Shown: positions 1 through 34,594 of the stretch, piece after piece
Layout of the letters: every line of letters starts with the position of its first letter
Position numbering within the stretch: the first letter of the stretch is position 1
Origin: a virus
DNA: 34,594 bases
IMG/VR virus record: IMGVR_UViG_2162886007_000001
Span: 1-34,594 of that record
Direction: 5' to 3' (one strand)
Notes under the pieces: model-generated
Seen by the model: only the letters and a program-made list of their open reading frames with translations
The model's database searches: none
Told to the model about the DNA's origin: nothing
Program-made: the position numbers and the translations under genes

Positions 1-54
1 TTGGGAGAGCGGTGCAACCAAGTCTATTGGCGGGCAGTACCTGCTGGCCGCCGC
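1..54. repeat. Terminal direct repeat, left copy
   Basis: Bases 1-54 are identical to bases 34541-34594. Both copies fall inside the repressor gene, and joining the ends restores an open frame through the HTH domain. The length is typical of the overlap that short-read assemblers leave on a circular contig. I read it as an assembly overlap of a circular or circularly permuted genome, not as a biological terminal repeat. Confidence 0.95.
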
Positions 55-598
55 AGAGGTGTATCAGGTGGATCCGCGCTGGCTCCTTGGCCAGACAGAT
101 GCCGATGGGCACCCGTGGTCAGCCGACCGTCCGTCGGGAACCGTCTCAGCAGTCGCTGCGATTGAGACGAAGGCCGGTCAGTATCGCGTCGAGCAAATCG
201 ACGGGAGAGCGGACATGGGCGAAGGAAGCGAAAACGAGGACTATCCTGAGGTGGTCCGGGCAATGGATTTCAGTGATTCCTACATCAGGAACCTGATTGG
301 CTTCCTGCCGCCCCCTGGCCGTCTCAAGCTGGTTACTGGCGTCGGCGACTCCATGGTGCCCAGGATCCAGCCAGGTGAGGTCGTGCTTGTGGACACAGGG
401 TGCAGCGAATACCAAGGAGACGGGATTTACCTCATCAACTCCGGGAATGGGCAGCAGCTCAAGGCCCTGCAGGATCGTGGTGATGCGGTGTACGTCGTCA
501 GCGCCAACGCCTCGCTATACCCTCCTTTCCCGGCTCCAAAGGGAACGCTTGTAGCCGGCAAGGCTTACCTCATAGGGAAGCTTGAGCGCGTTGCCTGA
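1..598 (+). CDS. CI-like phage repressor, C-terminal part (gene continues from 34431)
   Basis: This is the larger part of a 235-residue repressor whose first codons lie at 34431-34594 of the circular molecule; the reading frame here begins at base 2. The joined protein has an N-terminal XRE-type helix-turn-helix (about residues 8-65), a variable linker, and a C-terminal S24/LexA-type peptidase fold. The nucleophile motif GDSM gives Ser154 and the general base is Lys191 in QLKAL; the 37-residue spacing matches LexA. The usual Ala-Gly cleavage site is not where expected: the only AG in the linker (95-96) is 59 residues before the serine, against about 35 in LexA, so RecA-stimulated self-cleavage is uncertain. 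It should bind the TGTCA-N6-TGACA operators on both sides of the gene and hold the lytic promoters off. A strong terminator follows directly. Confidence 0.93.
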   Translation, partial: WESGATKSIGGQYLLAAAEVYQVDPRWLLGQTDADGHPWSADRPSGTVSAVAAIETKAGQYRVEQIDGRADMGEGSENEDYPEVVRAMDFSDSYIRNLIGFLPPPGRLKLVTGVGDSMVPRIQPGEVVLVDTGCSEYQGDGIYLINSGNGQQLKALQDRGDAVYVVSANASLYPPFPAPKGTLVAGKAYLIGKLERVA

Positions 599-623
599 CA
601 GTTCCCAGCGATTCCGCCATACC

Positions 624-648
624 AAGGCCCCCAAGTGGGGCCTTTTTT
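624..648 (+). terminator. Rho-independent terminator after the repressor gene
   Basis: An 8-bp perfect stem (AAGGCCCC / GGGGCCTT) with a 5-base loop CAAGT is followed by a run of six T. It starts 25 bases after the repressor stop. It should end the repressor transcript before the left operator and PL region. Confidence 0.9.
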
Positions 649-659
649 GTGTTCGGCAT

Positions 660-760
660 GGTCAGTGCGTTGACATTCGTTAACGCGTTAAGAAAAAAAT
701 GTCAGTAGATTTACTCTTTCCCCTGTCAGCCCATTGACCTTTACTGTCAGCGCGCTGACA
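660..760. promoter_or_regulatory. Left operator array (OL-like), up to four 16-bp sites
   Basis: Four 16-bp sites fit TGTCA-N6-TGACA. 745-760 is a perfect palindrome (TGTCAGCGCGCTGACA); 660-675 has one mismatch in the left arm (GGTCA); 724-739 has one mismatch in the right arm (TGACC); 700-715 is weak (right arm TTACT). The same pattern occurs on the other side of the repressor gene at 34370-34431. Sites 724 and 745 are 21 bp apart, two helical turns. Binding by the repressor and Cro is inferred from position and symmetry. Confidence 0.8.
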
Positions 761-762
761 AT
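734..762 (+). promoter_or_regulatory. Candidate rightward early promoter (PL-like)
   Basis: TTGACC (734-739) and GACAAT (757-762) are separated by 17 bases, a sigma70-like arrangement with 5/6 and 4/6 matches. The perfect operator palindrome at 745-760 covers the spacer and part of the -10, so repressor binding would block it. Transcription would start near 769, about 35 bases before the GTG at 804. Confidence 0.6.
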
Positions 763-803
763 GGGCCCATCGCAGCACACCGCTGGCAGATGGGGTCTAC
801 CAA

Positions 804-1022
804 GTGATTAGGAACAGCAAGCAGTCGTGGGAAGTTGGCGAGTCGGTCAAGGTCGGTTTCCTCACCTTGATCGTGGTCGCGAAGGTTCCCACCCCCGGTG
901 ACTTCCTCCCGGACGCATACGTCCTCACCAACAAGGGCGCAACGAAGTTCTACCGCTTCGTGCCGCACCACGGTCTTACCTCCCACCCGTCCAAGGATGC
1001 CGCCATGCGCGGCGAGGTCTGA
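804..1022 (+). CDS. Hypothetical early protein, 72 aa
   Basis: First gene downstream of the candidate PL promoter, starting at GTG with a weak GGGG ribosome-binding site about 8 bases upstream. The protein looks beta-rich, with a conserved-looking stretch around residues 10-45 (VGESVKVG, then FLPDAYVLTN). It has no membrane segment and no motif I recognise. Its place at the head of the operon repressed by CI fits an early regulatory or host-takeover protein, but no function can be read from it. The next gene begins 4 bases after its stop, so it is probably translated from one polycistronic message. Confidence 0.6.
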   Translation: MIRNSKQSWEVGESVKVGFLTLIVVAKVPTPGDFLPDAYVLTNKGATKFYRFVPHHGLTSHPSKDAAMRGEV

Positions 1023-1025
1023 GCC

Positions 1026-1166
1026 GTGCGCGCAAAAGACTTCACTCGCAATCTCCGAAGCCGCCTGTACTGGGGCCGCTGGGAGCGCTTCTCTCTCACC
1101 GCAATTTCTGCCGCACATGGATGCATTTTCATCGCAACCATCGGTTACGTCAGGAGCGAGGAATAG
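1026..1166 (+). CDS. Small predicted membrane protein, 46 aa
   Basis: A 46-codon GTG-start frame fits between the flanking genes, beginning 4 bases after the previous stop and ending 2 bases before the next ATG. Residues 1-22 are basic and aromatic (several Arg, with LYWGRWERF). Residues 23-42 form one hydrophobic segment (SLTAISAAHGCIFIATIGYV), then a charged tail. The layout is that of a single-pass membrane microprotein. Support is the tight spacing and clean fit in the operon; there is no homology I can name. Confidence 0.5.
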   Translation: MRAKDFTRNLRSRLYWGRWERFSLTAISAAHGCIFIATIGYVRSEE

Positions 1167-1168
1167 TG

Positions 1169-1348
1169 ATGCAGAACCGAGAAGTCCAAGTGCCTCGAAC
1201 TGCTTGGGCACTCCTGGCAATCATTGCAGCGGTCGTTGTGCCGCTGCGGGTCGCCGAGCTAGCACGGCAGCAGGAAACCCCTATTTTTAAGCCCGAAAAG
1301 TGTACGGACACAGTCCTTGCACCGTTGCAGGGTACGTCAAAACCTTGA
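1169..1348 (+). CDS. Small predicted membrane protein, 59 aa
   Basis: The ATG at 1169 has a good ribosome-binding site (GAGGAA at 1158-1163) and lies 2 bases past the preceding stop. Residues 11-27 (RTAWALLAIIAAVVVPL) form one membrane helix after a short charged N-terminus. A soluble tail with one cysteine follows. Together with the gene before it this makes two consecutive single-pass small proteins, which could act as a pair or represent superinfection-exclusion or membrane-modifying early functions. That role is inference only. Confidence 0.6.
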   Translation: MQNREVQVPRTAWALLAIIAAVVVPLRVAELARQQETPIFKPEKCTDTVLAPLQGTSKP

Positions 1349-1366
1349 ACCAAGGAAACCTGATTT

Positions 1367-1564
1367 ATGAGTAGGAATTTTCCGACGCAGCAAGATTCGG
1401 CCCAAAACCAGATGGCTGGATCGAAGGTCATCAATCAGAAGGAGGGCGGGTTGATCCGCATCGGCGACAGCATTGACGTTGTCGTTCTCAAGGCACGCGA
1501 CGGACATGCGCGCATCGTCATCCGTGCCCCGCGCAGTTTGGAAATCAGTGCGCAAAAACAGTGA
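1367..1564 (+). CDS. CsrA-like small protein
   Basis: 65 residues, with AAGGAAA about 9 bases before the ATG. From residue 19 the protein lines up with the carbon storage regulator CsrA along its whole beta-strand core. Identities include the IGD turn, V-V-V-L in the next strand, ARIVI against VRIGV, and RAPRSL against NAPKEV. CsrA dimers bind GGA motifs in 5' leaders and control translation. The key RNA-contacting residues are not kept: the positions of R6, R7 and R44 align with Q, K and A. An 18-residue N-terminal extension is added. It may be a degenerate CsrA that binds different RNA, or that poisons host CsrA by forming mixed dimers. The fold is likely; the role is open. Confidence 0.65.
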   Translation: MSRNFPTQQDSAQNQMAGSKVINQKEGGLIRIGDSIDVVVLKARDGHARIVIRAPRSLEISAQKQ

Positions 1565-1635
1565 CGGCCCGAGCGCGTCAACGCCCGAGCCGTCTGCCAA
1601 GTAGCCCCATCACCGCATAGATCAAGGAAACCACC

Positions 1636-2037
1636 ATGGCAACCAACAGTGTAACCCCGGAACTGGACACCCAAGCTGCAGCGCAGGCGGTGTCCGATGC
1701 CCTCGACAATGCGCCTCGCGTCGAGTTGGCGAACGATACCCACTGGACCGAAAGGGAATGGGAAGGGAACCCTCTGCACCTCAGTGTCAAAGCCCAGCTT
1801 GAACGGGCTGATCGGTGCATTGCCGGGGCCTCCTCACTTGCCAGGCTCATGCACCGGCTCTCCATTGGTGCAGCCGACGTGCAGAACACCCCCCCGGAAG
1901 ACGGTGTTCTCGTTGTCTACCCGGATGTTGGCGCGAACGAGACGGACCGGCTGTGGCTCGCGCTGAATGAACTCATCGACTACGCGGAACTAAGCATCGA
2001 AAAGGTACGTGGGTACGAGGGGGTGCGCCGTGTCTGA
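1636..2037 (+). CDS. Hypothetical early protein, 133 aa
   Basis: A clear leader with AAGGAAA before the ATG resembles that of the preceding gene. The N-terminus is acidic. Two long helices follow: one around residues 50-80 (KAQLERADRC, ASSLARLMHRL) and one around 105-125 (LWLALNELIDYAELSIEKV), joined by an acidic proline-containing linker. This two-helix plan recurs in the next three genes. The closest idea I have is the DUF3077-like group of small Pseudomonas and phage proteins, whose function I do not know. It overlaps the next gene by 8 bases. Confidence 0.65.
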   Translation: MATNSVTPELDTQAAAQAVSDALDNAPRVELANDTHWTEREWEGNPLHLSVKAQLERADRCIAGASSLARLMHRLSIGAADVQNTPPEDGVLVVYPDVGANETDRLWLALNELIDYAELSIEKVRGYEGVRRV

Positions 2038-2254
2038 TCGAAATTCCTATAAGGCTATCTCTCTCGACTTCGATCAGATGGCGACGATCAAGGCGAACCT
2101 CAAAAAGCTCCATGCCCTCACGGACCTCCTCGCAGAGGGTGACCTGGGCGATGTTGACCCGACCTCGATCAAGGTTCTTGGCGACTACGCAGGGATGGCG
2201 GTGATTGCAATCGATGAGGCCGTGAGCAAGGCGGAGGATGAAGCCAATGTCTGA
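2030..2254 (+). CDS. Hypothetical early protein, 74 aa (two-helix family)
   Basis: I place the start at the GTG at 2030 because GAGGGGG (2017-2023) sits 6 bases upstream; an in-frame GTG at 2009 lacks such a site. The protein is a short amphipathic helix (MATIKANLKKLHALTDLLAEG), an acidic linker, then a second helix (VLGDYAGMAVIAIDEAVSKAED). It overlaps the genes on both sides by 8 bases, so translation is probably coupled. No catalytic motif is visible. It shares its layout with its neighbours, suggesting tandem duplication and divergence. Confidence 0.6.
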   Translation: MSDRNSYKAISLDFDQMATIKANLKKLHALTDLLAEGDLGDVDPTSIKVLGDYAGMAVIAIDEAVSKAEDEANV

Positions 2255-2504
2255 CATGACCGTTGAGCGGAAGGTAAACGGGATGCCATTGCTGGTTCCT
2301 GCTGGGGCAGAGGCAATTCAGGCTCTCGAAATGGCGCAGACGTTCGTTGAGCAGGTTCAGTCGCTAATGTGGGACGCGATGCGCGAAGCGGCAGCGTCGG
2401 ACGATGCAATGACGGTCAAGTTCGACTATGACCGCGTAGTGGTCATGGAGCGACTTCTGAGCATGTCAACCGCGATGTATCAGGCATCGGGGGCCGTGGC
2501 ATGA
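2247..2504 (+). CDS. Hypothetical early protein, 85 aa (two-helix family)
   Basis: Start chosen at the ATG at 2247, 9 bases after GGAGG (2233-2237); the ATG at 2238 touches the GGAGG and is too close. After a short strand-like segment (GMPLLVPAGAEA) comes a helix (IQALEMAQTFVEQVQSLMWDAM), an acidic linker, and a C-terminal helix (VMERLLSMSTAMYQASGAV). It is similar in plan to the flanking genes. It overlaps the next start by four bases (ATGA). Function unknown. Confidence 0.62.
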   Translation: MSDMTVERKVNGMPLLVPAGAEAIQALEMAQTFVEQVQSLMWDAMREAAASDDAMTVKFDYDRVVVMERLLSMSTAMYQASGAVA

Positions 2505-2737
2505 GCGCGAACAAGAAAGCTCCAGCGGTTCCCTATGTCGTCATGGAGGAAGGGCCAGCCCGGTCCTTGGTCGATCAAGGCTCGTGCTATCTCACCAGCG
2601 CGCGTGCATTGATGGACTTCGTAATGGAAGACCTCAATGTGGCGACCGATCAAATGTGGGGGGTCTACCACCTCCTGTGCCTTGCAGAGAAGACCATCGA
2701 AGCCGCGCAAATCGTGATCGCAAAGGAGGGCAAGTGA
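2501..2737 (+). CDS. DUF3077-like small protein, 78 aa
   Basis: The protein reads VPYVVMEEG, then a helix (LTSARALMDFVMEDLN), then a helix (WGVYHLLCLAEKTIEAAQIVI). This resembles the strand-helix-helix pattern of DUF3077-type proteins common in Pseudomonas genomes and phages; the match is from memory of the pattern and is tentative. It starts inside the stop of the previous gene (ATGA) and ends inside the start of the next (GTGA), so all these genes are translationally coupled. No enzymatic residues are apparent. Confidence 0.62.
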   Translation: MSANKKAPAVPYVVMEEGPARSLVDQGSCYLTSARALMDFVMEDLNVATDQMWGVYHLLCLAEKTIEAAQIVIAKEGK

Positions 2738-2958
2738 ACGAGACCGCGACCATTTTGGCGTTCCCGATGCACAGGGTACGGCCGCGCGCAATCAACGGCT
2801 TCCCCCCTGGCTGGCCTGCAGGGCCTGTTGGCGAGCAGATGGAAAAGCTTGCTCGCATGGTGATGGCCCGCTCGCACAGCAAAGGAACCGAAACCACTCT
2901 GCAGGATTGCCGCGCAGCAATCTTTGCCGTCATGTACGAGACCCGCAAATGCAACTGA
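2734..2958 (+). CDS. Hypothetical early protein, 74 aa
   Basis: The GTG at 2734 overlaps the preceding TGA in the GTGA arrangement and has a very strong ribosome-binding site (AAAGGAGGG at 2722-2730). An earlier in-frame start at 2584 would lie inside the previous gene and is rejected. The protein has a proline- and arginine-rich N-terminal third (around GFPPGWPAGPVG) and a helical C-terminal half ending in TRKCN. No known family recognised. Confidence 0.6.
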   Translation: MNETATILAFPMHRVRPRAINGFPPGWPAGPVGEQMEKLARMVMARSHSKGTETTLQDCRAAIFAVMYETRKCN

Positions 2959-3404
2959 TAGCTGCCGCAGGCTATGCGGAACTCCCTCATTTGATCCGCA
3001 GCCACAGATACGCGAACCGGGTCATGCCATGGCCCGAGTTCCAAGCGCGTGAGAACCTAGCAGCGCTCCGATCCGGCTTGGCCTATGCCGGAGCCATGCG
3101 CCGGCTCAATCCAACCGGCGTATCGATGAACCTCACGAATCGCCTGCGCGTGGAGTTTGGGTTCGATGCAGACGGCATGATTGGAGCCGACGACATTTCA
3201 GCGGCCACTGATCTAATCATCAATCTGCGCATGTGGGCCAACTCTTTGGCACTGGCTGGCAGTATCGCCGGGTTGCGCGAGGATATGCGGCGCGTCGTCG
3301 GAGGATCCCATCCATTCCCGAGCAAGGGAACCAAGCGAGGGCCGCGCAACCGGCCCAATCGCACTACGTGCTGGTGGGAGGAGGAGTTCTATGGCCGCAG
3401 CTGA
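2949..3404 (+). CDS. Hypothetical early protein, 151 aa
   Basis: The ATG at 2949 overlaps the previous stop by 10 bases. The protein is mostly helical, with one hydrophobic helix (WANSLALAGSIAGLREDM, about residues 96-113). The C-terminus is strongly basic and proline-rich (KGTKRGPRNRPNRT), ending in WWEEEFYGRS, and could contact nucleic acid. It overlaps the start of the PrtN-like gene by 14 bases. No family recognised; it is the largest protein of the operon. Confidence 0.6.
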   Translation: MQLIAAAGYAELPHLIRSHRYANRVMPWPEFQARENLAALRSGLAYAGAMRRLNPTGVSMNLTNRLRVEFGFDADGMIGADDISAATDLIINLRMWANSLALAGSIAGLREDMRRVVGGSHPFPSKGTKRGPRNRPNRTTCWWEEEFYGRS

Positions 3405-3606
3405 GCATTCCACCTTCTGGCTGCTCTACGGCCAGTACGGCCCCACGATGACCGTGGAGAAGTTCCGCGAGGAGTTCTTTCCGAAGATGACCATGAAGAC
3501 CCTGCAGAACTGGATCGCCAGGGGTGACGCGCCCAGGCCGATCAATGGGGTTCTCGATGTTCGAGACGTGGCATCGTGGTGGGACGAACAAAGGAAAGGC
3601 GGCTAG
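3391..3606 (+). CDS. PrtN-like (pyocin activator family) DNA-binding protein
   Basis: 71 residues, with GGAGGAGG 6 bases before the ATG. The sequence follows the pyocin activator PrtN pattern: an N-terminal LLYGQYG, a helix (VEKFREEFF), a putative recognition segment (TLQNWIARGDAPRPI), and a C-terminal VRDVASWWDEQ. PrtN activates pyocin genes by binding P-boxes. Phage members of this size are often found beside integrases, where they could act as excisionase or transcription factor. It is the last gene of the PL operon, and the integrase lies about 1.2 kb downstream across the toxin-antitoxin pair, so an excisionase role is plausible but unproven. Confidence 0.65.
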   Translation: MAAAEHSTFWLLYGQYGPTMTVEKFREEFFPKMTMKTLQNWIARGDAPRPINGVLDVRDVASWWDEQRKGG

Positions 3607-3618
3607 GGGCCGCCTTTT
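3595..3618. terminator. Bidirectional terminator between convergent genes
   Basis: A 9-bp perfect stem AAAGGCGGC / GCCGCCTTT with loop TAGGG spans the stop codons of both converging genes (plus stop 3604-3606, minus stop 3603-3605). T-rich tails exist on the plus side (TTTTCC) and, less strongly, on the minus side. It closes the PL operon and the toxin-antitoxin transcript. Confidence 0.85.
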
Positions 3619-4034
3619 CCTTCGCGCTTCTGTCGGGCAGGAAACAGTCCACGCACTACTACCAGACAAACAGCAATGACATTGATCGTTGCGCCACTTG
3701 TAAGGGCGATCAAAGCTTTGTCACTGAGTGCAGGTTTTCCCATCGCTGTGTTAGATATGGCCGTGGCGCCGAACAACACGATCCAAAACCACACGGCCAG
3801 CCTTGCCAATTCAAACGCCTGCTCGGCGTACTTGCCACGCATCTCAGTATCGGCGCGCCGCGCGTCGTTTTTTGCTTTGATGCGATCAACTCGAGCTTCC
3901 CAGGCAGCAGCTTCACCGGTCACTGCGCCTTTGTCAGACCCCGCCGGTATCTGTAACTCCGCCTTAAGCTGGAAATTCCGGATCTGCTCATCGATGGACT
4001 CGACTCCAGGCAACTCGGGCTGCTCGTTCGCCAT
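3603..4034 (-). CDS. Two-TM membrane protein, candidate toxin paired with Panacea antitoxin
   Basis: 143 residues. The N-terminal 80 residues are soluble and charged, with likely coiled-coil character (IDEQIRNFQLKAELQ, then AAAWEARVDRIKAKNDARRA). Two membrane helices follow at about 87-108 (LARLAVWFWIVLFGA) and 114-137 (ALIALTSGATINVIAVCLVVV), and a basic C-terminus ends the protein. Its ATG overlaps the stop of the Panacea-domain gene by one base (TGATG), so the two are translationally coupled, antitoxin first. Panacea domains neutralise many unrelated toxins, some of them membrane-active, which is why I propose a toxin role. No residue in this protein proves it; it could instead be an exclusion protein. 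An upstream in-frame start at 4187 would lie deep in the antitoxin gene and is rejected. Confidence 0.6.
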   Translation of the reverse strand: MANEQPELPGVESIDEQIRNFQLKAELQIPAGSDKGAVTGEAAAWEARVDRIKAKNDARRADTEMRGKYAEQAFELARLAVWFWIVLFGATAISNTAMGKPALSDKALIALTSGATINVIAVCLVVVRGLFPARQKREGKGGP

Positions 4035-4507
4035 CAGTTCGCACCGGTCTTGGTGAAATACTCCCGCATCGAGTCTTCGGAAATTACCGCCGAGCGCCCC
4101 TCTTTGGCGGCGCGCTCCCATGGCCCACCCGGAACATGGGTCATTTGCGACAGCTTTGTGGCGGGCATGTCTTTGTAAGCCCGCCAAACGGCCTCAAGGA
4201 TGGACTGCGCCTTCCTATCCTCGGCGTTCATTCGCCACGGCTCGTCGTCGTCATCGAACGGGAACGGAACCTCTTTCAAGATTGGGCTTGCGCCGTAGTC
4301 CTTGAAGGACCTGTACACGCTCGGATACACGGGGCCGTACTGCCACGCCTGCGGCTGCTCATCAAGGAGGTTCTCTCCTGCCAGGGCCAAGCCATGCCCC
4401 TGCAAGAAGTACAGGAGCTTCTGCAATTTCATGTTGGTAACCAACACGTCATCGCGCCGCCCAAGGCGGATAAATTCGTTCGCTGCTGAGATGGCAAAGT
4501 GCTTCAT
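4034..4507 (-). CDS. Panacea-domain (DUF4065, SocA-like) antitoxin
   Basis: 157 residues. The N-terminal half carries the family's signature: ANEFIRLG, then MKLQKLLYFLQGHGLAL (about residues 26-42), then QAWQYGPVYPSVYRSFKDYG. The C-terminal half has a helical region (AQSILEAVWRAYKDM) and a HVPGGPWERA motif also typical of the family. Panacea domains are known as promiscuous antitoxin modules, and SocA acts as a proteolytic adaptor for its toxin. It is transcribed divergently from the integrase, opposite to the flanking PL operon, as expected for a gene expressed in the lysogen. Two 10-bp direct repeats lie just upstream. Confidence 0.85.
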   Translation of the reverse strand: MKHFAISAANEFIRLGRRDDVLVTNMKLQKLLYFLQGHGLALAGENLLDEQPQAWQYGPVYPSVYRSFKDYGASPILKEVPFPFDDDDEPWRMNAEDRKAQSILEAVWRAYKDMPATKLSQMTHVPGGPWERAAKEGRSAVISEDSMREYFTKTGAN

Positions 4508-4523
4508 ATCGCCCCCGGAGCGG

Positions 4524-4553
4524 GTCTACCGCTCGCCACACTAGTCTACCGCT
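4524..4553. promoter_or_regulatory. Direct repeats upstream of the antitoxin gene (candidate operator)
   Basis: GTCTACCGCT occurs at 4524-4533 and again at 4544-4553, exactly 20 bp apart (two helical turns). The array lies 17-46 bases before the antitoxin start. On the minus strand the upstream copy overlaps a -10-like TAGACT. Phase and position suit cooperative binding of an autoregulator. Confidence 0.55.
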
Positions 4554-4559
4554 GTCTCA

Positions 4560-4824
4560 GGAATTGAAACTGCCGGAAGCCCGGCGCTGAACGCCCCGTG
4601 CACCACTGCTGCACCAATGTGGGCGCAAGCACCTGAATTCAAACGGAATCCGGCCCATCCATCATGGGGGCCACGGAAAGACGGATATCGTTTGAATTCA
4701 ATGTCTTACGCATGTTTCGGTGCATCCTTGGTGCGCCGGGACTCCCTGTAAGTCCCTGTTTTTCCCTGCTGATCCCGGTGTAATGTACCCGTGCTGCACC
4801 AAGCAGCGGGGAGTGCACCAAGAC
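4560..4824. other. Putative attP and integrase control region
   Basis: No gene is visible here. The motif TGCACCA(A) occurs at 4599-4606, 4610-4617, 4795-4802 and 4814-4821, and inverted inside CTTGGTGC at 4727-4734. TCCCTG is repeated three times between 4743 and 4776. A 12-bp inverted repeat is present (see separate entry). Clustered short repeats beside a tyrosine integrase are what arm- and core-type integrase sites look like. The core crossover sequence cannot be named without the bacterial attachment site, and I see no tRNA 3' end. Confidence 0.45.
4634..4700. repeat. 12-bp inverted repeat in the putative attP region
   Basis: TGAATTCAAACG (4634-4645) is the exact reverse complement of CGTTTGAATTCA (4689-4700). 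The spacer is 43 bases. It may be a paired integrase or excisionase binding site. A transcription terminator is unlikely because no T run follows and the arms are AT-rich. Confidence 0.6.
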
Positions 4825-5913
4825 ATGGCAGTAGTCGAAAAGCGCGGAAAGAAGTGGCGGGCAATGGTCCGCATCAAACCCCATCCTACCGCCTCGAAGA
4901 CCTTCAACGGTCGCAAGGCCGCTGAGGATTGGGCTCGCATTACAGAAGATGCCCTTCGGGCGGGCCTGCCTCCGCCGCAGGAGAGCATGACGCTGGAAAC
5001 CCTCATTGATCGGTACATCAAGGAGATGGACCGCTTCAAACCCATTTCAGCCACCAAGCGCGGAAACCTGCGCCGATGGGTGGAAAGCCTCGGCGACCGG
5101 GAAGTGTCCTCACTCACCGGGCAGGACATTTTGAACCACATCCGGGCCAGGACAGCTCCCTCCGCTGCGCTGAACGGCGGTAAGGCACCCGGCCCGGCAA
5201 CCATGGCGATGGAACTCGGGTTCCTGGCTGAGGCCCTGGCGGCTGCTCGGTCGCTATGGAACATGACGATCCCGGACGTGGTGACCGCCGTCCGGCCAGT
5301 GCTGCGCCGCGCCGGAGCCATCGCCAAGCCAGAGGAGCGCGACCGACGCCCGACAGCCCAAGAGCTTGACGAGCTGGCCGCCTTCTACAAGTTCAACTTT
5401 GGCGCCATCCCGATGCGCGACCTGATCCCGTTCGCCATCGACTCGGCAATGCGCATGGGCGAGATTGTTGCACTGCGGTGGGAAGACTACCAAAGCGGTG
5501 ACAAGCCGATGGTCCTGATCCGGGACAGAAAGGATCCCAAGGACAAGAAGGGCAATCATCAATGGGTGCCCCTACTGGGGCGGACAGCAGAGATCATCGA
5601 GAGCCAGCCCCGCACGGGACCGCTGATCTTCCCATTCAAGTCAGACAGCATCGGGGCGTCGTTCCGCCGCGCCTGCAACCGGCTACAGATCGAGGATCTT
5701 CACTTCCATGACCTGCGCCACGAGGGAACGTCCAGGCTGTTTGAGCGGGGGTACACCATTCCAGAGGTCGCCATCGTGACGGGGCATAAGGATTGGAAGT
5801 CCCTCAAGCGGTACACCCAGCTTGCCCCTAGCTCATTGCACCGGGGCGAATCGAACCTCACTCGCCCCCTGGCGGACGCCTACACGCCGGGAAACCCAGG
5901 GCGCGAGGATTGA
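4825..5913 (+). CDS. int: Tyrosine-family site-specific integrase
   Basis: 362 residues from the ATG at 4825; a longer reading from 4720 has a cysteine-rich, unlikely N-terminus. An N-terminal arm-binding segment (residues 1-50) is followed by a SAM-like core-binding domain (about 54-165) and the catalytic domain (about 175-345). The catalytic set is complete: Arg210 in SAMRMGE, Lys236 in RDRKD, His295 and Arg298 in HDLRHE, His321 in TGHKD and the nucleophile Tyr330 in KRYTQL. It recombines attP with the host attB; attP most likely lies just upstream. The Panacea gene is transcribed away from it on the other side of that region. Confidence 0.95.
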   Translation: MAVVEKRGKKWRAMVRIKPHPTASKTFNGRKAAEDWARITEDALRAGLPPPQESMTLETLIDRYIKEMDRFKPISATKRGNLRRWVESLGDREVSSLTGQDILNHIRARTAPSAALNGGKAPGPATMAMELGFLAEALAAARSLWNMTIPDVVTAVRPVLRRAGAIAKPEERDRRPTAQELDELAAFYKFNFGAIPMRDLIPFAIDSAMRMGEIVALRWEDYQSGDKPMVLIRDRKDPKDKKGNHQWVPLLGRTAEIIESQPRTGPLIFPFKSDSIGASFRRACNRLQIEDLHFHDLRHEGTSRLFERGYTIPEVAIVTGHKDWKSLKRYTQLAPSSLHRGESNLTRPLADAYTPGNPGRED

Positions 5914-5930
5914 CGGAATGCCTTGGCGAG

Positions 5931-5955
5931 TTGGCCGGAGTAAACTCCCGGCCAA
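5931..5955 (+). other. Hairpin between integrase and the following membrane protein gene
   Basis: TTGGCCGGAG, loop TAAA, CTCCCGGCCAA form a near-perfect stem with one bulge, 17 bases after the integrase stop. No T run follows. It may stabilise or attenuate the message ahead of the ribosome-binding site GAGGGG at 5961. Confidence 0.5.
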
Positions 5956-5972
5956 GGAACGAGGGGCACGCC

Positions 5973-6344
5973 ATGCAGGACGAAATTCGCATACTCATCT
6001 ATGCCACTGGCACGGTGTGCCTTCTGGCCTTTGTCCACCTCCAGATATCTGCGTGGCTCATGCACGGCTGGATGCGAGCGTTCTACGTATCTGGTGGCCG
6101 CTGGCGAGGCGCGGGGATCGTGCTGCAGGTGATGGCGTGGATCACGGCGGTAGCGATCACCATGGCTGGCGTTTCGCTCCTGCTCTCTTGGATGCCTCGC
6201 GGCTGGGGGTGGCAGGACGAAATAGGAACCTTCACGTCCTACGCGACAGACCTTGCCACATGGGCCGGTATTTTCATGGGCTCCGGCTGGGTGTGGTCCC
6301 TGTTGCAGGCGGGGCGGAGAACTGTAGAGCGTCCGGCTGCCTGA
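5973..6344 (+). CDS. Predicted three-TM membrane protein, 123 aa
   Basis: Start at the ATG at 5973, with GAGGGG 6 bases upstream; an upstream in-frame start at 5910 would lie before the hairpin and is rejected. Three hydrophobic segments are visible: about residues 6-27 (LIYATGTVCLLAFVHLQISAW), 46-70 (GIVLQVMAWITAVAITMAGV) and 88-110 (ATWAGIFMGSGWVWSLL). It shares the integrase's direction and faces the tail-fibre gene, whose stop is only 10 bases away. Position and topology suit a lysogenic-conversion or superinfection-exclusion gene expressed from the prophage. That role is inferred from context; no family was recognised. Confidence 0.65.
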   Translation: MQDEIRILIYATGTVCLLAFVHLQISAWLMHGWMRAFYVSGGRWRGAGIVLQVMAWITAVAITMAGVSLLLSWMPRGWGWQDEIGTFTSYATDLATWAGIFMGSGWVWSLLQAGRRTVERPAA

Positions 6345-6354
6345 GACAGTCGCC

Positions 6355-8073
6355 CTACAGCTCTGGTGCGTTTGTAAACAAGAGCGCATAGCCGGAGTTT
6401 GCAGTGATGAACACTATCCGGTCGTCGCCATCACCGACTGCGTTCCAAACAGTTATAAACCCGAACGGGCTCCCGTCAGCCGCCGGACTGGCAACCTTGG
6501 TCCACGCAAGCCCATCGACACTGGTGTACAGGCCGTACATGCTCACAAGCACGAACATGCCAAGTCGCGCGGCGTAGATGATTTTCCCGTTCGCCTTGCT
6601 GAAGGCGTTCGAGCTTGGGTTCGGAAGATTGATGGTCTGCCAAGTCGTGCCGTCAAATCGCCGGACGTTGGCATCGCCCCCATGGATAACCAACGCCCTT
6701 GCAATTGGGCTATATGCCGGCGCCTCGCTCAGTGCTGCGCCGCTGTTGCCGATGTTGATTCCTGTGTTCGTCCAGGAGAGCGCATTCGGCGACGTTACGA
6801 TGTTGTAAGAAGTATCAATCGCCACCCAAAGTGACGCCTCCGGGAACCAGCGAGCAGGGGATGCGGAGAAGTTCATTCCCTGGCCGGCAGAGCCTGCCGT
6901 CCATGCGCCAGAGTAGCCTGCCGATGTGTAGGAACCACCCATGCCGACGCACTTGCCATCACCGTAGGACAAGTTTCGATACGCGTCAGCAGTGTTGCTC
7001 GATACCGTGGCCAGCACATCGGGAGCGGTCTCTACGATCAACGTCGTGCCTAGTAGACCGACGAAAGCACCTGTGTCGGTGTTCACAGCGCAAGCCTCGT
7101 AGTCGGCGGTCGACGCAACTGTCCAGGTAGCGCCGTCAACGCTCGTCTGACGGGTCGTCTTGCACGCATGAAACTTGCGACCGATGCGGCTGTAAGCCAC
7201 CTGGCCGATCTGGAATCCGGTGCTGCTGGCGAGAGGGCCGGAGCGCACGACGCCCGTAACGGTCACCTTCTGGCAGATGATGGAGCCGACCCACAGATAG
7301 GATCGACCAGTGGAATCGCTCACCAGCAGCGACACCTGAAACGTCCGTTCAATGCTCAATCCAGCGGCGGCAACGGTGTGATCCCACTCGAAATCATCCA
7401 CGAACAGAATCTTGTTTTCACGGAATCTGATCCCATTCCCCGCGATGTTGATGGTCTCTGCCCCAGCAGGCGCAATGCCAGTGACGTTCGAGTCATAGAC
7501 GCGGTTCTTGCTGGCCGACATGACCCGGTTACCCTCTGCAGCCTTGATTACTTCACCCGCCGCGTTCCGGTACTCAAGCATGACTGATGCGCCAGCATTG
7601 CCCTCCGACGATGCGCCCTGGCGAACCTTGCACTTAGCGCGGGTGGTCTGCCCTGGATACACCGAATAGCGGGTGTTGTTCGAGATAACGGACTCACCTT
7701 GATTGTTGAGATAGCCAGCTGCCCATGATCCACTCGGCGGGTTTTCAGTTGCGATTGTCCACCCATTACCGCCAGCCCAACCGGTATTGCCCGACTCAAA
7801 TCCGGGATTTGAGATGGGAGCTTGCCCAGGCATGTAGGCGGGCCACGTAACAACTACCTGCTTGGTTGATTGGTCAACGAATACCTGAGTCCCTTCCGGA
7901 AGCCGGTCGCCATCAATCTGCCGAACAAGGCATGTCCCAACACCGTTGACAATCTGCAGCCGCCCCTCATACGGAACGAACGGCTCAGCGAAGGCAAATT
8001 TGCCAGTGACAAAAAGGACCGGACGCGGAAACTGCTGGTCAAGGTCGGGCCTGTCGTAGATTCGAGCCGTCAT
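6355..8073 (-). CDS. Tail fibre / receptor-binding protein, distal component
   Basis: 572 residues, starting 1 base after the upstream fibre gene ends. Residues 1-80 form a small beta domain. About residues 82-225 resemble a carbohydrate-binding, galactose-binding-like module that opens NPGFESGNTGWAGG and closes with LFVDDFEW. The rest is repetitive beta structure with recurring SVDGATWT, SPNALSWTN and SVDGLAWTK motifs, as in beta-propeller (sialidase or WD-like) repeats. It presumably contacts the host surface polysaccharide at the fibre tip. I see no enzymatic active site. It is the last gene of the late minus-strand transcript, with no clear terminator after it. Confidence 0.75.
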   Translation of the reverse strand: MTARIYDRPDLDQQFPRPVLFVTGKFAFAEPFVPYEGRLQIVNGVGTCLVRQIDGDRLPEGTQVFVDQSTKQVVVTWPAYMPGQAPISNPGFESGNTGWAGGNGWTIATENPPSGSWAAGYLNNQGESVISNNTRYSVYPGQTTRAKCKVRQGASSEGNAGASVMLEYRNAAGEVIKAAEGNRVMSASKNRVYDSNVTGIAPAGAETINIAGNGIRFRENKILFVDDFEWDHTVAAAGLSIERTFQVSLLVSDSTGRSYLWVGSIICQKVTVTGVVRSGPLASSTGFQIGQVAYSRIGRKFHACKTTRQTSVDGATWTVASTADYEACAVNTDTGAFVGLLGTTLIVETAPDVLATVSSNTADAYRNLSYGDGKCVGMGGSYTSAGYSGAWTAGSAGQGMNFSASPARWFPEASLWVAIDTSYNIVTSPNALSWTNTGINIGNSGAALSEAPAYSPIARALVIHGGDANVRRFDGTTWQTINLPNPSSNAFSKANGKIIYAARLGMFVLVSMYGLYTSVDGLAWTKVASPAADGSPFGFITVWNAVGDGDDRIVFITANSGYALLFTNAPEL

Positions 8074-8074
8074 G

Positions 8075-9652
8075 TCAGCCTGCCCTCTGACCTACCAAGT
8101 AGACCCGCAGCCCCTTTGCATTGGCTGTTCCAACTTGGTCAACGTCGATGGTGATCTCATCGCCCTTGGCCAGCACATTCCCTCCCGCAACGAGAACGGG
8201 AGGAATGGCCGCCGTCATGGTGGTTCGTTCGTTGTTGTCGAAAGTGAGCTTCGTAGACAGGATGCTCGTCCCGTTGCGATTCACGTCCACAGTAAGTGCA
8301 ACCCCTGACGCCTGGGCGACTGCCAAAGTGGCGTAGATCCCACCGTTAGCGACGGTATCCAACAACATTCCGTAAGGCAGGAACAAGCTCGCCTTTCCGG
8401 TCCCGGTGACTATGTTGGTGCCGATCAGAACTGATCCATCGACCAAATCGAAGCACTGAAGATCCGGCGCAGAGGCAACCCGCAAGAGGTCGCCAGCGGC
8501 AACCCACGCGTCAGCATCTGGAGCAGTGCAGGTCCCACTGACCACACTTCCTTGGCCGCGCGTCTTAGCTTGGAACCCTTGGGGCAGCGTCAGCTGACCG
8601 CCGCCGCCCTCAATAGCAAGGGCTACCTGCCCCACCCCGACCTGCAGCACTGAGAAGAACTGCCCCTGCCTCCAGTCAGCAGAGCCGCCAGTGTTCGCGC
8701 GGATCGTGATGGTGATCGGCGTCGCGGAGTTAGCCAGGATCAGCGAATTGTGGCGATTGCCAGCAATCGTCGCGTTGCCGGTGATGCTGACCACGCTGGC
8801 CGCAGTGGTGTAGATGGGCGTTTCACCGATCCACGGCCGGGCGTAGCCGCGCAAGGTGGTGAATCCACGGACGCCATCACCGAGCGGCGCGCTGAATCGA
8901 ATGGCAGGGGGGGCACCGCTCACGCCTGGCACAATCCGAAACTCGCCGATTCCGTCGCTATCGACCGGCCGGGATACTTTGTAGTTGCCCGCCCCTGCCG
9001 TTATCTCAGCGGCAGTGTCATAGAACAGAGGATCGAGAACGTCCGCTCCAGTGAGCGGGAAGTCCGTAACCTCGCCATCGCCCTCGAACGTCCAGAACTT
9101 CGGCGACACTCCGACCGTTCCGCCACCGTTCTGGATCTGCTCTATGAGAAGCAGAGCGCTGCGGACATTGAGTGCGTCCATGTCAGCGATAGAGTCGCCA
9201 ACACGGATGATGCGGTTGCCTTTCGCATCCCACACCATCTGGCCACTGCCACCTGGGTCAAGGATGATCTGCATCACTCGTGATGCAAGCTGCTGGATCA
9301 TCATGACCGGGGCGTCTTGATCTTGGTTCAGCGTGTCGGACAGCAGGTCGCCCAGATTCTGGAACTCGGTTTCTCGGGCATACGGCATATTGCGGGACCG
9401 CTCGACTACCGCATTGGCAGCTGGCGGCGACACAAACACTGCATTGCCACCGCTCTCATTGCCAACACCGGTCACGGTGTAGTGAACGCCCAGCTGCCGG
9501 ACTAGGCCGTTGACGGTGACGAGGAGATCCTCCTCAGAGAGGATCTTGAAGCTGTAGGGGAACGTCGTCGTTACCCCGTTGGCAACGGACGAGTCAGGAC
9601 CGGTGTATGCGGGGACAGACATGCGGGTAGCCGATGGGTTGGGATGGCCCAT
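8075..9652 (-). CDS. Tail fibre protein with T7 gp17-like N-terminal domain
   Basis: 525 residues. The first ~130 match the T7-type tail-fibre attachment domain: YTGPDSSVANGVTTTFPYSF near the start, then VTVNG, HYTVTG, and the helical NLGDLLSDTLNQDQDAP segment. This domain anchors fibres to the tail tube ring. The remainder is beta-rich and low in charge, consistent with a trimeric shaft, with an FGDG-like turn and many Gly/Thr residues. I keep the start at 9652 because of a nearby GGGA; an alternative ATG at 9622 would remove ten residues. A repeated late-region motif lies 18 bases before the start. Confidence 0.85.
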   Translation of the reverse strand: MGHPNPSATRMSVPAYTGPDSSVANGVTTTFPYSFKILSEEDLLVTVNGLVRQLGVHYTVTGVGNESGGNAVFVSPPAANAVVERSRNMPYARETEFQNLGDLLSDTLNQDQDAPVMMIQQLASRVMQIILDPGGSGQMVWDAKGNRIIRVGDSIADMDALNVRSALLLIEQIQNGGGTVGVSPKFWTFEGDGEVTDFPLTGADVLDPLFYDTAAEITAGAGNYKVSRPVDSDGIGEFRIVPGVSGAPPAIRFSAPLGDGVRGFTTLRGYARPWIGETPIYTTAASVVSITGNATIAGNRHNSLILANSATPITITIRANTGGSADWRQGQFFSVLQVGVGQVALAIEGGGGQLTLPQGFQAKTRGQGSVVSGTCTAPDADAWVAAGDLLRVASAPDLQCFDLVDGSVLIGTNIVTGTGKASLFLPYGMLLDTVANGGIYATLAVAQASGVALTVDVNRNGTSILSTKLTFDNNERTTMTAAIPPVLVAGGNVLAKGDEITIDVDQVGTANAKGLRVYLVGQRAG

Positions 9653-9670
9653 CCTGTCCCGCTATCTGTT

Positions 9671-9691
9671 CGGGTTCCCGACTATTTCTGC
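9671..9691 (-). promoter_or_regulatory. Late-region repeated motif, copy A (before tail-fibre genes)
   Basis: On the minus strand this reads AAATAGTCGGGAACCCG with flanking GCAG. The 17-base plus-strand string CGGGTTCCCGACTATTT is identical at 25389-25405. It contains the Rz1 stop codon and ends 18 bases before the tail-fibre ATG. Candidate promoter or activator site. Confidence 0.6.
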
Positions 9692-9939
9692 CGATGCTCG
9701 TCCAGGCACTCGGCCGTGTGAGCCCGCTTGTTCTCGCTGTCCTCATAGGCTCCAACAGCGCCGACGTAGGCCGCAGCCCAAGGCTTCCATTCAGCGACGT
9801 TCGGCGGAGCTGGCGGCCTCAGGGCAATCGCTCGTTCGCTGCACCCTGCAGGCGGCACGTAGCGCACGTTCGTGGGCCTCACGAGCCATGCGCAGGACGT
9901 GAGCAGTAGAGTCAGGATCAGAGTAAGCAGCAGTCGCAT
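9682..9939 (-). CDS. Rz1-like outer-membrane spanin lipoprotein
   Basis: 85 residues starting at the ATG at 9939, wholly different in frame from Rz but overlapping its 3' part, the classic embedded or overlapping Rz1 arrangement. The N-terminus MRLLLTLILTLLLTSC is a lipoprotein signal with lipobox LTSC, giving an acylated Cys16. A proline-rich stretch (VPPAGC, RPPAPPN) follows, also typical of Rz1. With Rz it spans the periplasm and fuses inner and outer membranes in the last step of lysis. Confidence 0.85.
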   Translation of the reverse strand: MRLLLTLILTLLLTSCAWLVRPTNVRYVPPAGCSERAIALRPPAPPNVAEWKPWAAAYVGAVGAYEDSENKRAHTAECLDEHRQK

Positions 9940-10180
9940 TGATGGCCTCCACCGCCTTGACGGTGCGTTCTCGGGTTTCATGTGTGTCCAGGTCGACCGC
10001 ATCCGCTGTGTCGCGGCTGATCTGAACGCTGGTGCTGGTGGCCTTCACATCCGCGCGAAGCGACTTGTTTACTGCCGCCATGTCCTCATCTGCGCGGCCT
10101 TTCAGGTAGCAACCGCCGATGATGGACAGCAGCACGATCACGACGGCGATCTGCACTGCCTGTTTTGGGGTAAGGATCAT
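9791..10180 (-). CDS. Rz-like inner-membrane spanin
   Basis: 129 residues. An N-terminal membrane anchor (about 10-25, AVQIAVVIVLLSIIGGCY) is followed by a charged periplasmic helical domain with coiled-coil character, ending in two cysteines. The start overlaps the endolysin stop by four bases (ATGA). It forms the spanin complex with the overlapping Rz1 lipoprotein. Confidence 0.85.
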   Translation of the reverse strand: MILTPKQAVQIAVVIVLLSIIGGCYLKGRADEDMAAVNKSLRADVKATSTSVQISRDTADAVDLDTHETRERTVKAVEAINATAAYSDPDSTAHVLRMAREAHERALRAACRVQRTSDCPEAASSAERR

Positions 10181-10725
10181 TGGATGGTTCCTCTACAGGT
10201 CATCATTTCCCATTGCCTGCGGGCGGGAATCCCGCCGCAAGCGCCCTTCCATTGAGGGAGTGCGCAATCCCGCTTCACGCCGTTGACCTTCACGTATCGC
10301 CATTTCCAGATTTCATCGCATGCAGCAGTGCGCTCACCCGCGTTGAGCCGGCGGGCAGCCGTGCTTGAGCAAAAGGCATTGGTCCCGACGTTGTAGGCAA
10401 AGTGTCCCCATGCCTTGACTTCGTGAAACTGGAAGTCGCCCCGAACGCACTGCCCCATGTGGCCAAGCATGGTTTGCACATACACCGTCTCCAGCCTTGT
10501 GCACTCCGCATCCGTGTAACGCCTCCCCTTCACTACGGCAGAGCCGGTGATGCCGGCGCACGCGGTCAGGATCCCGGCTGAGTCGTAATAGGGGACGTAC
10601 CGCCGACCTTCGTGCGCGGGATCGTTCTGGCCAAGCGCGGCCACCAACGCCAGGACCAGCGCAGCAGGTGCAGCAGCAAAGCCGAACTTTCGGCCTCGAC
10701 CGCCGTCCTGGGTATCAGCCGCCAC
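10177..10725 (-). CDS. SAR endolysin, GH24 (lambdoid P21/P1-type lysozyme)
   Basis: 182 residues, GTG start. The catalytic triad of T4/P1-type lysozymes is present with the expected spacing: Glu39 in AHEGRR, Asp48 in PYYDS and Thr54 in GILTACAGIT. Residues 15-32 (GFAAAPAALVLALVAALG) form a weakly hydrophobic, Ala/Gly-rich signal-anchor-release segment. The enzyme would therefore be exported by the Sec system, tethered inactive, and released on membrane depolarisation. Several cysteines near the catalytic site could mediate the disulphide switching known in this class. It overlaps the holin stop by 11 bases. Confidence 0.93.
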   Translation of the reverse strand: MAADTQDGGRGRKFGFAAAPAALVLALVAALGQNDPAHEGRRYVPYYDSAGILTACAGITGSAVVKGRRYTDAECTRLETVYVQTMLGHMGQCVRGDFQFHEVKAWGHFAYNVGTNAFCSSTAARRLNAGERTAACDEIWKWRYVKVNGVKRDCALPQWKGACGGIPARRQWEMMTCRGTIQ

Positions 10726-10966
10726 GGCGGAACACCCAAGCAGCTACTCGCCGGACCGTTGCCCAGCGCGCGCGCCCCCATTGCGTCCAGTCGCCCCAGT
10801 TCTTCACCACCACTGAGAAAGCCTGGAGCAGAGTGAACAGGATGGTACAGATGAGTGCGATATCGCTAAGCGTGTAGCCTGGGGTGTAAGTCCCCGCAGT
10901 GACGCCAGCGGCCGGCGCCACCTTTGCCACCGCCATTGCGACATCCTGGGTAATGGTCTCTTTCAT
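10715..10966 (-). CDS. Holin (pinholin-like), small membrane protein
   Basis: 83 residues from the ATG at 10966. One strong membrane helix (about 33-56, SDIALICTILFTLLQAFSVVV) is preceded by a weakly hydrophobic Ala/Val stretch (AMAVAKVAPAAGVTAG) that could be a second helix, and followed by a basic C-terminus (RARWATVRRVAAWVFRR). It immediately precedes the SAR endolysin, the arrangement in which the holin only needs to depolarise the membrane. Copy D of the late motif lies about 85 bases upstream, inside the terminase gene. Confidence 0.8.
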   Translation of the reverse strand: MKETITQDVAMAVAKVAPAAGVTAGTYTPGYTLSDIALICTILFTLLQAFSVVVKNWGDWTQWGRARWATVRRVAAWVFRRGG

Positions 10967-10988
10967 CGAAGCTCCGAACGGTTGGCGT

Positions 10989-12653
10989 TCAGCGCTCGAA
11001 TGGAACCTCGAAGACTCCAGCGCTGGTCCCCCAATGTTCGCGGTCCGGGACGTGCGGATTCCCGACAATTTTGTGGATCCGCTCCGGCGTGCTGCTCAGG
11101 GCCCCTGCGCCTGCGTCCAAGAGGTCATCCGGCTGATTGGCGACGTTTGCCTTCCAGTCCTTTGCCTGATCCCAGAACGCCCCCCTCAGCACGTCCACGT
11201 GGCCCCATAGCTGGCCATTGGACTTGAGCAGCGGTTCCCATGCCTCAAGGATCCGTTTGTTCTTATTGACTGAGGAAGTCACCTCTTTGACCCCGCACCG
11301 GAGCCGGCGCTGCTTCAAGGCAGCCTTGAGGGACGCTGGCGCAAATCCACCGATCCCGTTGGTTTCGACCGTGATGCTGGTGATTCCGAACTCATCCACC
11401 AAATCGCACAGTTGCCAGACCTGGCCCCCAATGATTCTCATGCCGTCATCGGTAGTCTCCAGCACCTCACCCGTCAGCTGGGCAATGCGATGCAAGTACC
11501 TGCGCCCGTATATGTCCTGCAGCACCAAGGCCGCAGCCGAGATATCGGAGCGGAGCTTTCCGCTGGATGGATCCCAGCGGATGGCGCCGCCGGCAATCTG
11601 GATGGAGCCGAGGAACATGGCCGTCTCACCGTTCGCCTTGCGGATGACCGGCTCATCCTCATAGGGGACGATCCGGTTGGGATCGAGGCGGACCTCGGTG
11701 ATTGGTTTGGCGTGCAGCTGATACTGAGAGTCCCACTCGCCAATCGTGCGCGTCTGCTGCCGGCGTAGCTGCATCTCCTCACGGTCGAATCGCTCTGGCC
11801 AAGCCGATCCCGCATAGCAGTCGATCAGCGCGCCGTTCGGGTTGTCGAGAAGAAGGACGGTTCCCTCAAGCCTGTAGTCCACGCCTTCGAGCAAAAGACG
11901 GGCGGTTTCGCCAATGCCCATGAACACATATTCAGGGCGGAACCCTACGTCATGCCTGCCGCGCTCTGCCTTCTCAATTCGGTATTCCTGCTGGAACATG
12001 CGGACCACCATGCTGACAGCGCCCTGCCTCTTCACGTCCTCATAGATGGAGTCGTGGGTGTGCGGCGTGCCGATGTAGAGTTTTGGGGCCCCAGGTGTAG
12101 CGATGTGAACTTGCTCACCCAGGCGGAACCGCAGCTTCTCGCGCGCCTCAGGTGTGCCAATGTTCCCAGGGACTTCGATATCGTCGTTCTGGATGAAGTC
12201 GGCGCGAGAGCTGGTTGTGTTCGAGAGGATGCCTCGCGCGAACATGCTGGCGTTGCGGGCGTCGTTTTCCATTGCTCCTTTCACCCACCACTGCTCCACG
12301 GTCCCTATTCCTGCCGGCAGCAGACCGCTTGTGAGAGGGTGATTCCTCAGCACGTTCTGCGTACCTCGACTGGTCTTGAGTGCGGTCCCGTCTGCTTCTG
12401 ACTGGTGAAGGATTCGGGTGAGACTCCAGCAGTAGTAGATCCAGGCGTTGAACACCTCAAGGATCGTTGACTTGGCGTGACCTCGCGGCAGCATCAACAG
12501 GATCAGCGGGTTGGCTCCGACCCATGCATGTTCAAGGAACAGGCACACCCTGACGTGGAGGTCAGGAATCTCCCACCCCATGCGATTCGCCCACATGGCG
12601 AAGAAGGCGAGGAAGGAGATGCGCGGTGTGACTGTGCGACGATCAGGCAGCAT
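10989..12653 (-). CDS. Terminase large subunit
   Basis: 554 residues from the ATG at 12653; a longer reading would need a TTG at 12674. The Walker A motif PRGHAKST is at residues 56-63, preceded by the hydrophobic strand LILLM. An ATPase core follows, and the C-terminal half looks like the RNase H-like nuclease (ITVETNGIGG strand-turn region). It packages DNA into the prohead through the portal. The small subunit gene overlaps its start by 11 bases. The terminase genes sit after the internal virion genes and before lysis, as in T7-like phages, where gp19 is also late. Confidence 0.92.
   Translation of the reverse strand: MLPDRRTVTPRISFLAFFAMWANRMGWEIPDLHVRVCLFLEHAWVGANPLILLMLPRGHAKSTILEVFNAWIYYCWSLTRILHQSEADGTALKTSRGTQNVLRNHPLTSGLLPAGIGTVEQWWVKGAMENDARNASMFARGILSNTTSSRADFIQNDDIEVPGNIGTPEAREKLRFRLGEQVHIATPGAPKLYIGTPHTHDSIYEDVKRQGAVSMVVRMFQQEYRIEKAERGRHDVGFRPEYVFMGIGETARLLLEGVDYRLEGTVLLLDNPNGALIDCYAGSAWPERFDREEMQLRRQQTRTIGEWDSQYQLHAKPITEVRLDPNRIVPYEDEPVIRKANGETAMFLGSIQIAGGAIRWDPSSGKLRSDISAAALVLQDIYGRRYLHRIAQLTGEVLETTDDGMRIIGGQVWQLCDLVDEFGITSITVETNGIGGFAPASLKAALKQRRLRCGVKEVTSSVNKNKRILEAWEPLLKSNGQLWGHVDVLRGAFWDQAKDWKANVANQPDDLLDAGAGALSSTPERIHKIVGNPHVPDREHWGTSAGVFEVPFER
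11051..11070 (-). promoter_or_regulatory. Late-region repeated motif, copy D (inside terminase, before holin)
   Basis: The 16-base plus-strand string CGTGCGGATTCCCGAC is shared exactly with 29731-29746. Here it lies within the last codons of the large terminase (IVGNPHVPDR), so coding constraint and chance cannot be excluded. It is about 85 bases upstream of the holin start. Confidence 0.4.
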
Positions 12654-12966
12654 TCTTCGCCCCGATGCGCTCAAGGAGCTTGCTTGCCTCGCGCTCTGCG
12701 GCCTTGATTTCGGCCTCAGGGTCGGGATCCTTGTCGCCGCCTCCAGGCGCTCCTGTCTCCCTCAGCAACTGCTGTAGGCGGCACAGCAGGGCAACCGATT
12801 GAACAGCGGTCTTCCTGCACCATGCGGCGTCGCCACGCTCGTCCTTGCTCATGTCGCACAGGGGCTTGTCGGATGCCGTCCAGTTGGACGGGTCAGCGTC
12901 ACGGATAGCCACCTCGGCCAGGGATTCGGACACATCCTGCAGGCGCTTGCGCTGGTCGTCTCTCAT
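12643..12966 (-). CDS. Putative terminase small subunit
   Basis: 107 residues, helical and charged (RKRLQDVSESLAEVA, then TAVQSVALLCRLQQLLRE, then a C-terminal EIKAAEREASKLLERI). The assignment rests on position and size: it directly precedes and overlaps the large terminase and has the all-helical, acidic-linker composition of small subunits. The ATG at 12966 overlaps the preceding stop (TGATG) behind GGAGAGG. No HTH signature is obvious. Confidence 0.7.
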   Translation of the reverse strand: MRDDQRKRLQDVSESLAEVAIRDADPSNWTASDKPLCDMSKDERGDAAWCRKTAVQSVALLCRLQQLLRETGAPGGGDKDPDPEAEIKAAEREASKLLERIGAKNAA

Positions 12967-15461
12967 CACACCTCTCCTGCCATCGCGGTCAGGTCGGGAG
13001 CCCGGTCGGGCACTGGCTCACCCGGCTCCCACCAGTATTTCTGGCCGAACTCGCGCTCGCTACGCTGCTTCATCTTGCGCAGATAGCCGGGGGAGAAATA
13101 CTCCTGCAGCTGGTGGAAAATCAGATGGTCAAGGGCGCCCTTCGCATACCAGAGGTTCGCGCCTGGGGTGTTCCCCTTGACGAATCGAACAGCCTCCGCC
13201 CCCGCATGCGTGTCCTTCCCCTGGACTGCCTCCATGATGTTGCCCTGAGTCAGTTTCAGTACGTCCTCCGCAAGTCCCGCGACCGGGCCAAGCGCAGCGG
13301 CAAAGGGGGATTGGCCATAGCGCGACGACTCAGAGAATAGGAAGTCGCCATAGAGGCCGAGTGACCCTCCCTTAAGCATCGCTGCTATACCGAAACGGGG
13401 GTCTGTCATGTCGCGCGGATCACGACCAGAAAGCATGTCGCTGATCTGCATGGACACTGCTCCCATGACAGTGGTCGAGGCAATCAGCGTGGCGAGATAG
13501 GCAGCCCGCCCAGTCCCCGTGGGCATCGACCAGCCTCGCTGAATATGACGGGTCATCATCGCGATGGGGAACGACTTGAACAGGAAGAACGACCGGGTCA
13601 GCTCGCCCTTCCAGGTGCCGCGCTGTAGGCCGGTCATCATCATTGCCCGCTCTTTCGCGCCGGGCTCAATGACCGCAACGTCGGTCTCCTCCAGAACTAC
13701 GCCAAGCAGGCGGGTAGCTGCGTTCTCGCGCAACGTTGCTGGGTCACCCAAGCCGGCAAGCTTGGCGTCGGGGATGCGATAGATTGAGTCTGGCGTCAGC
13801 ATTGTGTCGTTACCGCCGCCCCAATCTTCCAGCTGGGCCAGCCTCCACACTGAATAGTCGGTGTCAGTGATCCCCTTCGACAGGAGTATCCGGTGGTCAG
13901 CAGCGTCGATTGCCTTGAGGTCGGCGTGGTCCCGCACCACCGATCCCATTGCGTGCATGAAGGTGACCCCATAGGCGCGTTTGCGCGCCTCGGTAAGCGC
14001 GTTCAGGCCACTGGCTCGCAGAGTTACGCCAGCCAGCTTGTTGGAGAACGAGCTTGCCAGGCTGTCATTGCCGAATCTATTCAACGACGAAAGCAGAGTG
14101 TTCATAGCCAACCCTGCCCGCAGCGCCATGCGCTTTTCCATCTTGTTCGCTGGGTTGAGGGCTGCCAGCTCGTTCGAGAACAGACGCATCGCCGGAAGGT
14201 TGTTAACGTGCGCCGACAGGTACATGGTTGCGTCGTCTGAGAACGACGTGATGACCGCAGACCCCAAGCGGGAAGCGGTCATCCAGCTGCGTAGGGTGTC
14301 GAAGGTCTCAGCCAGCCAGCGCGAGGCCACAGGCTGCGTCCTGCCGGCCACTTGGTTGTAAAGGTTCTCGCTTGTGATCGCGCGCTTCTCAAGTCGACCG
14401 GCTGCGTTGGGATCAAGGAGGGCTTGCTCCTGTAGCGCCTTGTCGCTGAACAGCTTGAACGCGAGGTCAGGATTCGGGCCAAAGGTCTCCACAAGGGCAA
14501 TGTCCTTGGAGACTCCGGAAATATGCCCGGTCAGAACTTCATAAAGCGAGCGTTCGCCGTAGTTCTGTTGGTACTGCAGGTAGGCGTCAGCGTCCTTGAA
14601 GTGCACCTGCCGGGACTCGTTGCCTCGGTTTGCGCGCATACCTCCGCCCATTCCACCTCGGCCCGGCTGCAGCTTGTTGATGCCGCCAGTAGCGATGCTC
14701 TCCCAGGCATGGCCGAGGAATTCCCCAACCTCAACGTCAGTCATGCGGCTGCCGTCCTCGTTCATGTACCGCTTGCGGTCGAGGAGAGGCAGCGTGTCCT
14801 GAATCCACTGCACACGGCCTGCTTTGGCCACCAGAGACTGGGAATGGTGATGCGGCATGCCCCAGTCATCGAGTTGGCCAACGTCGCCACCTGAGCGGTT
14901 GAAGCGCTCTCTCAGCGAGCCAGTGATGCTATGGAACACCTTCGCGCCCGCTGCTGCATCCGCGTCGCCCGTCTTCATCCCATGCAGCTCCCGGACAACG
15001 TTGCTGACGCCTTCGGCGTTCTCAATCAACCCGAAGAACTTGGGGTTCGTGGCCTCCAGTGTGTCGAGCATCTGCCGGAGGGCATCACGCTCGATGGCGC
15101 GGGCTCGGGTCTCCACAGACAGGGCGTTACCTTTGCCATCCGCATGGAACGCAACCATTCGGTCCAGTCCGTCGAACTTGTCCGCGAACTGTTTGAGGTG
15201 GTTCTCCACTCGGTCGTGAGCGAGGATGGTCAAAGCGATCCGCTGCTTCTTCTTCCCGGCTTCGCGCACCAGCTCTAGCGCGGCCTCCTTCGCCGCCTCC
15301 ATGAGGCGCTGGTCGGGTGACCTCGCGAGCTGTGCTTGCGGATCCCGAACGGAGTTCTGCCGCATGTGTCGACTGATTCGAGCCTCAATGCCCTGAATCT
15401 CGGCGGCATTGAGCTTGCGCCCAATTGCTGCGGTTACGGCGTCGATGCATTCGCTTCTCAT
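12966..15461 (-). CDS. Large internal virion protein (T7 gp16-like position)
   Basis: 831 residues, the last and largest of three consecutive internal virion genes. The N-terminal half is strongly helical and charged. Further on are membrane-active segments, for instance around YLATLIASTTVMGAVSMQI, which could form part of the DNA ejection channel. The C-terminus is polar and aromatic (FGQKYWWEPGEPVP). In T7-like phages this position holds gp16, which is ejected into the host envelope ahead of the DNA. Here the transglycosylase is on the neighbouring protein instead. Its ATG overlaps the preceding stop in TGATG. Confidence 0.75.
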   Translation of the reverse strand: MRSECIDAVTAAIGRKLNAAEIQGIEARISRHMRQNSVRDPQAQLARSPDQRLMEAAKEAALELVREAGKKKQRIALTILAHDRVENHLKQFADKFDGLDRMVAFHADGKGNALSVETRARAIERDALRQMLDTLEATNPKFFGLIENAEGVSNVVRELHGMKTGDADAAAGAKVFHSITGSLRERFNRSGGDVGQLDDWGMPHHHSQSLVAKAGRVQWIQDTLPLLDRKRYMNEDGSRMTDVEVGEFLGHAWESIATGGINKLQPGRGGMGGGMRANRGNESRQVHFKDADAYLQYQQNYGERSLYEVLTGHISGVSKDIALVETFGPNPDLAFKLFSDKALQEQALLDPNAAGRLEKRAITSENLYNQVAGRTQPVASRWLAETFDTLRSWMTASRLGSAVITSFSDDATMYLSAHVNNLPAMRLFSNELAALNPANKMEKRMALRAGLAMNTLLSSLNRFGNDSLASSFSNKLAGVTLRASGLNALTEARKRAYGVTFMHAMGSVVRDHADLKAIDAADHRILLSKGITDTDYSVWRLAQLEDWGGGNDTMLTPDSIYRIPDAKLAGLGDPATLRENAATRLLGVVLEETDVAVIEPGAKERAMMMTGLQRGTWKGELTRSFFLFKSFPIAMMTRHIQRGWSMPTGTGRAAYLATLIASTTVMGAVSMQISDMLSGRDPRDMTDPRFGIAAMLKGGSLGLYGDFLFSESSRYGQSPFAAALGPVAGLAEDVLKLTQGNIMEAVQGKDTHAGAEAVRFVKGNTPGANLWYAKGALDHLIFHQLQEYFSPGYLRKMKQRSEREFGQKYWWEPGEPVPDRAPDLTAMAGEV

Positions 15462-17857
15462 CAGGCAAACCTCAGTGCACAGGTAACGGCGGCGGCGAAG
15501 CCACGGGAATCAATCTCTGCTTGCGCAATCTCGGCGTCGGCACGGGCAATCGCTTCGGCGGCGGTCACCACCGTTCCGTCGTCAAGCGTGACCTGCATGT
15601 CTGGGTTGGCCGCAACGGCTTCAAGCGCAGCCTGCTGCGACAACTCCGCACTGTTCTCCTGAGCCACCGGCTGCGCTCTTGCCATTGCCTGCGGCTCAGC
15701 GTTGGCGCCAGCAACCGCAGCTGACGGTGCCTCAATGCCGGCCGGGCTGGATGCACGCGCTGGCCCAATTTCCAAGGAACCCGGCGTCATCCAGTCCGGC
15801 CCCTCACTGCGCCCGCCCTGGCGGCCTACGTTGCGCGCAGGGATATCAATGGGAGGCGTAGCCCCCGAATCACGGAGAACCTGCCGTGGCGTCTCCCGCA
15901 TCCGGTCTCGTCCGCTGAGACGGTCAGCCAGCGCGATCAGGTCAGGGTCGCTGTCGATACGCTCCAGGCGCGACCGCAACTGCTTGCCCACAGCGTCGTA
16001 CCCAGTTGCCGTCGCCGACTTCTCTAGGGCCTGTCGGATCTCCACACGGCGTGCAGTCAGCGCGTCGAATTCCTCACGGCTGATTCGCTCTCTAGGATCT
16101 GCCGGGACGATGTTCTCCCGAGCCAGTTGTTCCTGCCGGCGAATAACGTCCACCAATGCGGCGTCTTCCTGCCGGTACTCTGAAACCTGCTCGGGGGTCA
16201 GTCGGTCCTGCTTTGAAAGCTCGTCCAGGGTGGTCAGACGCTGCTCAACGATGGCCGCCGCCTCAGTTGGCGTTGTCGGCGGCAGCTCCACCGAAGCGGC
16301 ACCGGCTGGAGCTACCTCAGCTGCGACCATGCGGACCACTGCGGGCGCCTCGACACCAGCTCGGCGGGCCCGTTCGTCCCAGTTAGCAATGGCCTCCCCT
16401 TTCGTCTTCCCCTTGAGATACGGGTTTGCATCGAGCTGCGCCTTGCTCAGGATGCGAGACATGGGCGTTTCGTCTGCAGCCCTGGCGAACGAAACGCCTC
16501 GCTCCTCTCCGAAGTGATGGGCGGCATAAAGGTTGTGGGCCGTTGCATCCATGCCGGCTGATTCGAGGGCGGCAGTGTTCTTTGCGTCCAGCGCACGCGC
16601 CATCTCGCCAGACTTTGCCGGATCCTTTCGCGCGGCCAGCAGCTCGTTATCATTCAGGCCCCTGGCCCAACTGGGCTTGGCCTGGGCGACGATGCTGCGC
16701 CACGTACCGGCGGTGAACTGATCGATACCGGTGGCGCTGCTGGACGCATTGGTTGCATCAGCACGGAACCCCGACTCGAGAGCCCGCCGATACGCCTCAT
16801 ATCGAGCCGGTCCTAAATCGTAGTTGGCGGCCATCTCACTTGGCACACCAGCTCGTGCGAACGGCAGGAACTCAGCCGCCTGGATCGACTCCGCGACACT
16901 TACCGGCTCGCCGCGCAGTACCGAACGCATCGCCGACGCCAGGGCGTTCTGGTGTGCAGCGCTCGAAGCCTCGTCTCGGGGCAGGCCAGGAGCGGTATCC
17001 ACTTGCATGTGCTTGGCATTGGAAACCGTCAGCACAGCGTCCCGGTCCGCACTGGTTGCCCTTGGCCCGGCCTGCAGGTGGGCGATACCACCGAATACGG
17101 CGCCAGTAAGTACGTCGACCGCTCGCGCCTCAAAGTTGAGGGGGCTGTATGCCTTGGCCAGCTCTGCGTTGCCAGAAGATTCAAGCACTGCCTGCTGTGC
17201 TGCTGCCGTGGCCGTGCCAACTGCCAGGTTGGCGGCTGCGCCGGAGCCGACGCGCTGCAGCAAGGTTGTTCCGAAGCTGGCCGGGATCTTGAAGCCGAGC
17301 ATGGTTGCGCCGGCCGAGACCGCACCGAACGCTACTGCGGCGCCGGACCCGACCCCCTGCTTGACCAAGCCGGCGGGCGCCTCAATTCCCTCGTTGCCGG
17401 CCAGTAGCGCAGGATTCCCGCCCGTCACTGCCAGCGGGACCGCGATCTGAGCGAGCCCACCCGCGATGCGTCCAGCCGTTCCGGTCTGCGCCGGGTCCGG
17501 AGCCCAGTATTCGGTTGCGCCTTGGCCAACGTCCTCAACGACATTGCGGAAGTACCAGTCCTGTCCGCTGACCTCCGGCGCATCGGTGTTGACCTTGATC
17601 CCGTACTTTCGAGCAAATGCCGCTGACTCAGGCGTGCGGAACGACGCAAGATAGTCATCGCGGGCCCCGACTACCGGGGACGCAGCCAGGGCCAGTGTCG
17701 TGAACGTCCTGGACCCACCCTGCATGACGCCCCCGCCAACTGCCGAGAGGAAGCCGGAGAACGTCCCTGGCGTCACCTTCGACAGGTCGAGTGGATTCCG
17801 TGCCACCTGCTCGTTCAGGGCGAGCCCGCCCTGCTCATCAATATCAAATACGCTCAT
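15461..17857 (-). CDS. Internal virion protein with lytic transglycosylase domain
   Basis: 798 residues. The region around residues 350-480 looks like a soluble lytic transglycosylase: catalytic Glu at about 361 in RALESGF, followed by the family's SATGIDQFTAGTW and a helical continuation (NDNELLAARKDPAKS). It would cut peptidoglycan locally during DNA ejection. The N-terminal third is Ala/Gly-rich and hydrophobic in stretches (LAQIAVPLAVTGG, AAVAFGAVSAGATMLGF). The C-terminal third is a long charged helical region. It is coupled to the preceding gene by ATGA and to the next by TGATG. Confidence 0.82.
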   Translation of the reverse strand: MSVFDIDEQGGLALNEQVARNPLDLSKVTPGTFSGFLSAVGGGVMQGGSRTFTTLALAASPVVGARDDYLASFRTPESAAFARKYGIKVNTDAPEVSGQDWYFRNVVEDVGQGATEYWAPDPAQTGTAGRIAGGLAQIAVPLAVTGGNPALLAGNEGIEAPAGLVKQGVGSGAAVAFGAVSAGATMLGFKIPASFGTTLLQRVGSGAAANLAVGTATAAAQQAVLESSGNAELAKAYSPLNFEARAVDVLTGAVFGGIAHLQAGPRATSADRDAVLTVSNAKHMQVDTAPGLPRDEASSAAHQNALASAMRSVLRGEPVSVAESIQAAEFLPFARAGVPSEMAANYDLGPARYEAYRRALESGFRADATNASSSATGIDQFTAGTWRSIVAQAKPSWARGLNDNELLAARKDPAKSGEMARALDAKNTAALESAGMDATAHNLYAAHHFGEERGVSFARAADETPMSRILSKAQLDANPYLKGKTKGEAIANWDERARRAGVEAPAVVRMVAAEVAPAGAASVELPPTTPTEAAAIVEQRLTTLDELSKQDRLTPEQVSEYRQEDAALVDVIRRQEQLARENIVPADPRERISREEFDALTARRVEIRQALEKSATATGYDAVGKQLRSRLERIDSDPDLIALADRLSGRDRMRETPRQVLRDSGATPPIDIPARNVGRQGGRSEGPDWMTPGSLEIGPARASSPAGIEAPSAAVAGANAEPQAMARAQPVAQENSAELSQQAALEAVAANPDMQVTLDDGTVVTAAEAIARADAEIAQAEIDSRGFAAAVTCALRFA

Positions 17858-19953
17858 GGCTGGCTGCTCCCATCAATCCGGATCATCAAGGGCGTGCCAT
17901 CCTTCTTGTAGAGATAGGACATGCCACTTTTGACGAAGAATGTGTTCTCACCGGACTGCGCCAACCCGAAGGCGCCGAAGTTGCCAACCGTCGAGTCAGG
18001 CAGCCCAGCGGCGCGCGCGGCTGTAGTGAAGGCAGCCTCAGCCCGGTCCTCGAAGTCGTCCGCAGACATTCCCCATGGCGCCAGGACTTCGCCACGTCCA
18101 TTGATATCCACCACCTCGCCCAGCGATGCACGGATTGCCTGCCGCATGCGCGTGGAGTCGACTTGCCCGCTCTGGTCCCCCTCAGCAGAAGACTTGCCGG
18201 TGTAGTAAGCGCGGACAGCCTGCATTGCCACGTCGGCCGCACCGGGGCGGCCAGCAAAGAGCTGCCCTGTCGTGTCGGTGAATGCAGTCCGGAAATCCTT
18301 GTCCGGTGGGATCGGGAACTTGATATCGCCCTTCTGCTGGAGAATCCGATTGCCCTCCAACATGGTCGCCGACACATCGCGCGCGCCGACAGTCTCATTG
18401 GGTGAGAACCAGTGCTTCGCAGTGGTGACGCTGGCCCGCTCCTTGGTGGCAAGCATGCCCGCATACGCGACGACAGGCTCCTCGGGGGAAATCTGCTGCA
18501 TCACCCGGTTGAACACCTTGTCATCCATCACGGCAGTCCGCAGCTGACCGAGCATCGCCGTCTGCTGGACTGCGGTGGAATTCTTGAGGGTGTCGGCGAA
18601 AACCTTCACTTCTTGCGGTAGCAATAGGCGCTCTTGGACCTGAGTTCCCCAGCGCTTACGCATACCCTGGATAGTGGCCATGCGGTCGTTCAACTGGGAG
18701 CCAATCTCCCAGGCATCGGCAGGGGATGCCAGGGACGCGAATTTCAACGGCTCGACTTCGCCACCTTCGCGCGCAGCGTTGTAGAGAAGCGGAGCGTCGA
18801 GCAACTGCTTCTGATTCGCCTCGACTGCGTTCTTGAGCCGATCTAGGTTGGCCTTCTGCGCCACGGTCCCGCCTGCGCTCAGTAGATTGGCCTCCTCCTG
18901 CTGGACGAAAGCCTGCTGCTGGTCAGGCCCAAGTCGCAGCACGCCCTGAACAACCTTCTCCTGCTCCACTCGCTCTTGGAACTCCAAGGCGGTTGAGGTG
19001 CCCTTGACGGTGTCGGCCCACTTCGCCCACATGTCGGGTGTTGCCGGGACGCCGCTGGCGATCTGCCGGTCGATCTGGTCGATTACCCTCTGACCCTTGG
19101 CGTCCAGACGATCCTGGGCCCGCTCAGCGCGATCCAGAAGCGTCTGCTGACGGGTAACCACCTGGGACAGCAGCGCATTGCGCTTCTCAGGGTCGAGCTT
19201 GTTGGCATAGAACCCATCACCCGCAGAGAGGTCATGCTCCAGCTTCGCCAGCCCGGCGGGATCCTCGCGGTTGAAAATCGCCTGTTGCGTTGCGTGGGTC
19301 GTCCAGTTCCGGTCCTTGAAGTCCTGCAGCAACTTCCCGGATGCCGCATCGTCCAAGCCGGATGAGCGCCCCAGCCCACCAACGAGTTCATCGGCGCGGA
19401 GGTTGACCGCTTCGATATCGGCACCGGGCATGCCGGCGATCTTGCCGAGCTTGTCCAGGCCGGAGGTCACCTGATTGCGAAGATCCGCACGCTGAGCGGT
19501 CTGGACCGCTCGCTGCACCTTCATCTGTCCAGCATGTGCGGCGCGCTGGGTGCCCCGCTCATAGGCAAGCTGATCGTCCGGAGCCAATCCTTCAATACTC
19601 GGGCGCCGGATCTGCCCGACCTTGGAGCTGTACTCCTGACCGGCTTGGCGGTGGTCAAGGCCGCCAGTAGCCAGGGAATCCTCGGTCTGCAAGGTGGCAT
19701 CCTGAACTGCCATCTCGTAGTCGAGCTGTGCGTTCAGCGCCTTCGCCCTGGCAAGGGTTTCGTCCTGCTGCTTCTGCCGGCGGGCCTCCTGATCTACAAC
19801 CGTCTGCGCGCGATCGGCAACGGCCATGCCAGTCTGGCCAAGGTTGGCCACCGCCTCCGCTACGGCTCCGACACCAGCGCCGCTTACAGCGGTGCGGATT
19901 ACCGGGGCCTGCGTGGCGCCACGTCCAAAGCCTCCCGTGGGAATCTTTGCCAT
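17854..19953 (-). CDS. Internal virion protein (T7 gp15-like position)
   Basis: 699 residues starting at the ATG at 19953 behind GGGAGG; an upstream in-frame start at 19995 lies inside the previous gene. The protein is almost entirely helical, rich in Ala, Gln and charged residues, with long coiled-coil-like stretches (ADRAQTVVDQEARRQKQQ, AERAQDRLDAKGQRV). This is typical of the ejection-tunnel proteins of short-tailed phages. It lies between the small gp14-like protein and the transglycosylase protein, the T7 order gp14-15-16. Confidence 0.78.
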   Translation of the reverse strand: MAKIPTGGFGRGATQAPVIRTAVSGAGVGAVAEAVANLGQTGMAVADRAQTVVDQEARRQKQQDETLARAKALNAQLDYEMAVQDATLQTEDSLATGGLDHRQAGQEYSSKVGQIRRPSIEGLAPDDQLAYERGTQRAAHAGQMKVQRAVQTAQRADLRNQVTSGLDKLGKIAGMPGADIEAVNLRADELVGGLGRSSGLDDAASGKLLQDFKDRNWTTHATQQAIFNREDPAGLAKLEHDLSAGDGFYANKLDPEKRNALLSQVVTRQQTLLDRAERAQDRLDAKGQRVIDQIDRQIASGVPATPDMWAKWADTVKGTSTALEFQERVEQEKVVQGVLRLGPDQQQAFVQQEEANLLSAGGTVAQKANLDRLKNAVEANQKQLLDAPLLYNAAREGGEVEPLKFASLASPADAWEIGSQLNDRMATIQGMRKRWGTQVQERLLLPQEVKVFADTLKNSTAVQQTAMLGQLRTAVMDDKVFNRVMQQISPEEPVVAYAGMLATKERASVTTAKHWFSPNETVGARDVSATMLEGNRILQQKGDIKFPIPPDKDFRTAFTDTTGQLFAGRPGAADVAMQAVRAYYTGKSSAEGDQSGQVDSTRMRQAIRASLGEVVDINGRGEVLAPWGMSADDFEDRAEAAFTTAARAAGLPDSTVGNFGAFGLAQSGENTFFVKSGMSYLYKKDGTPLMIRIDGSSQP

Positions 19954-19954
19954 G

Positions 19955-20431
19955 TCAGTAGCCTCCCGTCGCCGGCTGCTTCCAGCCACGCCCACTGTTA
20001 CTGGCGCCCCTGAGCAGCGAGCTGCCAGCGTTCACATAGCCCGCAGTCCTCGCCTGCTTGCCAGTGTTCCGGTAGCCCTGCGCCTCGGCATCCAGTCGAT
20101 TGGCGCGGTCAGTACCGCCGGCCAGCGCGAGGAACGCATCCTCCTCGGAGTCGCGAACAATCTGCTGGTCGATTCGGAGCGCGGTATCACTGTTAACATC
20201 GACGCCGGATGCGGCGAGTTCGGCGATTGCATTGGAACGAATTTGCTCCCGCTGCTTACGGATCCGCATGGCCTCAACTTCTGCCGCGCTCTGCGCAGTC
20301 CGCTTGTCAGCCTCCGCCTGATTGGCCAGATAGTCGTTGTACTTCTTCGTCTCTATGCCCTGCTGAACTGCGGCGCCTGCGGCCAGGATGGTCGCGCCCC
20401 ACTGCAGCACCGGAATAACTGCAACGCCCAT
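19955..20431 (-). CDS. Small internal virion protein (T7 gp14-like)
   Basis: 158 residues. A hydrophobic N-terminus (VAVIPVLQWGATILAAGAAVQQ) is followed by a long charged helix (ANQAEADKRTAQSAAEVEAMRIRKQREQI) and a Gly/Ser/Asn-rich C-terminus. This is the standard profile of gp14-type proteins, which insert in the outer membrane at ejection. It ends 1 base before the next internal virion gene. Confidence 0.78.
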   Translation of the reverse strand: MGVAVIPVLQWGATILAAGAAVQQGIETKKYNDYLANQAEADKRTAQSAAEVEAMRIRKQREQIRSNAIAELAASGVDVNSDTALRIDQQIVRDSEEDAFLALAGGTDRANRLDAEAQGYRNTGKQARTAGYVNAGSSLLRGASNSGRGWKQPATGGY

Positions 20432-20434
20432 GGC

Positions 20435-20890
20435 TCAATCCCCCCTGTATTCGAGATAGGCCCCGGTGCGAGCGAACCCGATGGATTCATAGACGCGGAC
20501 ACTCCGCTCCAAGGCGACGCCAGTGGTAATGCCGGCCTGAATCAGGTCAGCCTTTGCGCTCTTGCACCACTCGACATACGCGCGTAGGAGTTGCACGCCG
20601 GACCGGCCGCCCCTGCTCTCTGGGCGGATGTAGATCCCGTATTCGCCTGCAACGCGGGCATCGGCAAACCAGGTGGCATCGCAATAGCCTGCGGCCATGC
20701 CGATCAACACGCCTTCCTCCTCGATGACGATCAAGCACCCCTCGTCCTGGCGCCCTGCGATCAATGAGAGAAACAGATTCGCGAGCTTGTCGGGGGCAAA
20801 GGGGAAGCGCGCATAGGTCGACTCCGCGTGCATGGCCTCGGCCAACACGAGCAGCGCGCCGATATCGGCATTGGAAGCGGAGCGGATCAT
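20435..20890 (-). CDS. GNAT-family N-acetyltransferase
   Basis: 151 residues with the GNAT fold order: N-terminal MIRSASNADIGALLVLAEAM, a central strand-loop (LIVIEEEGVLIGMAAGY), the acetyl-CoA-binding region (YIRPESRGGRSGVQLLRAYVEW, with R-G-x-S-G), and a C-terminal strand (VYESIGFARTGAYLEY). It sits between tail tube B and the gp14-like gene, where T7 carries gp13, a virion assembly protein. It may be a packaged or assembly-related acetyltransferase; the substrate is unknown. It is coupled to the tail gene by ATGA. Confidence 0.85.
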   Translation of the reverse strand: MIRSASNADIGALLVLAEAMHAESTYARFPFAPDKLANLFLSLIAGRQDEGCLIVIEEEGVLIGMAAGYCDATWFADARVAGEYGIYIRPESRGGRSGVQLLRAYVEWCKSAKADLIQAGITTGVALERSVRVYESIGFARTGAYLEYRGD

Positions 20891-23100
20891 CCGTTGTTCA
20901 CCGTGATAGTTGTGATAACTGCTTGCAGGTGGAAGTGGTAGGGCTGGGTTTGCTCAATCTCGATGTTGAAATCCCCAGTCCCCCAGCCAAGCGACTCAAT
21001 CGGAACGTCCCCCGTGATGACAGGGGGCGGCCTGTCCAGGGCGCCGAGGCCCATCTTTCGGCCCTGCAGCACTTGGCCGTTGACCGTGGTTCCGGTCGTT
21101 TCGAGGAATCGACAAGTGATTGCTGAAACGCTGATAGCGCTGGACTGGCTCGTCCCAACCTGCGTCTGTAGCGCCGGCCGGAGCAGCGACACGCGGGGGA
21201 CGAACTTCAACCCAATCTCAATGCTCTTGGCAGGCCGTTCGATGGTGATCGAGCCGCCCGAGACAACGCGATCCAGCAGCTCCACGCCATCGGCCTTGAC
21301 CTTCACTGTCATCCCCTCAAGGTGCGTGAGGCCATCCCAGGTCGCAGCGCCTGCGGGGTTGTTGCCAGTGATCGCGCTATCGGTGCACAAGTCCGGGTCA
21401 AAACGCTCCACGTAGCGGACTTGCTGGCCGTTGACCTCACGGGCGACGATCACCCACACCTGGGAGCTGGTCTCGGTGGGCAGCACTGCCACTGCATCGA
21501 ACTTCCCTTCCGTCTTCTGCCCCGTCCAGGCGATCACGTCCTGATCCCTGTCGAAGGTGCAAACCGCCATGCGGCCATCCGCCGTGGTGGCGAACAGGAA
21601 TGGCTCAGGTTCGGACTGATACGCCAAACCCGTGATCCCTGCCGCGACAAGGTGCTCAGACAGGACCGTGATATCTGGAGCTGCGAACTGGTCGGCATCC
21701 ACCCGATCCGCAGACAAGGCGCGGATCTTCGTAGCGCCGCGCTGGACATACATCAGCTCGTTGCCGATGCGCTCTGGCGATACCCTGCTGCAGCCGAAGT
21801 TGGGCTGCGCCTTGACCTTGTTCTTGGCGTTCGGAGCAATGGCCGAGTCATCGGTTCCTCGTGCCGTCACGGCGCCGCCAGCACTGAGTGCGATCAGCGA
21901 GCCAAGGGCGGTAAGGTGCGTGATCGCATCCTGATTCTCGCTGGCGGCGGACAGAGAGATGGCGTCGTCAGATTCCGAGCCAAGCTCAAAGTTCAGGTAT
22001 TCACCGATGCGTGAACCCCACATGGTGAGCGGGAACTGACGTGACCCGCCGGTCCACAACCTCTGTTCGTAGAAGGTTCCGGTCCTCGGGTATCCGTTTG
22101 CGCCGCCCCAGGCATCGCCCATCAGCACCCACGCCAGGGCTGGCACGGCGACCACTGCTGACATTGCCTTTCGCAACTCTCCGGTGGCCACGGTCGATGA
22201 GGTCACAGCGGTGATCTGCACAAGGCCGGCATTGAGGTCCACCCACTTGCCTACGTCGTCCGCGCGCCAACCACCAATTGCTAGCGTCAGCGTGATTACT
22301 GCACCCACCGCTGGCTGCTCGTTGCCTGTGCCACCCGACCACGAAGGCGTGAGAGTTGTGAATGGGCTGCCAGTGATGACCCATTCCCCGGCGGGGATCG
22401 TCAGCGAAGGGAATGGGGTAAGAACGTCGACCGTCACTGAGGTGGCGCTTGCGTAGGCCGTGACCATGGCAACGCCCCCGTCTGTTTCAATCTCCCGACC
22501 CACGTCCGACGGCATGAATGCCGCAGCGCTGGCGGTGATCGTTCGGCCAGGGCCAAGCGCCGCGCTATCAAGCGTCATGCTAGCTGCTGGTCGAGTCCCA
22601 ACCTCGGCAGACGGGATGGTCACCCAGGGAACGTCCTCCAGCACCCAGGCGGCGTCACCGAATCGGCGCAAGCGCCGGATCGGGTACTTGTCGTGGAACA
22701 GGAACATGGTGTCCGCGCTCTGGACGTAATCGATAGAGTCGAGGTCTGCCTCCGCGTAGTCGGTCTGGATCTCGAATGGCGCAAACACTCCTGGGCTCAC
22801 CTCGCGCTGCACCTGGGCGCCGTTCTGCAGGTAGACGCGCAGGTATGCGTCACCAACTTCCAGCATGTACGCCTGATCGCGGTTGAACACGTATGGGATC
22901 AGGACCGCATGCTTGTCGCCGTGCTTGGCCGGCTGAGTGAAGCGCAGCCCATAGCGGCCGATGACGCCGCCCTGTACCAGCACGAACACGTTCTCCAGCA
23001 GCTTCGCGCCGTTCTGGTAGCGGTCGATATCGGTCCGACCATACAGGCGCGGGCTCATCTCGCCGCCAGTGAAGTTGGTCTTGATGGAATCGAATTTCAC
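20887..23100 (-). CDS. Tail tubular protein B (T7 gp12-like)
   Basis: 737 residues from the GTG at 23100, which overlaps the preceding stop as GTGA. The start is diagnostic for this family: FTGGEMSPRLYGRTDIDRYQNGAKLLEN, with a GGVIGRYGLRF continuation. These proteins form the hexameric nozzle at the end of the short tail and hold the fibres. The remainder is beta-rich, including a WTGGSRQFPLTMWGSRIGEYLNF stretch typical of the family. It directly follows tail tube A. Confidence 0.92.
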   Translation of the reverse strand: MKFDSIKTNFTGGEMSPRLYGRTDIDRYQNGAKLLENVFVLVQGGVIGRYGLRFTQPAKHGDKHAVLIPYVFNRDQAYMLEVGDAYLRVYLQNGAQVQREVSPGVFAPFEIQTDYAEADLDSIDYVQSADTMFLFHDKYPIRRLRRFGDAAWVLEDVPWVTIPSAEVGTRPAASMTLDSAALGPGRTITASAAAFMPSDVGREIETDGGVAMVTAYASATSVTVDVLTPFPSLTIPAGEWVITGSPFTTLTPSWSGGTGNEQPAVGAVITLTLAIGGWRADDVGKWVDLNAGLVQITAVTSSTVATGELRKAMSAVVAVPALAWVLMGDAWGGANGYPRTGTFYEQRLWTGGSRQFPLTMWGSRIGEYLNFELGSESDDAISLSAASENQDAITHLTALGSLIALSAGGAVTARGTDDSAIAPNAKNKVKAQPNFGCSRVSPERIGNELMYVQRGATKIRALSADRVDADQFAAPDITVLSEHLVAAGITGLAYQSEPEPFLFATTADGRMAVCTFDRDQDVIAWTGQKTEGKFDAVAVLPTETSSQVWVIVAREVNGQQVRYVERFDPDLCTDSAITGNNPAGAATWDGLTHLEGMTVKVKADGVELLDRVVSGGSITIERPAKSIEIGLKFVPRVSLLRPALQTQVGTSQSSAISVSAITCRFLETTGTTVNGQVLQGRKMGLGALDRPPPVITGDVPIESLGWGTGDFNIEIEQTQPYHFHLQAVITTITVNNG

Positions 23101-23717
23101 CGCGACCACCCCCAACCACTGGCGCCACCGAGCCGCGCCAGCATCAATGGGAAGTCGCCCAGCGTCTCCGGCGGCTCGTCCTGCCCATCGACCGACCTGG
23201 CCTGCTGCATCACCGCGCGCAGCTCAGCGGTCTTGGTCTCGATCATCGCCGCCGACTTGGTGATGGGATACGCCATGCGGACGGCCATCGTTGCTGTCAT
23301 CGCATCGACCAACAGGGAATCCCACTGGTGTTCGTCCACGTCTGCGATGTAGGTCAGCGGGAAGACAACGGCATCGCTCAGCAGGTAGCGCCCTTCCGCG
23401 CGGAAATCGATGCGCTCATTCCTTTCCGGGTTGCCAACCGCCAGGGTGCGCAGCCAGTCGCCGGGGAGCAGGAAGCGATGGGCATAGCCAAACTCCGGCG
23501 CCTGGGCGTCGGGGGAGAGCTGCACGCGCCTGATCGCGCAGTTCCACGGATGGCTGCGCAGTACCGCCTTGCGGACCTGCGGGTACAGGCCAGCGGCAAG
23601 CTTGGCCCTGTCCAGCTGCGCCGCGCCACCAGCCTCATCAAAGCTGGAGATAGGCTGAGCGCCCAGTGAGAGCAGCGCGTTAGAACAGATGGTTACTGCG
23701 TTCGCGGTTTCCGTCAT
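23097..23717 (-). CDS. Tail tubular protein A (T7 gp11-like)
   Basis: 206 residues. It opens TETANAVTICSNALLSLGAQPI, followed by YPQVRKAVLRSHPWNCAIRR, the characteristic motif set of the gp11 head-to-tail adaptor family. It forms the dodecameric ring between portal and nozzle. A strong GC hairpin separates it from the cement protein gene upstream. Confidence 0.9.
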   Translation of the reverse strand: MTETANAVTICSNALLSLGAQPISSFDEAGGAAQLDRAKLAAGLYPQVRKAVLRSHPWNCAIRRVQLSPDAQAPEFGYAHRFLLPGDWLRTLAVGNPERNERIDFRAEGRYLLSDAVVFPLTYIADVDEHQWDSLLVDAMTATMAVRMAYPITKSAAMIETKTAELRAVMQQARSVDGQDEPPETLGDFPLMLARLGGASGWGWSR

Positions 23718-23738
23718 CGCGGCTGGCCTCTTAGAACA

Positions 23739-23759
23739 CCGGGGGCGCGCGGCCCCCGG
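23739..23759 (-). terminator. Strong hairpin between head and tail genes (partial terminator or processing site)
   Basis: An 8-bp perfect stem CCGGGGGC / GCCCCCGG with a 5-base loop is extended on the outside by AACACC / GGTGTT pairing. It is followed on the minus strand by TCTAAG with no T run. It lies after the capsid and cement genes, where an attenuator would raise capsid expression over tail proteins. Confidence 0.6.
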
Positions 23760-23795
23760 CGGGTGTTACATGCGATATGGGAATCCCCGTATCGA

Positions 23796-24314
23796 TCAGT
23801 TACCGTCGATGAAGTGGCCCTTGAGCGCCACGTTGCCGGCGGCGGTCGCACCTGCGGTCAGGGTTGCGGCCACGTCGTACCAAACGCCCGGATCCGACGG
23901 CAGGCCCAGCAGGCGCCACAGCGGCCATTCCAGCTTGTCCACGGTGATGAGGCCCGATTCACGCAGGACGTTGGTGCCGTCCAGGGCGGCGGAAAGATCC
24001 TGCGCCGAGGCGAAGAAGTCGGCATCGACAACCGCGCCGGCGTTGCGGGTCGGAATGTCGTAGAGGCCGATATCCGCCGCTGCACCGGTGATCGCGCTGC
24101 AGGAGGCCAGCACCGAGCCGACACGCCAGCCCGACATGACGGAGAAGAAGCGCAGCACGCTGGCGGTGCTGTCGCCGTTGGCCACGGCAACCACGCCGAT
24201 GGATTCTTTGACGCGGCCGGTTGCGACCTTCGTGGAAGCGAGCTGCGAGGCGCCGAGAGTGGGAGCGGAATCGCGGGCGGTGATCGCGGCGCTACCCTTG
24301 GTGACTACTGCCAT
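23796..24314 (-). CDS. Capsid cement/decoration protein (Bbp16-like)
   Basis: 172 residues, Ala/Gly/Val-rich and beta-like, with no charged-helix regions. It lies directly after the major capsid gene, where BPP-1-type phages encode the Bbp16 cement protein. It carries the motif set GRVKESIGVVAVANGDSTAS, VLRFFSVMSG and IGLYDI that I associate with that family. It probably binds capsid three-fold sites and stabilises the expanded shell. A ribosome-binding site AGAGG precedes the start. Confidence 0.72.
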   Translation of the reverse strand: MAVVTKGSAAITARDSAPTLGASQLASTKVATGRVKESIGVVAVANGDSTASVLRFFSVMSGWRVGSVLASCSAITGAAADIGLYDIPTRNAGAVVDADFFASAQDLSAALDGTNVLRESGLITVDKLEWPLWRLLGLPSDPGVWYDVAATLTAGATAAGNVALKGHFIDGN

Positions 24315-24374
24315 GATGAATACCTCTTGATGGTGTGGGTAGGTGGGCGGTAACCGTGGCTACCGCCCGGCCGA

Positions 24375-25238
24375 TCAGGTTTCCTGCACGTCGATCTGGA
24401 CAACCTTCTCTTCCTCGACGCGGGTCGCGCCGATGGCCTGCTTGGCGTAAACGCGGACGTTGAAGCCCTTGCCCGGATCCTCGCCAACTCGCGTGGTGGT
24501 GTCCTTGCCGATACCGAGGGCAACACCAGACTTGGCCCAGGCGAACAGGGAGCGCGTGTTGCCCACCTTCGGAAGGCGCTCGGACGGGATCCAGGTGAAG
24601 CCCATCCACTTGCCGACCACGTCGCCGGTCTCCAGGAACTTGGCGGCCATGAAGTCCGCCGAGGTCAGCTGGGTGTCGGCCAGAATGTCGGCGGCGGCCT
24701 GAGCGCTGTAGGCCATGAACAGTTCCTCACCGCCGATGGCGTCAGCCTCGTTGCGACGGAAGATGGTCTTCGCCTGGATGATCTTCGCCTTGCTGAGGCC
24801 GGTAGCGTTGACCGCGATCTTCTGCGAGGCCGGCAGCGCAATGGTGCTCGTGGTGCTGCGCGAGTTGCCGCCCAACGCCGCGATGACAACGTCATCCTTG
24901 GTGCGGTTCATGGCGTTGACCATGGCCTTGACGTAGTCGCTGGTCGGGTCGACCAGCATGCGGACCTTGTCCAGGTCATCGATCATGTCGCCATCTTCCC
25001 AGTCGAACAGGTCGATGAAGCGGGTGGAATGTGCCTGATCGTTGATCGGGGTATCAGCGTGGCGCACCAGACGGCGCTGAGCGGTACGCTGGCCCAGCCG
25101 GTTCACCGACTTGGACATGCCGACGATGTTGGGTTCGAGGGTCACCGCACTCTGAAAGCGCGATTCGGTCTGCTGGGCGACGTGCTTGAAGTTGTCTGCG
25201 AACTGCTGCACGAACGCTTCGGTAATGAACTGGCTCAT
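24375..25238 (-). CDS. Major capsid protein
   Basis: 287 residues. A helical N-terminus (FITEAFVQQFADNFKHVAQQ) is followed by RTAQRRLVRHADTP, then DWEDGDMIDDLDKVRMLVDPTSDYVKAM, and AAKFLETGDVVGKWMGF. This matches the small BPP-1-like (Bbp17-type) capsid proteins with the HK97 fold. The gene is preceded by a leader of about 150 bases, a terminator and copy B of the late motif, suggesting its own strong promoter. High expression is expected. Confidence 0.88.
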   Translation of the reverse strand: MSQFITEAFVQQFADNFKHVAQQTESRFQSAVTLEPNIVGMSKSVNRLGQRTAQRRLVRHADTPINDQAHSTRFIDLFDWEDGDMIDDLDKVRMLVDPTSDYVKAMVNAMNRTKDDVVIAALGGNSRSTTSTIALPASQKIAVNATGLSKAKIIQAKTIFRRNEADAIGGEELFMAYSAQAAADILADTQLTSADFMAAKFLETGDVVGKWMGFTWIPSERLPKVGNTRSLFAWAKSGVALGIGKDTTTRVGEDPGKGFNVRVYAKQAIGATRVEEEKVVQIDVQET

Positions 25239-25388
25239 GGAGACTCCGAAGTTGTGGATGGGGTGTTCGTGCCTGCTCGGTTATCCCTTGCGGGGCCGTG
25301 CGGTTCGCGTGGCAACGTGCGCGGGCAGAGCTGGTTATCCGAGAGCCACCTCGGGCCAGATGCACGCAGTTTTGAAGGGATGCCCAGA

Positions 25389-25407
25389 CGGGTTCCCGAC
25401 TATTTGC
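25389..25407 (-). promoter_or_regulatory. Late-region repeated motif, copy B (before major capsid gene)
   Basis: Minus-strand reading GCAAATAGTCGGGAACCCG. It lies immediately downstream of an intrinsic terminator and about 150 bases before the capsid ATG. Locally GTTCCCG and CGGGAAC also make an inverted repeat with an 8-base spacer. A terminator followed by this motif and a leader is what a separate capsid promoter would look like. Confidence 0.65.
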
Positions 25408-25413
25408 GGGAAC

Positions 25414-25439
25414 GAAAAAGCCCCGCACTTGGCGGGGCT
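25414..25439 (-). terminator. Rho-independent terminator upstream of the capsid gene
   Basis: On the minus strand AGCCCCGC, loop CAAGT, GCGGGGCT, then TTTTT. The loop is identical to that of the terminator after the repressor gene. It ends the scaffold-region transcript just before the capsid leader. Confidence 0.9.
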
Positions 25440-25461
25440 CTTGTCGGCTATCGGTGGTCCA

Positions 25462-25608
25462 TCACCACCAGCGGATGGCATCCAGCAGCATCGAGATGCC
25501 GACGATGAAGAAGGCCCAAGCAGCAACGCGCCATGCCTTGGCCCTGAGCATTGCGACACGCTCAGCCCCTTCGGGGGACATTCGGCCAGCGATCCTTACC
25601 CGAATCAC
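25462..25608 (-). CDS. Small single-pass membrane protein, 48 aa
   Basis: The GTG at 25608 overlaps the stop of the preceding gene as GTGA, and the stop lies 23 bases before the terminator stem. The protein has a basic N-terminal half (Arg at several positions, MSPEGAERVAML) and one membrane helix at about 28-44 (VAAWAFFIVGISMLL), ending AIRWW. Coupling and placement make it a credible gene. No family recognised; it may be a virion or envelope-associated microprotein. Confidence 0.6.
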   Translation of the reverse strand: MIRVRIAGRMSPEGAERVAMLRAKAWRVAAWAFFIVGISMLLDAIRWW

Positions 25609-25982
25609 AGGCGAATCTCCGTGGGTGCCATGCCCAGCGCGTGCGCGCCCAGCACTACCGCACCGTCAGCCTGTTCGGCCTTCGCCCACAGCAGCTTGCG
25701 CAGACTTTCAATTGCCGCCGCTCGAGCGTACCCGCGACCGCGCACCGCATCGAACTGATCCGCCACCATGAAAGTCGCCGACTGTGTCACGGTACTACCG
25801 TCTCTCAGCAGCAGAACGCAGACGAAAATCCGGTGAAGTGGAGAGTTATTGCCCCCACCAACCGCGTCTGCATGTGCTCTCCAGGTGATGTGGTCGTGCC
25901 CGTGAGCACCCTCGGCCGCTGTGAAGTAGAACTCCTGGATCACCTCGGCCTCTGCCGTCTCTTTTGCAGCCATGGTTCTCAT
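25605..25982 (-). CDS. Hypothetical protein in the head region, 125 aa
   Basis: AAGGAG lies 8 bases before the ATG. The protein is mixed alpha/beta, with a histidine-rich loop (GAHGHDHITW) and a C-terminal helix (AAIESLRKLLWAKAE). It lies between the scaffold gene and the 48-residue membrane protein, upstream of the capsid. No known family recognised; a minor head protein or assembly factor is possible from position only. Confidence 0.6.
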   Translation of the reverse strand: MRTMAAKETAEAEVIQEFYFTAAEGAHGHDHITWRAHADAVGGGNNSPLHRIFVCVLLLRDGSTVTQSATFMVADQFDAVRGRGYARAAAIESLRKLLWAKAEQADGAVVLGAHALGMAPTEIRL

Positions 25983-25994
25983 AGTCGTTGCTCC

Positions 25995-26819
25995 TTAGCG
26001 AACTGCTGCCGCGCCGAGCTGGCGCGAGTTGGCGCCATAGCGCCGCTGGTACAGGTCGGACAGCTCGCGCACCTTCTGATCGTGCTGCGGGTGCTTACCG
26101 TCCATGTACGCCGGATCGGCCTTGATGGCGGCGATCTTGCCTTCCCAGTCCTGGGTGGCGACCGCATTGCCATTGATCGGGGTGTCCTCGTTCAGTTCGG
26201 CACCAACGGCAGCCGCGAAGCGCAGGAAGTCCGGATCGTCTCCGTACTTCTCCTGCAGGCGCTGCAGGCTGCCAGCGCCATCGCCCTCGGCGGCGAATGC
26301 CTTCACTGCGCGCATCGCTTGGCCCAGGTTCTTCTGCAGGGCCTGGTCGTCGCCCCAAACCTTGCCCAGCTCCGCGCGGGCCTCCTCCTGGCTGATCGCA
26401 GTGTTGCCTGCCAACAGGTCCGGCGCGAATCCGAAGTATTCCTTGAGGAAGAAGTTCACATGCTCCTGCGGGATGCCTGCCTCATGGGCGCGGCCGAGAA
26501 TGCCCTTGAACAGGGGATCAGACTTGACCTCATCGACGTTGACGCCATCAGGCATGCCATCGATCACGTATTCCTCTGCCGTCTTCGGAACCGTGCCCAC
26601 TGGACGAGACTTCTCCAACTCGGCATAGCTGGCAGCCAGCTTCCGGGACGATGCCTCAAGGTCCAGGTCACTGCCGCCCTCCTTCACCGTGCGGAACTTC
26701 TCGGGCAGCCAATCATTTCCGGCGCCCTGGTTCAGCAGCGACGGGGCACCGCCCTGATCGCCCTGGCCACCGTCGCCTCCACCCTGACCGCCGTTGTTCT
26801 GGTTGCTGGTATCACTCAT
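25995..26819 (-). CDS. Capsid assembly scaffolding protein
   Basis: 274 residues with the usual scaffold composition: a low-complexity Gly/Gln/Asn/Asp N-terminus, then LPEKFRTVKEGGSDLDLEAS, an acidic helical middle (PLFKGILGRAHEAGIPQEHV, AISQEEARAELGKVWGDD), and a C-terminal helical and basic end (RELSDLYQRRYGANSRQ). It lies between the portal block and the capsid, as expected. It co-assembles with capsid protein and is lost at maturation. Confidence 0.85.
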   Translation of the reverse strand: MSDTSNQNNGGQGGGDGGQGDQGGAPSLLNQGAGNDWLPEKFRTVKEGGSDLDLEASSRKLAASYAELEKSRPVGTVPKTAEEYVIDGMPDGVNVDEVKSDPLFKGILGRAHEAGIPQEHVNFFLKEYFGFAPDLLAGNTAISQEEARAELGKVWGDDQALQKNLGQAMRAVKAFAAEGDGAGSLQRLQEKYGDDPDFLRFAAAVGAELNEDTPINGNAVATQDWEGKIAAIKADPAYMDGKHPQHDQKVRELSDLYQRRYGANSRQLGAAAVR

Positions 26820-27045
26820 CGCTGTCTACTCCATTCGCAAGGTTGCACTGCCTGACAATGTGATCCACGACGGAGCGCGCTCCCTCGCGGTGGAAGGTGT
26901 TGAGGACGGCATCAATCCCGCCCGAAAGTTGCGCCGGCCGGTGGAACTTCTTCACCAAGTCCTCAAGGATCAAGGCGCCCTCCGCATGGTTCTCAAAGAC
27001 GCGGGCGTACATTTCCGGCGTCACCTGGGTTGCTCTTTCGCTCAT
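26812..27045 (-). CDS. Bbp19-like small protein, 77 aa
   Basis: A short helical protein (YARVFENHAEGALILEDLVKKFH, then ARSVVDHIVRQ) of the type found between portal and scaffold genes in BPP-1-like and T7-like phages (Bbp19 family, recognised by pattern and position). It overlaps the portal stop by four bases and the scaffold start by eight. Function unknown; probably virion assembly. Confidence 0.68.
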   Translation of the reverse strand: MSERATQVTPEMYARVFENHAEGALILEDLVKKFHRPAQLSGGIDAVLNTFHREGARSVVDHIVRQCNLANGVDSDE

Positions 27046-28655
27046 GCGGCTGCCGCCTGTTGGGTCTGTGCCTGGGCGGACATAGCGATGGCCTGCTCGC
27101 CCATCTGCTGCTGCTTGGCCTGCTCAGCTGCCTGCGTGCGCGCATCCAGCTTGGCCTGCATCTCGGTGTCGCTGAGCATGACCTTGCTCGGTACGCCCAA
27201 GCCGTCTGCCGCGATCTCAAGCGCCGCGTCATCGTTGAGCCGATCAAAGATGGCCATGTCACCGCCCTTGGCCTGGGAAATGAGGCCGGCGGTTTCGTAT
27301 AGGCGCTGGGTTGCTGTGACCTCTTCCAAGCGCTGGGCGCGCGCCATCGGCGATACGTATCGGACCGAGTAGTCCCGGCCAGCCAGCGACTCAGGCGGCT
27401 CGCCAAGGATGCCGGCGCGGTATGCGATGCCAAAGCACCGCTCGATCAACGGGCGCAGGTACTCAGCCTGCAGGCGGCCGTAGATCGGGCCCAGCAGCTG
27501 GCGAATCATCTCCACGCGAACATGCACTTCGGTGGCCGTCATCGCCGGTCCGTCCTGCGGCTGGAGCTGGTCCGCCATCAGAATTTTGCGGATCGATGCC
27601 TTGAGATCGTTGACCATGAAGTCAGCGAGCTGGAAGTTCGCCCCCGTCTGGAGGGGCTTGATGGCGTCGGTACTGCTGGCGATCAGGATCTTGCGCGCGC
27701 CCAGCTTGGCCGTGCGCGGGTTGAACACGCCGTCATCCTCAGCGACCCACATGCCGCCCACAGCAACGTCTGCCGATGCGAGCTGCAGGGCCTTGAGTTC
27801 GTTTAGTACGCGGATATCGGGAAGCGCATCGAACACCGGGCCCACGCCATAGCTCGTGTCCGGGATCCGCTGCCAGCGCGGTGCGATAACCGGGAACTCG
27901 TGATAGCCCGATTCCCGCACAAGCTGCTTGCCCTTCGACTCGACCACGTAGGAAGCGAACGGGAGATTCTTGGCCATCCTGGCGCCCACCACGTATGGCG
28001 TGCGCGGCTCAATGGCGTGGATGAACGAGACCAGCTCGTCCGGCTTCTCTCGCGCGAGCTTCTGCGTGCCCTCGCTCAGGTTCTCCAATCCGAATGTCTC
28101 GGCGGCGGTCCTGGCGGGCATGGAGTGCTCGCGATAGCAGGTATCCACCAACCCGTCGCGTCGGCTGCTCGTGATGTAGACGCCAGCGATAGGCCACTGC
28201 TCGAAGGAGTAGCCTCCGCGCTCACGATCCTCATCCACATAAAGGGCGAACCACCCTGCCGCGACGGTGTCGAGGCACGCCTCATAACCCTCTGCGTCGA
28301 AGTTGGATTGATGGATGTTGAGCCAGATGGTCTCTGCCGCGTTGTCGAGATAGCGCTTGTCGTCCGGAGTCTCGCCGTCCACGTCCAGCTCAAACCAACG
28401 GGAGTTGGCCGGGGTCAGGCCGGACATGATCGAGGACGCCAGCACCTGGCTTGCCTGGGTGCCGGTCGAGTCCTGTATCCGCGCCTTCTGGTTCTGTGCC
28501 TGCTGGGCATCAACAACGTTGCCATTGAACCCATGCGCCCGCAGCGGGAACGTCAACTCGAAGCAGTCGCGCCAGACCTGCTCATGCACCTGGCGCTTGC
28601 CCTTGAGGTCGCTCAGCCGCTTGCAGATTCGGGCAGCGTTCTCGGCGCTCATCAC
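27042..28655 (-). CDS. Portal protein (head-tail connector)
   Basis: 537 residues. Family hallmarks include an N-terminal helix (NAARICKRLSDLKGKRQVHE), FDAEGYEACLDTVAAGWFALYVDED, RWQRIPDTSYGVGPVFDALPDI and MTATEVHVRVEMIRQLLGPI. The C-terminus is a Gln/Ala-rich helix (QAEQAKQQQMGEQAIAMSAQ), as in T7 gp8-type connectors. It forms the dodecameric ring through which DNA is packaged. It overlaps both neighbouring genes in ATGA junctions. Confidence 0.92.
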   Translation of the reverse strand: MMSAENAARICKRLSDLKGKRQVHEQVWRDCFELTFPLRAHGFNGNVVDAQQAQNQKARIQDSTGTQASQVLASSIMSGLTPANSRWFELDVDGETPDDKRYLDNAAETIWLNIHQSNFDAEGYEACLDTVAAGWFALYVDEDRERGGYSFEQWPIAGVYITSSRRDGLVDTCYREHSMPARTAAETFGLENLSEGTQKLAREKPDELVSFIHAIEPRTPYVVGARMAKNLPFASYVVESKGKQLVRESGYHEFPVIAPRWQRIPDTSYGVGPVFDALPDIRVLNELKALQLASADVAVGGMWVAEDDGVFNPRTAKLGARKILIASSTDAIKPLQTGANFQLADFMVNDLKASIRKILMADQLQPQDGPAMTATEVHVRVEMIRQLLGPIYGRLQAEYLRPLIERCFGIAYRAGILGEPPESLAGRDYSVRYVSPMARAQRLEEVTATQRLYETAGLISQAKGGDMAIFDRLNDDAALEIAADGLGVPSKVMLSDTEMQAKLDARTQAAEQAKQQQMGEQAIAMSAQAQTQQAAAA

Positions 28656-28879
28656 ATGCCCCCGAGGGTTGTGCGGCCCTGGGCGCTGGCCAGCAGCGAG
28701 GGGGCGCTGCCAGTTGTCAGGCCATCGGCGCCGAGGGTGAGCAAGCTACTATCCCGGCGGCGGCGGCGACGCGAGGCGAGCGCGAGGTTCGCCTCAGATG
28801 CAGCGGTCGCCTCAGCGGCTCGCTGCTCTGCCACCAAGTCGCGCTCGACCACCTTTGGCTGCTTCTTCGATCCACACAT
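28652..28879 (-). CDS. Small MCGSK protein, 75 aa
   Basis: Opens MCGSK and carries a block of six arginines (ASRRRRRRDSS) before a C-terminal PSLLASAQG. The upstream gene has the same N-terminus and a matching C-terminal arrangement (RRRSS, then PSSLLASG), so the two look like a tandem duplication. Small proteins beginning MCG next to portals are common in short-tailed phages; they are presumed minor virion proteins. It is coupled to the portal by ATGA. Confidence 0.7.
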   Translation of the reverse strand: MCGSKKQPKVVERDLVAEQRAAEATAASEANLALASRRRRRRDSSLLTLGADGLTTGSAPSLLASAQGRTTLGGM

Positions 28880-28883
28880 GAGG

Positions 28884-29234
28884 TCAGCTCCTATTTCCGC
28901 TGGCCAGCAGCGACGATGGGGTGGCGCCCTGGCCCATCAGGCTTACCGCGAAGGAGCTGCGGCGGCGCTTGAGGCGTTCGTTGAGGGATTGGGCAGTGGC
29001 TTCACTGGCGGCACGCGCGGCGGCGGCCTGGGCTTTCGGTAGGACGTTCTTGGCGTCCTCCGCTGCCAGCCGCTCGGCCTCCTTCTCAGCAGCGATGCGC
29101 GAACGCTCCTTGCGCAGGTCGCCAGTCGGGTCGCCGATTGCTGTCTTGGTGATGCCCAGCGGGTCCGCGTACTTGGCGTTCTTGCCAGTCAGCAGGCCGG
29201 CGGGGTCCAGGATCTTGGCCTTGCTCCCGCACAT
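28884..29234 (-). CDS. MCGSK protein, 116 aa (paralogue of the next gene)
   Basis: N-terminal MCGSKAKILDP, then a charged helix (RKERSRIAAEKEAERLAAEDA), an Ala-rich helix, an arginine patch (RLKRRRSS) and C-terminal PSSLLASG. It is longer than its neighbour through an insertion of about 40 residues in the N-terminal half. It lies four bases before the neighbour's start. Possible head-completion or minor virion protein; role not established. Confidence 0.7.
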   Translation of the reverse strand: MCGSKAKILDPAGLLTGKNAKYADPLGITKTAIGDPTGDLRKERSRIAAEKEAERLAAEDAKNVLPKAQAAAARAASEATAQSLNERLKRRRSSFAVSLMGQGATPSSLLASGNRS

Positions 29235-29237
29235 GGC

Positions 29238-29684
29238 TTAGCCCCTCGGGATCTGGTTCGGCTTGGGTTCGGGCACAACCCAACCCGCCTCGGTCAGCAC
29301 TGCACGGGGCTGCGTGTCGACTCGAACAGGCTCAGCAACGGCGTCCGCATCGCCATGGCTATCAGCCGGCGCGCTGGCACTCTCGGTCGCGCTGTCGCTG
29401 CCCGCAGCCGCGAGGGCTTCATCGATGGCCGCCAGGACGCTCACACGCTTCTTGCCGTCAGTCTCGATGGCGTGCAGCAGAAGCAGCTCGTCATGGTTCA
29501 TCGTCGGCAGCGCGTCCACCACATCCGGCACGTTGAGCGAGGCGATGGCGGTCAGTTCTGCTCGCAGCGCTTCGTCGGCGGCAGTGACGCCGGCATCGGT
29601 GGTCGCAGCGGCGGCGTCGGTCACGGTATCGGGCGGGGCGATGGACTCGCCGGGGACGCGGGGCTTGAGTTCGGGCGCGGGCAT
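29238..29684 (-). CDS. Hypothetical acidic protein at the head of the structural block, 148 aa
   Basis: Start at the ATG at 29684, 7 bases after TGGAG; an upstream in-frame start would run through the regulatory motif at 29734. The protein is Ala/Asp/Glu/Thr-rich and probably partly disordered, with one compact helical part (LRAELTAIASLNVPDVVDAL, then HDELLLLHAIETDGKKRVSVLAAIDEAL) and a C-terminal VLTEAGWVVPEPKPNQIP. It is the first gene after late motif copy C. No family recognised. Confidence 0.6.
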   Translation of the reverse strand: MPAPELKPRVPGESIAPPDTVTDAAAATTDAGVTAADEALRAELTAIASLNVPDVVDALPTMNHDELLLLHAIETDGKKRVSVLAAIDEALAAAGSDSATESASAPADSHGDADAVAEPVRVDTQPRAVLTEAGWVVPEPKPNQIPRG

Positions 29685-29733
29685 GGTTGGCTCCAGCACT
29701 GAGGATGTGCGGCCAGTCTGCGCACCGCCCCGT

Positions 29734-29753
29734 GCGGATTCCCGACTATCTGC
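29734..29753 (-). promoter_or_regulatory. Late-region repeated motif, copy C (before the head gene block)
   Basis: Minus-strand reading GCAGATAGTCGGGAATCCGC, 50 bases before the first structural gene and downstream of the small HTH gene. It shares ATAGTCGGGAA with copies A and B, and the 16-base plus-strand string CGTGCGGATTCCCGAC (29731-29746) with copy D. The remaining intergenic sequence (29685-29922) holds no gene that I can see. Confidence 0.65.
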
Positions 29754-29895
29754 GAGGCTTGATCGCTTTACCTGCGGCGCAGGCAATCTCCACTGGGGAC
29801 CGCCCCGCCATCGCGATGACACTGCACAATTTTCAGCAGTGCTTTGAAATCAATGAGCTATCGCAACCGTCTGCCTTGTGGGGGACGGTTCGATG

Positions 29896-29916
29896 GGGGT
29901 AGCGATTCGCTACCCC
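29896..29916. repeat. 21-bp palindrome after the HTH gene
   Basis: GGGGTAGCGA, one central T, TCGCTACCCC: a perfect palindrome 7 bases past the HTH gene stop. It has no T run on either strand. It could be a dyad for a DNA-binding dimer or a strong RNA hairpin that attenuates the early leftward message. Confidence 0.7.
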
Positions 29917-29922
29917 ATTCCC

Positions 29923-30153
29923 TCATGTCCGTGGCGCCTCGTGCCGGCTCTGCCCAGTCTTCGCAATCCACAGGTCGAGCAGTAGCTCCCCGTCCCTATG
30001 CTTCGGTTCGGCGCCCTGCTTCCATCCCAGGATGGTCGAGCGCGGCGCCCGTGTGTGCATCGCCACGGAACTCACTGGCACGCCCGCGCGCGCCAAGTCG
30101 TCCAGCAGTCGGAACCAATCGATTCGCCCCTCAGGCGCATCAGCCCTCACCAT
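29923..30153 (-). CDS. Small HTH DNA-binding protein, candidate late regulator
   Basis: 76 residues from the ATG at 30153, which follows GGGGG; the ATG twelve bases upstream has no ribosome-binding site. The helix-turn-helix is DDLARAGVPVSSVAMHTRAP followed by the recognition-like RSTILGWKQG, in an XRE/Cro-like layout. The C-terminal helix is DGELLLDLWIAKTG. It is the last gene of the early leftward block, immediately before the first late motif and structural genes. This is where phages often place a late-gene activator. Binding to the repeated motif is a hypothesis. Confidence 0.68.
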   Translation of the reverse strand: MVRADAPEGRIDWFRLLDDLARAGVPVSSVAMHTRAPRSTILGWKQGAEPKHRDGELLLDLWIAKTGQSRHEAPRT

Positions 30154-30180
30154 ACGCACCCCCATATGTACCGCACGGAA

Positions 30181-30903
30181 TCACTCGGGCGTCTCGGCGA
30201 CAAACGCGCGCGCACGCGAGGCAGACCGCCTTGCGCCCTCCAATTCGGCTCTCACCTGCACCACAGCCCAAACGAACCCCTTGCCGTTTCGTGCGGCCTG
30301 CTTGGCGGCTGCTGTGAACATGGGCAGCGTTCCGCCCTCTGCGATGGCAGCCAGCAACGACGGGTGCTTAGGGTCTGATCCCCGAACACCCGCCTTGCGC
30401 ATCTCCAGGCATACGCGCGCACCGGCCTCTGGATCAGTCACGGCCTTGCGCTCATTGGGCTGAGCATCACCATTGCTCGCGAATGGTGCGCCGAATCCCT
30501 TGTGCCCTTTCATCGCCGCGCACCAGCGTTGGCTGGCTCTGGACTTCATCCTGCGTGAGTGATCGTCAACCACCAATGCAGGGCAGTACCAGCAGGGTCC
30601 GTCTGCTACATCCACCAGCGTCACCGGATCGCCACGCATGCCGGCGTGAGTGGCTGCCCAGAAGAACGTGGCGCCCTGGTTGTCGGATCCGCAGAGGACT
30701 CCAGCCGATGCCAACTCCACCACCAACCCCACGGGTGCGCTCACGGCCTCCGCAATCGCACTGAGAGGCGCACAGACCACGCCCCGTTGCCCTTGGCCCT
30801 TGAGAAGGTCGACAACGTCCACCCACGTTCCTCTGGCGGCTCTGCTGCAGGCTCGCAGGCGGCGGTCGGCGCGCGCGGCGGTCTCTCCTCGCTTACTGGC
30901 CAT
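30181..30903 (-). CDS. Replisome-organizer-like protein, 240 aa
   Basis: Start at the ATG at 30903 behind GGGAGG. The N-terminal part (ACSRAARGTWVDVVDLLKGQGQRGVV, then LSAIAEAVSAPVGLVVELASAGVL) fits the winged-helix domain of phage replication organisers. The C-terminal part (CLEMRKAGVRGSDPKHPSLL, then GGTLPMFTAAAKQAARNGKGF, then WAVVQVRAELE) matches the DnaT-like tail seen in many phage replication proteins. A CWYCP motif lies between. A second protein of this kind is encoded nearer cro, so this may be a diverged copy with a regulatory or loader role. Confidence 0.6.
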   Translation of the reverse strand: MASKRGETAARADRRLRACSRAARGTWVDVVDLLKGQGQRGVVCAPLSAIAEAVSAPVGLVVELASAGVLCGSDNQGATFFWAATHAGMRGDPVTLVDVADGPCWYCPALVVDDHSRRMKSRASQRWCAAMKGHKGFGAPFASNGDAQPNERKAVTDPEAGARVCLEMRKAGVRGSDPKHPSLLAAIAEGGTLPMFTAAAKQAARNGKGFVWAVVQVRAELEGARRSASRARAFVAETPE

Positions 30904-31111
30904 CGCTGGTCCTCCCATCTGCCGGTGGCGTCCAGCCCAGGCGCATCAGCTGCTCCCGGAAGGCGGTCTCCATCTGCGCAGCGGCCACGTTGGCGACGCG
31001 GCGAGAGAGTTCCCCCGCCATGTCAATCGTTTGGATCACCTTGTGGTCGTCTGTCAGCGCGGTCTGAACTAACACGCGATGATCGGTAAGGCTCGGATTC
31101 CAGTCACGCAT
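30893..31111 (-). CDS. Hypothetical protein, 72 aa
   Basis: A compact, likely helical protein (ELSRRVANVAAAQMETAFREQLMRL) with a C-terminal WTPPADGR. It overlaps the start of the next gene by 11 bases and its own start overlaps the upstream gene's stop, so it belongs to the replication operon. No family recognised. Confidence 0.6.
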   Translation of the reverse strand: MRDWNPSLTDHRVLVQTALTDDHKVIQTIDMAGELSRRVANVAAAQMETAFREQLMRLGWTPPADGRTSDGQ

Positions 31112-31319
31112 TACCGTCCTCCTCGATCTGTTCCATCAGGCGTTCCAGCTTGTGGGCTTGCTGTCTGGCCAGAGACGCGGCCAGCCTCAACGACGTGGCC
31201 ATCGTGGAGCGCTCACCCCCACGCCTCCACAGGAGGCGGTCATACCGCGCGGCTTGCTCCTCCAAGGTGGCTGCGTGGTGCCGCAGGGCCTGCGGAGCGG
31301 TGGGGATGACGTCACTCAT
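31104..31319 (-). CDS. Hypothetical helical protein, 71 aa
   Basis: I start it at the ATG at 31319, 8 bases inside the helicase gene's end, after GGGGG; longer readings run back into the helicase frame. The protein is one long helical unit (ALRHHAATLEEQAARYDRLLWRRG, then LAASLARQQAHKLERLMEQIEED), suggesting a coiled coil. It may bind a partner in the replication complex; that is inference from position. Confidence 0.6.
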   Translation of the reverse strand: MSDVIPTAPQALRHHAATLEEQAARYDRLLWRRGGERSTMATSLRLAASLARQQAHKLERLMEQIEEDGNA

Positions 31320-32757
31320 TCCTACCCCCACGGCCATAGCCGGACTGGCGCCTGCCAATTCGCGGCGCCAATGGAGCCGACTTGCTTTCTGGCGCGGCAG
31401 CAGGGCGCGGCGGTGGTACAAACTCATACTCCGGGTCGTCCCAGTCAACGGCACGCTGATACTGGAACTCAGCATGCAGGTTGATGACATCGCCAGTCCT
31501 AACGTTTCGCCCCTTGCCGATGATGATCTGCACCACACCGGGCTGATCCTCGGGGTTGTAGTAATCGGGCCGATGCACGAACAGGATCATGTCTGCAGCT
31601 TCCTCGATCCCGCCGGATCCGCGAATGTCCTTAATCTCGGGAGGGCGGCCGTTGGCGGCGTCTCGATTGAGCTGCGCCAGGATCACCACCGGGCAACCAA
31701 GCTGCTTGGCTAGACCCTTCACGTCACGAATTGCCTGCCCTCGCTCGATCACTTCACCCTGCTTGCCTGGGAGGGCCATCTCATGCAGATGGTCAATCAC
31801 CACCAGTCGGAGGCGCTTCTTTGCGTGAGCCCGCTTTGCCCGCGCGATGATCTGCTGGGCAGATAGCTGCGGAGCGTCATCGAACACAATGGATGCGTCC
31901 ATGAGCTTCTGCATTGCGGGCGTGGTACGAGACCAGTAGATATCGCTGTCCTCTGCACTGAACTCGCTCTCCATGCCAACCACCCAGCCGAGAGGGATCT
32001 TCCCGAGCGCGGACACGTCACGTGCAACTGCACTTTCGCCAACCATCTCCATCGAGAACACAGCGGTATGCTCGTTGCGCAGGCCGTTGAAGCGTGAAAT
32101 CTGGAACGCGAGCGTTGATTTGCCCATGTTTGAACGCGCCGCAAGTACGTAGACCTCGCCGTCCCGGAACCCGCCGATCTTCTTGTTGAGGTCTGACCAT
32201 GGAGTAGGCAGCCCGACTGGCTTCCCGTCTCGGTGACGGGCGATCAGGTCATCCTTGAACCTGGCGACGTAGTTTCGATAGGGGACCAGCCCGCCAGCGT
32301 TAACCGGAGCCAGTTCGGAAGCCAGCGCCGAAACGCGAGACATGATTTCCTCGGTGGAGACTTCCCGCTTGTGGAGCGCAGCATCGTGTGCACGGCCGAG
32401 CATGTCAGCGAGCCGGCGCCGACGCGAATGGCTCGCGATGATTTCCGCGTGTGGGATTACATTTGCAGCCGTGTAGGCACTCCCAGCAATATCGATAGCA
32501 AGGCTTGCTCGATGATTGGCGTCTTCCCCACCCTGGTTGTGCAGCCACTCCCCTACGGTCACGCCGTCCGCAGGTTGACCTGCGAGGCTGAGCGCCACAA
32601 TTCCAGCGTAGATAGCAGCGTGGTCGGCGCCCCAGAAATCCTCAGGCGCAAGCCAGTCCTGAACCGCCGAAAGCGTGTCATTGGCGAGCATCAGCCCTGC
32701 CAGAACAACCTGCTCCGCCTCGAGGCTATAGAGCTGAACCTCTGTGCGGCGGCTCAT
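31312..32757 (-). CDS. DnaB-type replicative helicase
   Basis: 481 residues. The N-terminal domain (EAEQVVLAGLMLANDTLSAV, then FWGADHAAIYAGI) is the DnaB primase-interaction domain. The RecA-like domain carries Walker A ARSNMGKST at about residue 208, Walker B LVVIDHLHEM, and the later motif QLNRDAANGRPPEIKDIRGSG. The C-terminal extension is basic and Gly-rich (RIGRRQSGYGRGG). It unwinds the phage fork and works with the initiator encoded just upstream, whose stop overlaps its start by four bases. Confidence 0.95.
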   Translation of the reverse strand: MSRRTEVQLYSLEAEQVVLAGLMLANDTLSAVQDWLAPEDFWGADHAAIYAGIVALSLAGQPADGVTVGEWLHNQGGEDANHRASLAIDIAGSAYTAANVIPHAEIIASHSRRRRLADMLGRAHDAALHKREVSTEEIMSRVSALASELAPVNAGGLVPYRNYVARFKDDLIARHRDGKPVGLPTPWSDLNKKIGGFRDGEVYVLAARSNMGKSTLAFQISRFNGLRNEHTAVFSMEMVGESAVARDVSALGKIPLGWVVGMESEFSAEDSDIYWSRTTPAMQKLMDASIVFDDAPQLSAQQIIARAKRAHAKKRLRLVVIDHLHEMALPGKQGEVIERGQAIRDVKGLAKQLGCPVVILAQLNRDAANGRPPEIKDIRGSGGIEEAADMILFVHRPDYYNPEDQPGVVQIIIGKGRNVRTGDVINLHAEFQYQRAVDWDDPEYEFVPPPRPAAAPESKSAPLAPRIGRRQSGYGRGGRNE

Positions 32758-33728
32758 CGGATGCCCCCTCGCGTGTAGTGGTCCTCAATAACCTTGGCGA
32801 AGTTATCTGGGCTGACAAGCCACTCAAGGGTGCACTTGAACGGCGTACCGTCGCGGCCGCTGATCTTCCCCATGAGCCATTCGCTTTTGCGGACGGTCAG
32901 GAAGAACTCACGCCACCACTCGACGTTTTGCCGCGCAGTGTCCGACTTCCAACGCGCGGCCAGCTTGTTCCTCCTTGTGCCTTCCCAGATACGGACCTCC
33001 GGAAGCTCCGGCAGAACCTCGTGGAACAGGTCAACGATTTCCAGATGCGGGCACGGAGGCGGGCCGTCCTTCTTGCGCGTCGGCTTGCCAGAGTCTCCAA
33101 GAAGATCACCGCCCACGGTCACGTCGCCAGTCGCGGCATCGCCGCTGGCTGACGACAAACCCACGACAGTGGGTTCCTCTTCTTCCTGATCCTGTTCCTG
33201 CTGCTGCTCCTGCTCCTGATTAGGCATAGCCTTTCCGGAAGCCTTCGGCAAAGGCTTCCCGAAAGTCTCGTTAAAAGCCTTTGCGAAACCCTCACCAAGC
33301 CCGCAAACAAAGGCTCTCAGGTGATCTAGAGCCTCTGACTTGAGGCCACACTCAGGGATCATATTGAATTCAGTTCCCCAACTGCGGACGACGTTGGGTG
33401 ACTCAGGGCGGTTGTGGGTAATAGCCTTCGGAACCCACACAACACGGGATTGGAAGTCTGCTTTAACCATGCCTACCGAATAGGCTTCGCCAAAGGCTTT
33501 GTTAAAGCCTTCAATGTCCCACCCAAGCTCCTCAGCCAGGGCGGCGCGGCCGGCTCGGAATAGTCCGGGGATTGGGCCTGTGTGGGGCCCAGTGATGAGA
33601 TACAGCCACAGACCTTGGCCGCAAGGTGGCATGGGCGTGAGGCGGCGGAACTTCTCGTCACCCCACATTTTCACCTCCACCTTGCGATACCGGCCCTTGG
33701 GCTGGCGCGCTTCGGCTGCCTCAGTCAT
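32754..33728 (-). CDS. Phage replication initiator / helicase loader
   Basis: 324 residues from the ATG at 33728, which has GGAG 6 bases upstream and overlaps the previous stop; an ATG four codons earlier is less well placed. The N-terminus is a winged-helix region (RKVEVKMWGDEKFRRLTPM, WLYLITGPHTGPIPGLFRAG, LGWDIEGFNKAFGEAYSVGM). A linker of almost only Gln and Glu follows (about residues 175-190). The C-terminal domain is DnaT-like (HLEIVDLFHEVLPELPEVR, then WWREFFLTVRKSEWLMG, ending CTLEWLVSPDNFAKVIE). This domain pair binds the origin and delivers DnaB. The origin may lie inside the gene, as in lambda O, but no iterons were identified. Confidence 0.85.
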   Translation of the reverse strand: MTEAAEARQPKGRYRKVEVKMWGDEKFRRLTPMPPCGQGLWLYLITGPHTGPIPGLFRAGRAALAEELGWDIEGFNKAFGEAYSVGMVKADFQSRVVWVPKAITHNRPESPNVVRSWGTEFNMIPECGLKSEALDHLRAFVCGLGEGFAKAFNETFGKPLPKASGKAMPNQEQEQQQEQDQEEEEPTVVGLSSASGDAATGDVTVGGDLLGDSGKPTRKKDGPPPCPHLEIVDLFHEVLPELPEVRIWEGTRRNKLAARWKSDTARQNVEWWREFFLTVRKSEWLMGKISGRDGTPFKCTLEWLVSPDNFAKVIEDHYTRGGIR

Positions 33729-33984
33729 TGCAGGCTCCATCGCCGAACTCTTCGCGCATCAGTGCTGCGAACTGCTGCAAGTGCGCCGGCGTGATCCATC
33801 GCTTATCAGCGACATGTCGCGCGATTTCCTGCGCTTGCTGCGCGCTGTGAATGCTGGGGTCGTACTCAAACCCTGGGTGATTGGGATCGGTGAAGATGGC
33901 GAATACAACGCCATTGCTCCGTTCAATACGAACGAGTGCAGCCGGTTCGCCGGCTGAGTTGATGCTTGTGTCTTGAGATGGCAT
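33721..33984 (-). CDS. Hypothetical early protein, 87 aa
   Basis: Start at the ATG at 33984 behind GAGG; an in-frame ATG at 34017 is possible. A beta-type N-terminal half (LVRIERSNGVVFAIFTDPN) is followed by a helical C-terminal half (SAQQAQEIARHVADKR, then LQQFAALMREEFG). It lies between cro and the replication initiator, where lambda-like phages encode transcription or antitermination factors. No motif confirms that. Confidence 0.6.
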   Translation of the reverse strand: MPSQDTSINSAGEPAALVRIERSNGVVFAIFTDPNHPGFEYDPSIHSAQQAQEIARHVADKRWITPAHLQQFAALMREEFGDGACND

Positions 33985-34157
33985 AGTGGCCTCGGTCTCA
34001 ACGAAGCCTCCGCACATGTCTGGCCGACAGCGGGGGCTTCGTCGTATCTGGACGATGGGTTCTCGCGCCAGACACCCACACGGCCACTACCGCGTGCGGG
34101 ATGTACGCTCATCCTTCATTGCGCCCGAACCGTTCCTTCGGCTGGGGCAAAGCCGGT

Positions 34158-34361
34158 TTACTGGCTTTTGCTAACGGCAAGGTTCCCCTCAGCGTCAAAT
34201 GCCTCGGGGCGCAGCCGGTATCGGATTTCGAGTTCGTGGACGCGCGGGATGCTCCGATCCGTTGGCCACATGGAGATGGTCGCGTGGCTCTTGAGGCCCA
34301 GGGCTTCCTGCAGGGCCTTCACTGAGCCGAAAATGGCGATGGCGTCGGTTTTGGTGAGCAT
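34158..34361 (-). CDS. cro: Cro-like repressor
   Basis: 67 residues. The sequence TKTDAIAIFGSVKALQEAL followed by LKSHATISMWPTDRSIPRVH matches lambda-type Cro proteins, including the helix-turn-helix and the SMW/IPR recognition surroundings. It is divergent from the repressor gene, with the operator array between them. There is no ribosome-binding site before the ATG; the bases there are CCTCCCC. The predicted promoter would start transcription at or next to the ATG. It should shut down repressor synthesis during lytic growth. Confidence 0.85.
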   Translation of the reverse strand: MLTKTDAIAIFGSVKALQEALGLKSHATISMWPTDRSIPRVHELEIRYRLRPEAFDAEGNLAVSKSQ

Positions 34362-34368
34362 GTTGGGG

Positions 34369-34396
34369 AGGATAGCGCGCTGACAGATTCTGTCAA
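34369..34396 (-). promoter_or_regulatory. Predicted leftward early promoter (PR-like) for cro and the lytic operon
   Basis: On the minus strand TTGACA (34391-34396) and TATCCT (34369-34374) are 16 bases apart, a good sigma70 promoter. Operators cover both boxes. Transcription would start near 34361-34362, at the cro ATG. Confidence 0.7.
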
Positions 34397-34431
34397 CACT
34401 CTGACAGCAAGTGCATGTAAGCTTGCTGACA
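34370..34431. promoter_or_regulatory. Right operator array (OR-like), three 16-bp sites
   Basis: Sites on the TGTCA-N6-TGACA pattern: 34391-34406 is exact (TGTCAACACTCTGACA). 34416-34431 has one mismatch (TGTAA) and touches the repressor ATG. 34370-34385 keeps only the right part but shares AGCGCGCTGACA with the perfect left-operator site at 749-760. They cover the PR -35 and -10 boxes and the repressor start. Centre spacings are 21 and 25 bp. Confidence 0.78.
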
Positions 34432-34594
34432 TGGACACGAACTCTATGGCTTCCCGATTCAAGGCCGCCCGTACCCGCGCCGGCCTCACCGTTCAAGCTG
34501 CGGCCAATGAAATCGGCTGCTCCAGGCCCCTCGTTCTCTCTTGGGAGAGCGGTGCAACCAAGTCTATTGGCGGGCAGTACCTGCTGGCCGCCGC
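34431..34594 (+). CDS. CI-like repressor, N-terminal part (continues at base 1)
   Basis: The ATG at 34431 opens the repressor frame, which runs off the window and continues at base 2. This part encodes the first half of the HTH domain, including FKAARTRAGLTVQAAA and SRPLVLSWESG. There is no recognisable ribosome-binding site before the ATG and an operator site overlaps it, so the message may be nearly leaderless, as for the lambda repressor made from PRM. A second in-frame ATG is five codons further. Confidence 0.9.
   Translation, partial: MDTNSMASRFKAARTRAGLTVQAAANEIGCSRPLVLSWESGATKSIGGQYLLAA
34541..34594. repeat. Terminal direct repeat, right copy
   Basis: Identical to bases 1-54. It indicates a circular molecule of about 34,540 bp when the overlap is removed. 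Confidence 0.95.

What the first reader, a model, noticed from the sequence alone, without database searches (positions are those of the whole stretch)
3603..4507. Panacea-domain antitoxin coupled to a two-TM membrane protein: candidate prophage toxin-antitoxin or abortive-infection module
The upstream gene is a clear Panacea (DUF4065) protein, and the downstream gene overlaps it by one base (TGATG) and encodes a coiled-coil plus two-TM protein. Panacea antitoxins are known to pair with many unrelated toxins, including membrane-active ones. The pair is transcribed against the lytic PL operon, closed by a bidirectional terminator, and sits next to integrase. This is the usual site of accessory genes expressed from the prophage that defend the lysogen. 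I cannot place this toxin in a known family.
Basis: partly seen in the sequence, partly recalled or inferred. Interest (0 to 1): 0.75.

Follow-up and report, generated by a model that had tools for sequence, protein, structure and literature searches.

The report
Prophage Panacea antitoxin with membrane toxin
A phage genome carries a two-gene toxin-antitoxin pair whose small membrane protein belongs to a widespread family of bacterial pore-forming toxins, so it is a fresh member of a known kind rather than a new system.

Summary
Window 4034-4507(-) encodes a stand-alone Panacea protein (PanA) and 3603-4034(-) a 143-aa protein with a long charged helix and two C-terminal transmembrane helices; the genes share one base (TGA/ATG). 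A profile built from 29 PanA-linked membrane proteins, leaving out the window and E. coli, scores the window toxin 63 bits, the E. coli PanT family 40 and the toxin of Gordonia phage Kita 35; 500 segment-wise shuffles of each reach 17 at most. E. coli PanT and the Kita toxin are published membrane-depolarising, pore-forming toxins, and the Kita pair is published as antiphage. In genome draws not selected for PanA, 28 toxin-family hits had PanA upstream in 22 and an M78/ImmA-type peptidase in 4; one lay at a contig end, one had neither. Two PanA residues needed elsewhere to neutralise a membrane PanT are conserved (Y57, H124). Most likely this is a type II toxin-antitoxin pair whose toxin opens the inner membrane when PanA is inactivated, perhaps during infection by another phage. 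Toxicity, trigger and defence were not tested. New member of a known kind.

The parts
4034..4507 (-). panA: stand-alone Panacea (DUF4065/SocA-like) antitoxin, 157 aa
   Evidence: Pfam 6e-19; model pLDDT 92.9 with seven helices and two strands; Y57 and H124 conserved
3603..4034 (-). panT-like membrane toxin, 143 aa: N-terminal helix, long charged helix running into TM1 (about 76-96), short loop, TM2 (about 106-130), basic tail; its ATG overlaps the panA stop by one base
   Evidence: family profile 63 bits; phrog_33656 4e-15 and phrog_13343 1.3e-5
4508..4573 (-). upstream block of panA, nearly identical in three related phages; holds two copies of a 10-nt repeat 20 nt apart and a G-rich ribosome-binding-like stretch
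   Evidence: alignment; repeat D3
3595..3617 (.). terminator-like hairpin shared by the convergent panT and excisionase genes, whose stop codons overlap at its loop (3603-3606)
   Evidence: minus strand; sequence
3391..3606 (+). excisionase-like small DNA-binding protein, convergent with panT (context)
   Evidence: phrog_1300 8e-10; Pfam PyocinActivator 22.4 bits, just under its cut-off of 24.2
4825..5913 (+). tyrosine integrase, divergent from panA (context)
   Evidence: phrog_1 1.7e-48; Pfam Phage_integrase 9e-17

Best explanation
This is a prophage-borne type II toxin-antitoxin pair of the PanAT kind. The downstream protein is an inner-membrane toxin, predicted to have its N and C termini in the cytoplasm, that depolarises the cell by forming a pore through its two-helix hairpin. 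PanA holds it inactive by binding the cytoplasmic N-terminal region with the conserved core of the Panacea domain. Loss or conformational change of PanA, about as likely as not during infection by a competing phage, frees the toxin and stops the cell. Shown here: the gene pair, homology of the toxin to published pore-forming toxins, conserved pairing with antitoxins, conservation of the PanA neutralisation residues, purifying selection. Inferred: toxicity, pore formation, direct binding, trigger, defence. The stated confidence is for the toxin-antitoxin pair with a membrane-acting toxin; a defence role alone I put near 0.5.
For: Panacea domain. Toxin homology: BLASTP against E. coli PanT 4e-9 for the single pair; that protein is phrog_13343 at 1.8e-113, which the window toxin also matches at 1.3e-5. 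A 29-seed profile without window, E. coli or Kita gives 63.2, 40.4 and 34.8 bits, shuffles at most 17.0. PanA accession WP_000287252.1, which sits next to this toxin family in 6 of the 8 E. coli genomes I opened (the other two carry variants), is the antitoxin of the validated pair in Table 1 of PMC8832971, whose toxin depolarises and permeabilises the membrane. Partner tally: 22 PanA and 4 M78 of 28. Y56 and H120, needed in B. choladocola PanA (PMC10440598), are Y57 and H124 here, nearly invariant and invariant among 44 PanAs. PanA and toxin distances correlate, r 0.63, 0 of 5000 permutations, 32 pairs.
Against: No experiment on this pair. The toxin model is weak (pLDDT 63) and no complex could be predicted. 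Identity to the E. coli toxin is only 27% over 121 columns. PADLOC has no match for either protein. The distance correlation does not separate co-evolution from shared descent. One of 28 toxin-family hits (L162) has no antitoxin gene beside it.
Confidence: 0.8

Rival explanations
1. The pair is a toxin-antitoxin module, but it serves to stabilise the prophage (addiction) or to act on the host at induction, not to defend against other phages.
For: It lies between integrase and excisionase, where loss of the prophage would also lose the antitoxin; Panacea pairs are mobile and also found in phages (PMC8832971).
Against: Toxin relatives pair with M78 antitoxins of RosmerTA type, and the Kita pair is published as antiphage (PMC10440598).
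Confidence: 0.35
2. The membrane protein is not a toxin but an anchor or superinfection-exclusion protein, with PanA as a regulator.
For: Small phage-borne two-TM proteins next to immunity genes are often exclusion proteins (recalled, from no call); there are no toxicity data for this protein.
Against: Homology to published pore-forming toxins well above shuffled controls and consistent pairing with two antitoxin families.
Confidence: 0.1
3. A decayed or non-functional module carried along in the phage.
For: Some family members are broken: stops or distant PanA remnants in L182 and L189, a split frame in L130.
Against: Here both frames are open and dN/dS is 0.014-0.05 against two related phages.
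Confidence: 0.05

Closest known systems
E. coli PanAT (PanA WP_000287252.1 with PanT, toxin cluster T3 of Kurata et al. 2022, PMC8832971)
   Same: Panacea antitoxin first, toxin second; charged N-terminus and two C-terminal TM helices; homologous toxin; carried by a phage (PhiR47_1)
   Different: 27% identity over 121 columns; genes 22 nt apart there and overlapping by one base here; window toxin is shorter (143 against 182 aa)
RosmerTA of Gordonia phage Kita (RmrT D5 with RmrA D25, PMC10440598); genes 33 and 32 of KU963257 by my assignment
   Same: Toxin is in the same profile family (34.8 and 37 bits); phage-borne; published depolarising, pore-forming toxin with antiphage activity
   Different: Antitoxin is an M78/ImmA-type metallopeptidase, not Panacea
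Bartonella choladocola PanT D11 / T12 with PanA
   Same: Panacea-neutralised membrane toxin; the PanA residues needed there are conserved here
   Different: The toxin does not score with this family's profile (L093, 4.0 bits); common descent neither shown nor excluded
SocAB of Caulobacter (type VI)
   Same: SocA-like Panacea domain (NCBIfam SocA_antitoxin 106 bits)
   Different: Below that model's curated cut-off of 190 bits; the partner here is a membrane protein

Membership tests
PanAT (Panacea type II toxin-antitoxin) | Panacea domain in one of the two genes | tested here: met
   Pfam 69.4 bits, cut-off 25.7; predicted model has seven helices and two strands, as described for Panacea
[quoted passage not shown]
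   One-base overlap; PanA beside 22 of 28 toxin-family hits
PanAT (Panacea type II toxin-antitoxin) | Toxin inhibits growth and PanA rescues | not testable with these tools
   Needs expression assays
PanAT (Panacea type II toxin-antitoxin) | Direct PanA-PanT complex | not testable with these tools
   Only single chains could be predicted; Y57 and H124 conserved
Membrane PanT of the E. coli (T3) type | Sequence homology | tested here: met
   63.2 and 40.4 bits for window and E. coli with a profile that excludes both; shuffles at most 17.0; phrog_13343
Membrane PanT of the E. coli (T3) type | Charged N-terminal region and two C-terminal TM helices | tested here: met
Membrane PanT of the E. coli (T3) type | Membrane depolarisation and pore formation | not testable with these tools
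   Published for the E. coli member (PMC8832971 section 10); inferred here
RosmerTA | M78/ImmA-type metallopeptidase antitoxin (RmrA) | tested here: not met
   The partner is PanA; no PADLOC match
RosmerTA | Toxin related to a known RmrT | tested here: met
   Kita gene 33 scores 34.8 bits (29-seed profile) and 37.0 bits (A4) with this family's profiles; that gene 33 is the published RmrT is my assignment
SocAB type VI system | SocA equivalog score | tested here: not met
   106 bits against a cut-off of 190
PanT D11 / T12 | Toxin homology | tested here: inconclusive
   B. choladocola locus L093 toxin 4.0 bits; distant homology not excluded

The most novel reading that the evidence does not exclude
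One small membrane effector, a helix plus a two-TM hairpin with a conserved polar stretch in TM2, is a general-purpose pore used by phages and bacteria across phyla, and two unrelated cytoplasmic sensors, Panacea and M78 peptidase, are swapped onto it to detect different phage triggers; the window pair would then be a prophage-borne pore module read by a Panacea sensor.
Probability: 0.35. Interest if true: 0.55.

Novelty: new member of a known kind. Interest (0 to 1): 0.33.

Why it matters
It ties a divergent phage gene to a characterised toxin family and links three things by sequence profile: the window toxin, the E. coli Panacea-neutralised pore former and the Kita phage toxin neutralised by an M78 peptidase. 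One effector family with two antitoxin classes makes partner exchange directly testable: which part of the toxin each antitoxin holds, and what each senses. What Panacea senses is still called an open question in the paper read (PMC10440598).

Tried and rejected
Direct search for toxin relatives was poor: tblastn in 50,697 phage records gave one match at E 0.3, and scans by peptide pattern gave 2 and 3 viral loci and none in genome contigs. Working through PanA neighbours succeeded. Fold comparison of the toxin model was uninformative (best Z 6.5, to unrelated long helices), and sequence search of solved structures found no credible relative of either protein. PADLOC matched neither window protein. 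NCBIfam 'Maf-like' for the toxin (0.001, 18 bits against a cut-off of 290) is dismissed. I considered a conserved small DNA-binding neighbour, because E. coli prophages have a PrtN-family gene convergent with panT and the window's convergent gene weakly matches PyocinActivator, but direct BLASTP found no alignment. A fused PanA-toxin chain for complex prediction was considered and not attempted.

Limits of my counts. In one search the downstream ORF with a TM segment was preferred where several overlapped, which favours TM counts, of 96 PanA loci, 6 had no ORF, 14 no TM, 27 one TM and 49 two or more. One search kept the best 80 of 327 loci. The 29 seeds were picked by eye. The tally of 28 uses E <= 1e-6 and leaves out the four centre genomes, which were chosen through PanA, and one repeat (L168). 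At E <= 1e-3 add three weak hits: L170 has M78 upstream; L163 and L171 lie in long unrelated frames. Of the 22 PanA cases, 20 lie within 135 nt between profile ends; L182 and L189 are farther (312 and 218 nt) and have stops in the toxin frame. The exact validated toxin accession WP_000019185.1 was not found; neighbouring alleles were. That Kita genes 32 and 33 are the published RmrTA is my assignment from domain and position.

Papers: PMC8832971, abstract, passages, section 5 part 1 and section 10; PMC10440598, passages and section 4 parts 1 and 3, where text and figure legend disagree on whether Bas59 or Bas60 is countered; PMC13190303, passages. Others were seen only in search listings. Brenes and Laub 2025 was seen only as a citation and is not held, so whether PhiR47_1 PanAT is already known as a defence system is unknown to me. 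Paper searches.

Full report
What is there. The window is a 34,594-base IMG/VR virus record with an integrase, excisionase, S24 repressor, terminase and replication genes, so a temperate phage. On the minus strand, between integrase and excisionase, lie a 157-aa Panacea protein (4034-4507) and a 143-aa protein (3603-4034). The stop TGA of the first and the ATG of the second share one base. A perfect hairpin closes the unit at 3595-3617; the stop codons of the toxin and of the convergent excisionase overlap at its loop. The 66 bases before panA are almost unchanged in two related phage contigs, although the sequence further upstream is not.

Both genes are real. Against the two related contigs the toxin differs by 5 and 7 residues with dS 1.31 and 0.72, and PanA by 4 and 18 with dS 0.43 and 1.54, giving dN/dS of 0.014-0.035 and 0.03-0.05.

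PanA. Pfam SocA_Panacea 69.4 bits. The model (pLDDT 92.9) has seven helices and two strands with no extra domain, the layout described for Panacea (PMC10440598). In Bartonella choladocola PanA, changes at Y56 and H120 abolish neutralisation of its membrane toxin (same passage). By alignment these are Y57, just before the second strand, and H124, just after the fifth helix, in the window. H124 is invariant and Y57 nearly so among 44 PanAs. This fits direct neutralisation by a stand-alone Panacea domain.

Toxin. No Pfam family. The sequence has two hydrophobic segments, a predicted 60-residue helix running into TM1, a short loop, TM2 and a basic tail. The model is of modest confidence. Only the long helix supports 'coiled coil'.

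Placing the toxin. Of 96 PanA loci (16 viral; 80 of 327 genome loci), 76 have a downstream ORF with at least one TM segment (the choice of ORF favoured TM, see Tried and rejected). Twenty-nine were picked by eye for a shared TM2 pattern; the consensus of the 34-row alignment there reads LSDxVxIALxTTTTxNVxG followed by a second hydrophobic stretch and LFP. A profile of the 29, without window, E. coli or Kita, gives 63.2 bits for the window, 40.4 for the E. coli toxin and 34.8 for the Kita toxin; the best of 500 segment-wise shuffles of each gives 17.0, 16.1 and 13.1. Other TM-bearing partners of PanA act as a natural control: none outside the family exceeds 13.9 bits (L130, at 29 bits, is a frameshifted member). 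PHROGs agrees independently: window and E. coli toxins share phrog_13343 (1.3e-5 and 1.8e-113).

Link to experiments. PanA WP_000287252.1 adjoins this toxin family in 6 of the 8 E. coli genomes I opened (variants in 42 and 115). It is the antitoxin of a validated pair whose toxin depolarises cells and lets SYTOX Green in (PMC8832971). Kita genes 32 (Peptidase_M78, 4.6e-18; PADLOC RmrA 3e-15) and 33 fit the published RmrTA, whose toxin is depolarising and pore-forming and whose pair blocks some coliphages (PMC10440598).

Co-occurrence without PanA bias. The toxin profile was run over five draws of 399, 395, 398, 385 and 350 genomes, some shared between draws. At E <= 1e-6, excluding the four centre genomes and one repeat, there are 28 hits. 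PanA lies upstream on the same strand in 22; a Peptidase_M78 gene in 4 (L142, L143, L168, L169); L179 is at a contig end; L162 has neither. Hits occur in 1-2% of the genomes of each draw, patchily, as mobile toxin-antitoxin genes do. The model A4 used here was itself built from PanA-linked toxins, so it may favour them. Within 32 PanA pairs the antitoxin and toxin distances correlate (r 0.63, 0 of 5000 permutations), though descent alone could produce this.

Mechanism. Shown: pair, homology, pairing, conserved neutralisation residues, selection. Inferred from relatives: inner-membrane pore, direct neutralisation, activation on phage infection. A rival is prophage stabilisation, which shares the same biochemistry and differs only in purpose.

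Novelty. The pairing of Panacea with membrane toxins is in print (PMC8832971), and a membrane toxin with an ImmA-type antitoxin is too (PMC10440598). The window pair is a new, divergent member. The profile link between the window toxin, E. coli PanT and the Kita toxin may already be implicit in the published network, whose supplementary data I could not read.

Noticed in passing
window 4034-4507 (PanA model): The predicted Panacea fold matches chain B of the M. tuberculosis DarTG complex entry (7yk3_B) at Z 7.3, rmsd 4.5, over 122 residues, next best Z 3.4, with no sequence match; this is under the tool's Z 8 mark. Paper searches for DarG with DUF4065 or Panacea showed no statement of a fold link in the passages I read.
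   Followed up: partly
window 4610-4821: Three TGCACCAA copies, two of them 19 bases apart, and two TGAATTCAA copies (4634, 4693) sit between panA and the integrase start; possible integrase arm sites. TGCACCAA occurs 4 times in the window against 1.55 expected; 6 of 100 shuffles have as many.
   Followed up: partly
window 3391-3606: The convergent excisionase-like protein weakly matches Pfam PyocinActivator/PrtN; E. coli prophages with the related PanAT also have a PrtN-family gene convergent with panT, but the two proteins do not align by BLASTP.
   Followed up: partly
L142, L143, L168, L169, L170: Toxin-family members paired with Peptidase_M78 genes; for the two tested, L142 and L143, the closest PADLOC models are capP and RmrA or PDC-M69B: RosmerTA-like variants of the same toxin family.
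   Followed up: yes
L076, L077, L100, L103, L116, L124, L131, L135: PanA loci followed by non-membrane proteins that look alike by eye, sharing a stretch around W..I..S..HGxG or HSFGxE; probably a separate toxin family.
   Followed up: no
window 12966-15461: An 831-aa virion protein is 53% identical to proteins of Salmonella phage SPN1S and Enterobacter phage Tyrion; the host of the window phage is unknown.
   Followed up: no
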